The notes under the pieces: model-generated | Databases searched by the model: none | Seen by the model: the letters and a program-made list of their open reading frames with translations, nothing else | What the model was told of the DNA's origin: nothing | Shown here: in pieces, positions 1-64,000 of the stretch | Layout: each line of letters starts with the position of its first letter | How positions within the stretch are numbered: position 1 is the first letter of the stretch | Made by a program: the position numbers and the translations under genes | Source: Geobacteraceae bacterium GWC2_53_11 | Lineage (GTDB): Bacteria; Desulfobacterota; Desulfuromonadia; Geobacterales; Pseudopelobacteraceae | Length of the DNA stretch: 64,000 nt | NCBI GenBank assembly: GCA_001802645.1 | Contig: MGZJ01000036.1 | Span: 11,451-75,450 of the forward strand | Direction of reading: 5' to 3'

Positions 1-753
1 CGTGTAGTCAAACCGGCTGAAATAGCTGACATACCTATCAAAAGCGATCCCCTGCTCATCCATCACATAACCGCCGACCTCAAACAGTACGTAGGGACGC
101 TGGGAACTGATAACGACTTTCGCCCCCTGTAGCACCTGAAACTCGTGACCGTCCGTGTCGATCTTGATCAGCCTTACGTCCGTCAGGTTGTTGCGGGCGC
201 AATACAAATCAAGAGTTGTGGCGGCGGCACCGTCTGCAGCCTTTACCGTGCCCAAGTGTACCGGGTGCTTTTCCCCCTGTTCGTCGCCCCCGCCGACCCT
301 CCAGCTGGCATAGGCTTTGATATCCGGATGCTGTGTTGCAACATCTGAAACAAAGCTCCGCACCAGGGTAATTCTTTCTGCCAAAGAGGGATTCAGCTCC
401 AGATTGCGCCTCAGCTTTTCACACGCATACGTGGTAGGCTCAAAAGCATGTATTCGTGCATCGGTAAAAAGCCGGGCAAACATCAACGACATACTCCCGA
501 TGTTGGCACCAATATCGATAATCGTGGCCGGACCGGAAATCTTCAGCAACCGGTTCCGGTAAATATGTTTCTGAAATCCTCCAAACAGGAAAATTGCCAG
601 GTCAATTCCTTCATTAAGATCCAGCTCATAACGGATGCCGCTTCGCTTTGCACTGACAATCGGGTTCCGGATAAAGAGATGGACTATTTTGCACAGGATC
701 CTGGCAATGTATATTTTTACGGTAGTCCGTTGAAAATAGCCACATATCGACAT
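1..753 (-). CDS. FkbM-family SAM-dependent methyltransferase (3' end cut by window edge)
   Basis: Reading the minus strand from an ATG at 753 gives an open frame that runs off the left edge, about 250 residues so far. It shows the class I methyltransferase glycine motif IIDIGANIG (about residue 80), a following FEP acidic motif, and the FkbM signature IKIDTDGHEFQVLQGA followed by RPYVLFEVGGY. FkbM enzymes O-methylate sugars or polyketides, so this one probably methylates a surface glycan. The start lies 13 bp after the stop of the upstream methyltransferase-glycosyltransferase gene, so the two are probably co-transcribed. A GTG two codons upstream (759) is an alternative start. The family call is firm; the substrate is unknown. 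Confidence 0.88.
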   Translation of the reverse strand, partial: MSICGYFQRTTVKIYIARILCKIVHLFIRNPIVSAKRSGIRYELDLNEGIDLAIFLFGGFQKHIYRNRLLKISGPATIIDIGANIGSMSLMFARLFTDARIHAFEPTTYACEKLRRNLELNPSLAERITLVRSFVSDVATQHPDIKAYASWRVGGGDEQGEKHPVHLGTVKAADGAAATTLDLYCARNNLTDVRLIKIDTDGHEFQVLQGAKVVISSQRPYVLFEVGGYVMDEQGIAFDRYVSYFSRFDYT

Positions 754-765
754 AATCACAGCCGG

Positions 766-2208
766 TTATATAAATTTTAGCCGACGGGCGGCAAACACAA
801 CCATCCGCAACAGCAGCAAACCGTGCGACCAGCGGCTGATATTTGTGGTTCCGTACGTGCGTTCCCCGTAACGCACCGGCAGGTCGATAATCTTAAGATT
901 TAGCCTGGCTGCGCCGAACAGCAGGTCAAAATCTCCGAACGGGTCAAAATCGCCAAAACAGCTGCGATTACGGGCAATTTTGTGGTAATCACGCTTCCAG
1001 AGAGCTTTGGTTCCGCAGAGAGTATCCTTTACCGGCTGACCGAGCAGCCAGGAGAATGCCATGCTGAAAAACTTGTTGCCAAGAAGATTGAAAAACCGCA
1101 TTGCCTTTTCGTGCATCGGATACACCAACCGAACCCCGTTGATGAATTCCCCGCGGCCATTCAGGAGGGCAGAATAGAATTTCGGCAAATCTTCAGCTGC
1201 TACGGTAAGATCAGCATCAAGAATCATCAGGACATCTCCCGACGCCACCTCAAAGCCAAGCCTTACCGCATCACCCTTTCCGGTTCCTGTCTGTTTGGCA
1301 AGCACTCCATTGATATGCGGGTTGTCAGCCAGGAGGGATCTGATGGTTTCTTCCGTGAGATCAACTGATCCGCCTTCCACAAAGACCAGCTCCGTCCCCC
1401 CCCCCATCTGCGGAACCCGCTCAAGGATTTCCCTGATGTTGCCCGCTTCATTTCGCGCCGGAATAATGACCGAAACGGTAGGTTTCAGGTCTGACAGGAC
1501 AGAGACCGGGACAGGTGCTGCAACGACAAAATCAGTCAGGGCAAACCAGCTGAAAGGCTTGAATTTCACCAGATACCGGTTGAATACAGCCGTCAACACC
1601 GGGAGATAGAGCGGAAAAAGAATTTCTGGCCGATGCGCGACCAATTCAAGACCGGTCAGTTTCAGCAGGCCGTTAATATCATCAAGGCAAAGCCAGTTTT
1701 GAGGGAGCAGCGGATTGGCACAACCGGATGACTGGGCCAGCCTGACTGGTTGGCTCCAGAGGTGGCTGTACACGTTAAAGACCACTCGCGTCTCCGGAGT
1801 GCATAACTTTCTGACTTCTTCAAAAAAACGTTGAACATCCCACAGATCGCCAATCAGATCTGAAAAGATAATATAATCGAAGGGACCGGACACGTCCTTG
1901 AGGTTATGCGCATCACACTGCATGAATTCGAGAGCAGGATACTTTCCCTGTGCGCTGGCAATCATGCAACCTGAAAAATCAACACCAACGCCCCGGGATG
2001 GCTGCAATGCCGCCAGCAGGTCACCCTGTGCACATCCGACCTCAAGAATCCTCTCCCCTTGCGGAATAAGTTCACGATACAGGTCAGTAATCCTTCGGTG
2101 GTAATACGAACGCAAGCCTGCATGCGAGAATTTCTCCGCCAGACCATCCCAGTGGGCGCTTCTTTGTGACTGGTACTCTGCCGAAGCCTTGGTTACTGAG
2201 GAAAACAT
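766..2208 (-). CDS. Fusion protein: SAM methyltransferase + GT2 (DPM1-like) glycosyltransferase
   Basis: A 480-residue protein in two parts. Residues about 1-235 are a class I methyltransferase with the SAM motif LEVGCAQGDLLAAL and a DYIIFSDLIGDLWD acidic segment. Residues about 240-480 are a family 2 glycosyltransferase: VSVIIPARNEAGNI, then VEGGSVDLTEE, KGDAVRLGFEVASGD and the metal-binding DADL motif. The GT2 half lacks C-terminal membrane helices and resembles soluble polyprenyl-phosphate sugar transferases such as Dpm1. It is followed by an FkbM methyltransferase, so a role in building and methylating a lipid-linked or surface glycan is inferred. A radical SAM gene is divergently transcribed about 155 bp upstream. 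The start has only a weak GAGG ribosome site. The domain calls are firm and the substrates unknown. Confidence 0.85.
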   Translation of the reverse strand: MFSSVTKASAEYQSQRSAHWDGLAEKFSHAGLRSYYHRRITDLYRELIPQGERILEVGCAQGDLLAALQPSRGVGVDFSGCMIASAQGKYPALEFMQCDAHNLKDVSGPFDYIIFSDLIGDLWDVQRFFEEVRKLCTPETRVVFNVYSHLWSQPVRLAQSSGCANPLLPQNWLCLDDINGLLKLTGLELVAHRPEILFPLYLPVLTAVFNRYLVKFKPFSWFALTDFVVAAPVPVSVLSDLKPTVSVIIPARNEAGNIREILERVPQMGGGTELVFVEGGSVDLTEETIRSLLADNPHINGVLAKQTGTGKGDAVRLGFEVASGDVLMILDADLTVAAEDLPKFYSALLNGRGEFINGVRLVYPMHEKAMRFFNLLGNKFFSMAFSWLLGQPVKDTLCGTKALWKRDYHKIARNRSCFGDFDPFGDFDLLFGAARLNLKIIDLPVRYGERTYGTTNISRWSHGLLLLRMVVFAARRLKFI

Positions 2209-2362
2209 GTACGTAACGCCTCGCGACTTCCCGGCTGAAAAGCCTTGATGAATAAAACCTGCTAAACCTTTGTAGTATGCCGGAAAAATTCAAATAGTTC
2301 ATCTGGAATTATTATGCTAGGCTACTTCTCTACTACCTTTACTGCACTGTCCAGGGTTCCTT

Positions 2363-3775
2363 ATGAAAATTTGCCTTATATTCACACCAAACCAGCTGAA
2401 TCCTAACTTTCGTGAACTGGCTTTCAGAGATGACAATATTGGTTTCGTTCCGCCACTAAGCCTCTTGACGGTCGCTGCAATACTGGAGCAGGAAAATGTT
2501 ACCGTAGCGTTGATTGATATGGAAGCCGAACAGCTTTCGTATACTGACACACTGGAACGGATACGGCAGTTCGCTCCGGACATGCTTGGATTCACCCTGA
2601 CAACCACCAGCTTTCGCCCTGTCCTGGAATGGATAAACCGCTTCAAGAATGGCACTTCCATCCCAGTCCTTGTGGGAGGCGATCATGTGAGGCTTTTTCC
2701 GCAGGAGACCATGTCTCATGATGCCATTGACTACTGCATCGTCGGAGAAGCCGAACTGCCGCTCCCTGAATTTGTGCGTGCATGGAAAGCCGGAAAGCCG
2801 CTGGAGGGGATAAAATCGCTCGGTTACAAATCAAACGGCAGAGTGATTGTTGATCGTACCGTTCAAACCGTCGCCGATATCGATTCGATTCCGTTTCCTG
2901 CCCGCCACCTTATAAAGAATGAACTGTATGAAAACATCCTTGCCAACCGTAAGAATTTTACCGCAATGATGTCGGCACGCGGCTGTCCATTTAATTGTGC
3001 TTTCTGCAATGCCAATCATCAAAAATATCGGGCCAGGACACCCCGTAATTTTGTTGACGAAATTGAATTCAACCTCTCCCGGCACGGCATACACTACTTT
3101 GATATCTATGACTCTACCTTTACCACAGACCGGGAAAGGGTATTTGCGATCTGCGAAGAGATCATACGCCGTAAACTCGATGTTTCATTCAGCGTCAGAA
3201 GTCGTGTTGATGTAGTCAGTAGAGAAATGATACGTGTCCTGAAAAGTGCCGGCTGTCACGCCATCATGTATGGGATTGAGTCAAGCAACCAGGAGATACT
3301 CCGCACTATGAACAAGGGGATATTACCGCAACAGGTGATGGAAACCGTATCCTTTACCAAACAGTGCGGCATTGAAACACTGGGCTTTTTCATGTTCGGT
3401 TTCCCTGGTGAAACACGGAGAACAATGGAAGACACCATCAGGTTTGCTCTGGAACTGCCCTTGGACTATGCGCAGTTCACAACCCTGCTCCCGTTTCCCG
3501 AAACGGAAATATACACGTATTACATGGAACATGGCTTGGAAGATTACTGGTCAACATACACCCTTGACCCGTCTAAAGATCGTCTTATTGAGCTGATCGG
3601 CACTGAGGTCACGCGACAGGAGGCTTCTGCATTCGTTTCACGTGCATATAAAGAATTTTACTTCAGGTCCCGGATAATTCTCAACCGGCTGAAGAGGTTG
3701 AGCTCTCTGAAAGAGTTGAAAAAGTTGTTTGGCGGTGCAGTTGGTATTCTTGCAGGCAGCAGAAAATTCCGGTAA
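2363..3775 (+). CDS. B12-binding-domain radical SAM protein
   Basis: A 470-residue cytosolic protein. Residues about 1-140 look like a cobalamin-binding Rossmann domain, with PPLSLLTVAAILE near the start and VLVGGDH about residue 102, but without the DxHxxG motif that gives lower axial His ligation. The radical SAM core follows, with the 4Fe-4S motif CPFNCAFC (Cys208, Cys212, Cys215), then GIESSNQEIL and GFFMFGFPGE. This BchE-like class contains methylases, ring-forming enzymes and many unassigned members. The gene stands alone between divergent and convergent glycan genes, so it may modify a lipid or glycan. No strong ribosome site precedes the ATG. The product chemistry cannot be told from the sequence. 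Confidence 0.85.
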   Translation: MKICLIFTPNQLNPNFRELAFRDDNIGFVPPLSLLTVAAILEQENVTVALIDMEAEQLSYTDTLERIRQFAPDMLGFTLTTTSFRPVLEWINRFKNGTSIPVLVGGDHVRLFPQETMSHDAIDYCIVGEAELPLPEFVRAWKAGKPLEGIKSLGYKSNGRVIVDRTVQTVADIDSIPFPARHLIKNELYENILANRKNFTAMMSARGCPFNCAFCNANHQKYRARTPRNFVDEIEFNLSRHGIHYFDIYDSTFTTDRERVFAICEEIIRRKLDVSFSVRSRVDVVSREMIRVLKSAGCHAIMYGIESSNQEILRTMNKGILPQQVMETVSFTKQCGIETLGFFMFGFPGETRRTMEDTIRFALELPLDYAQFTTLLPFPETEIYTYYMEHGLEDYWSTYTLDPSKDRLIELIGTEVTRQEASAFVSRAYKEFYFRSRIILNRLKRLSSLKELKKLFGGAVGILAGSRKFR

Positions 3776-3822
3776 CTGCTTAAAGGAATGCAGATGAGGC
3801 GTGGTGTATCAAGAGCATGTGA

Positions 3823-5406
3823 CTATCTGTTTCTGATGATCTCCTGCGGATCGTAAATAAATATGCTGTAACCGATTTTTGCAAGTGGCCTATACTTCCT
3901 CAACCATGCAAATTCATCCCGGTTTTCAAAATACACTCCCTGCAGATTGGTTGCACTTACGGCAATGAGCTGGTCTGGTGAAATGTCATACGGCTTGTCA
4001 GGCGTTGGATTATACAGATAGTGGCTTGGCAGCCAGTCATAGTCAATCCCATACCGTTGCGGCGAATCCGCCCCGAAATAACTTAGTGATACCTTCCGTA
4101 TTCCGTTTTCATCCATGTATTTTTTCAGACCTTTCAGATCCTGCCCCCAATCAAGATTGGAATCAACAAGGTATCGGTATCCGTTATCCGCTCCGCCAGT
4201 CACCTCATTAAAATACGCAAGAAAATGAGGAGCAATGTGAACTGTCCCGAACACAAGCCACAGGGCCATACAGCAGGTGAATATAACCATTTGTCGGCTG
4301 GCTTGACGATATAATACTCCCATGCCGACAAGAGCAAACGGAAACATCGGCAGCAGGTAACGGATTCCCACCGAGAACGGAGAGAGGCTGAACAAAACGG
4401 TAAGAGAAATAACCGGAGTAAACAAAATCAATATAGTAAGTGCGTTTTTCTTGATTTTATTCAAATAAAACAGTGAGGTAGCGAAAAGAAGCAGCAGAGG
4501 AATTGGTGTTTTAATCAGTAGTGACTCCAAATAGAAATACCACCAGCCGAAATTTGAGTGCCTACCGTTTAGAAACGCAGCCTGGCCACGCTTCATTTCT
4601 GCCAGACGGTACTCGTTCCCTTGAAGAAATGGAGTAATCTTAAAACCATAGCTGCCGAAAAGCACCAATAGGGCTATTCCAGCGATTAACAAGACGGTAT
4701 ATGACGGCTTATTCTTGGTCTTATACAAGTACAAACCGTAAATAAAAACTTCATACGGGATGAGGAGCATCGCCGTGAATTTGACCGCAAGAGCCATCCC
4801 CAGAAAAAGACCGGACAGCACAGAGTGTTTAACACGTGAATCCTGCAGATACCGCCATAAATAATAGACCGAAATAAATGAAAACACCGTTAACGGCATA
4901 TCCTGGGTACTGATCCCTGAAAACGCTAGGATAACCGGCGTAAAAGCATACAGAAACAGTGAAAAGAGGCCACCAGTGACGCCAAAAAGCTCTGACGAAA
5001 ACAGGTACACGTATACTCCAAGTACAACTGCCAAAAACAGTACTACCAACCTGCAGGCTATAAGCTGACGGTCATCTCTGTTTTCAGGCTTTGAAAGCAG
5101 GGACTGGCCTCTTGTTATATCAACCCCGCCAAGAAAAACAGTGTCCCTATTTTTCTCTTCATATTCCCACGCCTGTTTGTCATCGTCATACAGCAGCAGC
5201 GGTAGGCTCAGGATATAATATCCCAATGGCGGATGGATGATTGACCCCATAACATCCCACTTCTGATTCAGCAGAAGATAGCGACCCATTCCAAAATGCT
5301 GAACTTCATCGAATGTTGCTGACTTGGCAGTAATGCCGGCAGCAGCAAGAAGAGAGAATGTTCCCAGAAGAATGGCTATGCATATCAAACGTTTAATAGC
5401 GCTCAT
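3823..5406 (-). CDS. GT39-type membrane glycosyltransferase (PMT/ArnT superfamily)
   Basis: A 527-residue polytopic membrane protein with about ten hydrophobic segments. The first loop after the N-terminal helix carries ATFDEVQHFGMG, matching the acidic-residue catalytic loop of GT-C enzymes such as protein O-mannosyltransferases and ArnT. Further on are IHPPLGYYILSLPLLL and a periplasmic C-terminal region with DSNLDWGQDLKGL, a motif common in bacterial GT39 members. These enzymes transfer a sugar from a polyprenyl-phosphate donor on the outer face of the inner membrane. Another membrane glycosyltransferase-like gene lies 50 bp upstream in the same direction, so the pair is likely one operon. 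Donor and acceptor are unknown. Confidence 0.85.
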   Translation of the reverse strand: MSAIKRLICIAILLGTFSLLAAAGITAKSATFDEVQHFGMGRYLLLNQKWDVMGSIIHPPLGYYILSLPLLLYDDDKQAWEYEEKNRDTVFLGGVDITRGQSLLSKPENRDDRQLIACRLVVLFLAVVLGVYVYLFSSELFGVTGGLFSLFLYAFTPVILAFSGISTQDMPLTVFSFISVYYLWRYLQDSRVKHSVLSGLFLGMALAVKFTAMLLIPYEVFIYGLYLYKTKNKPSYTVLLIAGIALLVLFGSYGFKITPFLQGNEYRLAEMKRGQAAFLNGRHSNFGWWYFYLESLLIKTPIPLLLLFATSLFYLNKIKKNALTILILFTPVISLTVLFSLSPFSVGIRYLLPMFPFALVGMGVLYRQASRQMVIFTCCMALWLVFGTVHIAPHFLAYFNEVTGGADNGYRYLVDSNLDWGQDLKGLKKYMDENGIRKVSLSYFGADSPQRYGIDYDWLPSHYLYNPTPDKPYDISPDQLIAVSATNLQGVYFENRDEFAWLRKYRPLAKIGYSIFIYDPQEIIRNR

Positions 5407-5455
5407 CTGTCATAATTGCATATAAGGTAAGGTTTGCTCATATATCCTCATTCAG

Positions 5456-7138
5456 TTATTTCAATACGTGCCATCCGAGAGGGCCGGTCTCTGACCCGGC
5501 TACCTTGAAATCATCCTCTGCCTCAGAAATCCGCCCCAGCCCTTTGAGCGCCAAACCACGATAATAGAAATAATTGGGTATGGGGTTCATCTCGATCGCA
5601 ATGTTGAATTCATTAACAGCCTCATCAAACTGACCGGCACCGCTCAGCGCCGCACCTAACAGAGCGTGAATATTATATATTTCGCGCAAGCCCGTTATCT
5701 CAGCTTGCCTGATGGAATATTTCAGGTCAACAATTGCTTCAGGATACTGGCCGCTTTTAAGATAATATTCTCCCCGGTAATAATAGGCCCTGCCAACAGG
5801 CCGGATATCAATCAGGCGACTCCAGAGGGTACCTGAGTTTTTCCACGCTCCAACAAGATTAAAGGTCAAACAACCGTGTAAGATCAACAACGCTGCCAGC
5901 GCGGAAAATAGTATTCGTCCATACAGGCGTGATAGTGAGCTTACGCGTTCATACCAGACAACAATGAAAAAAGCCGCCATAATACTTGGAAAAATCGAGG
6001 GGAGATAGCTGAAACGATCAGCATGAGACTGGGTTCCGTTCTGTAAAAACCCCAGTACCGGCAGAAGCGGTAACATATAGAGAAGGACGGTTGACAGCAG
6101 CCAGGGGAATGTTTTGTAGCGCAAGACACTGTAGCTGATAACAGAGACCGAAATGACGAAGAAGAAATAATGGATGGGGGAAAAAGTAATTGGAAGAGAA
6201 TAGAAATGAACCAGACCGAATGGATAGATACTCATCCTGGCATATTCGGTCAGCGCGTATCCGGCAACGATCAAACGCTTATAGAGTGGATAGTCCGCCA
6301 AAGAAATCAGGATGGTCTCTCCGGCAGCGAAGTATACCGTAGCCACAGCAACAGTAATCGCAAAAACTACGAACGGAATTTTTTCAGCAAGCATGGTAAA
6401 GAAAGTTCCGGTTCGTAACCTCCCCACCGGAAACCAGTCAAGGACCAGAAACATGGCCGGTATAACGACACTTACCGGTTTGGCAAACAGTGCGAGCAGA
6501 AAGAAAAACAGGGCAAACGCATAATCCTTGCAAAGCACAGATTTGATCTCTTCTTTTGCCTTCGCCAATGCATAACGAAGATAGAAAAGTATTGATAGCA
6601 ACGAAAACAGACCACTCAAAACATCCTTTCGCTCCGTTACCCAGGCAACCGACTCAACCCGGAGCGGATGAATTCCCCAGAACAATCCGGCAAGAAGCAG
6701 AGTAAACGTATATTTTAGGCCATAACTACTTTCTCTAAACTGAGGATGCTCAGAAAAACAACACACTTCTCCTTTCTGTCTATCTCTTACGCAAGAAAAT
6801 AGCATCTGGCCACTCAAAACTCTGTCTGCTAACAGAACCACCAAAGACGCATTAACGGCATGCAGCAGGGCATTGGTCAGATGATATCCAGACGGATTCA
6901 GTCCCCAGAATCTATAATCAATGGCCAGCGAGATCCAGGTTAACGGCATCCACCACCCCATATAAGAAGTAGTAAACGATTCAACAATTAAAGACCAATC
7001 AAAGAATCTGATACCAGTGTTAAGATAGACATACTGCGGGTCATCAATATTTACAAAGTCACACGTGAGCGTACGAAGATACAGCAGAAAAGTGATGGTA
7101 AAAACAACAACGGCGGTTTGTCGAATGGATAATTTCAT
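5456..7138 (-). CDS. Polytopic membrane protein with C-terminal TPR repeats (TMTC/GT-C-like)
   Basis: About 560 residues. I start it at the ATG at 7138 (MKLSIRQTAVVVF), because the first transmembrane segment begins there; an in-frame start at 7198 would add 20 residues that run through the terminator hairpin. The first lumenal loop has NIDDPQYV and further loops carry HPLRVESVAWVTERKDVL and HADRFSYLPSI, patterns seen in bacterial relatives of the TMTC O-mannosyltransferases. About ten membrane helices are followed by two to three tetratricopeptide repeats over the last 120 residues (YYYRGEYYLKSGQYPEAI, GQFDEAVNEFNIAIEMNP). A glycosyltransferase role is plausible but not proven. It lies just after the terminator of the cytochrome operon. 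Confidence 0.78.
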   Translation of the reverse strand: MKLSIRQTAVVVFTITFLLYLRTLTCDFVNIDDPQYVYLNTGIRFFDWSLIVESFTTSYMGWWMPLTWISLAIDYRFWGLNPSGYHLTNALLHAVNASLVVLLADRVLSGQMLFSCVRDRQKGEVCCFSEHPQFRESSYGLKYTFTLLLAGLFWGIHPLRVESVAWVTERKDVLSGLFSLLSILFYLRYALAKAKEEIKSVLCKDYAFALFFFLLALFAKPVSVVIPAMFLVLDWFPVGRLRTGTFFTMLAEKIPFVVFAITVAVATVYFAAGETILISLADYPLYKRLIVAGYALTEYARMSIYPFGLVHFYSLPITFSPIHYFFFVISVSVISYSVLRYKTFPWLLSTVLLYMLPLLPVLGFLQNGTQSHADRFSYLPSIFPSIMAAFFIVVWYERVSSLSRLYGRILFSALAALLILHGCLTFNLVGAWKNSGTLWSRLIDIRPVGRAYYYRGEYYLKSGQYPEAIVDLKYSIRQAEITGLREIYNIHALLGAALSGAGQFDEAVNEFNIAIEMNPIPNYFYYRGLALKGLGRISEAEDDFKVAGSETGPLGWHVLK

Positions 7139-7167
7139 AAAGATGAGCATTTCACGAAGAATATTAA

Positions 7168-7202
7168 TAAAAAAAGGTTGGATCATTACCTGACCCAACC
7201 TT
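7168..7202 (-). terminator. Rho-independent terminator of the cytochrome/peptide operon
   Basis: On the minus strand an 8-bp stem (AAGGTTGG, 7195-7202, pairing with 7174-7181) encloses a 13-nt loop and is followed directly by a run of T (7168-7175). It lies 23 bp after the stop codon of the 19-residue peptide gene, so that peptide is the last cistron of the upstream operon. Confidence 0.85.
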
Positions 7203-7224
7203 AAGTAAAACTACAACACCATAA

Positions 7225-7284
7225 TTAGCAAGGATGAACTGTTGCACTTCCAACAATCTTCGGAGTTACGTATTGTTTTTTCAT
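7225..7284 (-). CDS. 19-residue peptide, possible RiPP-type precursor
   Basis: The frame ATG(7284)...TAA(7225-7227) encodes MKKQYVTPKIVGSATVHPC. It is preceded at 6 nt by AAAGGAGGTG (7291-7300), which matches the 16S anti-Shine-Dalgarno almost completely, and is followed by a rho-independent terminator. So it is a discrete cistron at the end of the multiheme cytochrome operon. The KKxYxxPxI start resembles the YxxP leader element that RiPP recognition domains bind in lasso and related precursors, and the C-terminal Gly-Ser-Ala-x-Val-His-Pro-Cys would be the candidate core. Small putative radical-SAM-modified peptides have been proposed in Geobacter, but I cannot confirm membership. No RRE/PqqD or SPASM radical SAM gene is adjacent. 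Other options are a leader peptide or a heme-maturation effector. Confidence 0.7.
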   Translation of the reverse strand: MKKQYVTPKIVGSATVHPC

Positions 7285-7290
7285 GGTCGG

Positions 7291-7300
7291 CACCTCCTTT
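7291..7300 (-). promoter_or_regulatory. Near-perfect Shine-Dalgarno of the 19-residue peptide
   Basis: The minus strand reads AAAGGAGGTG here, 6 nt before the ATG at 7284. It is stronger than the sites of the cytochrome genes in the same operon, which suggests that the peptide is made at a higher level than its neighbours. Confidence 0.85.
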
Positions 7301-7331
7301 CTTTATATTTCCAGCTTTATATACTCTGTTT

Positions 7332-7363
7332 ATAGCCTGGGCACCCGAAGATACCCAGGCTAT
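7332..7363 (-). other. Intercistronic hairpin between cytochrome and peptide genes
   Basis: A perfect 10-bp inverted repeat (ATAGCCTGGG at 7332-7341, CCCAGGCTAT at 7354-7363) with a 12-nt loop begins 4 nt after the cytochrome stop codon. No T-run follows on the minus strand, so it is not a normal terminator. It could protect or process the mRNA, separating the expression of the small peptide from that of the long cytochrome message. Confidence 0.7.
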
Positions 7364-7367
7364 TTCC

Positions 7368-10300
7368 TTACCACGAAGACCTGTTATTCCACATCTGGTT
7401 AGTCGGGTTGTATGCAGTTCCGCCGGCATTTGCTGCGTTATGGCAGTTGGAGCCATATGCAATAGTACCATTTACGTTTGTCTGCTGGAACCACCATGGG
7501 CCAGGGTTGAATGCAGTCGGCCACTGTGTTTTATGCAACCCGCCACCGGCCGGGAAGCGGCCAGTACCACCGGTAGTAACAGGCAGAGTTACGTTACCGG
7601 CAACTGCAGCACCGGCAGCAGTTGGTATTGTTCCAGTTGATGAAGCATTCTGCTTAAAGTGCTTCACATCCAAACAGTTGGTAACCAGGAGACGCGGCAG
7701 ACGTGAAGTATGCGGCGCGTGACACTTGGAACAGGTGTACGCATGGACTTTGTTGCCGACATTATTGCCGGTTGTTGCTGCCCACCCTTTGACCGACTGG
7801 TGGATACGTGCCGTTGTTTTCCAGTTGGTGCTTGACGGCGCCGTAGCATTTGTCAGGGCTGCTTTTGCATGACACTGTATGCAGAGGCCGGCAAAGTTTG
7901 TATCAGCGAACGTCTGCTGAGAAGAAGCAGCATTAGTGAATGGCGCAAATTTCTGGCTTCTCAAAGCGCTTCTTGCAGAAGCAGTAGTTGCACCACCGGA
8001 ACCGGTCGGGTTAGGCTGTACAATCAGGGTGTTCTGATCGATATGGTAACCCGGTATTGCGCCACCAGCGGTAAAGCCAGTATACCTACTACCGCCACCA
8101 CGCTGTACGGCAATATCAGCCTTGTCTTCTTTGTATGGCGATGTGACCCAGGTTCCTTTGAGCAGAGGTACTGCATTCGCCTGAGTAGGAACGAATGTTG
8201 TATTGGTTGTAACACCATGCGGATCGTGACATGGGGTACAAAGCCCCTGAAGACCTGCTGTTACAGTTGTCGTATGGGCCTGTTTTGTGATAGCCGATAC
8301 CGGAGTTCCGACAACACTTGTACCGTAGTGACCGCCCAATGGCATAGCCTTGGCGTTTGCAACGCCTGCTTTATATGGTGTGCGAGTTGCAACCGGCATG
8401 GTGAAGGCACCGAAATACGGAGTATCAAGGTATCCAGAAAGTGCTGCCGTTGCACCAAAAGTCTGGTAACCCCATGGAGCAGTACCGGAAGCAGTATAAC
8501 CAGCGGTCAAAGTTCCGCTTGCACTGTTATGGCAGTCGAAGCAGATAGTAGCTCCAGCGCTGAACGAAGCAGTATCTTGTCCGGTCTTTGTATGTGCGAC
8601 AGGTTTATATGCGTTTACATAACCACCTTTGCCAGCCGCTACATCTTTGATCAAGCCGCCTTTATTTCGACCGGTAGCACTTGAATACTGGCTGGTTATG
8701 CCAGCAACTGATGAACCATGCGAGTTATGGCAGTCAAAGCAAAGTACAGCAGTTGCTCCGGAAATATTGGTTATGGTTGTGTCTGTCTGGGTGGCACCGC
8801 CCATCTGGTTTCCAGAGGTGTTGTTGTGAGCGGAGAAAGCCTTGGTTACCAGGTTTTTAGCATTTGTGCCGCCGATTGGGTTTGTTCCACCAGAGAAGTT
8901 GAATTTACCCCATGGAGTCGTACCGGCCTGAACCCATTTGGTATTAATATCAATACCATCCCATGCATACTTGGAAGTTGGCGATGTGTCTCCAGCTGCC
9001 GTAAATGGAGCTGTTGTTTTATTTAATGTGTTGTGGCAGCTGATACACTGTGAATTGATCTTGGCAAGTTCAGTGCGCGACGTTGCTAAAGTACCGCCAC
9101 TCAGGTACTCAACAGCAGTTGTGCCGACCGTATATGTTGTAGGACGTATCGTTGCATTCCATACAACCAGATTAACTGGCTGTCCAGCTGCTTCCGTGTG
9201 GTAAGTAACATTTTTTGTTCCGTCAGCATTAGCTTCCCAGTGGCAGGCATAACAAGCTTTTACGTCAACCGGATCACCGGAAGCAGTTGTCTGTACGTGG
9301 TGTGAGTTGCCTGCAGTATTAAACTGCGGTGTCACTGCGACACGACCGTTCTTATCACCAGAACCGCCGGTATCGTGACATCCGGTACAAGATCCGCCTT
9401 CAATGGAGCCGTTGATATGTTTTGCTACGTCAGCAAAAATATTTGTATAGAGTGTTGGTGTTGCAGCAATAGTAGGATGACAGCCACCTGAAGCGCCGAG
9501 CGAACTACAGGCGCTGAGTCCGGCTATTGTTGAAATAGCAGAAGGGATTGATGCGTGTGCGCCTGAGCCGGGAGTCGGAGGAAGATCATGGCATTTTGAA
9601 CAGTCTGCTATGGAGTTGTTCAGCATTGTTCCAGTCCATGCCGGAGCCTTCGAATTGTGACACGAAGCTGTTGCACACGATGAGCCAGCATATCCAAGAG
9701 CAGCTTTCACCTCGGCTGGCAGTGCAGAATCATTATGCCCAAGATCAGCTACAGTTCCAGGAACAGTATGGCAATCGGCACAGGTTATTACAGTGGTTGA
9801 CATGGCATGTGTTCTGTTGAGATGACTGACATGAAGTGTTGAGCTTGTCGAGTCGGTGGTACCCGCAGTAGTTTTAAATATTGCTGTTGCTGAAGTGTCG
9901 CTATGGCAGGTGGCACAGCCACCAGCTCCGGTAGCCCCCCATGCAGGGCTTGCTGCACCATGGCACTGTGTCGAACTACAGGTATTCAAAGCCGATGGTG
10001 TATTTGTTGCTGCCCAGATTGCGCCTTTACCGTAGCTGCCACCTCTGATTGAAGCCGCCATTTCAATGTTGCCGTTGGAGTGATCAAAAGTCGAATTAGA
10101 AACATGACAAAGTGTACAATCGGTACCATGCTCGGCAACAGAGTGAGAGCCAAGGAAGGTTCCGGGAGGGTTGTTGCGAGCTGTTCCATCGCTTAAGGAG
10201 GGGTAGCTCGCATGACACTGAGAGCAACCGCTAATAGTTGCAGGCATCTGTGTGTTAGTGAATGCTCTAATAACCATGGCTGAAGAGGAAATACGACCGG

Positions 10301-11069
10301 CAGCAGATGGTGTGTGTGAAGCCGTGCTTGAATCAGCGGTCGTAGTAGTAAAACAATACCGGTTTGTTGCTCCTGGCGGGTTTGTAGTTACTGCAGTTGC
10401 AGTTGCAACAGAAGTCCAATTGGTGGCAGGAGCAATTGTCAAAGGTGCTGTCAAGCCGCTATTGACAATCATCGCTACACCAAACCCAATATCTCCGGAG
10501 AATATTGAAAGACGTGTAGTCAAAGGCATTGTAGAGGCATTAGTTACGCCACTATTGTAACTGCCACCAGTTGGAGCAGTTTGGGATACGCCATCATAAA
10601 CCGCATAATGAATACTGTTTGCAGTCATAGTTCCTGCCGAAACAGTAAATGTCAACGGACGAGAGGTTCCGTTCATCAATGTTGTATTATCAGTCATATA
10701 AAACATGTAGGTATGTTCCAATGCTGATGTTGCAGCTGTACTTGTATTTGCAACAGCGGTCAGAGCGGTGCCACCATATGTACATGTAACTGTCGGAGCA
10801 ACGGCAGCAGTAGTTGCTACAGTTACACCTGCAACTAACATCCGTTGGCCGGAAGCGCTGGCCGCAATCGCAAAACTTGCCGACGCAGGGACACTTGTCG
10901 CAGATACACTAACTGGCGCAATAAGTGATGAAATTGCCGCTTGTGCAGGTACAGGTTTGTACCACCCTTGGTACATAAAGACCGTAGTTGCCAGCGTGAG
11001 GAGGAGAATCAAGCTGGTTTTCGCCCACCAGCTCATTCCATTTAATTTTTTCTTAATTACTTTTCCCAT
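7368..11069 (-). CDS. Secreted multiheme c-type cytochrome with N-terminal beta-sandwich domain
   Basis: A 1233-residue protein. A signal sequence or anchor (TSLILLLTLATTVFMYQGW) is followed by a Thr/Ala-rich region of about 230 residues with CTYGGTALTAV and RPLTFTVSA, resembling an extracellular beta-sandwich and lacking heme motifs. From about residue 280 there are about 13 CxxCH motifs (for example CSQCH, CTLCH, CFDCH twice, CSKCH) and two CxxxxCH motifs (CSSTQCH, CATASCH), the latter in the pattern of the Geobacter CxxxxCH/CxxCH domain family. One CSSLGASGGCH segment may be a further site. Such cytochromes work in the periplasm, outer membrane or extracellular space in electron transfer. 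It lies 20 bp after a larger cytochrome gene and is followed by a 19-residue peptide gene. Confidence 0.9.
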   Translation of the reverse strand: MGKVIKKKLNGMSWWAKTSLILLLTLATTVFMYQGWYKPVPAQAAISSLIAPVSVSATSVPASASFAIAASASGQRMLVAGVTVATTAAVAPTVTCTYGGTALTAVANTSTAATSALEHTYMFYMTDNTTLMNGTSRPLTFTVSAGTMTANSIHYAVYDGVSQTAPTGGSYNSGVTNASTMPLTTRLSIFSGDIGFGVAMIVNSGLTAPLTIAPATNWTSVATATAVTTNPPGATNRYCFTTTTADSSTASHTPSAAGRISSSAMVIRAFTNTQMPATISGCSQCHASYPSLSDGTARNNPPGTFLGSHSVAEHGTDCTLCHVSNSTFDHSNGNIEMAASIRGGSYGKGAIWAATNTPSALNTCSSTQCHGAASPAWGATGAGGCATCHSDTSATAIFKTTAGTTDSTSSTLHVSHLNRTHAMSTTVITCADCHTVPGTVADLGHNDSALPAEVKAALGYAGSSCATASCHNSKAPAWTGTMLNNSIADCSKCHDLPPTPGSGAHASIPSAISTIAGLSACSSLGASGGCHPTIAATPTLYTNIFADVAKHINGSIEGGSCTGCHDTGGSGDKNGRVAVTPQFNTAGNSHHVQTTASGDPVDVKACYACHWEANADGTKNVTYHTEAAGQPVNLVVWNATIRPTTYTVGTTAVEYLSGGTLATSRTELAKINSQCISCHNTLNKTTAPFTAAGDTSPTSKYAWDGIDINTKWVQAGTTPWGKFNFSGGTNPIGGTNAKNLVTKAFSAHNNTSGNQMGGATQTDTTITNISGATAVLCFDCHNSHGSSVAGITSQYSSATGRNKGGLIKDVAAGKGGYVNAYKPVAHTKTGQDTASFSAGATICFDCHNSASGTLTAGYTASGTAPWGYQTFGATAALSGYLDTPYFGAFTMPVATRTPYKAGVANAKAMPLGGHYGTSVVGTPVSAITKQAHTTTVTAGLQGLCTPCHDPHGVTTNTTFVPTQANAVPLLKGTWVTSPYKEDKADIAVQRGGGSRYTGFTAGGAIPGYHIDQNTLIVQPNPTGSGGATTASARSALRSQKFAPFTNAASSQQTFADTNFAGLCIQCHAKAALTNATAPSSTNWKTTARIHQSVKGWAATTGNNVGNKVHAYTCSKCHAPHTSRLPRLLVTNCLDVKHFKQNASSTGTIPTAAGAAVAGNVTLPVTTGGTGRFPAGGGLHKTQWPTAFNPGPWWFQQTNVNGTIAYGSNCHNAANAGGTAYNPTNQMWNNRSSW

Positions 11070-11088
11070 TGTATATCGCCTCCCGCGC

Positions 11089-14000
11089 TTAGTACGTAGA
11101 CCAGAGTGGTGTAGTGAAGTAGTGGCAACTGATGTTAGAGCAGGTTTTTTCCTTATTTAATGTCGCAGATGGAGTACCCGGTGTTCCTTTGTAGGCTGGT
11201 GCACCGCCAAACGAGAACGCACTGATCAATTCAACATTTACCGTCCCGGTGTCATGATTACCAGGAGTGTTGCCGTGGCAGACTCCGCAAACATTTGTCC
11301 AGGTAGTTGCAGCTGATGCATAACCATCAGTTAAAGGATTAAGGGTAATAGTCGGGAAGCGCTTTGTTGTGAGCCAGGTTATATGTGCCTCATGTGCACC
11401 TTTGCCTTCAGCATTGATACTTGGCGCACCTGCCCATGACCCAGCCTGATAGCCATGGCAACTGTTACATGCGCCACTGGCTTGCAAAATTCCATCGATG
11501 TGTTTCGAACCATTACCCTCATGACCATGGCAACCGTTACAATTTTGTGTAGCAAAGTTCATAGCTGAATGGTCTTTAGCTGCCACAACCGGGAGCGCTG
11601 CATGGCACTTACCGCAGTTAGTAACATCCTTGGCATACGGAGTCAAGTATGATGTGCCGGTGAACCGCCACTCCGGCGTCGTGTCCGTACCGGCCATGAC
11701 GCCTCCACCACCATGACAGTAAACAGCGGAACATGTTCCGCCTGCATACGTTGGAGTCAGAGTACCTCGTGTTGCAGGTCCGGTGGTTGCATTGCCGCCC
11801 GATGTACCGATGTTTTTGGCAAGATCACTAAATGGCATTGCCGTCAGACCATCAGCATGGGTGCCGCTTGTCGGTAATGTACCATGGCAATCGGAGCAGA
11901 GGGTCTTGCGGGTTGTATACTGATTTATGGCGCGGACGTGAGCATCATGTGCTCCGTACGGTGCGGTATCTGATACGTTGTTTGTATACGTACCGCTTCC
12001 AGCAACCTGAGCATAACCAGGAGCTGCCTGCCAGGCATTTGCCGTACTGTAGTTAGTCAAGGTCGGCTTACCATGGCACTTGGTACATGTCACACCTGCG
12101 ACTACAGTACCCCAGTTAGGTGAGCTTGATCCGTGGCAGGCTGTTGTAGAACAGGAACCGGAATAAGTACCGACAACATGTTTTGCTACATTTGCAGGAT
12201 ATCCATTGGTTACGTCGATGTTACCATCGCCGTGGGCTGTTCCTGAATTCGTATTCAATACTGCACCATTATGACATTGATTACATGCTGCACCTGCCAG
12301 GGCCATATGAGCCGAGTGGGCACCCGTTGTCGGTGAGGAAGCGTGGCACGATGCACAGGTTGCCGTAGCGCTCCAGATTGGAGTAGCAACCGGAGTTGTT
12401 GAGGTTGAGTGACATACGGTAGAGCACGTTCCGCTGTATGTACCGACAGTGTGTTTGGCAATATTAGCCGGGTAGTTGGCAACAGATATGTCAATATTGC
12501 CATCACCGTGAGCTGAACCGCCGTTGGAATCTTTGACTGCGCCGGTGTGGCAGTCTGCACAAAGTATGGCCGTTATGGCAGTGTGTTTTGCATGTGCGCC
12601 CGTTGCAGGTGAAGAAGCATGGCACGATGCACAGGTTGCCGTAGCGCTCCAGATCGGAGTAGCAACCGGGGTTGTTGAGGTTGAGTGACATACGGTAGAG
12701 CACGTTCCGCTGTATGTACCGACAGTGTGTTTGGAAATATTAGCCGGGTAGTTGGCAACAGATATGTCAATATTGCCATCACCGTGAGCTGAACCGCCGT
12801 TGGAATCCTTGACTGCGCCGGTGTGGCAATCAGCACAAAGAATAGCCGTTACGGCAGTGTGTTTTGTATGTGCGCCCGTTACCGGTGAGGAAGCATGGCA
12901 CGATGCACAGGTTGCAGTGTTTCCCCAGACTGGCGTTGAAACAGCTGCTGTTGAGGTGGAATGACATGTTGTTGAACAAGTACCGCTATAGAGACCAGCA
13001 GTATGCTTGGTTACCGGTGAGGCAGTGTAAGAATTGGCAACCTCAACCGTATTATTGGTGTGGCTTGCACCACCATTGGTACCGGCGACTGCTCCTGTAT
13101 GACATTGATTACATGCTGCTGAAGCTAAAGCCATATGCTTGTTATGGCTTCCTGTCGCAGGAGCCGTACCAGTTCCGGTGAACGCGCCACCAGCAGTATG
13201 GCAAGCGCCACATCCTGCTGCTGAGGTTCCCCAAGCGGGAGCATTAAACGACGCACTATATGGGTCTGCATGACATTTACCGCAACTTACGGTTGCAGAA
13301 GGTGTCAACAAATCAAGAGATCCATTGATATGCTTAGCATCAGTGGTGCTAGTGTAATCATGACAGGTTGCACAGCTGGCATCACCGGTAGGAATCTGAG
13401 TAAAGTGAGTAGTATGCGAACCGGTTGCAAGAGCACCGTTAACAGCTGTCTTATGGCAATTACCACAGACTCCACCAACACCGCCCCACACTGGTGCAAC
13501 TACTCTTGTGCCTGCTCCATCACTGTGACAATAAACGGTATCGCAAGTTGTTCCGGTTGACAACGCAGGTGCTACTTGCGAAAACTGAATATCTTTCTGG
13601 GTATTTACATGCTTGCCACCAGCAACATTGATTGTAGCATCTGTTGTTAATGTGGCAGCATGACAAGTTTTACAGCCATAACCACGTGTAGAAACATGAG
13701 CAGTGTGTGAGCCTGTACCTGGAGTTGCTGAATGACAAGATCCGCAATTCAGAGTATTTAGACCTCCAGCCCATGTAGCACTGCCAGTTGCACTGGTTGA
13801 AGTACCATCACTGTGACAATAAACCGCTGAACAAGTTCCGCCACTGTAGGTAGCACCAGAGCCAGCTAAAACACCACCAGATCCAACAGCAACTTTATCG
13901 ATAAAAACACTCGCATATGACTTAGTCGGCGATTCGTTATGAGTTGCTCCGGCCCCTACGGAACCATTGTGGCACTGATTACAGTTAAAAGAATAATTAC

Positions 14001-15294
14001 TTCCGCCTCCGACATGAGTTACATGAGGAGAAGTGTCTTCGTTGCCTGTGTAACCTGACTCTTTATTGGCATTGCTGGTTACAGGATAACCGTGGCAAGT
14101 GTCACATGCGCCGGCTCCAGGACTAAATGAACCAGTAACTTCATTGTGGTTGTGGCAACCCGAACAATTGGTTCTGGTAAGAACCCCACCTGAAAAATGT
14201 GTTGCAACCGGAACAGCGTGGCAACTCTGACAAACACCGCCACCACCTTCGATATAGTATTTTTTAGTATTTACATCATTGTAGATAATACGCTTACTTA
14301 TACGGCCTGCTGCTGAATAGGAAAGGTAGCGACGCACAAGGTAGACGTTGGGAACATTTGAAGTATCAGTGCCAGTAGCAGATGGATCATACTCAACATG
14401 ACCGGAGTGACAGTCATTACATTGTACATTCTGGCTGGATCTATTGTGTGCAAATTTGTTTGTATGGCAGTTTGTACAAATATTTATATCATTTGCTGCT
14501 TTGCCGCGTGCATCAACGCGCAGAAGGTAACCTTTGGAAGCCGACAGGTTGGAAAAAGCATGGCCGGTTGAGTAGTTATCAAGAGTTGCAGTGCGTGAAT
14601 CGGCAGCGTGTACTTTATGACATGAAGAGCAAACAACCTTTCCCTTCACAAGCTTTAGCTGGCTTATAGCACTACCAGAATCAGGTGTGGCACGGAACGA
14701 CGTTGGGTTTGCTTTATAAGCAGTTGAATAGGAAACGTTTACCGGGTGAGTACCAAACGTGTGATCAGATTTATCACGTGTACGATGGCAGTTCGTGCAG
14801 AGTTGGTCAGAATCATTGGCCGCACGAAGATATGGGGCATAGTTGGATTGTGCTCCGGAGGTACCATGAATATTGTGGCATCGGGCGCAAAACAGAGAGC
14901 CTGAAAAATAAGTATTTTTATTCAGTCCACTTCCAGCCGGGTCGGTAGGTGCCAGTGCGCCAGCCTTTGGCACGACATCAGAGCCAAACCATTTATGGGA
15001 TGACTGAACAGGCGTTCCCCTCACCATTGTTGAAGTGCCGGCAATATCGGCAAAATCTTCCGGCTTGAATACTTTCAATGTCTGGTTTGTTCCGGACAAG
15101 TGACAGGTCAAGCAGACGTTAGAGCTATAATTTGCTTCCGTATTACCATATGACTTGGTGGCTTCATGGCACGATTGACACGTGACGGAATATCCGCCAG
15201 ATGTAGGGTCATGGGCTCCGGGCAGAGCTAATGCCAGGCAGGGCACAAGCAGCAGAAACGCTATAACCAATAAGTTTAATTTACATTTGTTCAT
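11089..15294 (-). CDS. Giant multiheme cytochrome, CxxxxCH/CxxCH domain family (about 30-38 hemes)
   Basis: A 1401-residue protein with a clear signal peptide (LLVIAFLLLVPCLALA). I count 30 CxxCH motifs, five CxxxxCH motifs (such as CSAVYCH, CDTVYCH, CSNISCH) and three unusual CxxxCH motifs (CSTTCH, CSTVCH twice). The alternating long and short spacing is that of the Geobacter sulfurreducens CxxxxCH...CxxCH domain family. Residues about 790-990 contain 92-residue near-identical repeats. It has no membrane anchor after the signal peptide, so it is likely periplasmic or exported and acts as an electron conduit or capacitor. It lies 36 bp after the tetraheme gene and 20 bp before the next cytochrome, in the sigma54-driven operon. 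Its redox partner is not evident. Confidence 0.93.
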   Translation of the reverse strand: MNKCKLNLLVIAFLLLVPCLALALPGAHDPTSGGYSVTCQSCHEATKSYGNTEANYSSNVCLTCHLSGTNQTLKVFKPEDFADIAGTSTMVRGTPVQSSHKWFGSDVVPKAGALAPTDPAGSGLNKNTYFSGSLFCARCHNIHGTSGAQSNYAPYLRAANDSDQLCTNCHRTRDKSDHTFGTHPVNVSYSTAYKANPTSFRATPDSGSAISQLKLVKGKVVCSSCHKVHAADSRTATLDNYSTGHAFSNLSASKGYLLRVDARGKAANDINICTNCHTNKFAHNRSSQNVQCNDCHSGHVEYDPSATGTDTSNVPNVYLVRRYLSYSAAGRISKRIIYNDVNTKKYYIEGGGGVCQSCHAVPVATHFSGGVLTRTNCSGCHNHNEVTGSFSPGAGACDTCHGYPVTSNANKESGYTGNEDTSPHVTHVGGGSNYSFNCNQCHNGSVGAGATHNESPTKSYASVFIDKVAVGSGGVLAGSGATYSGGTCSAVYCHSDGTSTSATGSATWAGGLNTLNCGSCHSATPGTGSHTAHVSTRGYGCKTCHAATLTTDATINVAGGKHVNTQKDIQFSQVAPALSTGTTCDTVYCHSDGAGTRVVAPVWGGVGGVCGNCHKTAVNGALATGSHTTHFTQIPTGDASCATCHDYTSTTDAKHINGSLDLLTPSATVSCGKCHADPYSASFNAPAWGTSAAGCGACHTAGGAFTGTGTAPATGSHNKHMALASAACNQCHTGAVAGTNGGASHTNNTVEVANSYTASPVTKHTAGLYSGTCSTTCHSTSTAAVSTPVWGNTATCASCHASSPVTGAHTKHTAVTAILCADCHTGAVKDSNGGSAHGDGNIDISVANYPANISKHTVGTYSGTCSTVCHSTSTTPVATPIWSATATCASCHASSPATGAHAKHTAITAILCADCHTGAVKDSNGGSAHGDGNIDISVANYPANIAKHTVGTYSGTCSTVCHSTSTTPVATPIWSATATCASCHASSPTTGAHSAHMALAGAACNQCHNGAVLNTNSGTAHGDGNIDVTNGYPANVAKHVVGTYSGSCSTTACHGSSSPNWGTVVAGVTCTKCHGKPTLTNYSTANAWQAAPGYAQVAGSGTYTNNVSDTAPYGAHDAHVRAINQYTTRKTLCSDCHGTLPTSGTHADGLTAMPFSDLAKNIGTSGGNATTGPATRGTLTPTYAGGTCSAVYCHGGGGVMAGTDTTPEWRFTGTSYLTPYAKDVTNCGKCHAALPVVAAKDHSAMNFATQNCNGCHGHEGNGSKHIDGILQASGACNSCHGYQAGSWAGAPSINAEGKGAHEAHITWLTTKRFPTITLNPLTDGYASAATTWTNVCGVCHGNTPGNHDTGTVNVELISAFSFGGAPAYKGTPGTPSATLNKEKTCSNISCHYFTTPLWSTY
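12340..12980 (-). repeat. 276-bp tandem repeat inside the giant cytochrome gene
   Basis: Two almost identical units start near 12362 and 12638, exactly 276 bp (92 codons) apart, and a third, diverged unit continues to about 12980. Each unit encodes a CxxxCH, a CxxCH and a second CxxCH with the intervening AHGDGNIDI linker. The CxxxCH codons fall at 12409-12426, 12685-12702 and 12961-12978, in register. The period keeps the frame, so heme-bearing modules can be gained or lost by unequal recombination. Confidence 0.9.
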
Positions 15295-15330
15295 GGCACA
15301 CTCCTAATAAAAGCATGTGAAAATAATATA

Positions 15331-16137
15331 TTATTTATCGTGACAGGAAAGGCAAAGCTTACTTTCAGAGTTACTCATGACCAAAAACGGTTTTAACGTT
15401 GTATCTGTATTGTAATCGACGTGAGGATCATGGCACGTAGCACATTCCACCCTTTGGACAGCTGCTCCACCAAAGAATCGTATTTTACCTAAACTACGTG
15501 TGTCAATATCAGCAAGAGTGCGCAAGCCTGTCGCACGTTCGCCGTACACCTCCGTGTAGCTGAAACCTACCGGATGATCGTCTGTAAGATCAACCGTAGT
15601 GCCGACCCCCGGAGCCCCGCCACCAAGACTGGGCGAAGGAGGATTGGGAAGGAAGAATGTAGGATCAGGATTAGTCATGAACAGCTCACCTGTTCCAAAC
15701 GCATAGCTGGACCCTGCAGGGTAACCGGCCGGAGCCGCAGTGCCTTTGCCACCGTTATGGAGGACGTTCATTGCCGATTTTCCATCATGACAACCAAGAC
15801 AGAGTAGCGATGAAGAATCCGCTGAGAAAGCAGATTGTGTCCGTATTGCGTTGGTAGTTGACACCGACGAGTAAAACTTGTAGGTCAGGACGGTATTTTT
15901 ACTGACCTTATTCCAGAGAAATTTTGGCTGACCTGCATTATGCGGAGTATGGCAATACACGCAAATCTGCGGCTGAGCATTGGTGTCATCATGAAGCTGG
16001 GTACTGCCCCAATCGGGAGGAGCATTTTGTGTAAAATTGTGCTTCGTGTTTTCAATGCCAGCTACCGCCAGCGAAGCAACCATCATACCCGCTGCAACAA
16101 TCGCCAATATCAATGTATTTCGAGAAAGTTTTTTCAT
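15331..16137 (-). CDS. Tetraheme cytochrome, doubled-CxxCH type
   Basis: A 268-residue protein with an N-terminal signal peptide (LILAIVAAGMMVASLAVAG). Four CxxCH motifs occur: CVYCHTPHN, CLGCHDGK, CATCHDPH and CLSCHDK, the last at the extreme C-terminus. The CxxCHxPH and CxxCHDxxH patterns are those of the doubled CxxCH motif family, which carries bis-His hemes in the periplasm or outside the cell. The second gene of the sigma54-driven operon, it lies 41 bp after the NHL/Ig protein and 36 bp before the giant cytochrome. It may be the small electron shuttle feeding the large cytochromes; this is inferred from context. Confidence 0.9.
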   Translation of the reverse strand: MKKLSRNTLILAIVAAGMMVASLAVAGIENTKHNFTQNAPPDWGSTQLHDDTNAQPQICVYCHTPHNAGQPKFLWNKVSKNTVLTYKFYSSVSTTNAIRTQSAFSADSSSLLCLGCHDGKSAMNVLHNGGKGTAAPAGYPAGSSYAFGTGELFMTNPDPTFFLPNPPSPSLGGGAPGVGTTVDLTDDHPVGFSYTEVYGERATGLRTLADIDTRSLGKIRFFGGAAVQRVECATCHDPHVDYNTDTTLKPFLVMSNSESKLCLSCHDK

Positions 16138-16178
16138 GTCACGGCCCTTATAAGTGAGATGTAGTAAGTTTTTACCAG

Positions 16179-18902
16179 TTACCAGCTTTTCAGCCCAAGA
16201 GCTTTACGAAGAATGAGAATGGCGTCGACAATTTCAATCTTGCCGTTAGGATTCGGTTTACCATTAACCAGAGGACCGATGTCATAGCTGGCAAGCTCTT
16301 GTGCAGTCGGTGTCAACTGATTTACTACGATACGAATTGCACGGAGAGCATCCCCTTTAACCGTAGGTATGCCATCAGGGTTAAGCGTTCCAGACGGATA
16401 ACTATAGGAAAGTGAGGCTGAAGTACTGTTACCAGCAGCATCGGTTGCAACAGACATAAGGCTCTCAGGACTGTAGGACACTCCTGCAAGATCAGCCGTC
16501 CATAAACCATTTGCTATATTCACAGTACCAACTTGCGTTGCCCCGTCCTTAATAACTACCGAAGAACCGGCTTCTACGGTACCACTCAACTTTGACGGCA
16601 TCGCTCCGTTAACCTGGTTCAGCGTAAACACTGGCGGGGTAATGTCATAAATAACATTACGGACAACAGCTGAAGTATTACCAGCAGCATCTTTTGCTTT
16701 AACAGTAACAGGATATGTTCCTTCGGCTGCAAAATCCACATTAAAAGAGTACGTACCCGCATTAACTGGCACGGCAAAAGTTGAACCGTTCAAAGTATAT
16801 TCCAAAGAAAGCGTTGTTGAGTCTGCAACGGTACCGGAGAAAAGAACGTTGGGAACATTTGTTGCCATATCCTGAGCAGGTGACACAATCGAGAGATTCG
16901 GGTTAGAAGCATCAAGCGTGATCGAACGCTTTACCGAAGAGCTATTGCCGTAAAGGTCAGTTGCAACAATTTCAATGGTATTAGAACCCGTAAGAAGATT
17001 TACTGAAGCACTCCAACTGTTATCCTGCAGGGTGGCTGCAACTCCTGCAACTGTAACAGACGATACTTTGTCAACTGATCCACTGACTTTCACCACTGAA
17101 GAGGATGTAAATGAATTGTCAACCGGCTCTAAGACGGCTATGTTTGGCCTTGCAGCATCAAAATACAGCGTTCTGCTGTCTGCTGTCGTATTACCAGCGG
17201 CATCGACAGCAACAACCGTTATAGTATTGGAACCATTTACAAGCGAAACCGGCACACTGAATGCGTTACCGGCAAGCGCAACTGGCGCGCCGTTCACCGT
17301 AACCACAACTGAGCCAGGATCAGCAATCGTCCCAGATATGTTCTGGACAGAGGTACTGGTATAACTGCCATTTTGAAGCGCCGACACGGAAAGCACCGGC
17401 GCTACTGTATCAAGAGTAACTGCAAAAGGAGTTACCACGGTAGCACTTTGAGTTTTTTGAGCGGAAACATTTATTGTATTCCCTCCTTCAGCAAGAAGAA
17501 GATTATAGCTCCATGCCGTACCCGAAACCACAGCGTTTCCGCTTACTGAAGTTGCCTGATTAGTCACAACCACGACTGCACCGGCATCTACGGTTCCGGT
17601 AAGCGTTACAGACGGACTTTTGGTTACCGAAGCTACCGGAGAAATTGTCAATGCAGGAGCAGGGAGTAGATAGTTAACATTAACAACTTGGGCAGCAGCG
17701 CTGTTGCCAGCTACGTCTTTTGCCGTTACGGTGACGCTATTAGCACCAGCAGTAAGCCCGGCAACCTGAACACTCCATGCAGAACCGGCATAAACAACTG
17801 CTCCGACTACTGAAGACCCGCTAGCAGACACCTGAACAGTAGCTCCCGCCTCAACGGTACCACTGATAGTCAGCGAATCTACCGTCACTTCAGCAGGCAC
17901 CTGATTCAATGTAAAAACCGGAGGAGTCGCGTCTACATATTCCGGGCTTTTACCACCATCTATTCCATAGATCGTAACATTACCAAATCCGTTTACGACC
18001 AGCAACCGGCTATTTACTGAATCAAACACTGCGTCAGAAGGAACCATCAGCTGTCCGTTCGCAGTACCGGATGAGCCAATATAGTTTTTAGTTGTACCGG
18101 AAACCGTCAAAGCCGCTGACGTAGCTGGGTCAACGACCTGAATGTTACTCTGAAAGGCATCAACTACATACATTCTCAAAAGAGTTGCCTGATCCTGACT
18201 ATATTCAAAAGCGACCGCAACCGGAGCAGCAAACTGCATCACACCAACCGCAGCACCCAGAACTGTTGATACCGGATTTCCCACACTCTTAACAAGCGTA
18301 CCGTCAAGCTTGTTAAAGAACCGCACCTTATTAGCAAAAGTATCTGCCACAACGACTTGGCCAGAAACTTTTTCAAAAGTGACACCTGACGGCGAGAGAA
18401 GCCCTGAAGCCAGCACCTGAACAAATGCGCCGGAAGCGTTATACACCAGAACCTGGCCGGTTGCACCGTCGGCTATATATATATAACCGGTCACATTATC
18501 AACGGCGATTCCAGTCGGCGACTGCATTGGCGCACCGGCTATACGACCAACCTCCTGCCCCCCTGCAACATCGTAACGAGCAACAAAAGAAGCCTGGCTC
18601 ACCAGCAAAGTGCCATCCTGAGCAAGAGCCATACCCGCAGGAGCCGCGGCAGTCTTAATAACAGAAACCTGAGAGCCATAAGCATCAAGCTTCACCACAC
18701 CGCCGATTCGCTGATCAGCTATGTACGCATTACCTGCCGCATCCATAACCATCTTAACCGGCGAACGAAGCCCTTTGGTCAAAGGACTTAACACTGTTAC
18801 CGTCGGTGAAGTGGCCGCTACAGAAACCACTGGCAGTGAAATAACCGCTGTCGCCAGCGCTATAACACCCATCACTACAACTTTTTTCGCTCGTACTAGC
18901 AT
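16179..18902 (-). CDS. Secreted NHL-propeller, Ig-like repeat and dockerin-like protein
   Basis: A 907-residue exported protein. After the signal peptide (VVVMGVIALATAVISLPVVSVAA), residues about 35-320 form NHL-type propeller blades (GNAYIADQRIGGVVKLD, GYIYIADGATGQVLVY). Residues about 330-820 hold some six Ig-like repeats with signatures such as SGTVEAGATVQV and LVNGSNTITVVAVDAAGNTT. The last 70 residues resemble a dockerin module, with a calcium-loop-like NPNGKIEIVDAILILRKALGL and an earlier half-repeat GDALRAIRIVV. No cohesin gene is seen here. It is the first gene after the sigma54 promoter and precedes three cytochrome genes, so it may scaffold or anchor them at the surface. That role is inferred; the domain calls are good. 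Confidence 0.85.
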   Translation of the reverse strand: MLVRAKKVVVMGVIALATAVISLPVVSVAATSPTVTVLSPLTKGLRSPVKMVMDAAGNAYIADQRIGGVVKLDAYGSQVSVIKTAAAPAGMALAQDGTLLVSQASFVARYDVAGGQEVGRIAGAPMQSPTGIAVDNVTGYIYIADGATGQVLVYNASGAFVQVLASGLLSPSGVTFEKVSGQVVVADTFANKVRFFNKLDGTLVKSVGNPVSTVLGAAVGVMQFAAPVAVAFEYSQDQATLLRMYVVDAFQSNIQVVDPATSAALTVSGTTKNYIGSSGTANGQLMVPSDAVFDSVNSRLLVVNGFGNVTIYGIDGGKSPEYVDATPPVFTLNQVPAEVTVDSLTISGTVEAGATVQVSASGSSVVGAVVYAGSAWSVQVAGLTAGANSVTVTAKDVAGNSAAAQVVNVNYLLPAPALTISPVASVTKSPSVTLTGTVDAGAVVVVTNQATSVSGNAVVSGTAWSYNLLLAEGGNTINVSAQKTQSATVVTPFAVTLDTVAPVLSVSALQNGSYTSTSVQNISGTIADPGSVVVTVNGAPVALAGNAFSVPVSLVNGSNTITVVAVDAAGNTTADSRTLYFDAARPNIAVLEPVDNSFTSSSVVKVSGSVDKVSSVTVAGVAATLQDNSWSASVNLLTGSNTIEIVATDLYGNSSSVKRSITLDASNPNLSIVSPAQDMATNVPNVLFSGTVADSTTLSLEYTLNGSTFAVPVNAGTYSFNVDFAAEGTYPVTVKAKDAAGNTSAVVRNVIYDITPPVFTLNQVNGAMPSKLSGTVEAGSSVVIKDGATQVGTVNIANGLWTADLAGVSYSPESLMSVATDAAGNSTSASLSYSYPSGTLNPDGIPTVKGDALRAIRIVVNQLTPTAQELASYDIGPLVNGKPNPNGKIEIVDAILILRKALGLKSW

Positions 18903-18985
18903 CTCTATGCCTCCGTTATTGTGGAGTTTTTCATTATTTCAAGATTGACAGATTAAACTGTATCAAAGTTCTTTCGTTGTATATG

Positions 18986-19001
18986 AGCAATTTAAGTGCC
19001 A
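18986..19001 (-). promoter_or_regulatory. Sigma54 (RpoN) -24/-12 promoter of the cytochrome operon
   Basis: The minus strand reads TGGCACTTAAATTGCT, a full match to the TGGCAC-N5-TTGCW consensus. It starts 10 bp after the stop codon of the NtrC-type activator gene. Transcription would start near 18975, leaving a leader of about 73 nt before the NHL/Ig gene at 18902. The adjacent sigma54 activator is the obvious regulator. Confidence 0.82.
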
Positions 19002-19010
19002 AGAACATAC

Positions 19011-20384
19011 TTACTTTAAATAACCAAATTTCTTCATGCGGTATCGGAACGCGTCAATACCCAGATTCAACTTTTTTGCCGCCTTTGACTGATTCCATTC
19101 TGTTATTTCAAGAGCCTGCCTAATGAGTTCCTTCTCAACTTCTTCAATATCTATACCCTCAGGCGGCAAGCGAAATGACGATACGGGTGCACCGTATTGC
19201 GGCGAAGTCTTGGCAACAATTTCAAGCGGCAAGTGTTCAAGCAGCAGGGTATCATCATTACCAAGAATAATTGCCCGCTCAATTACATTTTTCAGTTCAC
19301 GGACATTACCCGGCCAGCTGTAATCCGTCATCATCCGCTCTGCCATTCCTGCAATGCCCTGGACTTTTTTGTTAAAGTCCTTGTTGTACAAGTTGATAAA
19401 ATGAGTCGCCAACGGAATAATATCTTCTTTGCGCTCTCGCAGCGAAGGCAGGAAAATAGGGATTACCTGTAACCGGTAGTACAAATCGTTGCGGAATGTT
19501 TTCTCCTCTATCGATTTCTGTAAATCTTTGTTCGTCGCTGAAATAATCCTGACATCTACCGTAAAGACGCGACTACCGCCAATTCGCCGAAATGAGCGAT
19601 CCTCGAGGAACCGTAGCAGCTTGGCCTGCATTCCCATTTCCATATCGCCAATTTCATCAAGAAAGACCGTTCCGCCGTCAGCTAATTCAAACAGACCTTT
19701 TTTAGTTGCTTTTGCATCGGTAAAAGCACCCTTTTCGTGCCCGAACAGCTCGCTTTCCAGAAGTGTCGCGGGAACAGCTGCACAGTTAATTGCAATGAAC
19801 GGCTTCTCAGCGCGATTTGAGCTGTAATGAATCCATTTAGCGACCAACTCCTTACCCGTACCGGATTCACCCTGCACAAGAACGGTAGACGCCTCGCTTC
19901 GGGCCACTTTATCCAGCACTTCCATCAAATACTTAATCTGGCGGCTTTCTCCAATAATATGAGGAGGACCGTTTTTCTTTGTTTCAGTACGGAGTCTGAC
20001 TACTTCCTGTTTAAGATCGGATGTTTCAAGAGCTTTTCTGACAACAATCGACAGTTCATCGAGGTTAAACGGTTTACTGATATAGTCGTAAGCACCAAGC
20101 CGCATGGCACTTACGGCATTTTCAAGCCCGCTATTGGCAGTCACCATGATGACGATAATATCTTCATCATGATCCTTAATCTTTTCAAGCACATCTATAC
20201 CACTGATTCCCGGCAACTGTATGTCCAGCAGGACTAAATCCGGCTGTTCTTCCCGGACAAGGCGAAGCGCATCCTCACCGCTCCCGGCCGTGACAACCTC
20301 GTAACCCTGCTTTTTCAGATTTTGTTCAAGCGACCAACGGATAAGGTGTTCGTCATCAACAACCAATAGTTTGTTTTTTTTCAT
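19011..20384 (-). CDS. NtrC-family sigma54-dependent response regulator
   Basis: A 457-residue protein with three domains. The receiver (1-120) carries the acidic pair in VVDDE, the phospho-acceptor Asp54 in LLDIQLPG and Lys104 in SKPF. The AAA+ domain has Walker A GESGTGKE (about 172-179) and GAFTDA at 219-224, a variant of the GAFTGA loop that contacts sigma54. The C-terminus is a Fis-type helix-turn-helix (NQSKAAKKLNLGIDAFRYRM). The ATG overlaps the kinase stop by 4 bp, giving a coupled two-component pair. A consensus sigma54 promoter lies just after its stop codon, so it very probably activates the NHL/cytochrome operon. Confidence 0.93.
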   Translation of the reverse strand: MKKNKLLVVDDEHLIRWSLEQNLKKQGYEVVTAGSGEDALRLVREEQPDLVLLDIQLPGISGIDVLEKIKDHDEDIIVIMVTANSGLENAVSAMRLGAYDYISKPFNLDELSIVVRKALETSDLKQEVVRLRTETKKNGPPHIIGESRQIKYLMEVLDKVARSEASTVLVQGESGTGKELVAKWIHYSSNRAEKPFIAINCAAVPATLLESELFGHEKGAFTDAKATKKGLFELADGGTVFLDEIGDMEMGMQAKLLRFLEDRSFRRIGGSRVFTVDVRIISATNKDLQKSIEEKTFRNDLYYRLQVIPIFLPSLRERKEDIIPLATHFINLYNKDFNKKVQGIAGMAERMMTDYSWPGNVRELKNVIERAIILGNDDTLLLEHLPLEIVAKTSPQYGAPVSSFRLPPEGIDIEEVEKELIRQALEITEWNQSKAAKKLNLGIDAFRYRMKKFGYLK

Positions 20385-21874
20385 ACGGTTTCCTCACTTA
20401 CATCGATAGATTCGGGATAGTATGACGGCAACTCAATGGTAAATATTGTTCCATTCCTATCATCGCTGGTTACTCGAATATCACCTTTATGAAGTTTTAC
20501 GAGTTTATTACAGATCGGCAAGCCTAAACCGGTTCCCTGGGCTTTGGTTGTGTAAAACGGAGTGAAGATTTTTTCCAGTATCTGAGGAGGAATCCCTGAA
20601 CCGGTATCGGATATATCAACCCGCACATACTCAATATCGCCTCGCATCACAACAGATGACCTTACACCTAAAACACCACCAGCCGACATTGCTTGGTACG
20701 CATTGAGTACAATATTCAAAAAAACCTGCTGCATCTGCTTGTCATCAGCATACACAGCGGGAAGATCCGGCTGGAATTGAATTTTTCTTTCTATATTGGC
20801 ACCACCGCGATGTTGCGAAGCAAATTTGAGCGTCGTTGCAAGAATCGAATTTATGTCAACGCATGTCAACTCCGGAAGAGAAGGCTTTCCAAAGAAAAGC
20901 AGGTCGTTAACTGTTTTATCAAGTCTCTTGACTTGCTCAATGACCTCACCAAGAATTGCGCCACGAGGATCGTCCGAAACCATGTCGTCTTTAATAATCG
21001 TTACTGCAGCAGATATTCCGGCCAGAGGGTTTTTAATCTCGTGTGCAATGCCGGCGGCCATTTCCCCGATCGAAGCCAATCGATCAGCCCGTTCTAATTG
21101 CTGGAAATGGAGTTGTTCCAGCTCTTTCTGCGCAATTTCAAGTCGATCAACCATTGAGTTGAAACTCTCGATCAAACGACCTATCTCATCCTTACCTTTA
21201 TATGCTATTCGTACCGCGAAGTCGCCCTGCTCAACCTTGAGCATCGTATCAACCATGTTATCAAGAGGGTTTTTTACGAACCTTACCAGCAGAAAAGAGA
21301 TGGTAATCGCAAGAAACACCGTGATTGCTATTGATGAAATGACAAAGATCCTGGAAGCATCAAGCATCTGCATTTTTGTTCGATTGAGAGAATAGTTTAT
21401 ATTGAGAATGCCGATAACCCGAGCTTTGCTGCCATGACAGGCATGACAGGACGCCTCGTTGTATATCGGCTTAACCATTGACAAGACTTCTCCATGAGGA
21501 GCTATGGTAAAAATACTATAATTTTTAGGGCTTTGATATATTTTGTAATCATTTTCATTAACGGATCTACCGACTTCACTCGGCACAGATGAACGCAGAA
21601 TTACCCCATGCGGATGAAATATGCGGACCCCCACCAACTGATTATGCTGACCGACCATAGACAAGATAGCACCGACGTCTTGCACATTCCCAAGATGCAT
21701 CGTATTATAAATACTGCTCTCAACGGTATGCAGCAACAGTTCGGTACTCTCACGAGCTGTTTCAATAAGCATTTCCTGCTGATGACGCACGTTGAAGGTA
21801 GTATAGATAAATATTCCCGCTACGAGCAGAGAGATGGTGGTTGCAATTACACGTGTCGTGAGGCTACGAAACAT
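20381..21874 (-). CDS. Membrane histidine kinase with periplasmic c-type heme motif
   Basis: A 497-residue sensor. TM1 (about 10-30) and TM2 (about 175-198) flank a periplasmic domain that carries one CxxCH heme site, EASCHACHG (Cys143, Cys146, His147). Then come HAMP (200-250), HisKA with the phospho-acceptor His278 in AHEIKNPLAG, and an HATPase domain with DTGSGIPP and GTGLGLPI. A covalent periplasmic heme in a kinase suggests sensing of redox state or of a gaseous ligand. Its stop overlaps the response regulator start (ATGA), so the two form a cognate pair that very likely controls the downstream cytochrome operon. Confidence 0.92.
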   Translation of the reverse strand: MFRSLTTRVIATTISLLVAGIFIYTTFNVRHQQEMLIETARESTELLLHTVESSIYNTMHLGNVQDVGAILSMVGQHNQLVGVRIFHPHGVILRSSVPSEVGRSVNENDYKIYQSPKNYSIFTIAPHGEVLSMVKPIYNEASCHACHGSKARVIGILNINYSLNRTKMQMLDASRIFVISSIAITVFLAITISFLLVRFVKNPLDNMVDTMLKVEQGDFAVRIAYKGKDEIGRLIESFNSMVDRLEIAQKELEQLHFQQLERADRLASIGEMAAGIAHEIKNPLAGISAAVTIIKDDMVSDDPRGAILGEVIEQVKRLDKTVNDLLFFGKPSLPELTCVDINSILATTLKFASQHRGGANIERKIQFQPDLPAVYADDKQMQQVFLNIVLNAYQAMSAGGVLGVRSSVVMRGDIEYVRVDISDTGSGIPPQILEKIFTPFYTTKAQGTGLGLPICNKLVKLHKGDIRVTSDDRNGTIFTIELPSYYPESIDVSEETV

Positions 21875-21912
21875 ATGAGGTAACCTTCGCTGAGGTGATG
21901 CTTGAGAGATCG

Positions 21913-22434
21913 TTATTTATCACGAGGGCCAAAAAACGAAAGAATTGCTTCATCAAGATTTACAACTTTATCATTATCTTCAGGGGTGTTTTTTTGATTT
22001 TGAGAAGATGCCGCAGCGTTTTTTCCCGCCTGCTGTGGCAATTCAAAAAGCAGGGAAACATCAGCTTTAGCTGTAGGACTTGTGGAGGGAGATGCCGAAA
22101 ACATGTCTGAAATCGGATCAGCTTCCGGCGCAAGAGTAGGAATTTCATAGTTTTCAATGAGTTGGGCTTTAAATGAAAATGCCTTTTCGTCAAATTCACC
22201 CGTTTTCAACCTGCGCATCATGTCTTTATGCTGCTCTTTCATCAACTCTTCAACAACGACTTCCAGGTTATCCATCTTCAATATATCGGAATAACTGGTT
22301 TTTTTAGAACTTATTATTACTCCGCCCCGATAGAGCAACGTAATAATGTGTGGATTAGCCACGCCACTATCTTCAGTCTGGACGTGAAAGACCTCACCTT
22401 TGTACATTAGATTGTGATTAAAACCGAGAACCAT
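21913..22434 (-). CDS. Conserved-looking hypothetical protein upstream of the heme kinase
   Basis: A 173-residue protein that I do not recognise by name. The first 95 residues look folded (GFNHNLMYKGEVFHVQTED, ITLLYRGGVIISSKKTSY, then an acidic helix with EELMKEQHKDMM). The remainder is a low-complexity Ser/Pro/Ala linker ending in VVNLDEAILSFFG. No signal peptide or membrane helix is seen, so it is likely cytosolic. It lies 38 bp upstream of the kinase in the same direction and is probably the first gene of the regulatory operon. It could be a signalling partner, but nothing in the sequence shows that. Confidence 0.75.
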   Translation of the reverse strand: MVLGFNHNLMYKGEVFHVQTEDSGVANPHIITLLYRGGVIISSKKTSYSDILKMDNLEVVVEELMKEQHKDMMRRLKTGEFDEKAFSFKAQLIENYEIPTLAPEADPISDMFSASPSTSPTAKADVSLLFELPQQAGKNAAASSQNQKNTPEDNDKVVNLDEAILSFFGPRDK

Positions 22435-22661
22435 CGTACACCCTTATTCTTAATTACGCCATTTCACGTTATCACATTACAGCAAACAATAGCAATCCAC
22501 ATAAATACGAATCCATGCTATTCCGCCGCGAGACAATTTGTGCTCAAAAAATAGGCGTCCATATTTCAAGCATACGACACTGAATTGCCGTGCCACATAC
22601 CATCGGCAGTATTTCGCAAAAAAGACGCTGAAAACGCAAATGCCGCCCAAAACACTTCAAT

Positions 22662-25082
22662 TCAGTCATTAGCACCTAACAGCTCTTTTATTTTCGCCAC
22701 CGCTTCCATGGCATCTTTTGCATAAAGGTCGGCACCAATCCGATCTGCGTACTCCTGGGTCACAACGGCGCCCCCAACCATGGTAAACGTGGCAACCCCT
22801 GCGGATTTAAGTTTTTTTAACACATTGTCCATTTCTGACATGGTTGTTGTCATAAGAGCTGAAAGGCCGACAGCATGTACTTCATATTCCTTTGCTTTTG
22901 CAATGATGGTTGAAGCCGGCACGTTTTTGCCGATATCAAAGACTTCAAAACCATGGTTTTCAAGTAAGGTACAGACAATATTCTTACCGATATCGTGAAT
23001 ATCGCCTTCCACCGTCGCCATAAGGATCTTTCCGCGACTCTTGAACGATTCACCATGCATCTCGGCTTTCAAGCGTGTAAATCCGGCCTGCATGGTATCC
23101 GCCGACTGCATCACCTGAGGCAGAAAATATATATTGCGTTCGAAACGCCGTCCCACCTCCTCCAGGCCAGGTAAAAAGCCCTTGTTACTTATCTCAAGGG
23201 GAGCAAGCCCTTCCGCCAATGCCAGCTCTACCAGAGCAACGATGCCGTCACGATCACCACTTATGATACTCTGCGAGAGTCGGCCTAATGTAGAAACATC
23301 GGCTTCAACTTGAGACTGCGAATGAGAAGGAAGCACGTGCTGATCACGATACGCTTCAATATAGGCAGCAGCCTGATGATCACGATTAAGCAATACCATC
23401 GCCGATCGCCAAGCGTCCATCATCGGCTTGTCTTTTGGATTGATAATAGCGGCATCAAGCCCGGCTTCCATTGCCATTGCAAAAAAAGTCGAAGAGATCA
23501 GCGGGCGTTGCGGCAGGCCAAACGATATGTTGCTTACACCAAGAACCGTAGAGAGGCCTAGTTTCTGCTTGACCAAACGAATGGCCCGGAGAGACTCGGT
23601 CGCACGCTTCTGTTCTGCGCTTACCGTCAGCGTCAAACAATCAATTATTATGTCGTGATCAGGAATACCTATACGCCTGGCAGCGTTACGGATACGACGG
23701 GCAACAGCCAGGCGCCCCTCCGCAGTTTCCGGGATGCCCTTCTTGTCAAGAGCCAGACCTATGATAGCCGCTCCATATTTTTTGGCCAGCGGCAGCACTC
23801 GCCGGAGACTTTTGGCTTCACCGGAAACTGAGTTGATCAAAACTTTGCCGTCTGAAGCCTTCAGCCCTGCTTCAAGCGCGTCCGGATTGGATGAGTCCAG
23901 CACGAGCGGGGCACTCACGGCGCTGCTGACACAGAAGACAGCTCTCTGCATGGCTGATGGTTCATCAATGCCGGGCGCGCCGACATTGACATCCAATAGC
24001 GAAGCACCTGCCTGCACCTGATCAAGGGCCTCACGTCGAATATATGAGACTTTCCCTTCCTGCAACTCCTGCGAATAAAGACGTTTACCTGTCGGATTAA
24101 TTCGTTCACCGATAATGGCAGTAGCTGTACCGGCGCCAACACGGGTCCACCCCGAGCGACTAGAGAGAAGCGTGGCACCACTGCTGTCGCTTTTTTGAGA
24201 CCATGTGCGCTGTTTCAATGCCAATGCATCTTTCATTGCACGAATATGCGCCGGTGTTGTACCGCAGCATCCGCCAATGATACGAACGCCGAGTTCGATC
24301 ATACGCTCATGGTAATCAACCATTTCCTCCGGAGTCCCGGGAAAAACGGTCTGATCACCGACAAGAAGAGGAAGTCCGGCATTAGCCTGAGAGATTAGCG
24401 GCAATCCTGTCACACCACGCATACGACACAATATGTCGTATATTCCATCCACCCCCAACCCGCAGTTTGAGCCGATGATGTCGGCACCTGCGGCCTCAAG
24501 GGTAATCGCTGCCGCTTCGGGTGGAGTGCCGAGGACCGAACGGCCATTGTCGTCAAACGTCAGCATTGCGACAATCGGTATGACGGAGGATACTTCTCTG
24601 ATTGCGATGACAGCAGCGCGAGCCTCTTTTATATCAAGGAAGGTTTCAAGGCTGATCAGGTCAGCCCCCGCCGTAACGAGCGCCTCGGCTTGTTCACGAA
24701 AAGCTTCCTTCATGCGGTCAAACGTCACCTCACCCACGGGTTCAACAAATTGACCGGTCGGCCCCATTGAAGCGCCGACATATGCCCTGTTGCCAGCTTC
24801 CTTACGGGCTATTTCCACTGCACGGATATTGATTTCCCTCAGGCGGTCTTCCAGCCCGTAATGTGCCAGCTTGAATCGGGTGCCACCGAACGTATTGGTA
24901 ATAATGATGTCTGCACCTGCCCGTATATAGTCGCGATGTACCGAAGCGACAACCTCCGGCATGGTCAGATTAAGTTCTTCCGGAGATTGCCCCGCCTTCA
25001 GTCCGCGTGACTGCAGCATCGTCCCCATGGCGCCATCAAGGATCAGCACCATTTCCTGAATTGCAGTGCGAAAAGGTTTCAT
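22662..25082 (-). CDS. metH: Cobalamin-dependent methionine synthase lacking the reactivation domain
   Basis: An 806-residue protein. The homocysteine methyltransferase barrel (1-290) has the zinc ligands Cys207 (GSNCGLG) and Cys272-Cys273 (GGCCGTTP). The pterin-binding barrel (about 320-580) starts at IIGERINPTGKR, and the helical cap and B12 domain (about 600-806) carry GDIHDIGKNIV, whose His binds cobalt. The protein stops there; the roughly 330-residue AdoMet-binding reactivation domain of E. coli MetH is absent, so reactivation needs another protein. It transfers methyl from methyl-THF to homocysteine. The ATG overlaps the stop of the upstream GerMN gene (ATGA). The window also makes cobalamin components. 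No B12 riboswitch is seen upstream. Confidence 0.95.
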   Translation of the reverse strand: MKPFRTAIQEMVLILDGAMGTMLQSRGLKAGQSPEELNLTMPEVVASVHRDYIRAGADIIITNTFGGTRFKLAHYGLEDRLREINIRAVEIARKEAGNRAYVGASMGPTGQFVEPVGEVTFDRMKEAFREQAEALVTAGADLISLETFLDIKEARAAVIAIREVSSVIPIVAMLTFDDNGRSVLGTPPEAAAITLEAAGADIIGSNCGLGVDGIYDILCRMRGVTGLPLISQANAGLPLLVGDQTVFPGTPEEMVDYHERMIELGVRIIGGCCGTTPAHIRAMKDALALKQRTWSQKSDSSGATLLSSRSGWTRVGAGTATAIIGERINPTGKRLYSQELQEGKVSYIRREALDQVQAGASLLDVNVGAPGIDEPSAMQRAVFCVSSAVSAPLVLDSSNPDALEAGLKASDGKVLINSVSGEAKSLRRVLPLAKKYGAAIIGLALDKKGIPETAEGRLAVARRIRNAARRIGIPDHDIIIDCLTLTVSAEQKRATESLRAIRLVKQKLGLSTVLGVSNISFGLPQRPLISSTFFAMAMEAGLDAAIINPKDKPMMDAWRSAMVLLNRDHQAAAYIEAYRDQHVLPSHSQSQVEADVSTLGRLSQSIISGDRDGIVALVELALAEGLAPLEISNKGFLPGLEEVGRRFERNIYFLPQVMQSADTMQAGFTRLKAEMHGESFKSRGKILMATVEGDIHDIGKNIVCTLLENHGFEVFDIGKNVPASTIIAKAKEYEVHAVGLSALMTTTMSEMDNVLKKLKSAGVATFTMVGGAVVTQEYADRIGADLYAKDAMEAVAKIKELLGAND

Positions 25083-25699
25083 GGTACCGCCCCCTTACTG
25101 GTTGTTGTCGAACCGGTTACACTCTTTTCAGGGTTTGGGACAGCCAGCAACTCCAGAGAATAATCAGGCGACAGCGGCTCAGAAAGATCGAGATGCTTCA
25201 AAACGGCGCCGGAATTCCCATCAATGTTTATCTTGACCTGGTGTATGTCAGGAAAATTGGCGTTAACCGTATTTACGACGGAATACACTGCCAACATCTC
25301 TGCGGAACTGCCGGACAGCATCGACTCGGAAAAGGAGCTGTTGAATTCAATTGTCGCAAGGGGCCCTTCCAGGAGTATTGTTTCAACAGCAGCCCCTTCA
25401 GGGATCGTTTCCAGATACTCGCCAACAGGGCCGTTCTGAAGTTCGTCAAGAATACTTTTCAAACAGGAGGAGTCATCGTCACACGGGTCTATATCTCTCG
25501 CTTCCCGGACCAGGTACGTTCCGTCAGAAGCAAAAAACAGGGTCACAGAACGTCTGCCTTCCGTACGAGGTGGTGCCGGAGTATCAGACAGGTCATGACT
25601 GGCACGATATTTCTGCCAAATCATAATTGAGAAAAACAACATACATACGACAAAAGGTATCAAAATACTGATCGTTATCTTTTTTTTCTGGTGCGCCAT
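25079..25699 (-). CDS. GerMN-domain membrane-anchored protein
   Basis: A 206-residue protein with one N-terminal membrane segment (ISILIPFVVCMLFFSIMIW) and then a GerMN domain (about 55-180). Its features are VTLFFASDGTYLV, an ELQNGPVGEYLETIPEGAAV motif, LATIEFNSSFSE, YSVVNTVNANFP and VKINIDG. GerMN is named after the Bacillus germination protein but is widespread in non-sporulating bacteria, where it often lies next to cell-wall genes. Here it is flanked by murI, whose TGA overlaps its ATG by one base, and by metH, so the three are one transcription unit. A periplasmic role near peptidoglycan is plausible but inferred. Confidence 0.85.
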   Translation of the reverse strand: MAHQKKKITISILIPFVVCMLFFSIMIWQKYRASHDLSDTPAPPRTEGRRSVTLFFASDGTYLVREARDIDPCDDDSSCLKSILDELQNGPVGEYLETIPEGAAVETILLEGPLATIEFNSSFSESMLSGSSAEMLAVYSVVNTVNANFPDIHQVKINIDGNSGAVLKHLDLSEPLSPDYSLELLAVPNPEKSVTGSTTTSKGAVP

Positions 25700-26517
25700 C
25701 AGTTGTTGTCCTCTTCTTCATCAAGACTAACCTGGAATACGTCTCCCAGCTTCCCACCTAAAAAGCGGTTACCAACCCGGACAAAACCAGCAGGAATGTC
25801 ACTGACATAATAGCTGTGATTTCCATTTTCCGCCGGCGGTCGAAGCAATTTCTTTTCTGCCAGTATTGTTGCAACAGTCCGTGCAGTTTCTGCGGCAGAA
25901 TCCACCAGTGTTACTCCAGGCCCCATAACATCGGCAATTAAAGCTTTGAGTAGCGGATAGTGGGTACACCCCAGCACCAACGTATCAACCTTTGACTCTT
26001 TCAACTCACGCAGATACTCCTGTGCCGTCAATCGCGCAATTTGATTATCGGTCCACCCCTCTTCAGCCAACGGCACAAACAGGGGGCAAGCACGGGTCAG
26101 GACAACAGCATCAGGATTTAACCGCTTGATTGCGCGGGTATAGGCGCTACTGCGAATGGTACCGGCAGTGCCTATTACGCCGATCTTCCCCGAACGGGTA
26201 ACCTCGACAGCACGCCTCGCCCCCGGCTCGATAACGCCAACGACCGGAATAGACAACTGCCGTTTGAGTGCAGGCAAGGCAACGGCTGAGGCGGTATTAC
26301 ACGCAACAACCAACAGTTTTATATCCCGCTTTATAAGGAAGGAAGCTATCTCAGCCGCATAGCGGGTCACCGTCTCGGGAGACTTGGTGCCGTACGGCAC
26401 TCGCGCCGTATCACCGAAATACAGGGTATCTTCCTGGGGAAGTGCCTGCATTATCTCACGCAGAACGGTCAGTCCCCCTACTCCGGAATCAAAAATGCCA
26501 ATTGATTTCCACGCCAC
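25699..26517 (-). CDS. murI: Glutamate racemase
   Basis: A 272-residue enzyme converting L- to D-glutamate for peptidoglycan. The catalytic cysteines are Cys73 (VVACNTASA) and Cys184 (LVLGCTHYPLL), and GIFDSGVGGLTVL and DTARVPYGTKS mark the substrate pocket. The start is a GTG at 26517 preceded by GAGGAG. It heads an overlapping murI-GerMN-metH unit. It is divergent from glgC, with a 215-bp shared upstream region. Full length for the family. Confidence 0.96.
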   Translation of the reverse strand: MAWKSIGIFDSGVGGLTVLREIMQALPQEDTLYFGDTARVPYGTKSPETVTRYAAEIASFLIKRDIKLLVVACNTASAVALPALKRQLSIPVVGVIEPGARRAVEVTRSGKIGVIGTAGTIRSSAYTRAIKRLNPDAVVLTRACPLFVPLAEEGWTDNQIARLTAQEYLRELKESKVDTLVLGCTHYPLLKALIADVMGPGVTLVDSAAETARTVATILAEKKLLRPPAENGNHSYYVSDIPAGFVRVGNRFLGGKLGDVFQVSLDEEEDNN

Positions 26518-26732
26518 AATGACGTCTCCTCGCGTACCAGAAGTTTACAACAATTGAGAATTGTATACTTCTTTGCATCATTCAGGCAAGCCATTTGCTG
26601 CCATCGATATCGTAGTTTTCACGTAAGCGTACGTAACTCAATTGTTTGTTAATAACCGTATATTTTTTATGTTCAACGACACCGTAATGCGGTAGAGTTG
26701 CGTGGCTAAAAGAACTTCACAGGGGGACGGAT

Positions 26733-27974
26733 ATGCTTTTCATGGATAATGTCGGCAGGAACACTATCGCCATGGTTTTGGCGGGCGGGAAAGGCGAACG
26801 CCTCAGTCCTCTCACCCTTCGCCGCGCCAAACCAAGTGTTGCCTTTGGCGGCAAATATAAGATTATTGATTTTGTTCTTAGCAATCTCTTTAATTCCGGC
26901 ATCAAGAAAGTCTACATCCTGACACAATACCGGGCTTATTCGTTGAACAAGCATATCCGTGAATCATGGGGTAAATGGACCGGGCTGGGTGAATTCTATG
27001 TTGCCATCTCTCCCGAGACGAGCAGCGAAAGTGAAGAGTGGTTTAAGGGAACAGCAGATGCAATTCTCCAATACCTTCGCTTTGTTGAGTCTTCCGATGC
27101 CGATTATGTTGCAATATTCGGAGGAGATCATATTTATAAGATGGATGTTACCCAGATGATTAACGCCCATCGCATGAACCGGGCAGATATAACCATTGCA
27201 GCCCTTGAAGTACAGACTGAGGATGCCAAAAGGTTTGGTGTATTTTCCGTAGATGACGACGCACGGGTCACTGCTTTTAACGAGAAGCCGAAATCACCGG
27301 AGAGAATTCCCGGGCGCGACACTTGCCTTGCCTCAATGGGTAATTACATTTTTTCAACAAAAAAGCTGATTGATGTATTACTTGAGGGAAAAAAGCACCA
27401 TGAAGATTTGGATTTCGGCAAGCATGTTATTCCAATGATGCTTGAGTGCGGTGACCGTGTCTTTGCCTACAACTTCAATGACAATCTGATTCCCGGTATG
27501 AAAGCCGAAGAACGGGGATACTGGAAAGATGTTGGCACAATCGACTCTTACTACGAAGCGAATATGGATCTGATCCATGTCTCACCGCAGCTGAACCTGT
27601 ATAACTACAAATGGCCCATCTTGACCAACCAGGGGAATCTTCCTCCGGCAAAAACCGTTTTTGACGATGGCGATCGCAGGGGAGTGAACATTGATTCCTA
27701 CGTGTGCGCAGGCTGTATCACCAGCGGCAGTACGGTCAGACGTTCCATCCTCGGTCCGCTCTGCAAGGTAAACAGCTACAGTCTTGTGGAAGATTCAATT
27801 CTGTTTGAAAATGTCACGGTAGGGAGACACGTCAAGATCAAAAAGGCTATCATAGACAAGGGAGTTGTTATTCCTGATGGCTCGGAAATCGGCTACGATA
27901 CAGACGCAGACCTTTGTAATGGCTATACCATTACTGAATCAGGCATCGTTGTTGTTCCTCGCAAATACAAATAA
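26733..27974 (+). CDS. glgC: Glucose-1-phosphate adenylyltransferase
   Basis: A 413-residue enzyme making ADP-glucose for glycogen synthesis. The nucleotide-binding motif is VLAGGKGERLSPLT, followed by KPSVAFGGKYKIIDF. The catalytic region carries GTADAILQ and the metal-binding FGGDHIYKMD, and the sugar-site region reads SMGNYIFST. The C-terminal left-handed beta-helix region follows. The ribosome site is AGGGGG before the ATG at 26733; a second ATG at 26742 is possible. No glycogen synthase or branching enzyme is adjacent, so it stands alone, convergent with the cobalamin genes. Confidence 0.96.
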   Translation: MLFMDNVGRNTIAMVLAGGKGERLSPLTLRRAKPSVAFGGKYKIIDFVLSNLFNSGIKKVYILTQYRAYSLNKHIRESWGKWTGLGEFYVAISPETSSESEEWFKGTADAILQYLRFVESSDADYVAIFGGDHIYKMDVTQMINAHRMNRADITIAALEVQTEDAKRFGVFSVDDDARVTAFNEKPKSPERIPGRDTCLASMGNYIFSTKKLIDVLLEGKKHHEDLDFGKHVIPMMLECGDRVFAYNFNDNLIPGMKAEERGYWKDVGTIDSYYEANMDLIHVSPQLNLYNYKWPILTNQGNLPPAKTVFDDGDRRGVNIDSYVCAGCITSGSTVRRSILGPLCKVNSYSLVEDSILFENVTVGRHVKIKKAIIDKGVVIPDGSEIGYDTDADLCNGYTITESGIVVVPRKYK

Positions 27975-28008
27975 AGCTCCCGGGTTTCTGCCAAGGAGCT
28001 ATCAGCGG

Positions 28009-29085
28009 CTACTGGAGTATTCTGCCAAGACATTCCAGCAGCCGCCTGTTCTCATCTGCAGTACGTATAGCTATGCGAAAAAAGCGCTCCGTCAACCCCT
28101 TGAAACCGGCACAATCCCGTATCAAAATCCGCTGAGGCAGTAAACGCTCTCTCAGTTCCCGCGCAGACATCCCTTCCTTGATTTCTACCAGCAAATAATT
28201 AGTATTCGACGGATATAATTTCAGTTGCTGAAACTGAGCCAGACTTTCAGAGAGAGATCCCCGTTCCTGCCGGACAAACTCCAGACTTTCCTGATTATGC
28301 CGGGTGTCCAGAAGCGCTGCCGATCCGGCAGCCAATGCCATCGTATTGACACTCCACGGGCCACCCATTAAGTCCAGTCGTTCCGCAAGGGTCGCATTGC
28401 AGATCGCATAACCAAGCCGCAACCCCGGAATCCCGAAGAATTTTGTCATGGAACGGAGTACAAGGGCATTGTCACTGTGCACAATCATGCGTTTTGCAGA
28501 AGCTTCCTCGCAGAAGTCCATAAATGCCTCATCCAGAACCAGAAAGGTTCCTGAAGAGAGGCAGAGGCTATAGATCTTTTCGATGAGCTTCTGAGGATAG
28601 AGAGTCCCATTAGGATTCCCTGGATTACAGATAAAGAGCACATCAATCCCGCTGGCAAGTGCCTGTTCCAGTTTATCGGTATCAATGGCAAAGTTATTTT
28701 CCGGAGTCAGGGTAAAATGCTGTGTTTCCCAATGATGCTGACCGAGCGCCCGCACATACTCACTGAATGACGGTGAAATAATAAGCGCTTTGGAACCCGG
28801 CAGCATGGCTGGAAGATTATAAATCAGCTCCGTTGAACCATTTGCCACCGTAAAGTGAGCGGGCGATAGCGAATGAAATTTTGCCAAAGCCTGTTTCAAT
28901 TCAACGTGGCTGGTATCCGGATAATGAACCAGGCTGTCAAGGGAATTGATCAGGGCTTTTCGGACCATTGGCGACATGCCGAGCGGGTTTATACTGGCGG
29001 AAAAATCCATAATCAGCTCGGAAGCAACGCCTAGTTTTCGGGCAACGGAAAAAACATTTCCGCCGTGATCATATGAATGGGACAC
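28009..29085 (-). CDS. cobD: Threonine-phosphate decarboxylase (PLP, cobalamin pathway)
   Basis: A 358-residue fold-type I PLP enzyme. It opens with YDHGGNVFSVARKLG and DFSASINPLG, which are typical of CobD and distinguish it from histidinol-phosphate aminotransferase. The ANGSTELIYNL, CNPGNPNG, LDEAFMDF and SMTKFFGIPGLRLGY (PLP lysine) motifs follow. It makes (R)-1-amino-2-propanol phosphate, the linker attached to cobyric acid by CbiB. The GTG start at 29085 is preceded by AGAGGA and lies 17 bp inside the upstream cbiB gene. It is the last gene of the cobalamin operon. Confidence 0.92.
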   Translation of the reverse strand: MSHSYDHGGNVFSVARKLGVASELIMDFSASINPLGMSPMVRKALINSLDSLVHYPDTSHVELKQALAKFHSLSPAHFTVANGSTELIYNLPAMLPGSKALIISPSFSEYVRALGQHHWETQHFTLTPENNFAIDTDKLEQALASGIDVLFICNPGNPNGTLYPQKLIEKIYSLCLSSGTFLVLDEAFMDFCEEASAKRMIVHSDNALVLRSMTKFFGIPGLRLGYAICNATLAERLDLMGGPWSVNTMALAAGSAALLDTRHNQESLEFVRQERGSLSESLAQFQQLKLYPSNTNYLLVEIKEGMSARELRERLLPQRILIRDCAGFKGLTERFFRIAIRTADENRRLLECLGRILQ

Positions 29086-30040
29086 GCATTCCTCTCAGGC
29101 AGAAGGTGGCAGCCAGACAGAGGGCAGCCATCAGCAGGGTCGAAATATACATCAATACAATCATACCTTGGTACGTTCGGGCATCAATAGGTTTCAACGG
29201 ATCGCCAATATGCTTTTTCCATGAAACAACCCCGTGATAACTGGCTTTCCCGCCAAACTGCACCCCCAAAGCTCCTGCTGCGGCAGATTCCGGATGGCCG
29301 CTATTGGGAGAAGGATGATTCAAACGGTCCCGGAAAGTTATCCGTGCAGCATCAAATAGCGATCCGCCTGCACAAGGTGCCGAGATTATCAATAGCAGCG
29401 CAGAGATACGGGCCGGGATGTAATTCAAAACATCATCCATCCGTGCCGACGCCCATCCAAGCTGAAGATAGCGCGAATTTTTATAGCCGACCATTGAGTC
29501 CAACGTACTCACAGCCTTATAGGCAATTGCGGCAACCGGGCCACCAATTGCCAGCCAGAAAAGCGGGGCAATAATGCCATCGGAAGTGTTTTCGGCAACC
29601 GTTTCTACAACGGCTCGCCATATCTCGGGCTCCTCAAGATGCTCCGTATCGCGTCCAACAATATACGAGAGGAAATGGCGTGCCGCAGGGAGGTCATTGG
29701 CAAGCAGTGCAGAAGCTACACGAGCTGATTCCGTGTGCAGGGACCGGGAAGCAAGACAGGTTGTCGAGACAACCACGGCAGCGATCCAGCCGACCAGCGG
29801 TAACTCCGTGGCAAGCACTTCCAAGAGAATCCACGAACATCCTGCTGAACAACCTACTACCAGCAGCAACAGCAGCATCCCGGCAACACGCTCATCAAGC
29901 CATGTTCGGCGCAATTTTTGATCCAGAAAATGAATCAAACGACCAATTGCAACCACTGGATGGGGCAGCCAACGTGGGTCTCCGAAAGCCAGATCGAGCA
30001 AGAGAGCAATCAGTATGATCAAGGGCTCAGGGGGTTTCAC
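29069..30040 (-). CDS. cbiB: Adenosylcobinamide-phosphate synthase (integral membrane)
   Basis: A 323-residue membrane protein. The family motifs DLAFGDPRWLPHPVVAIG, SYIVGRDTEHL, ENTSDGIIAPLFWLAIGGP and YKAVSTLDSMVGYKN are all present, then NHPSPNSGHPESAAAGALG and LGG-type residues near the C-terminus. It joins aminopropanol phosphate to adenosylcobyric acid, which are the products of the flanking cobD and cobQ parts. The start is a GTG at 30040 that overlaps the cobJ-cobQ stop by 14 bp. The order cobJ-cobQ, cbiB, cobD thus holds consecutive pathway steps. Confidence 0.93.
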   Translation of the reverse strand: MKPPEPLIILIALLLDLAFGDPRWLPHPVVAIGRLIHFLDQKLRRTWLDERVAGMLLLLLVVGCSAGCSWILLEVLATELPLVGWIAAVVVSTTCLASRSLHTESARVASALLANDLPAARHFLSYIVGRDTEHLEEPEIWRAVVETVAENTSDGIIAPLFWLAIGGPVAAIAYKAVSTLDSMVGYKNSRYLQLGWASARMDDVLNYIPARISALLLIISAPCAGGSLFDAARITFRDRLNHPSPNSGHPESAAAGALGVQFGGKASYHGVVSWKKHIGDPLKPIDARTYQGMIVLMYISTLLMAALCLAATFCLRGMRVPFI

Positions 30041-32363
30041 TACCGAGTCCGCAGATGTTCAATATCCGGGGCATGTCCAGATTCTTTTCAAACAGCTCCG
30101 CCAACTGATCAAAGGGATCATTCTGTGGCTGTTTCTGGACACCTCGTCTCAAGGGCATTCCTTTTTCCAGTCGAATGCTGTTCAGGTAGATTTCGCGAAA
30201 TCGTACGTTATCAAAGAGACCATGCAGATACGTACCGAAAATTCTGCCGTCAGCAGAAACAGCTCCGTCTTCCACAGATACAGATGCATCACCGCGCCGG
30301 AAAATACGGGAAAAAGGTCTGACGCCCTTATCAAGCGTCGTCAATCCCATATGAATTTCATAACCGGTCATGACCCCGTTGCATTCCGGAGCTACCGTCA
30401 ACCCGGCTTCATCAAGATATGTCAAGGCCTGGTGTGTCTCCTTTTCCATCAACAGTTCAGTCGTAGAAGGGAGGAGATCAAGCCCCTGTGCCTCTTTGAT
30501 AGCAGACTCGACGCCGTGCGGGTCAAGAACTGCAGTCCCAAGCATCTGAAAGCCGCCACATATGCCGACAACATGTCCCTTAAAGTCACGAATTGCATCA
30601 TACAGACCACGCTCCATCAAGAAATACAGATCCGCGATCGTTGATTTACTGCCAGGAATAATCAGAACATCAAGTCCATGCAGTTGATCCGGCATCTCGA
30701 CATAACTCAGAAGTACATCAGACTCGCTCTGCAATGGGTCAAAATCGGTGAAATTTGAAATTCTCGGAAGCTTTAGCACTCCGATGTGAATTTTTTTGAT
30801 TCCGGTCATGATGCTGACAACCTTGGAGCGCTGACCAAGAGCCACGCTATCTTCCGCCGGAAGACTGATATCCGTAAACCAGGGAAGGACTCCCAACACG
30901 GGCAGACCGGTTCGCTGCTCGATAAATTCTATACCCGGCTTGAGAACCTCAAGATCACCGCGGAATTTGTTAATTATTATCCCCTTGATGTAGGAACGCT
31001 CCAATGGATCAAGCAGCTCAATTGTGCCAACGATCTGGGCAAAAACTCCGCCTCGATCAATATCCGCAATCAAAATAACGGGGCATCGCGCCATCAATGC
31101 AATTTTCAGATTGGCAATATCGTTTTTTTTCAGGTTTATTTCAGAAATGCTTCCCGCACCCTCAATAACAATAAATTCATACGCCTGACGCAGACGGTCG
31201 AAGCTCTCCCATATCTTTTCAAAGGCCGCCGGTTTGTAGGCATCGTATTCCGAAATAGACATATTACCCACCGGCCTGCCCTGCACAACAATCTGGCAAC
31301 CGGTATCCGAATTCGGTTTGAGTAAAACCGGATTCATATCCGTATGAGGTTTAATATCGCATGCCTGCGCCTGAACTGCCTGAGCACGGCCGATTTCCCC
31401 CCCCTCAGGCGTTACATAGGAGTTGAGCGACATATTCTGGGATTTAAAGGGGGCAACCGCCATACCACGCTTCACCAGACAGCGGCAAAATCCGGCGGTT
31501 ACAATTGATTTTCCCACGTCAGAGGCTGTGCCGCAAAACATGACAGATCCAGGGTGCGGAAGCGGAGGCTGCTCTGCGACTAATTCTGTCGCTACCTCCG
31601 ATGTGCCGTATTTTGCGGCGTAGCCACGGGGGGTTACCATTCGTCCTGCGGAATCAATAAACGTACTGGAGTTTCCAATCAGCACGATACTGACCATGTC
31701 TATTTCATGGTCAAGCAATTCGCCAAGGGTCGTCACCACCTGTGTCTGTCCCTTGCGGCAGGCGTTACGTACTATACCTGCGGGAGTATCTGCCGGGCGA
31801 TGCGCCAGAATGATATTCTGAGCTTCTTCTATTTGCGTCCTGCGGCTTTTGCTGCGCGGATTATAAATGGCAAGGACAAAATCCGCCCGCGCAGCCGCCT
31901 CCACTCTTTTTTTAATCAGTTCCCATGGGGTCAGAAGATCCGAAAGCGAAATCACGGCAAAATCATGCATCAAAGGTGCGCCCAGTTGTGATGCAGCGGC
32001 CTGAACAGCAGAGATCCCCGGGATGACCTGAACATCAACATGCTGCAAAGCGGCATCCTGCCTGGCATCCATTTCAATCAGCTCCAGCACAAGCCCGGCC
32101 ATACCGTATATTCCGGAGTCACCTCCCGACACCAAAGCGACAGATTCCCCGGATCGTACAAGCCTGATCGCTTCACGACATCGTTGTACCTCCTGCATCA
32201 TGCCGGTTGACAACACCTGCTTTCCTTCCAGCAGAGGACGTACCAGTTCAACGTAATTATCATATCCAACAATAATATCGGAATCCGCAATTGCCTGACG
32301 GGCCGCTTCAGTCAGATGGCAGACATCGCCGGGACCTGTGCCGACGATAAATAACGAAGCCAT
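30027..32363 (-). CDS. cobJ-cobQ: Fusion of precorrin-3B C17-methyltransferase (CobJ/CbiH) and cobyric acid synthase (CobQ/CbiP)
   Basis: About 778 residues. I use the ATG at 32363 (MASLFIVGTGPGD) because GAGGA lies just before it; a GTG four codons earlier is possible. Residues 1-245 are a tetrapyrrole methylase with the SAM motif VALVSGGDSGIYGMAG, CobJ type, for ring contraction and C17 methylation. Residues about 270-778 are CobQ: FCGTASDVGKS P-loop, FKSQNMSLNSYVT, then the amidotransferase part with IPGSKST, the nucleophile Cys in VGICGGFQMLG and the catalytic His in GTYLHGLFDN. The two halves are complete. The fused enzymes act at distant pathway steps, so the fusion probably serves co-expression. 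No B12 riboswitch is seen in the short upstream gap. Confidence 0.94.
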   Translation of the reverse strand: MASLFIVGTGPGDVCHLTEAARQAIADSDIIVGYDNYVELVRPLLEGKQVLSTGMMQEVQRCREAIRLVRSGESVALVSGGDSGIYGMAGLVLELIEMDARQDAALQHVDVQVIPGISAVQAAASQLGAPLMHDFAVISLSDLLTPWELIKKRVEAAARADFVLAIYNPRSKSRRTQIEEAQNIILAHRPADTPAGIVRNACRKGQTQVVTTLGELLDHEIDMVSIVLIGNSSTFIDSAGRMVTPRGYAAKYGTSEVATELVAEQPPLPHPGSVMFCGTASDVGKSIVTAGFCRCLVKRGMAVAPFKSQNMSLNSYVTPEGGEIGRAQAVQAQACDIKPHTDMNPVLLKPNSDTGCQIVVQGRPVGNMSISEYDAYKPAAFEKIWESFDRLRQAYEFIVIEGAGSISEINLKKNDIANLKIALMARCPVILIADIDRGGVFAQIVGTIELLDPLERSYIKGIIINKFRGDLEVLKPGIEFIEQRTGLPVLGVLPWFTDISLPAEDSVALGQRSKVVSIMTGIKKIHIGVLKLPRISNFTDFDPLQSESDVLLSYVEMPDQLHGLDVLIIPGSKSTIADLYFLMERGLYDAIRDFKGHVVGICGGFQMLGTAVLDPHGVESAIKEAQGLDLLPSTTELLMEKETHQALTYLDEAGLTVAPECNGVMTGYEIHMGLTTLDKGVRPFSRIFRRGDASVSVEDGAVSADGRIFGTYLHGLFDNVRFREIYLNSIRLEKGMPLRRGVQKQPQNDPFDQLAELFEKNLDMPRILNICGLGSETP

Positions 32364-32416
32364 AATGTTCCTCACATAGGGGGAGTATATTCATTCCGGG
32401 GTACTACAAGAAAGGC

Positions 32417-32438
32417 GTGCATACGAGCAGTCATGCAC
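32417..32438 (-). terminator. Weak hairpin after the lytic transglycosylase gene
   Basis: GTGCAT (32417-32422) pairs with ATGCAC (32433-32438), and on the minus strand the stem is followed by GCCTTTCTTG. The T-run is poor, so termination between the transglycosylase and cobJ-cobQ genes is uncertain. Confidence 0.35.
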
Positions 32439-32443
32439 CTGTT

Positions 32444-33256
32444 TCAGCTGCTGAATGTAGAGTATAGTTGCTTGACTCGTGCAAGATACTCACGTGTTTC
32501 TCTCGGCAAATGATCGGGGCGTCTGTCAACATTACCGGGCCCCCAGTTGTAGGCGGCGAGGGCGGAGTCAACATCACCATTATAACGTTGCAGCATATCC
32601 TTGAGAAATCGGGTGCCGGCCATAACATTCTGCTCCGGGTCAAACGAATCGCCGACCCCCAGTGAGCGGGCTGTTGCGGGCATAAGCTGCATCAGCCCCT
32701 GTGCTCCGGCATGCGAGACCGCGTGCGGGTTAAAGTTGCTTTCGGCCTTGATAACCGCTTTTATCAAACCGGCATCAACGCCATATTTTCGGGACGCCCT
32801 GGAAATGAGGGGATCGAACGTCACATTATCGGCTCGGGACAGTTGTGGCTGATTTGCGAGTAAAGCAGGAGACACTTCCGCTTGCAATTCCTGAAGTTGC
32901 GTCTGGACTGGTGCCGAAGACGCGGGAGCAGACGACTCGGTATATGTGGCAAGATTAGCTCGATAGGCCTGAACAATTGCGTTTGCAGAGGAAAATAATG
33001 CGGGACCTGACTTTCCGGTACTTTCAGCAGAATCTCCGGCAAGGGATAGAGAATTCTGCAACATCTGCAAGGTCAGCGTCTGCGCCAGTTCCCTGGCTTT
33101 TTCGCTGGCATTCGAATCAGAGGGACCGCCACTTTCAAGTGCTTTGTCAAACTTATCGGCAAAACCGCTTTCCTGCAGGGGAACAGCACCGGCAGAAAGC
33201 TGCCGAAACGGAGCAAGCGCACCCAACAATGAAAGCTTATCAATTGGTATTGACAT
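32444..33256 (-). CDS. Lytic transglycosylase (SLT domain)
   Basis: A 270-residue protein. The C-terminal 120 residues are an SLT lysozyme-like domain: the catalytic Glu in IKAVIKAESNFNP, then SHAGAQGLMQLMPATA, NVMAGTRFLKDML and SALAAYNWGPGNVDR. The first 140 residues are variable, with no clear signal peptide (MSIPIDKLSLLGAL), which resembles flagellar rod-associated or otherwise non-classically exported transglycosylases. It cleaves glycan strands of peptidoglycan. It begins 5 bp after the stop of a sigma54 activator gene and is probably co-transcribed. A link to the neighbouring motility-type genes is inferred. Confidence 0.87.
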   Translation of the reverse strand: MSIPIDKLSLLGALAPFRQLSAGAVPLQESGFADKFDKALESGGPSDSNASEKARELAQTLTLQMLQNSLSLAGDSAESTGKSGPALFSSANAIVQAYRANLATYTESSAPASSAPVQTQLQELQAEVSPALLANQPQLSRADNVTFDPLISRASRKYGVDAGLIKAVIKAESNFNPHAVSHAGAQGLMQLMPATARSLGVGDSFDPEQNVMAGTRFLKDMLQRYNGDVDSALAAYNWGPGNVDRRPDHLPRETREYLARVKQLYSTFSS

Positions 33257-33261
33257 GACCG

Positions 33262-34668
33262 CTAGTCCTCGACAAATGCCAGGTTCTTCTTCTTAAGTTT
33301 TTCAATCAGAGTAGTACGCTTCAGATTCAACAGAAGTGCTGCTTCCTTTTTATTGCCGCCGGAACGAGCTAGAGCCTGAATTATCAGATTATTCTCGAAA
33401 GCATCTACGGCAGAATTCAGGCAGATGCCCCCATCCGGAAGAATATTGTCTGAAGGAAGAGAAGGGACCTGAACCGAGATTGCTTGTACGGGCTTTCCGG
33501 AAAGATACTTCTCCGGCAGGTCATCCGGGACAATCAGACCGCTCCCTTTCAGTATTACAAGCCGCTCCACCAGGTTTTCCAATTCTCTGACATTGCCAGG
33601 CCATTCATAATTACAAAGGATTCCAAGCGAATCACGTGAAAAGCGCTTTACGGCATGCCGCTTATCAGAATTGAAACGGGTCAGAAATGTATGAATCAGT
33701 ACCGGAATATCTTCCCGTCTCTCACGCAGGGGAGGAATCGTGATCGGAATTACCGACAACCGATAATACAAATCTTCACGAAAATCCTTGCTGACCACCA
33801 GTTCTTCAAGATTCTTATTTGTTGCAGCAACAATGCGAACATCAACTTTCTGCGATTTCGAAGCCCCGACCGGTTCAAATTCCCTGTTTTGAAGTACCCG
33901 CAGCAGTTTGACCTGCAGGTTGGCCTTCATGTCGCCGATTTCGTCAAGAAAAAGAGTCCCCTTGTCCGCCATTTCGAACCGACCGGCACGATTGGCGTAT
34001 GCGCCGGTAAAAGAGCCCTTCACATGCCCGAACAATTCACTCTCAAGCAGATCATCCGGTATCGCAGCACAATTTACCGGTACAAAGTTTTTCGCATGCC
34101 GATCACTCAATAGATGTATGGCTCTCGCTGCAAGTTCCTTGCCGGTACCTGATTCACCTTGTATCAGAACCGTTGCATTTGAAGCAGCAACCTTGGATAT
34201 CATATCGAATAATTCGCGCATCGGCTGGCTTGTGCCGATCATGGTTGCCGAGAGGAGATGAGACTGATTCGAGGTACCGCTTGAAAAATCGAACATCTTC
34301 ATCGACTGATATTCCCGCGCCCGCATGACAAGACTTTCCAGCTCATCAAGATTGAGCGGCTTCGGAAGGGTAAAAACAGAATCACTACCAATTTTTTTAT
34401 ATTCGGCAGCCCCCGCTTCGCCATACACGATTAATACGAGCAGCGGGTTGAGTTGAGCGCAGCGTTCCTTGAAGTCAGGAGCTATCGACCGCAAATATGC
34501 CAACTCAGCGATTACAATATCGACATTATTCTTCTGAAGAGTGTCAAAAAACAGGGCATCGTTTTCTGCCGCAGTAATGCAGTACCCCTGATATGTCAAA
34601 AAAGCAGACACTAAATCACGAGTTTTCACATCATTGTCAGCAATGAAAATCGTTCCGTTTTCGCGCAT
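33262..34668 (-). CDS. Sigma54-dependent activator with degenerate receiver domain
   Basis: A 468-residue protein. The N-terminal 120 residues have a receiver fold (IFIADND, KPLNLDEL), but the phospho-acceptor position is Glu55 (VIAELAY) and the conserved Thr/Ser is a Tyr (LIVYG). The AAA+ domain has GESGTGKELAARAIH, the loop GSFTGA (a variant of GAFTGA) and DEIGDM. The C-terminus is a Fis-type helix-turn-helix (GGNKKEAALLLNLKRTTLIEKL). It precedes a transglycosylase and is divergent from a chemotaxis operon. A regulator of motility or cell-surface genes is a fair guess. The Glu may mimic phosphorylation or the receiver may simply be inactive. Confidence 0.88.
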   Translation of the reverse strand: MRENGTIFIADNDVKTRDLVSAFLTYQGYCITAAENDALFFDTLQKNNVDIVIAELAYLRSIAPDFKERCAQLNPLLVLIVYGEAGAAEYKKIGSDSVFTLPKPLNLDELESLVMRAREYQSMKMFDFSSGTSNQSHLLSATMIGTSQPMRELFDMISKVAASNATVLIQGESGTGKELAARAIHLLSDRHAKNFVPVNCAAIPDDLLESELFGHVKGSFTGAYANRAGRFEMADKGTLFLDEIGDMKANLQVKLLRVLQNREFEPVGASKSQKVDVRIVAATNKNLEELVVSKDFREDLYYRLSVIPITIPPLRERREDIPVLIHTFLTRFNSDKRHAVKRFSRDSLGILCNYEWPGNVRELENLVERLVILKGSGLIVPDDLPEKYLSGKPVQAISVQVPSLPSDNILPDGGICLNSAVDAFENNLIIQALARSGGNKKEAALLLNLKRTTLIEKLKKKNLAFVED

Positions 34669-34930
34669 AGCGGCCCTGTCCCCCAGATTTTAATACATGT
34701 GCGCCATACTACATGGATTACAGAAAATGTCAATAAAATGACTTACCAACCATTTCGTATCCTGATGACGTTAATAATCTTACAATCGCTTACATTTTGA
34801 AGCAGTTATTTTCTTTGTATGTTGCTTGATATCGATTGATATGCATGGTAAATTGTCGAAACGTACCTGAGTTGTTAGTATAATTCACGGTACATTTGAC
34901 ATGACAATTCATGATCGAGGAGATCGACTG

Positions 34931-35425
34931 ATGCAGAATGCACTGGTACCGGTAAAAACTGATAATACTCATGACGAACTGATCCAGTTGGTCAGCTTCA
35001 ACCTTGATCAGGAAGAGTATGGCGTTGACGTGCTCAAAGTACGTGAAATCATTCGGATGCCTATTGTTACCCGTGTACCGAACACCCCGCATTATGTCGA
35101 GGGGGTCATCAACCTGCGCGGCAAGGTTGTCCCAATTATTTGCATGAGAAAGAAATTCGGCTTGATTGAATCCGAGAACGACAAGCAAACCAGAATCATG
35201 GTAATGGACATGGAGGGCGAATTGATGGGATTCATTGTCGATGCCGTCTCGGAAGTTATCAGAATATCAGGAAGCGAAATCCAGCCATCACCGGCAGTTG
35301 TTGCGGGTGGAATAGATCAGGAATGCATTGCCGGTGTCATTAATCAGGCCGAGCGACTGCTCGTGCTGCTGAATCTTGAGAAAATGTTTTCCCGCGATGA
35401 AAAAAACTTGTTTACCGGAATGTAA
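34931..35425 (+). CDS. cheW: Chemotaxis coupling protein CheW
   Basis: About 164 residues. I start at the ATG at 34931 because GAGGAG lies 8 nt upstream; a more distal ATG at 34901 has no such site. The CheW signature is complete: LIQLVSFNLDQEEYGVDVLKVREII, RVPNTPHYVEGVINLRGKVVPI, MVMDMEGELMGFIVDAVSEVIRI, and a C-terminal GVINQAERLLVLLNLEKMF. It links receptors to CheA. It opens a cheW-cheA-cheR-HDOD-cheB operon. A TATAAT at 34879-34884 may be its -10 box, but no good -35 is seen. Confidence 0.95.
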   Translation: MQNALVPVKTDNTHDELIQLVSFNLDQEEYGVDVLKVREIIRMPIVTRVPNTPHYVEGVINLRGKVVPIICMRKKFGLIESENDKQTRIMVMDMEGELMGFIVDAVSEVIRISGSEIQPSPAVVAGGIDQECIAGVINQAERLLVLLNLEKMFSRDEKNLFTGM

Positions 35426-35466
35426 CAATACCCTCACGTCATTACCATTAGCAGGAGTTACGCACC

Positions 35467-37311
35467 ATGCCACCAATTGATTGCGAAGACCAGGAACTAC
35501 TGGACGGCTTTCTCGCCGAGACAACTGAGCTGCTCGAGAAACTCGACGACGACCTCATTACGCTTGAGAAAACCTCCGATGACACCGACCTGATGAATCG
35601 CATTTTCCGGTCGATTCACACCATAAAGGGCGCTTCAAGCTTTCTGGGGTTTGATCTGCTGGTTAAAGTCGCCCATAAAACCGAAGATGTTCTGAACCGT
35701 CTGCGAAAAGGTGAGCTCATAGTGACATCTGATATAATGGACGTCATTCTTGAGGCAACAGATCTGATAAAACTTCTGGTAAGCGATATCAAAGCCGGTG
35801 ACATCCAGGAACGTGAAACGGACGGCACTATCAACAAACTTCTGCCATTCCTAGCAGAATCGGCAGGAGCACAGCAGCGCGCTGCTCAGCCACCGGCACA
35901 GCCAGCGGCTCCTTCCGTGGATGCAGCACCATCGGCAGACATCCAGACTCCGCCGGCGTCCGAGCCGGCGCAATCCCCGGAAGTGCCGGAGCCTTCTGCT
36001 GACGCAGCTCCTGTTGCACCGATACCGCCATCATCGGTTCCAGTTCCGAAACCCGCTTCTGAAGCCGCTCCCAAAAAAGCGCCCGCCCCCCCTAAACCGG
36101 CTGAAGGCAAAGGAGACGATCTTTCTGACAATTCAACCGTCCGGGTTGATGTAAAGCGCCTTGATGACCTTATGAACCAGGTCGGTGAGTTAGTGCTCGA
36201 GCGCAATCGCATGATCCAGATCAATCAGGATCTGCAGCAAAATGATGCAAACCGGGCCGACTTTAATGAAGAATTCGGCAAACTCACCAAACGGATGAGT
36301 TTTGTAACGTCTGAACTCCAGATGCAGGTTCTCAAGATGCGGATGATACCGGTTGAGAAGGTCTTTAAAAAATTTCCGCGGATCGTTCGCAGCATGTCCC
36401 GCGATTTGGGAAAAGAGGTTGAACTAGTTATTATCGGTGAGGAAACCGAACTGGATCGTTCGGTCGTTGACGAAATTGGCGATCCTCTGATTCACCTTAT
36501 CCGTAACGCCATGGATCACGGCCTGGAGACCCCCGACGAGCGGACAGCCGCTGGTAAGACGCGTGGTGGCACACTTGTACTTGCAGCCGTACATGAAGGA
36601 AACCAGATCATCATCAGTATCAAGGATGACGGCCGCGGCATTGACACCGAAAGAGTAGGACGCAAGGCGATTGAAAAAGGCCTCATTACCGAGGAGCAGT
36701 TTGCGGCAATGGGACAGCGTGAAGTCTTTGACCTCTTGTTCCTGCCAGGCTTCTCAACCAAGGAAAAAACCACCGATCTTTCAGGCCGCGGTGTTGGTAT
36801 GGACGTTGTCAAAACCAACATTAAAAAACTGAATGGACTGATTGAAATCAAGAGCACCAAAGGACTCGGTTCAGAATTCATTCTCCGGTTGCCGCTGACG
36901 CTGGCTATCATCCAATCTCTGCTTGTTGAAGTTGAAGGAGAAATCTACTCCATTCCACTCTCGTCAGTCCTGGAAACCATCCGGGTTGACCAGCGTCAGT
37001 TTCACCTGATTGGCGGCCAGGAAGTACTGAAACTGCGCGACATTGTTCTTCCGCTGATTCGTTTACAGCGGGTATTCAATGTCCAGCCGCAGGGTGAGGC
37101 AGACAACTTCTGTTATGTGGTTGTCGTCGGTGCTGCGGAAAAAAGGATGGGACTAGTTGTTACTCGTTTGGTTGGACAGCAAGAGGTGGCTATCAAGTCA
37201 CTTGGCAACTACCTGGCAAACATCCCGGGCATTGCCGGCTCCACTATTCTTGGCGATGGGCGGGTTGCCTTGATCATCGACCCGGTTGCAATGTCAGAAG
37301 GCTGCGAATAA
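35467..37311 (+). CDS. cheA: Chemotaxis histidine kinase CheA
   Basis: A 614-residue kinase. The HPt domain carries the phospho-acceptor His51 in IHTIKGASSFLGF. A Pro/Ala-rich linker of about 85 residues (130-215) stands where P2 is often found, so I see no P2 domain. The P3 dimerisation region (NQVGELVLERNR), the HATPase (LIRNAMDHGLE, DDGRGID, GRGVGMDVVK) and the C-terminal CheW-like domain follow. It phosphorylates CheB and a response regulator; no CheY is in this cluster. An AGGAG site precedes the ATG at 35467. Confidence 0.96.
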   Translation: MPPIDCEDQELLDGFLAETTELLEKLDDDLITLEKTSDDTDLMNRIFRSIHTIKGASSFLGFDLLVKVAHKTEDVLNRLRKGELIVTSDIMDVILEATDLIKLLVSDIKAGDIQERETDGTINKLLPFLAESAGAQQRAAQPPAQPAAPSVDAAPSADIQTPPASEPAQSPEVPEPSADAAPVAPIPPSSVPVPKPASEAAPKKAPAPPKPAEGKGDDLSDNSTVRVDVKRLDDLMNQVGELVLERNRMIQINQDLQQNDANRADFNEEFGKLTKRMSFVTSELQMQVLKMRMIPVEKVFKKFPRIVRSMSRDLGKEVELVIIGEETELDRSVVDEIGDPLIHLIRNAMDHGLETPDERTAAGKTRGGTLVLAAVHEGNQIIISIKDDGRGIDTERVGRKAIEKGLITEEQFAAMGQREVFDLLFLPGFSTKEKTTDLSGRGVGMDVVKTNIKKLNGLIEIKSTKGLGSEFILRLPLTLAIIQSLLVEVEGEIYSIPLSSVLETIRVDQRQFHLIGGQEVLKLRDIVLPLIRLQRVFNVQPQGEADNFCYVVVVGAAEKRMGLVVTRLVGQQEVAIKSLGNYLANIPGIAGSTILGDGRVALIIDPVAMSEGCE

Positions 37312-37381
37312 CAGAGCTCCATCGGCAGCCAACGTATTATTTTGCAGAACAATCAAGGGAATGACGTCCAAGGAGTGAAAC

Positions 37382-38209
37382 GTGGCCATCAGTGATAAGG
37401 ATTTTGAACAACTCCGCGATTTTATTTACAATATATGCGGCATGTATTTTCACACCACCAAAAAGTACTTTTTAGAAAGCCGGCTTACAAGGCGCATGGA
37501 AGCCACCGGCAGCAAAACGTACCAGGATTATTACCTGCTGCTCAAGTCGCCACGTGGTTCTGAAGAATTAAAATTCCTCATGGATGAAATAACCACCAAC
37601 GAGACCTATTTCTTCCGCAATGTCCCTCAATTGGCTGCGCTTGAAAACAAGCTGCTGCCGGAACTTGTTGAAACCAAAAACAAGATGGGCTTCCGTAAAC
37701 TGCGGATATGGAGTGCAGCTTCGTCCTCAGGAGAGGAAGCCTATACCATGGCAATGATTCTTCTTGAAAAGCGGGCCACACTGCTCAAAGACTGGATCAT
37801 TGAAATTGTCGGCACCGACATTAATGAAACGGTGATCGCCCAGGCAAAGGAAGGCGTGTACAACGCATATTCTGTACGCAATATCCCGGATATGTATAAG
37901 CGCAAATATATTCGCGAAGACAACGGGAAATTCATCCTGTCGCCGGATGTAAAGAAGTTTGTAACATTCAACAAGTTAAACCTCTATGAAGATTCAAAGA
38001 TGATTTTTATGAAAAGTTTTGATTTCATTTTCTGCGCCAATGTACTGATCTACTTTGACACCGCATCAAAATCAAAAGTTGTCCAGCACTTCTATAACAA
38101 CCTGCAACCCTATGGCTATTTCTTTGTCGGCCAGTCGGAATCACTGCACGGCGTCAACGACAAATTCAAGACAGTTCACTTTCCCGGTGGTTTTGGCTAC
38201 AAGAAATAG
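37382..38209 (+). CDS. cheR: Chemotaxis protein methyltransferase CheR
   Basis: A 275-residue enzyme that uses SAM to methylate glutamates of chemoreceptors. It has the helical N-terminal domain with EITTNETYFFRN, the SAM region WSAASSSGEEAYTMAM, EIVGTDIN, and the C-terminal FIFCANVLIYFD and FVGQSESL motifs. The start is a GTG at 37382 with AAGGAG 6 nt upstream. It lies between cheA and an HDOD gene in the chemotaxis operon. Confidence 0.96.
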   Translation: MAISDKDFEQLRDFIYNICGMYFHTTKKYFLESRLTRRMEATGSKTYQDYYLLLKSPRGSEELKFLMDEITTNETYFFRNVPQLAALENKLLPELVETKNKMGFRKLRIWSAASSSGEEAYTMAMILLEKRATLLKDWIIEIVGTDINETVIAQAKEGVYNAYSVRNIPDMYKRKYIREDNGKFILSPDVKKFVTFNKLNLYEDSKMIFMKSFDFIFCANVLIYFDTASKSKVVQHFYNNLQPYGYFFVGQSESLHGVNDKFKTVHFPGGFGYKK

Positions 38210-38227
38210 CCTGAGAGGTTTTATTAT

Positions 38228-39121
38228 ATGGACAAGAATCAAATGATGGAACGTGCTGAAATCCTTGTTGGGGCTGTTGATGATCTCCCTACCATTCCAA
38301 TTGTTGCGACCAAGGTTCTACAGCTTCTTGATGATCCTGATGTCAGCGTTGAAGAGATTGCCGATCTGATGCTGACCGATCAGGTCATGACTGCGCGGGT
38401 CATGAAACTGCTCAACTCTCCCGTGTACAGACCGGCACAGGAGATCACCTCCCTTAAACGCGCTCTGGTCTATTTGGGATTGCGCCATGTCCGGGAATTG
38501 GCTCTGACAACTTCAGTTATCGATGTCTTTGATGGCAATACCGGAGCACTTGATCTCAACGCCTTTTGGGAGCACTCTTTTGGCGTCGGCATGGTGTCAA
38601 AAATCATCGCGCAAAAGATCGGCTACCAGGATCTCGAGAAAGCCTATATATCCGGCATCTTACATGATCTCGGCGAAGTTTTTTTAAGTAACTTTTTGCG
38701 AGAGCCTTTTTTAGCGGTATTGGAGCATATCAAGGTGCACCCGGTGAAACTTGTTGATGCCGAAGCTGAACTTCTTGGTACAACTCACTGCGAAATCGGC
38801 CTCAGCATGGCGCGTAAATGGAACTTTCCGGAAGCCTATTGTGATGTTATCGCACATCACCATGCCCCGGGAGAAGCCACCGTTGATCCGATTCTATGCG
38901 CTATCGTCAACCTTTCAGATCTATTCTGTTCCGTTCGTGAATTGAACTATGGCGGGCTTGAGTGGATCAGTTTCAATCTGAGCGAAGAAGAAGCATGGAC
39001 CATTCTTAAAAATGAGTCTCCGGGACTAGCTACAATGGATGTTGAACGGTTCTGTTATGAGCTGGATGATTCAATTCCTGACATCAAGGAACTGGTTTCC
39101 TCCATTTTCAACCCGTCATAA
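38228..39121 (+). CDS. HDOD-domain signalling protein
   Basis: A 297-residue protein made largely of an HDOD domain (about 15-215): LPTIPIVATKVLQLLDDPDVSVEEIADLM, then LKRALVYLGLRHVRELALT, SGILHDLGEVFLSNFL and VIAHHHAPGEA. HDOD resembles HD hydrolases; this one keeps the HD pair in LHDLGE and several further His residues, but activity is doubtful since the family mostly acts in regulation. It lies between cheR and cheB, 18 bp after cheR, so it probably feeds into the same chemosensory pathway. Confidence 0.9.
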   Translation: MDKNQMMERAEILVGAVDDLPTIPIVATKVLQLLDDPDVSVEEIADLMLTDQVMTARVMKLLNSPVYRPAQEITSLKRALVYLGLRHVRELALTTSVIDVFDGNTGALDLNAFWEHSFGVGMVSKIIAQKIGYQDLEKAYISGILHDLGEVFLSNFLREPFLAVLEHIKVHPVKLVDAEAELLGTTHCEIGLSMARKWNFPEAYCDVIAHHHAPGEATVDPILCAIVNLSDLFCSVRELNYGGLEWISFNLSEEEAWTILKNESPGLATMDVERFCYELDDSIPDIKELVSSIFNPS

Positions 39122-39200
39122 CCTTGACAGTGGTATCAGTTTTACATTTTGTACCTGATACAAGAATACGCATACAAACCACTACAAAGGCGAAGCCCTG

Positions 39201-40289
39201 ATGTTAATGCCCCAACAAGCAAAAACCAGAATTCTGATCGTTGATGACTCATCATTCATGCGCATGGCCATCCGGAGCGTTCTGTCGAAAGACCCCTCCT
39301 TTGATATAGTCGGTACTGCCGCTGATGGCATGGAGGGGGTAGAAAAAGCAATCGCGCTTAAACCGGACCTTATAACCATGGATATCGAAATGCCGCGAAT
39401 GGACGGCATTACCGCCTTGAAGCAGATCATGGCCAAAGCGCCGACCAAAGTCATCATGGTATCAACACTGACCAATGAAGGTGCCAAATCAACATTCGAG
39501 GCGCTTGACGCCGGGGCTATCGATTATATTCCGAAAAACGTCACCGATTCTACTGACGCGCAGAATACGTTCAGACAGGAATTAATGCGTAAAATAAAGG
39601 AAGCGGTTGCTTCGCGCATACGCCGCGCGCCCAGCAACGTTTCCGTGCCGACGCGCCCCGCAACACTTGCTTCCTCAACCGCAGCACGTCCAACTGCATC
39701 AAAGTTCGCGGGAAAGAAAATTCAGTATGTTGGAATCGGAGCGTCAACCGGCGGGCCTGTTGCACTTCAGGAAGTTCTCTCTCGTATTCCGGTTAATTTC
39801 CCCTATGGTGTCATTGTCGGTATCCATATGCCGAAAGCTTTTACCGGACCGTATGCTGACCGTCTGAACGCAAAATGTTCCATGACCATCCGTGAAGCTG
39901 TTGACGGCGACGTTCTTAAACCGGGACTGGCTCTTATCGCCCCCGGGGGAATGCACACGACACTGGTGCGCCAGGGTGCCAACATCGTTGTCAAAACGCG
40001 GCCAACCAGTGAATATCCACAGTATGTCTATATCCCGTCAGTGGACCTGTTGATGTCAAGCATGGCCGAAGCGACGAATGGTGCAATGCTGGGAGTAATT
40101 CTGACTGGCATGGGGAACGACGGCTTCAAAGGAATGCAGTTACTCAAGCAAAAGGGCGGTGTAACTATCGCACAGGATGAGGCAACCTCTACAATTTACG
40201 GCATGCCGAAAGCTTGTGTTGATGGCGGCGTAGCCGATGAAGTACTGCCATTGGGACAGATAGGATTCGAAATTTCAAAATTCATGTAA
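39201..40289 (+). CDS. cheB: Chemotaxis methylesterase/glutaminase CheB
   Basis: A 362-residue protein. The receiver (about 8-125) has IVDDSSFMR and the phospho-acceptor Asp61 in LITMDIEMPRMDGI. After a Ser/Thr/Ala/Pro-rich linker the esterase domain (about 170-362) shows the catalytic Ser in GIGASTGGP, the His in GIHMPKAFT and the Asp in ILTGMGNDG. It demethylates receptors methylated by CheR. ATGs at 39201 and 39207 are both possible. It is the last gene of the operon and is followed by a strong terminator. Confidence 0.96.
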   Translation: MLMPQQAKTRILIVDDSSFMRMAIRSVLSKDPSFDIVGTAADGMEGVEKAIALKPDLITMDIEMPRMDGITALKQIMAKAPTKVIMVSTLTNEGAKSTFEALDAGAIDYIPKNVTDSTDAQNTFRQELMRKIKEAVASRIRRAPSNVSVPTRPATLASSTAARPTASKFAGKKIQYVGIGASTGGPVALQEVLSRIPVNFPYGVIVGIHMPKAFTGPYADRLNAKCSMTIREAVDGDVLKPGLALIAPGGMHTTLVRQGANIVVKTRPTSEYPQYVYIPSVDLLMSSMAEATNGAMLGVILTGMGNDGFKGMQLLKQKGGVTIAQDEATSTIYGMPKACVDGGVADEVLPLGQIGFEISKFM

Positions 40290-40307
40290 GAACAAAAGTG
40301 ATATATG

Positions 40308-40349
40308 AACAACGAGAGGCGACCATATCAGGTCGCCTCTCGTTGTTTT
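40308..40349 (+). terminator. Strong hairpin terminator after cheB
   Basis: A 17-bp perfect stem (40308-40324 with 40331-40347) with a 6-nt loop ends in a short T-run (40346-40349). It begins 18 bp after the cheB stop. A small minus-strand reading frame ends at its edge, so it could serve both directions. Confidence 0.92.
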
Positions 40350-40512
40350 AGCGGTCAGCGTACACCACCAGCCCTGTCCAGGATGCCTCAACCCGGCAAT
40401 TTGAAAACCCGCGACGTTTAAGACGGAACATGATGAGAGGAGCAACAAGCGGGTGGACTCCCGGCATAATCAAAGGAAAGTGATTGTATGACATCCCCAT
40501 TAACGCACGCAT
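40348..40512 (-). CDS. Possible small protein between prfC and the cheB terminator
   Basis: A frame of about 54 residues from an ATG at 40512, open further upstream. It is rich in hydrophobic and basic residues (HFPLIMPGVHPLVAPLIMFRLKRRG, only partly helical) and its TAA abuts the cheB terminator. The fit between stop codon and terminator, and the lack of any other content in this 230-bp gap, favour a real gene. No good ribosome site and no recognised family, so it may be chance. Confidence 0.3.
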   Translation of the reverse strand: MRALMGMSYNHFPLIMPGVHPLVAPLIMFRLKRRGFSNCRVEASWTGLVVYADR

Positions 40513-40579
40513 CGTTGCGTTAAAACCGTACTGAGACCTGGTCTTGGCCCTGTGTATCTTATTCTTTAGAAGCATCTGT

Positions 40580-42163
40580 TCAGCTATGTTCGCTTGTTTC
40601 GTGGAATTCAAGCATTTTCCAGGTATCAATGGTATTATCCAGCCGCCACTGGCTCCCCGCCATATAGGTCAGCTTCCCTTCACCATCGATATACACATGC
40701 ATGGCTTCCTTCTTTTCAAAATCTTCAATAAACTTCTTTTCTCCGGTTACCCAGCGCGCGGTAACGTAACTAACCGGTTCAAAAGCGACTTTAACGCTGT
40801 ACTCAAATTCAAGACGGTGCATAACCACCTCGAATTGCAGCAGACCGACCGCTCCAATCACCCAGTCTGATCCCATCACCGGCTTGAACACCTGAGTTGC
40901 ACCCTCTTCAGCCAGCTGTACCAGACCTTTTTCCAACGCCTTTGACTTCATCGGATTCAGAAGCCGTACCTTGCGAAAGTGCTCCGGAGCAAAACTTGGT
41001 ATACCGGTAAATTTGAGTTCCTCGCCCATCGTAAAGGTGTCACCGATCTTGATCGTGCCATGATTGTGAATACCGATAATGTCACCCGGCCACGCCTCCT
41101 CGACATTGGTGCGATCCTGGGCCATGAATATGGTAGCGTTGGCAATCTGAACATCCCGCCCTAATCGAACGTGGCGGACCTTCATGCCACGGGTAAATTT
41201 ACCCGAGCAGATCCGAAAGAACGCAATCCTGTCACGATGAGCCGGGTCCATATTTGCCTGAATCTTGAAGGTAAATCCGCTGAAAGGCTCTTCATAAGGA
41301 GAAACCGCACGGGTGGTCGCTTCACGTGGCAACGGATGCGGAGCATACTGAACAAAAGCATCCAGCAACTGCTGCACTCCAAAGGTATTGATGGCGCTGC
41401 CGAAGAATACCGGGGTCTGACGCCCGGCCAGATACGCTGACATATCGAAAGGATGGGCTGCACCCTCCAGAAGTTCGATATCATTTCTCAGTTCATCCAC
41501 CTGGCTTCCCAGTAATTCATCAAGACGCGGGTCAGCAAGACCGTTGACCGTTATGATCTCTCCGGTGCCGTTATCCGCTTCAGCATCAAAAAAGGTCAGC
41601 TCTTTGGTATAAAGATGATAGGTACCTCGAAAACGCTTGCCCATCCCGATCGGCCAGGTAATCGGAGCCGTCTGCATGTGAAGGTTTTTTTCAATATCAT
41701 CCAGCAGGTCGAATGGTTCCTGCCCTTCCCGGTCTAGCTTGTTCATAAATGTCATAATCGGGGTATGACGAAGACGACAGACTTCCAACAGTTTCCTGGT
41801 TTGACTTTCAACACCTTTGACGGAATCGATGACCATCAAAACTGAGTCTACTGCGGTCAATACGCGGTAGGTATCTTCAGAAAAATCGTTATGTCCCGGA
41901 GTATCCAGCAAATTGATCTCGCACTGTTCGTACGAGAACTTCATGACCGAAGAGGTAACAGAAATACCACGCTGTTTTTCCAGCTCCATCCAGTCGGACG
42001 TGGCGTGACGGGCGCTTTTTCGGGCACGGACTTCACCGGCCTGCTGGATCGCCCCCCCGAAAAGAAGCAGCTTTTCGGTGATGGTGGTCTTGCCTGCATC
42101 AGGGTGGCTAATGATTGCAAACGTACGACGTTTTTCTACTTCGTTCTGATTAAACAGTTCCAC
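40580..42163 (-). CDS. prfC: Peptide chain release factor 3
   Basis: A 527-residue translational GTPase that removes RF1/RF2 from the ribosome after termination. I start at the GTG at 42163 because AAGGAG lies 9 nt upstream; the in-frame extension to 42223 lacks such a site. The G motifs are [23 protein letters not shown] and NKLDRE. The RF3-specific switch region reads [10 protein letters not shown] and the C-terminal VGLLQFEVV motif is present. It stands alone, with no operon partner evident. Confidence 0.95.
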
Positions 42164-42242
42164 GGAAATAAACTCCTTATCGGCAATCGAAAGGCGGGGC
42201 AAGCCCGCCTGAAGTGACAACAACTATCTGAAGCAAAAGCAA

Positions 42243-42686
42243 CTACCGGAACACCAAGCGGTCAAGACACCATCTGCCGCCACCAGCGATCACCAGGAAC
42301 AGGGCCATCCCGAGCAGAGCAACATTGTATTCAATGCCATGACCGTGGCCGGCAGAGCAGGTCATGTTCAGAAAAAAACCATTCGCCCAGTGAATTTTGT
42401 ATATGGACACCAGCATGACTGCAGAGATGCCCGCTGCTGAGAGACGGGTCATGAAACCGGTCAGGATGCCAAAACCGCCGCCAAATTCGGCGATGATCGC
42501 CAATAACGTGAATATGGGTGGAATCCCCATTTTTTCTTCAAAGGTTCTGAATGTGCTGGTCAACCCCTGCCCGCCAAAAAGGCCCAGCAGTTTCTGAGAA
42601 CCATGAGCCATAAATATCAACCCGAGCGGAATACGAAGCATCAAGGGGGCTATCAACTCCGTAGCATCAAAACTTCCCTTAGCCAT
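42243..42686 (-). CDS. DoxX-family membrane protein
   Basis: A 147-residue protein with four predicted helices. The DoxX features are RIPLGLIFMAHGSQKLLGLFGG near the start, AEFGGGFGILTGFMTRLSA and a C-terminal ALFLVIAGGGRWCLDRL. DoxX proteins occur in thiosulfate oxidation and oxidative stress systems, but most, like this one, have no assigned reaction. It lies 80 bp upstream of prfC in the same direction. Confidence 0.88.
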   Translation of the reverse strand: MAKGSFDATELIAPLMLRIPLGLIFMAHGSQKLLGLFGGQGLTSTFRTFEEKMGIPPIFTLLAIIAEFGGGFGILTGFMTRLSAAGISAVMLVSIYKIHWANGFFLNMTCSAGHGHGIEYNVALLGMALFLVIAGGGRWCLDRLVFR

Positions 42687-43048
42687 GGATAACCTCTCCG
42701 ATCTTTGTTAACAACCTGATTTTATCGTTTCTCTTAACTATATACATCAGCTTATAAGCATTTAGGATCGTACCCGACAGCGGGTCACATCAAGCCGATA
42801 CCGGAATCAGGTAGAAGACAATCAAGGGAATTATCTCACCGGTAGCGAGATCAAGCCTACCAAGGAGAAAAAGGGAGATAGAACAATAAATTGTCGTCAT
42901 CGCCGGAGAGTGCGGCGATACTATTTGTATGATTCTATTATGGAGAGGTCTGACTATTAGACGACCCGTCGATCGGGTGAAATAATCTCAGAAAACAAGC
43001 AGACCAATATCAGTAACCGTTACCAACCAAACCAGAATCACCGGCATA
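42687..43048 (-). other. Gene-poor 360-bp gap with several hairpins and a possible gene remnant
   Basis: No convincing gene. Short inverted repeats are present: ACCCG-acag-CGGGT near 42774, ATCGCCG-gagagtg-CGGCGAT near 42899 and ACCCG-tcgat-CGGGT near 42965. None carries a T-run. A 36-codon frame at 42790-42900 is described separately. Confidence 0.6.
42790..42900 (-). pseudogene. Possible remnant of a membrane signalling protein (N-terminal helix segment)
   Basis: The frame from the ATG at 42900 to the TGA at 42790 encodes 36 residues containing LFLLGRLDLATGEIIPLIVF followed by YLIPVSA. The LDxxTG...FYLIPV pattern is common at the N-terminus of bacterial membrane-bound GGDEF and histidine-kinase sensors. 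The frame stops there and no catalytic domain follows, so it could be a decayed gene end. No clear ribosome site. Chance similarity is possible. Confidence 0.25.
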
Positions 43049-43225
43049 TTATCGTAATCGCCGGGCAACACACATAACATCATATGGTTTGCCTCTGTAG
43101 TCTTTAAGGTAGGTATAATCCATCCCGACTGCAGTGCAGGCATTAATCTTGGCTTTCAATTCCTCTTCACTAACCTTGGTGCAGCCTGCCAGCAGAACAA
43201 GTGAAAACAGGAGCGCAATTCTCAT
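43049..43225 (-). CDS. Small lipoprotein, unknown function
   Basis: About 58 residues from the ATG at 43225, which has AGGG 5 nt upstream; an in-frame TTG at 43237 would be longer. The signal peptide MRIALLFSLVLLAGC ends in a lipobox with the lipidated Cys15. The mature part is an acidic/basic helix (SEEELKAKINACTAVGM) and a C-terminal YRGKPYDVMCVARRLR with two more Cys, which could form a disulfide. Monocistronic. The family is not recognised. Confidence 0.7.
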   Translation of the reverse strand: MRIALLFSLVLLAGCTKVSEEELKAKINACTAVGMDYTYLKDYRGKPYDVMCVARRLR

Positions 43226-43368
43226 CATTTCCCTCAAATATTCTAATTAGATTCAAGCGCCGATAAATGAGCATGAGGGGCTGCATGGGGGATGAGGGAA
43301 ACTCGTTTTATGACGCGGCAAACCCCGCAGGAAGCAGCCGGAACTTCAAAAGCAGTAATTACTTAAAA

Positions 43369-43445
43369 TGGTGGGCGGCACGGGATTCGAACCCGCGACC
43401 CCAGGCTTCGGAGGCCTGTACTCTATCCAGCTGAGCTAACCGCCC
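43369..43445 (-). tRNA. tRNA-Arg (anticodon CCG)
   Basis: A 77-nt cloverleaf on the minus strand with encoded CCA. The acceptor stem is GGGCGGT/GCCGCCC with one G-T pair, the D stem GCTC/GAGT, the anticodon stem CAGGC/GCCTG around CTCCGAA, and the T arm GCGGG-TTCGAAT-CCCGT. Positions 34-36 read CCG, decoding CGG arginine codons. It lies alone between the small lipoprotein gene and a divergent metallo-hydrolase-like gene. Confidence 0.97.
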
Positions 43446-43569
43446 GTACACCAAACAGCAAAACTTCTTAGGTCGAAAATGATTACACTATTTAGCCACT
43501 CAACTCAAGCCAAAAATCTGTCATTTTGCTGTTTGCTCTGTTATGATGGCAATTCTTATGGGGGAGTAC

Positions 43570-44412
43570 ATGAAGCGAACAGCATTGCTAATACTCTGCA
43601 TGGTCCTGATGCCGACATTTGCCCTGGCTGCCAATTTTTCCTTCAAACATATTCGAGGCGGCGTTTATGCAGCAATTGCCGAGCCGGGTGGAAAAGCTGC
43701 CAGCAACTCGCTTATTGTTGTTACAAGTTATCAAGTCATTGTCGCAGGCGCACACTTTGTCCCTGAAACTACCAAAGAACTGCTCGATTTTGTCAAAACA
43801 GTCACACCTATCCCGGTCCGCTACATTATTCTGACGCATCATCACCGCGGCTTTAACCATGTGGACTTTGACCTGCCGGCTAATGTGGAAATCATATCTT
43901 CCGGGCAGACATGGCAAGCCCTCAAAAGCGAATTCCGCCAGATCAAAAACCAGGTCACCTTTTTCGACCGTAGCTTGACCATGAAGCGGGGCTCAACAAC
44001 CCTTGTTCTCAATGCCACCGAGCATGCCCACAGCGAAGGTGACATGTTTGTGATTCTCCCTGAAGAGGGTATTTTATTCACCTCTGATCTCGTATTTAAC
44101 AACGTGGCAGGATACATGGGAGATGCCACGTTCCAGGACTGGGCAGGCATGCTGGAAATACTGGCCAGCATTGACATCCGTTCCGTCGTACCCGGTCTGG
44201 GAGACGTTACGACAACAGACGGCATCCTCCAGTTCCAGACATTCTTCCGTGCTTTTACAACGGAAGTCCTTCGGCTCACCGCCAAAGGGTTTGAGGTTGA
44301 AGCCGCCAAGCGGCAATTTTCTCTCCCGCAGTATGAGAAACTGCCGGGGTTTCGAGCTTTCTTTGATGTTAATTTCCGACGCGCATTTCATGAACTGAAG
44401 GCCCTTCGCTGA
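43570..44412 (+). CDS. Exported metallo-beta-lactamase-fold protein with degenerate metal site
   Basis: About 280 residues. The start at 43570 has GGGGGAG upstream and gives a clear signal peptide (MKRTALLILCMVLMPTFALAA); an upstream ATG at 43543 would spoil it. The fold shows IVAGAHFVPETTKELL, the first metal motif as ILTHHHRGFNH and a later AHSEGDMFVILPEEGILFTSDLVF. The canonical HxHxDH is altered: HxH remains, but Gly-Phe replaces Asp-His. The third His (HAHSEGD) and bridging Asp (TSDLVF) remain. It may bind fewer metals or be inactive. Its stop overlaps the coaE start (TGATG), so the two are co-translated. Confidence 0.85.
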   Translation: MKRTALLILCMVLMPTFALAANFSFKHIRGGVYAAIAEPGGKAASNSLIVVTSYQVIVAGAHFVPETTKELLDFVKTVTPIPVRYIILTHHHRGFNHVDFDLPANVEIISSGQTWQALKSEFRQIKNQVTFFDRSLTMKRGSTTLVLNATEHAHSEGDMFVILPEEGILFTSDLVFNNVAGYMGDATFQDWAGMLEILASIDIRSVVPGLGDVTTTDGILQFQTFFRAFTTEVLRLTAKGFEVEAAKRQFSLPQYEKLPGFRAFFDVNFRRAFHELKALR

Positions 44413-45032
44413 TGCCGAACACAATCCGGGTCATAGGATTAACAGGTGGAATCGCCACCGGCAAAAGTACCGTCGCGCGTTTTTTCACTGACCGGGGCAT
44501 TCCGGTTATCGATGCCGATCAGCTTGCGCGCGATGCTGTTCAACCGGGGAGCCCCGCACTGAAGCAAATAGTAGCCACCTTTGGGCGGGAGATACTGACC
44601 AGTGACGGTGCACTTGATCGAAAACGCCTCGGTTCGTTGATTTTTTCAGACTCTGATAAGCGCAGCCAACTGGAAAGAATTCTCCACCCTGCAATACGTA
44701 AACTTGCCGAAGCGCGGATCCGTCAAGCGGCTGCCGCCGGCCATAAACGGTTGATCTACATGGCGCCACTTCTTATCGAAGCCGGGGCAACCGACAGGGT
44801 TGATGACATCTGGGTCGTAACGGTTCGTCCCGAAGTTCAGCTGGAACGGGTCATGCAGCGTGACTGCATAAGCCTCAAACAGGCTCTACAGATAATCGGC
44901 AGCCAGATGCCGCTTGCAGACAAAGAGCACTGCGGAAGTGTGGTCATTGACAACAGCGGTACCGAAGCAGAAACAATAAGCGCTTTAGAAGCGATATGGG
45001 CACAAGAAACAGGGAGCAATCGCAATGACTAA
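44412..45032 (+). CDS. coaE: Dephospho-CoA kinase
   Basis: A 206-residue P-loop kinase for the last step of coenzyme A synthesis. Motifs are GLTGGIATGKSTVARFF, IDADQLARDAVQPG, HPAIRKLAEARIR, MAPLLIEAG and the RDCISLKQALQIIGSQMP lid region. Its ATG overlaps the upstream stop by one base and its end overlaps the next gene by 8 bp, so the three form one unit. Confidence 0.95.
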   Translation: MPNTIRVIGLTGGIATGKSTVARFFTDRGIPVIDADQLARDAVQPGSPALKQIVATFGREILTSDGALDRKRLGSLIFSDSDKRSQLERILHPAIRKLAEARIRQAAAAGHKRLIYMAPLLIEAGATDRVDDIWVVTVRPEVQLERVMQRDCISLKQALQIIGSQMPLADKEHCGSVVIDNSGTEAETISALEAIWAQETGSNRND

Positions 45033-46284
45033 GGCTAAGCATATTTTACGTCCTGGCAAACGTCAGGCCGGACAGCAGAAAAAGGGACGGGAAGCGGCTA
45101 CGGCATTTCCGGCAAAAATGGCCGTAACAGCGGCGCCTGCTGCTCAAACAGACCCGAAGCGCCCTTTGAACTGTTTTGCCGCAGTGCCGCGCGGCGCTGA
45201 AGAACTGGCCGCTGCCGAACTGGCTTCGCTCGGCATCAACGGAGCAAAACCGGGTAAAGGCGGCGTATCGTTTTGCTCTGATCGCGCAGGGTTATACCGG
45301 GCTAACCTCTGGTTACGTACGGCAAGCCGGGTCTTGGTCCAGTTGGCACTCTTTCCCTGTTCAAGCCCGGATGAACTGTATGCCGGAGTATATGCGATAG
45401 CCTGGCAAGAATTAATTACTCCGGACATGACACTCGCGGTTGACTGCTCGTTGCGAGATTCGGCCCTGACCCATTCCGGTTTTGTCGCGTTGAAGACCAA
45501 GGACGCTGTGGTAGACCGCATTCGAGAATCGTGCGGCAGCCGCCCGAATGTTGACACGACCTCACCGGATGTACGAATCAATGTACATCTTCACAAAAAC
45601 ATCTGCACTCTCAGCCTTGACAGTTCCGGCGATTCACTTGACCGGCGTGGCTATCGCCTGGAACGAAACGAAGCTCCTCTGCGCGAAACGCTGGCCGCAG
45701 CGGTCGTCGCTCTGACCGGCTGGGATGGTTCCATACCGCTGGCAGACCCTATGTGCGGATCCGGCACCATTCCGGTCGAAGCGGCTCTTCTGGCCGCACA
45801 TATCCCTCCCGGCCTGCAGCGTCGGTTCGGCTTTGAGCGCTGGCGTGACTTCGATAATGAACTCTGGACCGGCATCTGTTCGGAAGCCGAAAAAGGTATC
45901 CGCAAACTGCCGGTCGGCCTGATAACCGGTTACGACCTTGACAGCAAAGCTCTGCTACTGGCCGGAAGGAACACTGCCAATGCAGGATTGACCGGTCAGA
46001 TCCATTATTTCCATGCAGCATTGCAGGAGTTCCAGCCGGAGGGTGACAAAGGTGTCGTCATCATTAACCCTCCCTACGGCATTCGCCTGGGCGAAGAAAA
46101 TGACCTGCGCGAACTGTACTGCCAAATCGGCGACATCATGAAAAAACGCTGTCGCGGCTGGACCGGGTATGTTCTGACCGGCAACCTTGAACTGGCAAAA
46201 TATATCGGCCTTAAGGCATCCAGGCGTTTCGTCCTGTATAACGGAGCAATTGAGTGCAGATTATTGAAGTATGATCTGTACTGA
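45025..46284 (+). CDS. THUMP-domain RNA methyltransferase (RlmL/TrmG-like)
   Basis: A 419-residue protein. A Lys/Ala-rich tail of about 45 residues precedes a THUMP-type RNA-binding region (about 50-200: CFAAVPRGAEELAAAELASLGI, SLDSSGDSLDRRGYRLERNEAPLRETLAAAVV). The Rossmann methyltransferase carries DPMCGSGTIPVEAALLA and the catalytic NPPYG, found in N2-guanine and N6-adenine methylases. It is about half the length of E. coli RlmL, lacking the second methyltransferase domain, and fits the RlmL N-terminal-like family. The rRNA or tRNA target is unknown. It overlaps coaE by 8 bp. Confidence 0.88.
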   Translation: MTKAKHILRPGKRQAGQQKKGREAATAFPAKMAVTAAPAAQTDPKRPLNCFAAVPRGAEELAAAELASLGINGAKPGKGGVSFCSDRAGLYRANLWLRTASRVLVQLALFPCSSPDELYAGVYAIAWQELITPDMTLAVDCSLRDSALTHSGFVALKTKDAVVDRIRESCGSRPNVDTTSPDVRINVHLHKNICTLSLDSSGDSLDRRGYRLERNEAPLRETLAAAVVALTGWDGSIPLADPMCGSGTIPVEAALLAAHIPPGLQRRFGFERWRDFDNELWTGICSEAEKGIRKLPVGLITGYDLDSKALLLAGRNTANAGLTGQIHYFHAALQEFQPEGDKGVVIINPPYGIRLGEENDLRELYCQIGDIMKKRCRGWTGYVLTGNLELAKYIGLKASRRFVLYNGAIECRLLKYDLY

Positions 46285-46361
46285 TTCCTGAAACGTGAGG
46301 AGTGAAGAGCAAAGGGTATCTCCTCACCTTTCATCTAAATGGTTACATAAAAGGGACAATA

Positions 46362-47246
46362 ATGACAATTCGATGGTATCCGGGACATATGGGCAAGGCG
46401 CAGGAAAAGATGGCCGAGGCGATCCGCAAGATCGATGTGATCATCGAGGTACTTGACGCACGGCTTCCCTTATCCAGCTCTAATCACCAACTGGATGAGA
46501 TGCGCCGCAACAAGCCCTGCATCAAGGTATTGAACAAACATGACCTGGCCGACCCTGCCGTTACGAAAGCCTGGGTAAGGCACTATGAACGCGAAGCAAA
46601 CGTTTGTGCCATTCCTCTGTCGGCCAGACTTCATGCTGACACAAAGCAACTGATCAAGCTCTGCCAAAAAACGGTGCCACACCGGGGACGTCCCGGGTGG
46701 CCGCTACGAGTCATGGTGTTCGGCATCCCCAACACCGGCAAATCGACCCTGATAAACACACTGGCGGGAAAGAGTATTGCAAAAGTCGGTGACAAGCCGG
46801 CAATCACCACCTGTGGACAACAGATCGACCTCAAAAATGGCATTGTTCTGACCGACACCCCCGGTATCCTCTGGCCGAACATGGATGATCAAAACGTCGC
46901 CTATCGGCTTGCTGCCAGCGGAGCAATAGGTGCAAGCGCACTCGACTACACCTGCGTCGGACTTTTTGCGGTCGAATACATGATGACCAGATACCCGGAG
47001 CTTCTGAAAGTACGCTATAAGCAGACCGAACTGCCTGAAACACCCACGGAGATGATTGAATTAATCGGACGACGGCTGGGCTGCCTGATAGCGGGGGGAG
47101 AGATTGACGTACACAGGGCCGCTGAAGCATTCCTGCGCGAACTGCGGGCTGGTAAAATAGGGAGAATCAGCCTTGAAGAACCGATGCCGGCAGTTTCTGC
47201 TGTCGCCCCTGATGAAGAGGCGACAGCAGCAGAGATTACTGTTTGA
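46362..47246 (+). CDS. ylqF: Circularly permuted ribosome-assembly GTPase (YlqF/RbgA)
   Basis: About 294 residues. I start at the ATG at 46362 (MTIRWYPGHMGKAQEKM), the family's usual N-terminus; the frame runs open 60 bp further upstream. The G motifs are in permuted order: VLNKHDLAD (G4), then GIPNTGKSTLIN (G1), ITTCGQQ (G2) and LTDTPGILWP (G3). RbgA-type GTPases mature the 50S subunit. The C-terminal tail is Ala/Glu-rich. Its last 11 bp overlap the end of a convergent small cytochrome gene. Confidence 0.94.
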   Translation: MTIRWYPGHMGKAQEKMAEAIRKIDVIIEVLDARLPLSSSNHQLDEMRRNKPCIKVLNKHDLADPAVTKAWVRHYEREANVCAIPLSARLHADTKQLIKLCQKTVPHRGRPGWPLRVMVFGIPNTGKSTLINTLAGKSIAKVGDKPAITTCGQQIDLKNGIVLTDTPGILWPNMDDQNVAYRLAASGAIGASALDYTCVGLFAVEYMMTRYPELLKVRYKQTELPETPTEMIELIGRRLGCLIAGGEIDVHRAAEAFLRELRAGKIGRISLEEPMPAVSAVAPDEEATAAEITV

Positions 47247-47547
47247 ATTTGTGGCAGAACAGGCAGCGGTTCTTGGCGGGGTGGTTCGGAGGAAACGGCA
47301 CCCCCTTCTCTTTATGACACGGCTCACAAAACACCTCAGCGCCCTTTTTGTCCGGCTTGAAAAAAGCACGTTTAAAAAGCGAGGCATCGGGACCGGGGGC
47401 ATTTCGGAACGCAGTTTCGTAGGCAATTTTATGCATCTGGTTGTTGGGAATCGGAGTCGTCTTTTCTTTACCTGAAATAGCGACAAAGATCCCCAGTACG
47501 ACAACAATTACTCCTATAAACAGCCAATCACGTTTTTCAATTTTCAT
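47236..47547 (-). CDS. Small membrane-anchored diheme c-type cytochrome
   Basis: A 103-residue protein with one N-terminal membrane helix (WLFIGVIVVVLGIFVAISG) and no cleavage site, so the rest lies in the periplasm. Two heme motifs are in the last 35 residues: CEPCHKEKG and CLFCHKF at the C-terminus, separated by PFPPNHPAKNR, which has a candidate distal His. An AYETAFRNAPGPD segment precedes them. It follows a small membrane protein by 21 bp and probably forms a complex with it. It ends inside the convergent ylqF gene. Confidence 0.88.
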   Translation of the reverse strand: MKIEKRDWLFIGVIVVVLGIFVAISGKEKTTPIPNNQMHKIAYETAFRNAPGPDASLFKRAFFKPDKKGAEVFCEPCHKEKGVPFPPNHPAKNRCLFCHKFKQ

Positions 47548-47568
47548 CTCGTAAATTCCTTACACGTA

Positions 47569-47907
47569 TCAGTCAGATTTAATAAGCGAAAAATAGATAA
47601 CCACACCGCCAACCAACAGTCCACCACCTATGAAGGGGAGCATTGACGTTACCGACAGGTCATCCCCCGGGGCCGGCATGGTATAGCGCATGATCACGGC
47701 AATACAAAAAAGCGAAAAAAGAGACAACAAGACAGGCTTTGAACGCTTTACAACACCGAAAAAAAAGATGGCAACAATCACAATAAGCACAACTGGATGT
47801 GAAAACACATCATTGACGCTCAAATGTTTCATGGATTCAATCAGGTTTGCCGTTTCAAACGGACGAAGGGTTTCGGCGGTTTTTTCGACTAACTTCTGCT
47901 TATCCAT
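47569..47907 (-). CDS. Small membrane protein paired with the diheme cytochrome
   Basis: A 112-residue protein with three hydrophobic segments (HPVVLIVIVAIFFFGVV, PVLLSLFSLFCIAVIM, SMLPFIGGGLLVGGVVIYF) after a soluble charged N-terminus (KLVEKTAETLRPF). No family is recognised. It is 21 bp upstream of the diheme cytochrome in the same direction, which suggests that it is a membrane partner for electron transfer. Confidence 0.75.
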   Translation of the reverse strand: MDKQKLVEKTAETLRPFETANLIESMKHLSVNDVFSHPVVLIVIVAIFFFGVVKRSKPVLLSLFSLFCIAVIMRYTMPAPGDDLSVTSMLPFIGGGLLVGGVVIYFSLIKSD

Positions 47908-47981
47908 ACCCCACCCCTCTGAAAGTCGCCCGATTTAGTCCTGAATACTAAATGAGTTTACATGCCTTAGGCAAGAAAATA

Positions 47982-48010
47982 AATGAGCCCGCCTTTTCAG
48001 CGGGCTCATT
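47982..48010 (-). terminator. Terminator of the hrcA-grpE-dnaK-dnaJ operon
   Basis: An 11-bp stem AATGAGCCCGC (47982-47992) with GCGGGCTCATT (48000-48010) and a 7-nt loop lies 5 bp after the dnaJ stop. On the minus strand it is followed by TTATTTTCTT. Confidence 0.85.
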
Positions 48011-48015
48011 GACTA

Positions 48016-49149
48016 TTAACTGATAAAATCCATCACCTTGTCTAAAAATCCCTTTTTCATGGGATGCACATCTTCGCCGCTGATTCGGGCAAACTCCTCA
48101 AGCAATTCTTTCTGCTTCTTGTTCAGATTTGTAGGAGTCTCAATCCGGATGACAACCAGCTGGTCACCACGGCCATACCCCTGGAGAGAGGGGATACCTT
48201 TCCCTTTCAATCGATAGATTTTACCCGACTGCGTGCCGTCAGGTATTTTCATGGCAACTTTACCGTCGAGCGTGGGAACTTCCAGCTCACACCCGAGTGA
48301 AGCCTGGATAAAGCTTATTGGGACTTCACAGATGACATTATTCTCTTCCCGCTGAAAAATGGCATGTTCCTTGACGTTGATCGCAACGTACAGATCACCG
48401 TTCGGACCACCCTTGCCAAGGCCCCCCTCACCGGTTACTTTAAGCCGTGACCCAGTTTCAACACCGCCGGGGATCTTGACGGAAAGAGTCTTCGTATCCT
48501 TCGTGCTCCCCTTGCCGCGACAGTCGGGGCAAGGATCTTCAACTACTTTACCTTCGCCGTTACACTGGCCGCAGGTTTTGCTGACACTGAAGAATCCCTG
48601 TTGGTAGCGGACCTGCCCGGCGCCACGGCAGGTCGGGCATACTTTGGGATCGGTACCCGGCTTTGAACCGGAGCCATTACACGTGGCACAGCGTCTGGCA
48701 AACGGAACTTCAATCTTCTTCTCGACGCCGAAAGCCGCCTCTTCAAAACTGATCTCCATATTGTAGAGCAGGTCATCGCCACGTCTTCCCTGAGCACGGC
48801 CTCTACCGCCACCACCACCGCCGAAGATATCGCCGAAGATATCACCAAAGATATCGCCAAACGGGGTACCAGCGCCAAAACCGCCAAAACCTCCCCCTGA
48901 AAAACCGCCCCCTCCGGAGACACCGGCATGCCCGAACTGATCATATTGGGCGCGTTTCTGCGGGTCGGAAAGAATTTCATATGCCTCAGAGGCTTCCTTG
49001 AAGCTCTCTTCCGAGGCCTTGTCGCCCGGATTTTTGTCCGGGTGGAACTGGATCGCTACCTTCCGGAAGGCTTTTTTTATCTCTGTTTCCGAGGCGTTGC
49101 GATGAACGCCAAGCACCTCGTAATAATCACGTTTTTCGCCGATGGCCAC
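48016..49149 (-). CDS. dnaJ: Co-chaperone DnaJ (Hsp40)
   Basis: A 377-residue protein. The J domain (about 1-75) has the HPD motif in FHPDKNPGD, then a Gly/Phe-rich linker ([15 protein letters not shown]). The zinc-binding region carries four CxxCxGxG repeats: [24 protein letters not shown] and CPDCRGKG. The C-terminal substrate-binding region follows. It stimulates DnaK ATPase and delivers substrates. The start is a GTG at 49149 with AAAGGA upstream. It is the last gene of the heat-shock operon, with a palindrome between it and dnaK. Confidence 0.96.
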
Positions 49150-49176
49150 AGTAAGTTCCTTTATCTTGAAATGCGT

Positions 49177-49205
49177 GTAGGGGCGGGTTTAAAACCCGCC
49201 CCTAC
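49177..49205. repeat. REP-like GC-rich palindrome between dnaK and dnaJ
   Basis: GTAGGGGCGGGTTT and AAACCCGCCCCTAC form a near-perfect 14-bp palindrome with almost no loop. It has no T-run, so it is not a typical terminator. The form matches short dispersed repeat palindromes in bacterial genomes. It could pause or process the mRNA between the two chaperone genes. Confidence 0.65.
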
Positions 49206-49232
49206 GGAGCTGACCCGGTACCAAAACCCGGA

Positions 49233-51149
49233 CTATTTTTTCTCTTCTTTTACCTCTTCGAAATCGGCATCAACAACCTTGTCATCTTTCGGTTTTGCCG
49301 AACCGGCCTGTTCAGCACCCGCGGCAGACTCGCCTTCCGCGCCATCTTTCTTGGCGTACATGGCCTCCGCCAGCTTGTGAGATGCCTGGGCAAGCTCGTC
49401 AGTACCCTTCTTGATAGCCTCGGCGTCTTCGCCTTCCATCAGTTTCTTCAGTTCAGCAAGTTTATTTTCGATATTCCCTTTTTCAACGGCATCGATCTTG
49501 TCGCCAAACTCCTTAAGCGACTTCTCGGTGCTGTAGACCATGCTGTCAGCGTGATTGCGAGCTTCAATCGCTTCACGTTTCTTCTTGTCTTCGTCAGCAT
49601 GAGCTTCAGCGTCACGCACCATTTTGTCGATCTCGTCCTTGGAAAGTCCGGAAGAAGCGGTGATGCTGATTGACTGTTCCTTGCCGGTACCGAGGTCCTT
49701 GGCGGAAACGTGCACAATACCGTTGGCATCGATATCGAACGTCACTTCAATCTGCGGCAGGCCGCGCGGTGCCGAAGGAATACCTGTAAGTTCAAAATTG
49801 CCGAGCGTTTTGTTGTCGCGGGCCATTTCGCGCTCGCCCTGCAGAACGTGGATGGAAACAGCCGGCTGGTTATCGGCGGCTGTTGAAAAAACCTGGCTTT
49901 TGCGGCACGGAATCGTCGTATTTTTCTCAATCAGCCGCGTCATGACGCTGCCCAGCGTTTCAATACCAAGTGAAAGCGGGGTTACGTCCAGCAACAGAAC
50001 GTCTTTAACATCGCCCCTCAGAACACCACCCTGGATACCGGCGCCGATAGCAACGACTTCATCCGGGTTAACGCCTTTGTTCGGCACCTTGCCGAAAATG
50101 TCTTCGACGCATTTCTGAACAGCAGGCATACGGCTCATACCACCGACCAGGATAACTTCGTCGATCTGGCTGGCGGTCAAACCGGCGTCTTTCAGCGCGG
50201 TGCGGCACGGCCCTTCCAGCTTGGCCAGCAAAGGAGCACAGATAGACTCCAGCTTGGCACGGGAAAGCTTCAGCGTCAGATGTTTCGGCCCGGTAGCGTC
50301 GGCAGTGATAAACGGAAGGTTGATATCGGTTTCAACTGAGCTGGAAAGTTCGCATTTGGCCTTTTCCGCAGCTTCTTTCAGACGCTGGAGAGCCATCTTA
50401 TCGCCGCGCAGGTCAATGCCCTGATCTTTTTTGAACTCATCGGCAATCCAGTCAATAATCAGCTGGTCAAAGTCCTCGCCACCCAGAAACGTATCTCCGT
50501 TGGTTGATTTAACTTCGAATACGCCGTCCCCCAATTCAAGAATGGAAACGTCGAACGTTCCACCGCCGAGGTCGAATACGGCAATTTTTTCATCCTTTTT
50601 CTTGTCCAGACCGTATGCAAGTGCGGCAGCAGTCGGCTCGTTGATGATACGAAGGACGTTCAGACCGGCGATCTTGCCGGCATCCTTGGTTGCCTGACGC
50701 TGGGAATCGTCAAAGTAGGCCGGCACCGTAATGACAGCATCCGTGACGGTGGCTCCCAGATAGTCTTCAGCAGTCTTTTTCATTTTTTGCAGAATCATTG
50801 CCGAAATTTCCGGTGCGGAATAACGCTTGTCGCGCACTTCCACCCAGGCATCGCCGTTATCAGCCTTGACTATCTTGAACGGGGAAATGGCAATATCCTT
50901 CCTTACCGCTTCTGTATCAAACTTGCGGCCGATCAGGCGCTTGATGGAATAGAGGGTGTTTTCAGGATTGGTGACCGCCTGACGCTTTGCCTGTTGTCCA
51001 ACCAGACGTTCTCCGCTATCTGATATTGCGACCATCGAAGGGGTCGTACGACCACCTTCGGAGTTGGCAATAACGACCGGCTCACCACCCTCCATGATTG
51101 AAACACAAGAGTTGGTTGTTCCCAGGTCGATTCCGATTACTTTACTCAT
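49233..51149 (-). CDS. dnaK: Molecular chaperone DnaK (Hsp70)
   Basis: A 638-residue Hsp70. The ATPase motifs are [52 protein letters not shown] and [10 protein letters not shown]. The substrate-binding region follows ([26 protein letters not shown]), with the Gly/Ala-rich tail ending EEVKEEKK. It folds proteins with DnaJ and GrpE and is in the same operon. Full length for the family. Some 80 bp separate it from grpE, with no terminator. Confidence 0.98.
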
Positions 51150-51228
51150 GACGTGTAGTCCTCCTTTTTAAATGCTCTGACTGAAAGATATTCATCGTGT
51201 TTGGAAAAAACAAGGTCTCAGGAAAAAA

Positions 51229-51789
51229 TTATTTTGGAGAGGTTGCCACCGTCACCATGGAGGGGCGCAACAGGCGATCTTTCAGCATATACCCCTTCTG
51301 GTATTCTTCAACAACCGTATTGGGTTCATACTGATCGGTCGGCACCTGCGCCATGGCCTGATGAAAGGCCGAGTCAAAGGGGGTTCCCACAGCCTCGATC
51401 GGAGTGACGTTAAACTTTTTGAGCGCTGCCAGCAGCATGGAGTGCGTCATGCGGATACCCTCGACAATGGCGCCATGGCTCTCCTCGGAAGCATGAACAA
51501 GAGCACGCTCAAGGTTATCGATGACCGGCAGGATTTCCTCCAGCAGCGATTTATTGCCGTAGTTCAACAACTCTTCTTTCTCGCGCCCTACCCGCTTGCG
51601 ATAATTCTCCAGATCAGCCCGCTCACGGAGAAAACGATCCCAATTTTCCTTGGCTTCCTTTTCCTTGGCTGCCAACTGTTCTTCAAGAGACTGGACACCT
51701 TCCGGGAGAGTGATTTCAGAAGCGGCTTCCTCATCAAAAACAGCGTCGGGCGGCGTAGTTTCTACGATTTCATGTTCTTTTGAGTTCAT
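51229..51789 (-). CDS. grpE: Nucleotide exchange factor GrpE
   Basis: A 186-residue protein with an acidic N-terminus, then a long coiled coil ([33 protein letters not shown], a segment of helical heptads) and the C-terminal beta domain with [15 protein letters not shown] and [20 protein letters not shown]. It releases ADP from DnaK. The ATG has AAAGGA 8 nt upstream. It is the second gene of the operon, 22 bp after hrcA. Confidence 0.96.
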
Positions 51790-51811
51790 ATTGTATGTCC
51801 TTTATGCAAAT

Positions 51812-52843
51812 TTAGACTTCGCTCAGCAGCCTGCTGACCATCCGGGCTGTGTAATCAACTATCGGAATAACACTCGAATACCCCATGCGGGTCGGTCCGA
51901 TCACCCCCAGCATACCTACCGTGTTGCTGCTGGTAACAAACCGGGAGGTAATCAGACTGATCCCGGCGGACTGGCTCAGAGACGTTTCCGACCCGATATA
52001 GATCTGCACGCCCTCAGCTGTCATACAGCGCGACAAGAGCTGAACAAGCAGTCCCTTCTGTTCAAACGCCTGGTATATTTCTTTCATGCGACCTGCATCA
52101 CTGAATTCCGGCTGGTCGAGAATTCGCGCCTGCCCTTCTACAAAAATCTCATCCCCTTCAGCCCGCACCGCCTGTTCACTGATTTTAAGAGCCCGGGCCA
52201 GAAGCTGGTCGTACCGGGCTTTCTCCGATGACATTTCCTCTAATATCATCTCTCTGACCTGGCTGATGGTCACCCCCTGCATTCTGTCATTAAGGAAATT
52301 CCCCATCCTGACAAGCTCTTCCGGGGCATAATCATCATCAGTCTCGATCAAACGATTCTGGACGGCTCCATGACTGGAAACAAGGATGGCCAAAATTTTG
52401 CGCTGGCCGATACGGATAAACTCGATATGGCGGAAAACGTCAGCGGTAAAGCTGGGGGCCACTACGATCCCCATATAGTTTGACAACTGCGACAGTGTCC
52501 GGCTGGTTTCCTTCAAAATTCCTGACAGGCCGGAACCTGCCTGGCGGCAGTGGCTTATAATCTGGCGCTTTTCATCGCGGCTTACCTGGCGCAGCGCAAT
52601 CAGCGAGTCAACATAGAAGCGATAGGCCTTTTCCGTCGGAATCCTCCCTGCCGAGGTGTGAGGCGACGTCAAGAGCCCCATTTCCTCCAGATTGGCCATA
52701 ACATTGCGCACCGTGGCCGATGAGAGTGTCAGGGCGTGACGACGCGCCACGGCACTGCTGCCAACCGGTTCGGCAGTAGCAATATAATCTTCGACAATTG
52801 CTTCCAGTATCTGTCTGCTACGGACAGAAAGCTCAATGTCCAT
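51812..52843 (-). CDS. hrcA: Heat-inducible transcription repressor HrcA
   Basis: About 343 residues. I start at the ATG at 52843 (MDIELSVRSRQIL); the frame runs open through the CIRCE operator and promoter and cannot be coding there. The winged helix region (SSATVRNVMANLEEMGLLTSPHTSAGRIPTEKAYRFYVD in part) and the HrcA core with GMLGVIGPTRMGYSSVIPIVDY are complete. It binds the CIRCE operator upstream and represses its own operon, which also holds grpE, dnaK and dnaJ. It is stabilised by GroEL in known species. Confidence 0.96.
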   Translation of the reverse strand: MDIELSVRSRQILEAIVEDYIATAEPVGSSAVARRHALTLSSATVRNVMANLEEMGLLTSPHTSAGRIPTEKAYRFYVDSLIALRQVSRDEKRQIISHCRQAGSGLSGILKETSRTLSQLSNYMGIVVAPSFTADVFRHIEFIRIGQRKILAILVSSHGAVQNRLIETDDDYAPEELVRMGNFLNDRMQGVTISQVREMILEEMSSEKARYDQLLARALKISEQAVRAEGDEIFVEGQARILDQPEFSDAGRMKEIYQAFEQKGLLVQLLSRCMTAEGVQIYIGSETSLSQSAGISLITSRFVTSSNTVGMLGVIGPTRMGYSSVIPIVDYTARMVSRLLSEV

Positions 52844-52861
52844 GCTGTCACCCCAAAAAAA

Positions 52862-52888
52862 ATAGCACTCGTCACTGTTGAGTGCTAA
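52862..52888. promoter_or_regulatory. CIRCE operator (HrcA binding site)
   Basis: ATAGCACTC-N9-GAGTGCTAA, differing from the CIRCE consensus TTAGCACTC-N9-GAGTGCTAA by one base in the outermost left position. It lies 19 bp upstream of the hrcA ATG and directly downstream of the promoter -10 box, so HrcA binding would block transcription initiation. Confidence 0.95.
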
Positions 52889-52895
52889 CAGGGTA

Positions 52896-52924
52896 AAGGT
52901 AATAAGCACCCCTGTTTTTGTCAA
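52896..52924 (-). promoter_or_regulatory. Sigma70-type promoter of the heat-shock operon
   Basis: On the minus strand the -35 is TTGACA (52919-52924), the spacer is 17 bp (52902-52918) and the -10 is TACCTT (52896-52901). The start site would fall within or next to the CIRCE operator. No sigma32-type element is evident, so control appears to be by HrcA. Confidence 0.85.
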
Positions 52925-52936
52925 GGGGATTTCAGG

Positions 52937-53476
52937 TTAATTTGTCCGGCAGGCAACGGCGGATAAATGAGCTCGGTGGTAGAGAAAAACAGACTCGATG
53001 AAGCGTTCCCTGATTTCAGGATTATTAAGGCGCTCGGCTTCTTCAAGCGGCATCAGCGGAAAACGGCGGCGAATCTCACGGGCAAACAAACCCGCTGTAG
53101 CCACCACAGAATCAGCGCCGGTGTAGAGAGGTACTGCTGAAATGCCGCAACTGGGGGAGCGCTCCTTAAAGACAAATCCGCACAAATCCATTTTTCCAAA
53201 TTCTCCGAGCTTTGCAGCGCAATAGTCCAGCATCTGCCCGGTCCGGTCAATCCGGGTCTGAACAGTCATCAAACGCGGAGCATCTTGCTCTCCCTCAAGC
53301 CGCATCGCTTCCCGGGGAGTCGGCAAACCGCACCCTACCTCGGGACAGATCGGCACAAGGGCAAAAAACTTCGCTATGACCCCGGTGATGCAAAGGTCAA
53401 GTTTGTGCTCGCCATCGTAACGAACATACTCCCCCAGCAGACAAGCACTGACACCTATTCTGACCGGTCCAGTCAC
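52937..53476 (-). CDS. DUF523 domain protein
   Basis: A 179-residue protein matching the DUF523 family: GVSACLLGEYVRYDGEHK at the start, FALVPICPEVGCGLPTPREAMRLEG, then LDLCGFVFKERSPSCGIS. Conserved Cys residues in CLLG, CPEVGCG and SPSCG suggest metal or iron-sulfur binding, but the function is unknown. It lies 4 bp after a cytidylate-kinase-like gene in the same direction and ends 13 bp upstream of the heat-shock promoter. Confidence 0.88.
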   Translation of the reverse strand: MTGPVRIGVSACLLGEYVRYDGEHKLDLCITGVIAKFFALVPICPEVGCGLPTPREAMRLEGEQDAPRLMTVQTRIDRTGQMLDYCAAKLGEFGKMDLCGFVFKERSPSCGISAVPLYTGADSVVATAGLFAREIRRRFPLMPLEEAERLNNPEIRERFIESVFLYHRAHLSAVACRTN

Positions 53477-53479
53477 AGG

Positions 53480-54193
53480 TTATTCTCCATGCCGTGCGCA
53501 TACAAAATCGGCAATTATATGGGCGATTCCGCCGGGTGAGACATGGTTATTGTTGAACAACATGTGGTAGAGCGCCGGATCATGGTCATCCCTGTCAAGA
53601 AAATCCCTGGTAAAATTATCGCGCAGTTTCTGCTGCCGATGCATCAGCTTCTCGGCGGCCTCCGGTGCCAAAGACAAACGGCGGGCAAGGGAAGCAACTT
53701 TAAAGGATTCGGAGCCATATATCCTGAAATGAAAGGAATGTTCGATGTGCCGGGTGATGATAGCTCCCCCCAGTTCGACAATGATGACGTTGCCCTGCTC
53801 CGCCAGTGCCACAACATGGCGTGAGAGTAGCCGGAAGTAATCCTGTTCACTTTTCCAGTTCGGCGAGAAGGTGGCCAGAACATCATTAAGTGTCCGGTTA
53901 TTCTCTCCCAGCGTGCGCAGGATTTCTTCCGAAATATTATTCCTCCGGGCAACTTCTTCCAGAACAGCTTTATCTATCAGCACCCATTCATCACCGGTCC
54001 TCTGCATCATCAATTCACGCAACAACTCGGCAACAGGATACCCCTCGCAGCCGAATTCCCGTGAGAGTGTAAGACACGGACGCGGTTTCGACTTTCGGTG
54101 CTGTAATGCCGCCTTCTCCTTCTGCCTGCGATTATACTCTTCAAGTGAGCCGATTCTCAGATCCACTGAGGGAATAAATAAATTTTCCGGCAT
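53480..54193 (-). CDS. Cytidylate-kinase-like P-loop protein
   Basis: About 237 residues from the ATG at 54193, which has GGAGG 8 nt upstream; an in-frame start at 54211 is possible. The nucleotide-binding region PCLTLSREFGCEGYPVAELL is of the cytidylate-kinase-like family, whose P-loop is modified (SREFGCEGYPVA), followed by IIVELGGAIITRHIEHSFHFRIYG and DRDDHDPALYHMLFNN. The substrate is unknown; members often accompany two-component or phosphotransfer genes. It is followed by a DUF523 gene with a 4-bp gap. Confidence 0.82.
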   Translation of the reverse strand: MPENLFIPSVDLRIGSLEEYNRRQKEKAALQHRKSKPRPCLTLSREFGCEGYPVAELLRELMMQRTGDEWVLIDKAVLEEVARRNNISEEILRTLGENNRTLNDVLATFSPNWKSEQDYFRLLSRHVVALAEQGNVIIVELGGAIITRHIEHSFHFRIYGSESFKVASLARRLSLAPEAAEKLMHRQQKLRDNFTRDFLDRDDHDPALYHMLFNNNHVSPGGIAHIIADFVCARHGE

Positions 54194-54573
54194 AGTTTTT
54201 CCTCCCTGCATTGCGATATTTATTTATACCAATAAGCACTATTTGCCACCAAGGGTAACATAATAACAAGCAAACTGTCCAAAACCAGAGGTTGTTTGTA
54301 CGGCTTTAACTGGTACACTTTTCACTGCAGGGATCAAACATAACGATTACCAGCCCGTAGGCTTGATTTTTGCTGCCTTTCAGCAAGACATTCAAAGGGC
54401 CGGTAGTGAGACGGAATCCACGTACGTTAAACCGTCAACAAACACCTTACCACTCCGTTCAAACCGGGTCCCAGAAGAGTTCCGGGGCATCACCACGAGA
54501 CGCGTCATTTCACTGAAACAGGTGCCTCAATTAACTGTATACGCAACGTTACGAAAGGATAAGGAGTACTGAC
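54194..54573. other. 380-bp divergent intergenic region, no gene seen
   Basis: It separates the divergent cytidylate-kinase-like and bacteriohemerythrin genes and so must hold both promoters. I find no convincing -35/-10 pair, no sigma54 site and no riboswitch fold. AAGGATAAGGAG just before 54574 is the hemerythrin ribosome site. Confidence 0.6.
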
Positions 54574-54966
54574 ATGTCACTATTCACCTGGAAACCGGAA
54601 TATTCTGTTCGCGACGTAGAGCTGGATATCCACCACCAGAAACTGTTCGCCATTCTTAACTCGGTGTACGAAAATGTTATGAACTCTCGGGAGGTTGACC
54701 ACATCATCCCGAAGATCGACGAGCTATCGGCATACACCTGCTATCATTTTTCAGCTGAAGAGCAACACATGCTGGAAGCCGGTTTTCCCGGACTCAACGA
54801 GCACATTGCAAAGCACCGGGAATTTACCAACTCGATTGAAGCACTTCGCGCGAGCTACCACGACAACGACCTGGAGGTTTCCCGTGACCTGATCATTGTG
54901 CTCGGTGAATGGCTGCTGAACCATGTCATCAAGGAAGACCGCAAATATTCGGAAGTGCCTCAATAA
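54574..54966 (+). CDS. Bacteriohemerythrin
   Basis: A 130-residue single-domain hemerythrin. The diiron ligands are all visible: His in LDIHHQKLF, His and Glu in CYHFSAEEQHM, His in LNEHIAKHREF, and His and Asp in LNHVIKEDRKYSE. It binds oxygen in the cytosol, for storage, delivery or detoxification in a mainly anaerobic cell. A strong AAGGAG lies upstream. A diguanylate cyclase with a C-terminal hemerythrin domain follows 198 bp later. Confidence 0.93.
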   Translation: MSLFTWKPEYSVRDVELDIHHQKLFAILNSVYENVMNSREVDHIIPKIDELSAYTCYHFSAEEQHMLEAGFPGLNEHIAKHREFTNSIEALRASYHDNDLEVSRDLIIVLGEWLLNHVIKEDRKYSEVPQ

Positions 54967-55164
54967 ACAATCTGCCGAGGCTCCATACACAGTCAACCTG
55001 CCAGAGCACACTCACCAGGCTTTTATTGCCCTGCGAGCGCATGTCCCCGCCCTCATTTTACCTGCCAAATGTTACCTTGACCAGACCTGAACAGTCCGCT
55101 ATGTTTAGCAAAATTCAAATTTCAAGCCAATTTCGGAGAAGAGTTTGGCACCTGTTGCTGAAAT

Positions 55165-56892
55165 ATGAGCATAATCCGCTTTCCTCAAAACATCTGGTGG
55201 CGTCTGACCACTCTTATTGTCTTGTTGCTGCTGCCGCTATCCGCATTCGGCAACGTCAAGGAGCGATCGCACCCCTCTCCTCATAACAATTCGGAAGTAA
55301 CTGCCGCAATGGAGCTACAGAGCCCGGCCTTTGACATTAAGCGCTTCATTGATGCCCCTTCTACAACACAACCATATATAAGATCGGTATACGGAAGAAT
55401 GGCGGTTGGTTTGCTGCTGGCACTCATTCCAACCTTTATTGCGCTCAGATTTGTCAGGCTGTCAAAAGCGTTAAAAAGAACCATTATCGAGAGCAAACAG
55501 GCAAATGATGCCTTGCGGGAAAGCGAAGCGCTCTACAGGTCCATCCTTCAGTCATCCCCCGATGGAATTACCGTCACCGACATGGAGGGGCGGATTCGTA
55601 AGATGTCAACCGCCGTTCTGACGATGTTTGGATACGAACGGGAGGAGAGTGCGCTCGGCAGGCCGCTCACAGACTTTATTGTCCCGGAGGACCATGAACG
55701 GGCCATTGCCAACATCGGGCTCATGTTTCAAGGGGAGTATCCCGGCCCGGGAGTATACCGCGCCATACGTGCCGATGGCAGCGAGTTCGATTATGAGGTG
55801 AATGGCGAATTCATCCCTGGCCCGAACGGACAACCATCCAGGATGGTATTTATCGGTCGCGATGTCACCGAACGTACAAAAGCAAAAAAGGTGCTGGAAG
55901 AATCAAACCGCCTGCTGGAAGCTTTAAGCGGCACCGACGCTCTGACCGGACTTGCCAACCGAAGACGCTTCGATGCAATACTTGCGCAGGAACATGCACG
56001 CCATGCACGTTCAGGAGCCGAACTGTCGCTGATTCTGTTGGATATCGACCACTTCAAGGCATTTAATGATACGTATGGTCATGTGGCAGGAGACGACTGC
56101 CTGAGAAAAATTGCCCAGGCAATAACCGGGTGCGCCATTCGTGCTGCCGACCTTCCCGCCCGGTATGGGGGCGAGGAATTTGCCTGCATCCTGCCGGAAA
56201 CTGATCTGAGTGGTGCCGCTTCCATCGCGGAAAAAATCCGGCTGGCCATAATAGCGCTGGCAATTCCCCACGAATCGTCCCCAACATTCGATTATGTCAC
56301 TGCCAGCATAGGCGTTGTAACCATTTCGTGTGCAGCGGCTCAATCGGAATCCGACATCATTGTTCTAGCCGACACCATGCTCTACAAGGCCAAGTCAAAT
56401 GGACGCAACCGTATGGAAATTGATGCTTCATTCAATGATATAAAACGTCTCACTAGTGGCGAACAAAACAATCCGATTCAACTGGCCTGGAAAGACACCT
56501 TCTGTTCAGGAAACCTTCTTATCGACAGCCAGCATCAGACCCTCTTCACCACAGCCAATGAATTACTGGATGCCATTCTTTCGGACCTCCCGACCTCTGA
56601 AATTTCAGCGCGTGTGTCGTTGCTGCTTGATGACATTGCCCTGCATTTCCACGATGAAGAGGACATCCTTGAATCACTCCGGTTTTCCGCGTTGGCACAA
56701 CATAAACAGGAACACGAACGTCTGCTTGACGAAGGACGGAATTTGGCGCAGGCCCTGAATCAGGGAGTATCGGCCATAGGCAATATTTTCAAGTTCCTCG
56801 TTTACGAAGTCGTCCTCCAGCATATGCTCAGCATGGATCGGGAATTTTTCCCCTGCATCAATGCTGCTAAAGCACCCCGTAATTGTGAGTAA
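55165..56892 (+). CDS. Membrane PAS-GGDEF diguanylate cyclase with C-terminal hemerythrin domain
   Basis: A 575-residue protein. Two membrane segments (LIVLLLLPLSAFG, VGLLLALIPTFIALRFV) flank a short periplasmic part. A PAS domain (about 120-240: YRSILQSSPDGITVTDMEGRI) precedes a GGDEF domain with DALTGLANRR, an RxxD inhibition site (RAADLPARY) and the active GGEEF. The last 125 residues are a hemerythrin with DSQHQTLF, HFHDEED, HKQEHERL and HMLSMDREF, so a complete diiron site is likely. c-di-GMP synthesis probably responds to oxygen or redox state. The HD-GYP gene follows 14 bp later. The start has a weak ribosome site. Confidence 0.9.
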   Translation: MSIIRFPQNIWWRLTTLIVLLLLPLSAFGNVKERSHPSPHNNSEVTAAMELQSPAFDIKRFIDAPSTTQPYIRSVYGRMAVGLLLALIPTFIALRFVRLSKALKRTIIESKQANDALRESEALYRSILQSSPDGITVTDMEGRIRKMSTAVLTMFGYEREESALGRPLTDFIVPEDHERAIANIGLMFQGEYPGPGVYRAIRADGSEFDYEVNGEFIPGPNGQPSRMVFIGRDVTERTKAKKVLEESNRLLEALSGTDALTGLANRRRFDAILAQEHARHARSGAELSLILLDIDHFKAFNDTYGHVAGDDCLRKIAQAITGCAIRAADLPARYGGEEFACILPETDLSGAASIAEKIRLAIIALAIPHESSPTFDYVTASIGVVTISCAAAQSESDIIVLADTMLYKAKSNGRNRMEIDASFNDIKRLTSGEQNNPIQLAWKDTFCSGNLLIDSQHQTLFTTANELLDAILSDLPTSEISARVSLLLDDIALHFHDEEDILESLRFSALAQHKQEHERLLDEGRNLAQALNQGVSAIGNIFKFLVYEVVLQHMLSMDREFFPCINAAKAPRNCE

Positions 56893-56906
56893 GGAATAAC
56901 GCAGCT

Positions 56907-58166
56907 ATGATCGAAAACCTTCACAAATGGCTCCTTATCAGACTGGTACTGCTCTGGATAATTCTTTCCCTGGCAATTGGCACTCTGGTTCATTTTCTCG
57001 GCAATGTACGACTGGACAACCATGTCGTAAGCATGGCCAAAGCAGAAACAGCCTCATACACGAACGCCATTATTTCCTACTTGAAGTCACCCTCGGAGCA
57101 GGCGCTTGACGAACTAAATCTCAGGATTCAGGATGAGATCGAGCAGGACAACCTGATAGCAATCGAATTCTACGACGCCAACTCCAGAAAAGTTTCCGAA
57201 GCGATCAAACCCTCCGCCCGGGAGATTGAAACTAGGCTTCCCCGGCACGGCAGCGAGTTTGCCGAAGAAAGCGGCATCATTTGCAAAAAAGTGATGCTGG
57301 CTGACGACACCTACCTGAGGGTATTTATCCCCATTATCAACGGCGGGGGGAACAAGCTCGGCTATATCGAAGGGATCTATCACGCTCCGGGCGATATCAT
57401 CGCACAGATCAAACAACAGACCTTCTTGTCGCTCATACTGGTCATACTGGTCATTTTCGCAACCAGCCTGGCACTGTATCCACTTATCATCAGTCTCAAC
57501 AGAAGGCTCATCGACTACTCTCAAAATCTTGCCCTGACCAACATCGGCATGCTGAAGGTGCTGGGCAGTGCCATCGCCAAACGCGATAGTGATACCAACA
57601 TTCACAATTACCGGGTTACCCTCTACTCTGTGCGGATCGGCGAAAAGCTGGAACTTTCCAACAGCGCCATGCAGGGACTTATCAAGGGAGCTTTTCTGCA
57701 TGATCTGGGTAAAATTGCCATCAGTGACGCGATTCTGCATAAAGCGGGAAAGCTGACCGGCGAAGAATTTGAGACCATGAAAAGTCATGTGCACCACGGT
57801 GAAGATATAATTCATGGCTATGACTGGCTGAAAGACGCGCGGGACGTTGTCCGTTGCCACCACGAAAAATTTGACGGCAGCGGGTATCCGAAAGGGCTGA
57901 CAGGGGGAGACATTCCACAGTGTGCCCGTATATTCGCGCTTGCTGATGTGTTTGATGCCCTGACCTCAAAGCGGCCCTACAAGGAACCATTCAGTTTTGA
58001 CGTTTCCGTAAGCATCCTGAAAGAATCCATGGGAAGCCACTTCGATCCGGGCATTACTCACCTGTTTCTCGACCATGCCTCGGAACTGTATGCGGAGATC
58101 GGCAACGATGACGAAACTCTTCTGCACGGCAAACTGGAAATCTGTATCGGAAAATATTTCACGTAG
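56907..58166 (+). CDS. Membrane-bound HD-GYP c-di-GMP phosphodiesterase
   Basis: A 419-residue protein. An N-terminal helix (LLIRLVLLWIILSLAIGTLVHFLG) and a second at about 170-195 flank a periplasmic sensor of about 140 residues without a recognised fold. The HD-GYP domain has the YTR-like VTLYSVRIGEKL, HDLGKIAISD, MKSHVHHGEDII, CHHEKFDGSGYPKGL and FDALTSKRPYKEPF, all catalytic residues present. It likely hydrolyses c-di-GMP. It lies 14 bp after the diguanylate cyclase, so synthesis and breakdown enzymes are co-transcribed. Confidence 0.93.
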   Translation: MIENLHKWLLIRLVLLWIILSLAIGTLVHFLGNVRLDNHVVSMAKAETASYTNAIISYLKSPSEQALDELNLRIQDEIEQDNLIAIEFYDANSRKVSEAIKPSAREIETRLPRHGSEFAEESGIICKKVMLADDTYLRVFIPIINGGGNKLGYIEGIYHAPGDIIAQIKQQTFLSLILVILVIFATSLALYPLIISLNRRLIDYSQNLALTNIGMLKVLGSAIAKRDSDTNIHNYRVTLYSVRIGEKLELSNSAMQGLIKGAFLHDLGKIAISDAILHKAGKLTGEEFETMKSHVHHGEDIIHGYDWLKDARDVVRCHHEKFDGSGYPKGLTGGDIPQCARIFALADVFDALTSKRPYKEPFSFDVSVSILKESMGSHFDPGITHLFLDHASELYAEIGNDDETLLHGKLEICIGKYFT

Positions 58167-58202
58167 AAGACAGGTATATACTCTGCGTCACAGAGCGAAA
58201 CG

Positions 58203-58239
58203 AAAAAGGGGCCGACACTTTATGATAAGCATCGGCCCC
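58203..58239 (-). terminator. Terminator after the chemoreceptor gene
   Basis: An 8-bp stem (GGGGCCGA 58208-58215 with TCGGCCCC 58232-58239) with a 16-nt loop is followed on the minus strand by five T (58203-58207). It lies 26 bp after the chemoreceptor stop and faces the convergent HD-GYP gene. Confidence 0.88.
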
Positions 58240-58265
58240 GCAACGAACTTCAGAACGAAAACCAC

Positions 58266-60188
58266 CTATTTGCAGTTATGCACCAACTGGTCAAGAATGC
58301 CCATCAACTTCTCCGAATTTGACACCATCTCGTCACACAACTCCTTAGCCTTCTGTTTATTACCACCGTTAAAGGCGGCAATCGCCTGTTTGCCCAGCTC
58401 ATGTACCTTGGCATGCGGAGCGTCAATTTCACGGAAATGGCTGGTATGGCCGCAGCTTGTTTGTCCTTTGGACTGATACCACTTGCCGAAGGCACAGGTC
58501 AGGTGGGTCGGTAGTTTATCGGCGTCGATTGTCGCCACCCCGTCCAGATGGGACTTGATTTTACCAACAAAAATCATGTGGGCGCTCTTGGCTTTTGCAA
58601 TAGCCAGCGGCACATCCTCATTCATCTTGAATCGGGCAAAACAGGCCATCATCTCCTCAACATGATTATTCATCCGGCTGGTTGCTGTCGCCGAGGTGTG
58701 GGCCTCCTGAGCGGTTGACTGAAGTATGGCGGTGATCTGCAGCATATTGCCGGAGATCTCCGCAGTAGTGGCGGTCTGTTCTTCAGCAGCGGTAGCAATC
58801 TGACTGACCTGCATGGCCACATTATTTACCTGATCAAGAATATCCCGAAGCGCCTCACCGGATTTGGCTGCTTCGATGGTGCCGTTTTCTACCTGTTCTA
58901 CCCCCTGCTCCATCGCAGCGACAGCGCTTTTGGTCTCGACCTGAATATTTTTAATCATCTCGCCGATTTCACGGGTGGCACGGGTAGTACGCTCGGCCAG
59001 AGCCCTGACTTCATCAGCAACAACGGCAAAGCCGCGCCCCTGTTCGCCGGCCCGGGCTGCCTCAATGGCGGCATTCAAGGCCAGCAGATTGGTCTGATCG
59101 GCAATGTCTTCGATGGTACCGATAATATCCCCGATCTGATCGCTCCGCTCCCCCAGACTCTCGACTGTCCGGGCCGATTGCTGGACGTTTTCAGCAATCC
59201 TGCTCATGATGGCAACAGTTGCATCAACGACTGCGGCGCCATTACGGGCTGAATCGGAAGCCCGCTGCGCCCCGTCGGAAGCCATTTGGCAGTTCTGGGC
59301 AATATCGCTGGATGTCGCTGACATCTCTTCTCCGGCGGTTGCCACGCCGGTAGCCTGTCCTGCCCCTTCCTCAACTCCGGCAGCGATCCGCTCAGCACCG
59401 GCGTGCAATCCGTGGGCAAAGACAGCCGAATTGGCGGCTATTCCGGAGATCTCGCTGATAACCCCCCCCAGTTTATCGCTCATTCCTCCCAAAGCCACCG
59501 CAAGCTGGCCGACTTCATCCGCCGAGTTTACCGCAACTTCGATGGTAAGATCACCGTCTGCAAGCGCCTGGGCAGTCGCAACAAGCTTCTTGAGAGGTAT
59601 GCAGATACTGCGTGTGATCAAAACGGCTAAGAGTACGGCAAAGAGGATGGCCAGTCCGAAGAGAATGGCTATGGTGCGCTGAGCAGACGTAAAGGCGGAG
59701 GACATTTCACCCTTCTGTTCCTTGACGGCTGCTTCACATTTCTCCTGCGCCGCTCGGGCAGCGGCCACCATTTTTTTATCCAGTTCCGCCTGTTCCGGTG
59801 TCGCTTCGCCCCCAGCAAGCACGATCTCCGCTAGCCGGCGAAAAGCATCTTCATAGATCGCCGTACCGGCAAGGACATCATCCATCAGTTTTTTGTTATC
59901 CGCTTCCTTGAAACTCTCTTTGGTGGCAAGAGCCTGACGCTTCATCTCGGCGGTGGCCTTCAAGGTTTTATCCCGATACTCGGCTTCCTTACGAATGATA
60001 AGGTTCTTTTCGTGACGACGTGCTTCCAGAAGATTTTTGACGATCATCTGCACTTCATCCACTCTGCTGCCACGATCCATCACAGCGCACAGGCTCGAAT
60101 ACCCCGTAACACCGACAAGGCCAAGCAGAATAAGCATCAGAATGAAGCCAAGTCCGATCCGCGTTCTAATTTTCCAGTTTTTCCACAT
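58266..60188 (-). CDS. Methyl-accepting chemotaxis protein with C-terminal CZB zinc-binding domain
   Basis: A 640-residue receptor. TM1 (about 11-31) and TM2 (about 170-195) flank a helical-bundle sensor (about 35-165: [20 protein letters not shown]). Then come a HAMP region and the signalling domain with [36 protein letters not shown]-type tip (shown only in part here; the hairpin is about 365-400). The C-terminal 110 residues are a CZB domain with its usual CAFGKWY and His residues ([30 protein letters not shown]). CZB binds zinc and senses oxidants or metals. GGAGGGG precedes the ATG. Confidence 0.92.
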
Positions 60189-60312
60189 ATCCCCTCCTTA
60201 ATTGCAGCCGACACCCATCATTTCAGATCGTTTTAATCCACTGTAATTACTTGTAAAAGCAGCGACCGTCAAGTTTTAATGAGAACAGACGCATCACCAC
60301 ATTGTTCCACAT

Positions 60313-61137
60313 TTACTCCCGCCAACTGACCACCGCTTCTTTTCTCAACGGCACCCTGTGATACTCATATTTTGGGTAACCGATCATCAGCGCTCCGCAG
60401 CAGGCGTTACCTTCCGGCAGGGCAAGTAGCTCCTGCAGAACCGGCCACTGGGCCGCGGCCATCATGAAAAAGCCGGCCCAGCAGGCGCCGAGTCCCACCA
60501 TCGGCGCGGCCAGATCCAGGAAGGTAAGGGCAATGGTGCTGTCCACCTGGGCCAGCGGATACCCTTTGGGAGCATGGGCAACAACAAGTGCCGGCGCCCC
60601 CCGCAGGACGGGATCTTTCCCCGCTTCCCACGCCGCAATTGAACGTTCCAAACGATAGGCTTTCGCCAGCGGATGCCCTTCGTTAATCAGATACCGGAGC
60701 ATATCGATAATTCCCGCAGCCAGAGCGTGAAGCTGCTCCCGCGAATTGACCACCAGCCACTGCACCTGCTGACTGTTGGTCCCGGTCGGGGCATAATGGG
60801 CCATATCAATCAACCGTGCCAATTTCTCGCGCTCCACCGTTTTACTGCTGTACACCCGAATCGATCGGCGTGACCGGAACAGTTGCTCCGCCTGTTCACC
60901 ATCAATCTTCAGTTCCGCCTTGATCGACGGACAATCCTCCGCCTTCATCTCGTCCAGCGAAAGAGCGCCATGGGGACAAACCGCAACGCAATGGCCACAG
61001 GAAATACAGAGATCTTCAAGTCCTGCCACCAGATTGGGCACCGAACCGTCTTTCATCTCGATAATACTCATCGGACATACTGCAGTGCAGATGCCGTCAT
61101 GTTTGCATGCTTTCTGATCCACCATAATGTGACGCAT
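60313..61137 (-). CDS. Ferredoxin-nitroreductase fusion protein
   Basis: About 274 residues from the ATG at 61137, which has GGGAGG upstream; the open frame extends to 61239 without a ribosome site. Residues 1-60 hold two 4Fe-4S motifs (CKHDGICTAVCP and CISCGHCVAVCP). Residues about 85-274 are a nitroreductase-fold flavoprotein (RSRRSIRVYSSKTVEREKLARLIDMAHYAPTGTNSQ, in part). The fusion suggests that electrons enter through the clusters to a flavin that reduces an unknown substrate. This type is frequent in anaerobes. No other redox gene is adjacent. Confidence 0.9.
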   Translation of the reverse strand: MRHIMVDQKACKHDGICTAVCPMSIIEMKDGSVPNLVAGLEDLCISCGHCVAVCPHGALSLDEMKAEDCPSIKAELKIDGEQAEQLFRSRRSIRVYSSKTVEREKLARLIDMAHYAPTGTNSQQVQWLVVNSREQLHALAAGIIDMLRYLINEGHPLAKAYRLERSIAAWEAGKDPVLRGAPALVVAHAPKGYPLAQVDSTIALTFLDLAAPMVGLGACWAGFFMMAAAQWPVLQELLALPEGNACCGALMIGYPKYEYHRVPLRKEAVVSWRE

Positions 61138-61257
61138 GATTTCTATTCCTCCCGACAGGCTTGACGATCCGCCCTGCAAAATGTTAGGTGCAAGGCAAGG
61201 ACTAATACAGGATTTTACCACAAATTCAAAACACTTCATTCAGAAGGTACAAACAAT

Positions 61258-61626
61258 ATGACCTATAGCGAACTTGAGAATCTCTTGCTCTCCCGCAGGG
61301 GGGCTGCCCTTGATTATCCGTTTGGTCCTGATGCCGCAGTATTCAAAGTGGCAGGTAAAATGTTTGCCCTGGTTGCCGGAAGAGATGAACCGCTCAGGAT
61401 TTCACTCAAATGTGACCCGGCGGAAGCGGATTTTTTCCGCAGCATCTATATCGCCATAAAACCGGGATACCATCTGAACAAGCGGCATTGGAACACCATC
61501 ACCCTTGACGGTTCCGTTCCTGACAGCCTGCTCCATAAAATGATTGATTCTTCCTATGCCCTGGTGGTCAAAGGGCTAACCAAAGCCGGGCGGGAACAAC
61601 TGACGAAAAAGGTAAGCAATGCTTAG
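61258..61626 (+). CDS. MmcQ/YjbR family protein
   Basis: A 122-residue protein. YjbR signatures are visible: LDYPFGPDAAVFKVAGKMFAL near the start, RISLKCDPAEADFFR, IKPGYHLNKRHWNTITLDG and DSSYALVVKGLTK. Members adopt a double-wing DNA-binding-like fold, but their role is not known. It overlaps the following cupin gene by 8 bp, so the two are co-translated. It is divergent from the ferredoxin-nitroreductase. Confidence 0.87.
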   Translation: MTYSELENLLLSRRGAALDYPFGPDAAVFKVAGKMFALVAGRDEPLRISLKCDPAEADFFRSIYIAIKPGYHLNKRHWNTITLDGSVPDSLLHKMIDSSYALVVKGLTKAGREQLTKKVSNA

Positions 61627-61954
61627 AAAATTCAGCAACAACGGTTACAAAAAGGTATTGGACGGCATTGAACAAAAGACGCTGGCGTATGGCGACAAGA
61701 CATTGATGGTGGAGTTCCGCCTGCAACAAGGCGCCGCCCTCCCCCTGCATTCCCACCCCCATGAACAAACCGGTTATCTGGTCACCGGACGGCTCCGGCT
61801 GACAGTCGGCGAGGACAGTCATGACGTGCTACCGGGTGACAGTTGGTGCATTGCGGGCAACATGCCTCACTGCGCCGAGTGCCTTGAAGAAGCGGTTGCT
61901 ATTGAAGTATTTTCGCCGGTCCGGGAAGATTATCTGCCGGATTACCGTCGCTAA
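61619..61954 (+). CDS. Small cupin-domain protein
   Basis: A 111-residue single cupin. Motif 1 is LPLHSHPHEQTGYLVTGRLRLTVG, whose His pair and Glu would bind metal, and motif 2 is LPGDSWCIAGNMPH, with the final His. Functions range from isomerases to sensors and cannot be chosen here. It overlaps the MmcQ-like gene by 8 bp. Confidence 0.87.
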   Translation: MLRKFSNNGYKKVLDGIEQKTLAYGDKTLMVEFRLQQGAALPLHSHPHEQTGYLVTGRLRLTVGEDSHDVLPGDSWCIAGNMPHCAECLEEAVAIEVFSPVREDYLPDYRR

Positions 61955-62111
61955 CTACGCTTCCAACCAGCGGGCACGTATCAATTCAATGTCTCTCCGG
62001 ACTTCAAAACCTGAGAAACTTTTAGCGAAAGGTGCAACCTATTAAAGGTGCCAGCGGCATTAAATGTCGAGAAAAGTTTGGACTCACTATTCAAGACTTG
62101 CAGACGGCATA

Positions 62112-62927
62112 TCAAGTTACAGATCGCCACGCTCCGGGCGATGCCCCCATCTCTTTCCGGAACATTTCGATAAAAGCGCTCAAGCTCTGATAGCCAAGAT
62201 CAAAGGCGATGCGGGTCACCTGCTGTCCCGCGTCAAGCCTTTTGATCGCTTCCTGCAACTGTAACCGCTTGCGCCAGACAGCAAAGGTCAAGCCGGTTTC
62301 GGCGACAAACAGCCGTGACAGCGTCCGTCCGCTGGCCCCGGCAACGACTCCCCACTGTTCAAGATCTCGGCTGTCGCCCGGATCTTTCAGCAGCGCCTCG
62401 ATCACCCGCATCGCCCGTTCATCCCGTGCCATCGGCAGGTGCAGCGGCGTTTCCGGCGCCTGCCGCAACTCATCCAGCAACACCTGCATCAACCGCCACC
62501 CGGCACTGTCCGGCAGATAGCCGTCCCCGATCTCCGCAGCTTTCAAAATCAGCTCCTTGAGCAACGGCGACACCTTCAAAATCGTGCATCGATCCGGAAG
62601 CCCCACAATAACGGACGGGTCGATAAACAGGTTGCGCAGGGAGAGTTCACCGGAAAAATATACCTCATGCTCCTGGTTCGGCGGTACCCACACCGTCTGC
62701 GAAGGCGGCACCACCCAGATGTCACGGCTGCAGACAACCCGCATCACGCCGCTGATGGCGTAAATCAACTGCCCACGCGGATGGGAATGGTGAGTACACT
62801 GCCCGTCCGGCTGTCCATCCACCAGCCGTGAGCTGGCCTGCAAGGCGAGCGGGATAACCGGCCTGTTACGATCCAGACCATCCCCCAACGCTACCGGTGC
62901 CAATCTTGTCAGCTTTTCGTTATTCAT
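62112..62927 (-). CDS. AraC-family transcriptional regulator
   Basis: A 271-residue protein. The N-terminal cupin domain (about 25-150) has HHSHPRGQLIYAISGVMRV and VWVPPNQEHEV. The C-terminal double helix-turn-helix (about 165-271) carries GASGRTLSRLFVAETGLTFAVWRKR and RIAFDLGYQSLSAFIEMFRKEMGASPGAWR, the AraC signature. It is divergent from the class III aminotransferase, with a 75-bp gap that should hold both promoters, so the aminotransferase is a likely target. The effector is unknown. Confidence 0.92.
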   Translation of the reverse strand: MNNEKLTRLAPVALGDGLDRNRPVIPLALQASSRLVDGQPDGQCTHHSHPRGQLIYAISGVMRVVCSRDIWVVPPSQTVWVPPNQEHEVYFSGELSLRNLFIDPSVIVGLPDRCTILKVSPLLKELILKAAEIGDGYLPDSAGWRLMQVLLDELRQAPETPLHLPMARDERAMRVIEALLKDPGDSRDLEQWGVVAGASGRTLSRLFVAETGLTFAVWRKRLQLQEAIKRLDAGQQVTRIAFDLGYQSLSAFIEMFRKEMGASPGAWRSVT

Positions 62928-63002
62928 TGTCGCACTATAGAAAGCACGACACGAAATGACAAGGTATAATTCTGTCAGCTTACTCGCAAAGGAGACACTG
63001 AT

Positions 63003-64000
63003 ATGCCCTCAAGCGCAGACTTCAACTCGCTCATGTCCATCACCACACGCCCTGACATCACCATGGTTTCCGGAAGCGGATCATGGATTACGGATCAAAA
63101 CGGCACGCGTTACCTGGACTTTATCCAGGGATGGGCGGTCAACTGCCTGGGGCATTCTCCGCAGGTCGTTGCTGATGCGCTGGCCCGGCAGGCTGGACGA
63201 CTCATCAGCCCGAGCCCGGCATTCTATAACGATCAGGCCATCAGGCTCGCCGATCTTCTGACCGCCAACAGTTGTTTCGACAAGGTCTTTTTCGCCAATT
63301 GCGGCGCCGAGGCCAACGAAGGGGCCATCAAGCTGGCCCGCAAGTGGGGCAGCGTCCACCGGAACGGGGCGTATGAAATCGTCACCATGATCAACGGCTT
63401 TCATGGCCGGACTCTGGCGACCATGTCCGCTTCGGGAAAACCGCACTGGGACGAACTGTTCGAGCCGAAGGTTGCAGGATTCATCAAGGTGCCGCTGAAC
63501 GATCTGGATGCGGTTGCGCAGGCAATCACCAATAAAACAGCTGCGGTCATGCTGGAACCGATTCAGGGTGAAGCAGGGGTTATCCCGGCAACGGCGGAGT
63601 ATCTGGCCGGTTTACGGAAGCTGACCAGAGAACGCGGCACACTGCTGATTTTTGACGAAGTGCAAACCGGCATGGGGCGGACCGGATCGCTCTTTGCCTA
63701 TCAGCAGTGCGGAGTGGAACCGGACATCATGACGCTCGGCAAGGGCATCGGCGCAGGCGTTCCACTGGCCGCGCTGCTGGCGCGGGAGGAAGTCTGCTGT
63801 TTCGAGCCGGGAGACCAGGGGGGAACCTACAACGGCAACCCGCTCATGGCTGCGGTTGGCTGTGCCGTTCTGGAGGAGTTGCTGAAACCGGGATTTATAG
63901 AACATGTCCGTGAAATGGGCTCGCTGTTGCGGGACAAACTGGAGGCGCTTTCACGAAAGCATCATCTGGGCGAAGTGCGTGGCGCGGGGCTCCTGTTGGC
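63003..64000 (+). CDS. Class III PLP aminotransferase, ArgD-like (3' end cut by window edge)
   Basis: 332 residues up to the window edge, from the ATG at 63003 with AAAGGAG upstream. The features are [36 protein letters not shown] (cofactor phosphate site), [34 protein letters not shown] and the PLP lysine in [14 protein letters not shown]. The family is acetylornithine, succinylornithine or GABA aminotransferase, and acetylornithine aminotransferase is the best guess. It is divergent from an AraC regulator and not next to other arginine genes in this window. Confidence 0.9.

Follow-up and report, generated by a model that had tools for sequence, protein, structure and literature searches.

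Three CX3CH motifs in a multiheme c-type cytochrome are very probably working heme c sites, namely shortened versions of the CxxxxCH site of a c7-like triheme domain (TIGR01904/PF09698). Gaps of three and of four residues between the cysteines are exchangeable at this one site, which belongs to a known type of domain (CxxxxCH/CxxCH). The gene lies in the 64,000-nucleotide stretch of DNA that was analyzed here (the window), and its relevant features, in window positions, are the following.

11089..15294, minus strand: gene for the 1401-aa multiheme c-type cytochrome (open reading frame and motif scan; TIGR01904, PF09698 and PF14522 matches)
12869..13144, minus strand: triheme repeat copy 1 (numbered along the protein), the most diverged, with CSTTCH (61% identity to the reference copy)
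12593..12868, minus strand: triheme repeat copy 2, with CSTVCH (94% identity to the reference copy)
12317..12592, minus strand: triheme repeat copy 3, with CSTVCH (reference copy, 100%)
12961..12978, minus strand: CX3CH site 1, CSTTCH, motif 21 of 38 (motif scan and ortholog alignment)
12685..12702, minus strand: CX3CH site 2, CSTVCH, motif 24 of 38 (motif scan and ortholog alignment)
12409..12426, minus strand: CX3CH site 3, CSTVCH, motif 27 of 38 (motif scan and ortholog alignment)
12133..12153, minus strand: CX4CH site CSTTACH of the next unit, the usual version of this site (motif scan and codon comparison)
11713..11733, minus strand: CX4CH site CSAVYCH, motif 33, where the ortholog in genome G025 has CX3CH, CTTYCH (ortholog alignment)
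13270..13284, minus strand: CX2CH motif CGKCH, replacing the long motif in the same Trp context (Trp-context scan)

A cytochrome with 38 motifs of three spacings

A scan of all CH dipeptides revealed 38 CXnCH motifs in the 1401-aa protein, 30 CX2CH, 3 CX3CH, and 5 CX4CH. Nearly all of its cysteines (76 of 78) reside in these motifs, and the remaining two are found within the first 20 residues, in a signal-like stretch at the N-terminus. The two cysteines and the histidine ligand of a c-type motif are present in CSTTCH and in both CSTVCH sites. The protein scores far above the cut-offs of its family profiles, with 110.2 bits for TIGR01904 (cut-off 27, nine stretches), 51.2 bits for PF09698 (cut-off 21.7), and 151.6 bits for the cytochrome c7 profile PF14522 (cut-off 24.8, 13 stretches). 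Two of the three CX3CH units (C36:24033-24227 and C36:23757-23951) pass the family cut-off alone. A literal CxxxxCH followed by CxxCH is present at 12133-12153, 11713-11733, 13813-13833, and 13525-13545, but not in the three CxxxCH units, which is the difference from the TIGR01904/PF09698 (GSu_C4xC__C2xCH) description. As other units of the protein fit this description, the protein is a member of the family and the three units are a spacing variant. The departure from the CxxxxCH of the family, which an earlier reading of the sequence had pointed out, is thus real.

The gene is flanked by multiheme genes on both sides (7368-11069 and 15331-16137). The former (minus strand) contains a CX8CH motif at 9477-9509 and a CH at 7440-7445 without any cysteine in the preceding 25 residues. 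Another gene of the cytochrome cluster (16179-18902, minus strand) encodes a surface-type protein of 907 aa, whose domains are of the NHL, Glucodextran_B, and Big types. The gene at 20381-21874 (minus strand) encodes a histidine kinase that combines HAMP, HisKA, and HATPase domains with a sensor domain of the Mcp40H-20 type, and its neighbors are the cytochrome genes and the gene of an NtrC-type regulator (19011-20384). The sensor part of the kinase contains CHACH, a CXXCH motif, and it is possible that the kinase is a c-heme redox sensor.

The three CX3CH units are tandem repeats of unequal age

The CX3CH units are triheme direct repeats of 92 aa each that follow one another in tandem. As had been noticed from the sequence, the CSTTCH and the two CSTVCH motifs are exactly 276 bp apart, start to start at both steps, and the repeats keep the reading frame. 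The accompanying view that the repeats are recent duplicates holds for copies 2 and 3 (dS 0.19, dN 0.02, simple Nei-Gojobori), but not for copy 1, which has a dS of 1.60-1.65 and a dN of 0.36-0.38 to both others by the same method, whereby dS values above 1 are near saturation. The codons of the motifs reflect this distance: TGT TCA ACA ACA TGT CAT for CSTTCH and TGC TCT ACC GTA TGT CAC for CSTVCH differ at five of six places, and four of these differences are silent. Because copy 1 is only 61% identical and encodes CX3CH mostly with other codons, the spacing is old and has been kept. The comparison of the two closest copies shows 12 synonymous and 4 non-synonymous differences, and dN/dS between the copies is about 0.1-0.24. 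The coding sequence of the repeats, including the spacing, is under purifying selection.

CX3CH is a regular spacing in multiheme proteins

The main sample consisted of 104 open reading frames (at least 120 aa, at least five CxxCH) from the window and from 40 loci that were fetched around homologs. In this sample gaps of 1, 2, 3, 4, 5, 6, 7, 8, and 9 residues between the CH and the previous cysteine were found 8, 1863, 61, 483, 6, 5, 1, 5, and 1 times, respectively, and the cysteine was further away in 19 cases. A gap of three occurs 61 times, compared to 8, 6, 5, 1, and 5 times for gaps of 1, 5, 6, 7, and 8, and therefore it is not due to chance. The 61 CX3CH motifs are spread over 50 of the 104 reading frames and 30 of the 41 sources. 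The proposal that the three-residue spacing is not a typical heme c site is not supported, given this broad occurrence as well as the heme found on the CXXXCH motif of MmcA (PMC11024163, discussed below).

A second sample of 38 reading frames from 20 loci and 15 genomes gave 42 gaps of three and 163 gaps of four, compared to 4, 5, 9, 3, and 4 gaps of 1, 5, 6, 7, and 8, and gap 3 was present in 11 of the 15 genomes. One of these genomes (G188) belongs to the family of the window; when it is left out, 35 CX3CH (10 of 14 genomes) and 130 CX4CH (14 of 14 genomes) remain. In the context of the domain, i.e., a long motif, a Trp, and CxxCH, gaps of 2, 3, 4, 5, and 6 occur 32, 45, 335, 1, and 1 times in the sample from the order of the window, and gaps of 2, 3, 4, 7, 8, and 10 occur 35, 20, 85, 2, 2, and 2 times in the second sample.

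Reading frames rich in CX3CH exist in other families of the phylum, e.g., with eight (L109) and nine (L114) such motifs. Two loci (L063 and L082) encode long arrays of triheme units of about 97 to 101 aa, every one with CX4CH. The arrays seem to be uniform in the spacing that they carry.

CX3CH and CX4CH share one sequence context

In the 104 reading frames, T is the most common residue ahead of both motifs (35 of 61 CX3CH, 247 of 483 CX4CH), S, T, or A follow the first cysteine in both, and Y or S precede the CH in 37 of 61 CX3CH and 355 of 483 CX4CH. A CxxCH follows within 60 residues after 59 of the 61 CX3CH motifs, and the downstream CxxCH is preceded by a Trp for 52 of 61 CX3CH and 422 of 483 CX4CH. 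In an alignment of 87 two-unit segments, the cysteines and histidines of the motifs, the distal-type histidines, and one Trp show no or almost no variation, whichever of the two spacings is present.

The histidines outside of the motifs agree with this pattern. All strict triheme units, 28 of 28 with CX3CH and 308 of 308 with CX4CH, contain at least three non-motif histidines, and their number does not differ (p 0.50); in the strict-unit and pair-alignment counts, two CH dipeptides at the start of reading frames are included as gap 3, which raises 61 to 63 and 103 to 105. Two histidines are situated between both CxxCH in 28 of 28 units with gap 3 and 307 of 308 units with gap 4, and a further histidine downstream of both CxxCH is equally frequent (28 of 28 and 307 of 308). 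Each strict CX3CH unit (28/28) therefore offers at least three free histidines for three hemes, and these probably ligate the hemes. With a looser definition of the unit, two histidines between the CxxCH motifs were found in 37 of 51 units with gap 3 versus 278 of 317 units with gap 4 in the order of the window, and in 19 of 20 versus 74 of 77 units in the second sample. Units preceded by CX2CH have the two histidines in 7 of 33 cases (second sample 7 of 26); as their homology to the long-motif units is not clear, their value as a control is limited.

The spacing is exchanged between orthologs

The closest full-length relative among 57 other genomes is encoded by genome G025 and is 52% identical over the whole length. 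Both proteins contain 38 motifs in the same order, and only four spacings are different, those of motifs 21, 24, and 27 (three residues in the window protein, four in the ortholog) and that of motif 33 (four versus three). Because the two proteins swap the spacings within one and the same order of 38 motifs, CX3CH and CX4CH are exchangeable at one site. The sequence-only reading had proposed that a heme module is being gained. Such a recent gain is not supported in comparison with this ortholog, relative to which the spacing alone has changed; a gain is possible only relative to a more distant ortholog (G018), which has 27 motifs and lacks the array.

Homologs from different genomes were compared in 244 pairs with a minimum of 40% identity and 400 aligned residues. 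In these pairs, which are not independent of one another, CX3CH is aligned to CX4CH 131 times, to CX3CH 61 times, to CX2CH 39 times, and once to a gap of 8, while CX4CH is aligned to a gap of 5 twice. A FastTree tree of 482 units (59 with gap 3, 423 with gap 4), from which the motif letters had been removed, requires 37 changes of spacing, whereas 200 shuffles of the labels required 56.6 changes on average and never fewer than 52. The spacing is thus inherited, but labile. The three window units cluster with CX3CH units of two other genomes (G003 and G031, support 95), and a second clade unites five CX3CH units from three families (f1, f3, and f4) that are 51-87% identical (support 99), whereby single branches carry little weight in a FastTree tree of such short repeats. 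On the same tree, the three units of the window protein and the three units of the G025 ortholog are nearest to units of their own protein, a pattern expected from concerted evolution or from separate expansion.

A contig scan for relatives yielded six loci, three of them close. The genome of the window itself encodes a paralog of 621 aa (G000:C66:19795-21621; about 7796-9622 of locus L058) that shares 71% identity with the window protein over residues 811-1401 of the latter. It is close to the window protein only from the CSTTACH unit on, and its upstream CX4CH units are of another kind. It looks as if the C-terminal part had been exchanged between the loci.

Comparison with known CX3CH cytochromes and structures

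The closest experimental parallel is MmcA of Methanosarcina acetivorans, for which seven motif peptides (five CXXCH, one CXXXCH, and one CXXXXCH) all carried a heme of +615.17 Da (PMC11024163). Like the window protein, MmcA combines CXXXCH with CXXXXCH and CXXCH motifs. In contrast to the window protein, it is an archaeal heptaheme protein of another family, has a single CXXXCH, and depends on an archaeal machinery for cytochrome c maturation. ImcH is a NapC/NirT-like membrane protein and, in contrast to the window protein, not a triheme repeat protein. PMC6295460 describes this inner-membrane cytochrome with one CX3CH in Geobacter and relatives, a motif that it shares with the window protein. 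For the outer-membrane Pcc cytochromes, atypical CX3-15CH motifs are reported in PMC4245776, where GM18_3461 and GM18_3467 of Geobacter are listed with five CX3-4CH each and heme binding is stated via a 2004 review. These proteins belong to porin complexes and have far fewer motifs than the window protein, and an exchange of spacing is not a topic of the passages covered from that paper. A census reports that CXXCH and CXXXCH are both present in 9.6% of the Geobacter proteins with heme motifs (PMC11434368), and CX3CH is counted as a heme motif in PMC10734462 and PMC5566968. The CX3CH motif, the domain, and the occurrence of both in Geobacter are already in print. In the literature covered, which was mainly open and partly available as excerpts, we found no description of a CX3CH/CX4CH exchange at one TIGR01904 site or of its spread through tandem units.

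An AlphaFold2 model of a 233-aa fragment, based on 87 rows, reached middling confidence (pLDDT 74.9, pTM 0.54), and neither Foldseek nor VIA-align retrieved a solved structure matching this model. The sequence of the window protein had no match in the PDB at 1e-5, and an 87-row profile gave 41 weak PDB matches (best E 1.5e-5). Multiheme proteins account for almost all of these matches, which are uninformative for the CX3CH site.

Alternative explanations

It could be argued that the CX3CH sites have decayed, i.e., that the loss of one residue abolished heme attachment and left the cysteines unused or joined in a disulfide. In the closest ortholog all three sites are CX4CH, which makes a one-residue loss the likely direction in this lineage, and under the looser definition a slightly smaller share of the CX3CH units has two histidines. 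However, both cysteines and the histidine were kept in a copy at a dS of about 1.6 with largely different codons, one clade of CX3CH units has been kept across three families, and the set of free histidines is intact in all strict CX3CH units. In addition, decay should also yield gaps of 5 to 8, yet these are nearly absent. We thus regard decay as unlikely. Still somewhat less probable is that heme is bound via a single thioether, an aberrant linkage, or non-covalently, with a lyase that is unable to join both cysteines. System I of E. coli is reported to form an aberrant persulfide link at altered spacing (PMC3601427), and hence not every maturation system need accept CX3CH. However, the genome encodes two pairs of ResB and CcsA-like proteins, i.e., System II-type lyases (C34 and C63), both cysteines are kept at the CX3CH sites, and the mass shift of the MmcA peptides is that of ordinary heme. 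A dedicated heme lyase gene was not found among the neighboring genes examined, and the ResB/CcsA pairs are encoded on other contigs.

A sequencing or assembly artefact, either a deleted codon or a falsely built repeat, has a negligible probability, even though the draft assembly comprises 91 contigs and near-identical repeats are hard to assemble. The three in-frame copies differ from one another, even the closest two by the substitutions given above, related CX3CH units exist in G003 and G031, and the G025 ortholog, which is also contained in a metagenome-assembled genome record (JAQUHA010000009.1, Desulfuromonadaceae), has the same number of units. According to the sequence-only reading, a sequencing deletion would be indicated if relatives had CxxxxCH at these sites. 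This is the case, but the deletion is rejected, as the shorter spacing is found in three copies, one of them largely in other codons, and in units of two other genomes.

Proposed mechanism

For the preferred reading, that the CX3CH sites are working heme c sites, the following mechanism can be proposed. The domain unit consists of one long site (cysteine gap of three or four residues) and two CxxCH motifs, and the three free histidines per unit would serve as distal ligands. The long site accepts gaps of three or four, longer ones almost never in the order of the window, and heme would be attached covalently at the CX3CH sites as well. The site would have moved between four and three several times, and duplication of units or gene conversion could then have carried the respective form of each unit through an array; the direction of the change and the spread by duplication or conversion are inferred. 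Maturation would most likely be performed by the System II (CcsBA-type) heme lyases. Judging from its family and the number of hemes, the protein is most likely one long heme chain with a role in extracellular electron transfer.

Implications

Heme counts that are based on CXXCH only overlook the CX3CH sites. The window gene and its ortholog represent a natural experiment, one chain of 38 motifs in which four sites have CX3CH in one protein and CX4CH in the other, and both proteins are natural substrates for studying the spacing tolerance of System II lyases and the effect of the spacing on heme potential. We tentatively suggest, as a possibility rather than as our expectation, that the spacing is a switchable trait: gaps of three and four would be exchanged recurrently at one heme site and copied through arrays by concerted evolution, and a bacterium could give every third heme of a chain a new geometry, and perhaps a new potential, while the number of hemes is unchanged. 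If this is true, the CcsBA-type lyases of the phylum would routinely accept at least three spacings.
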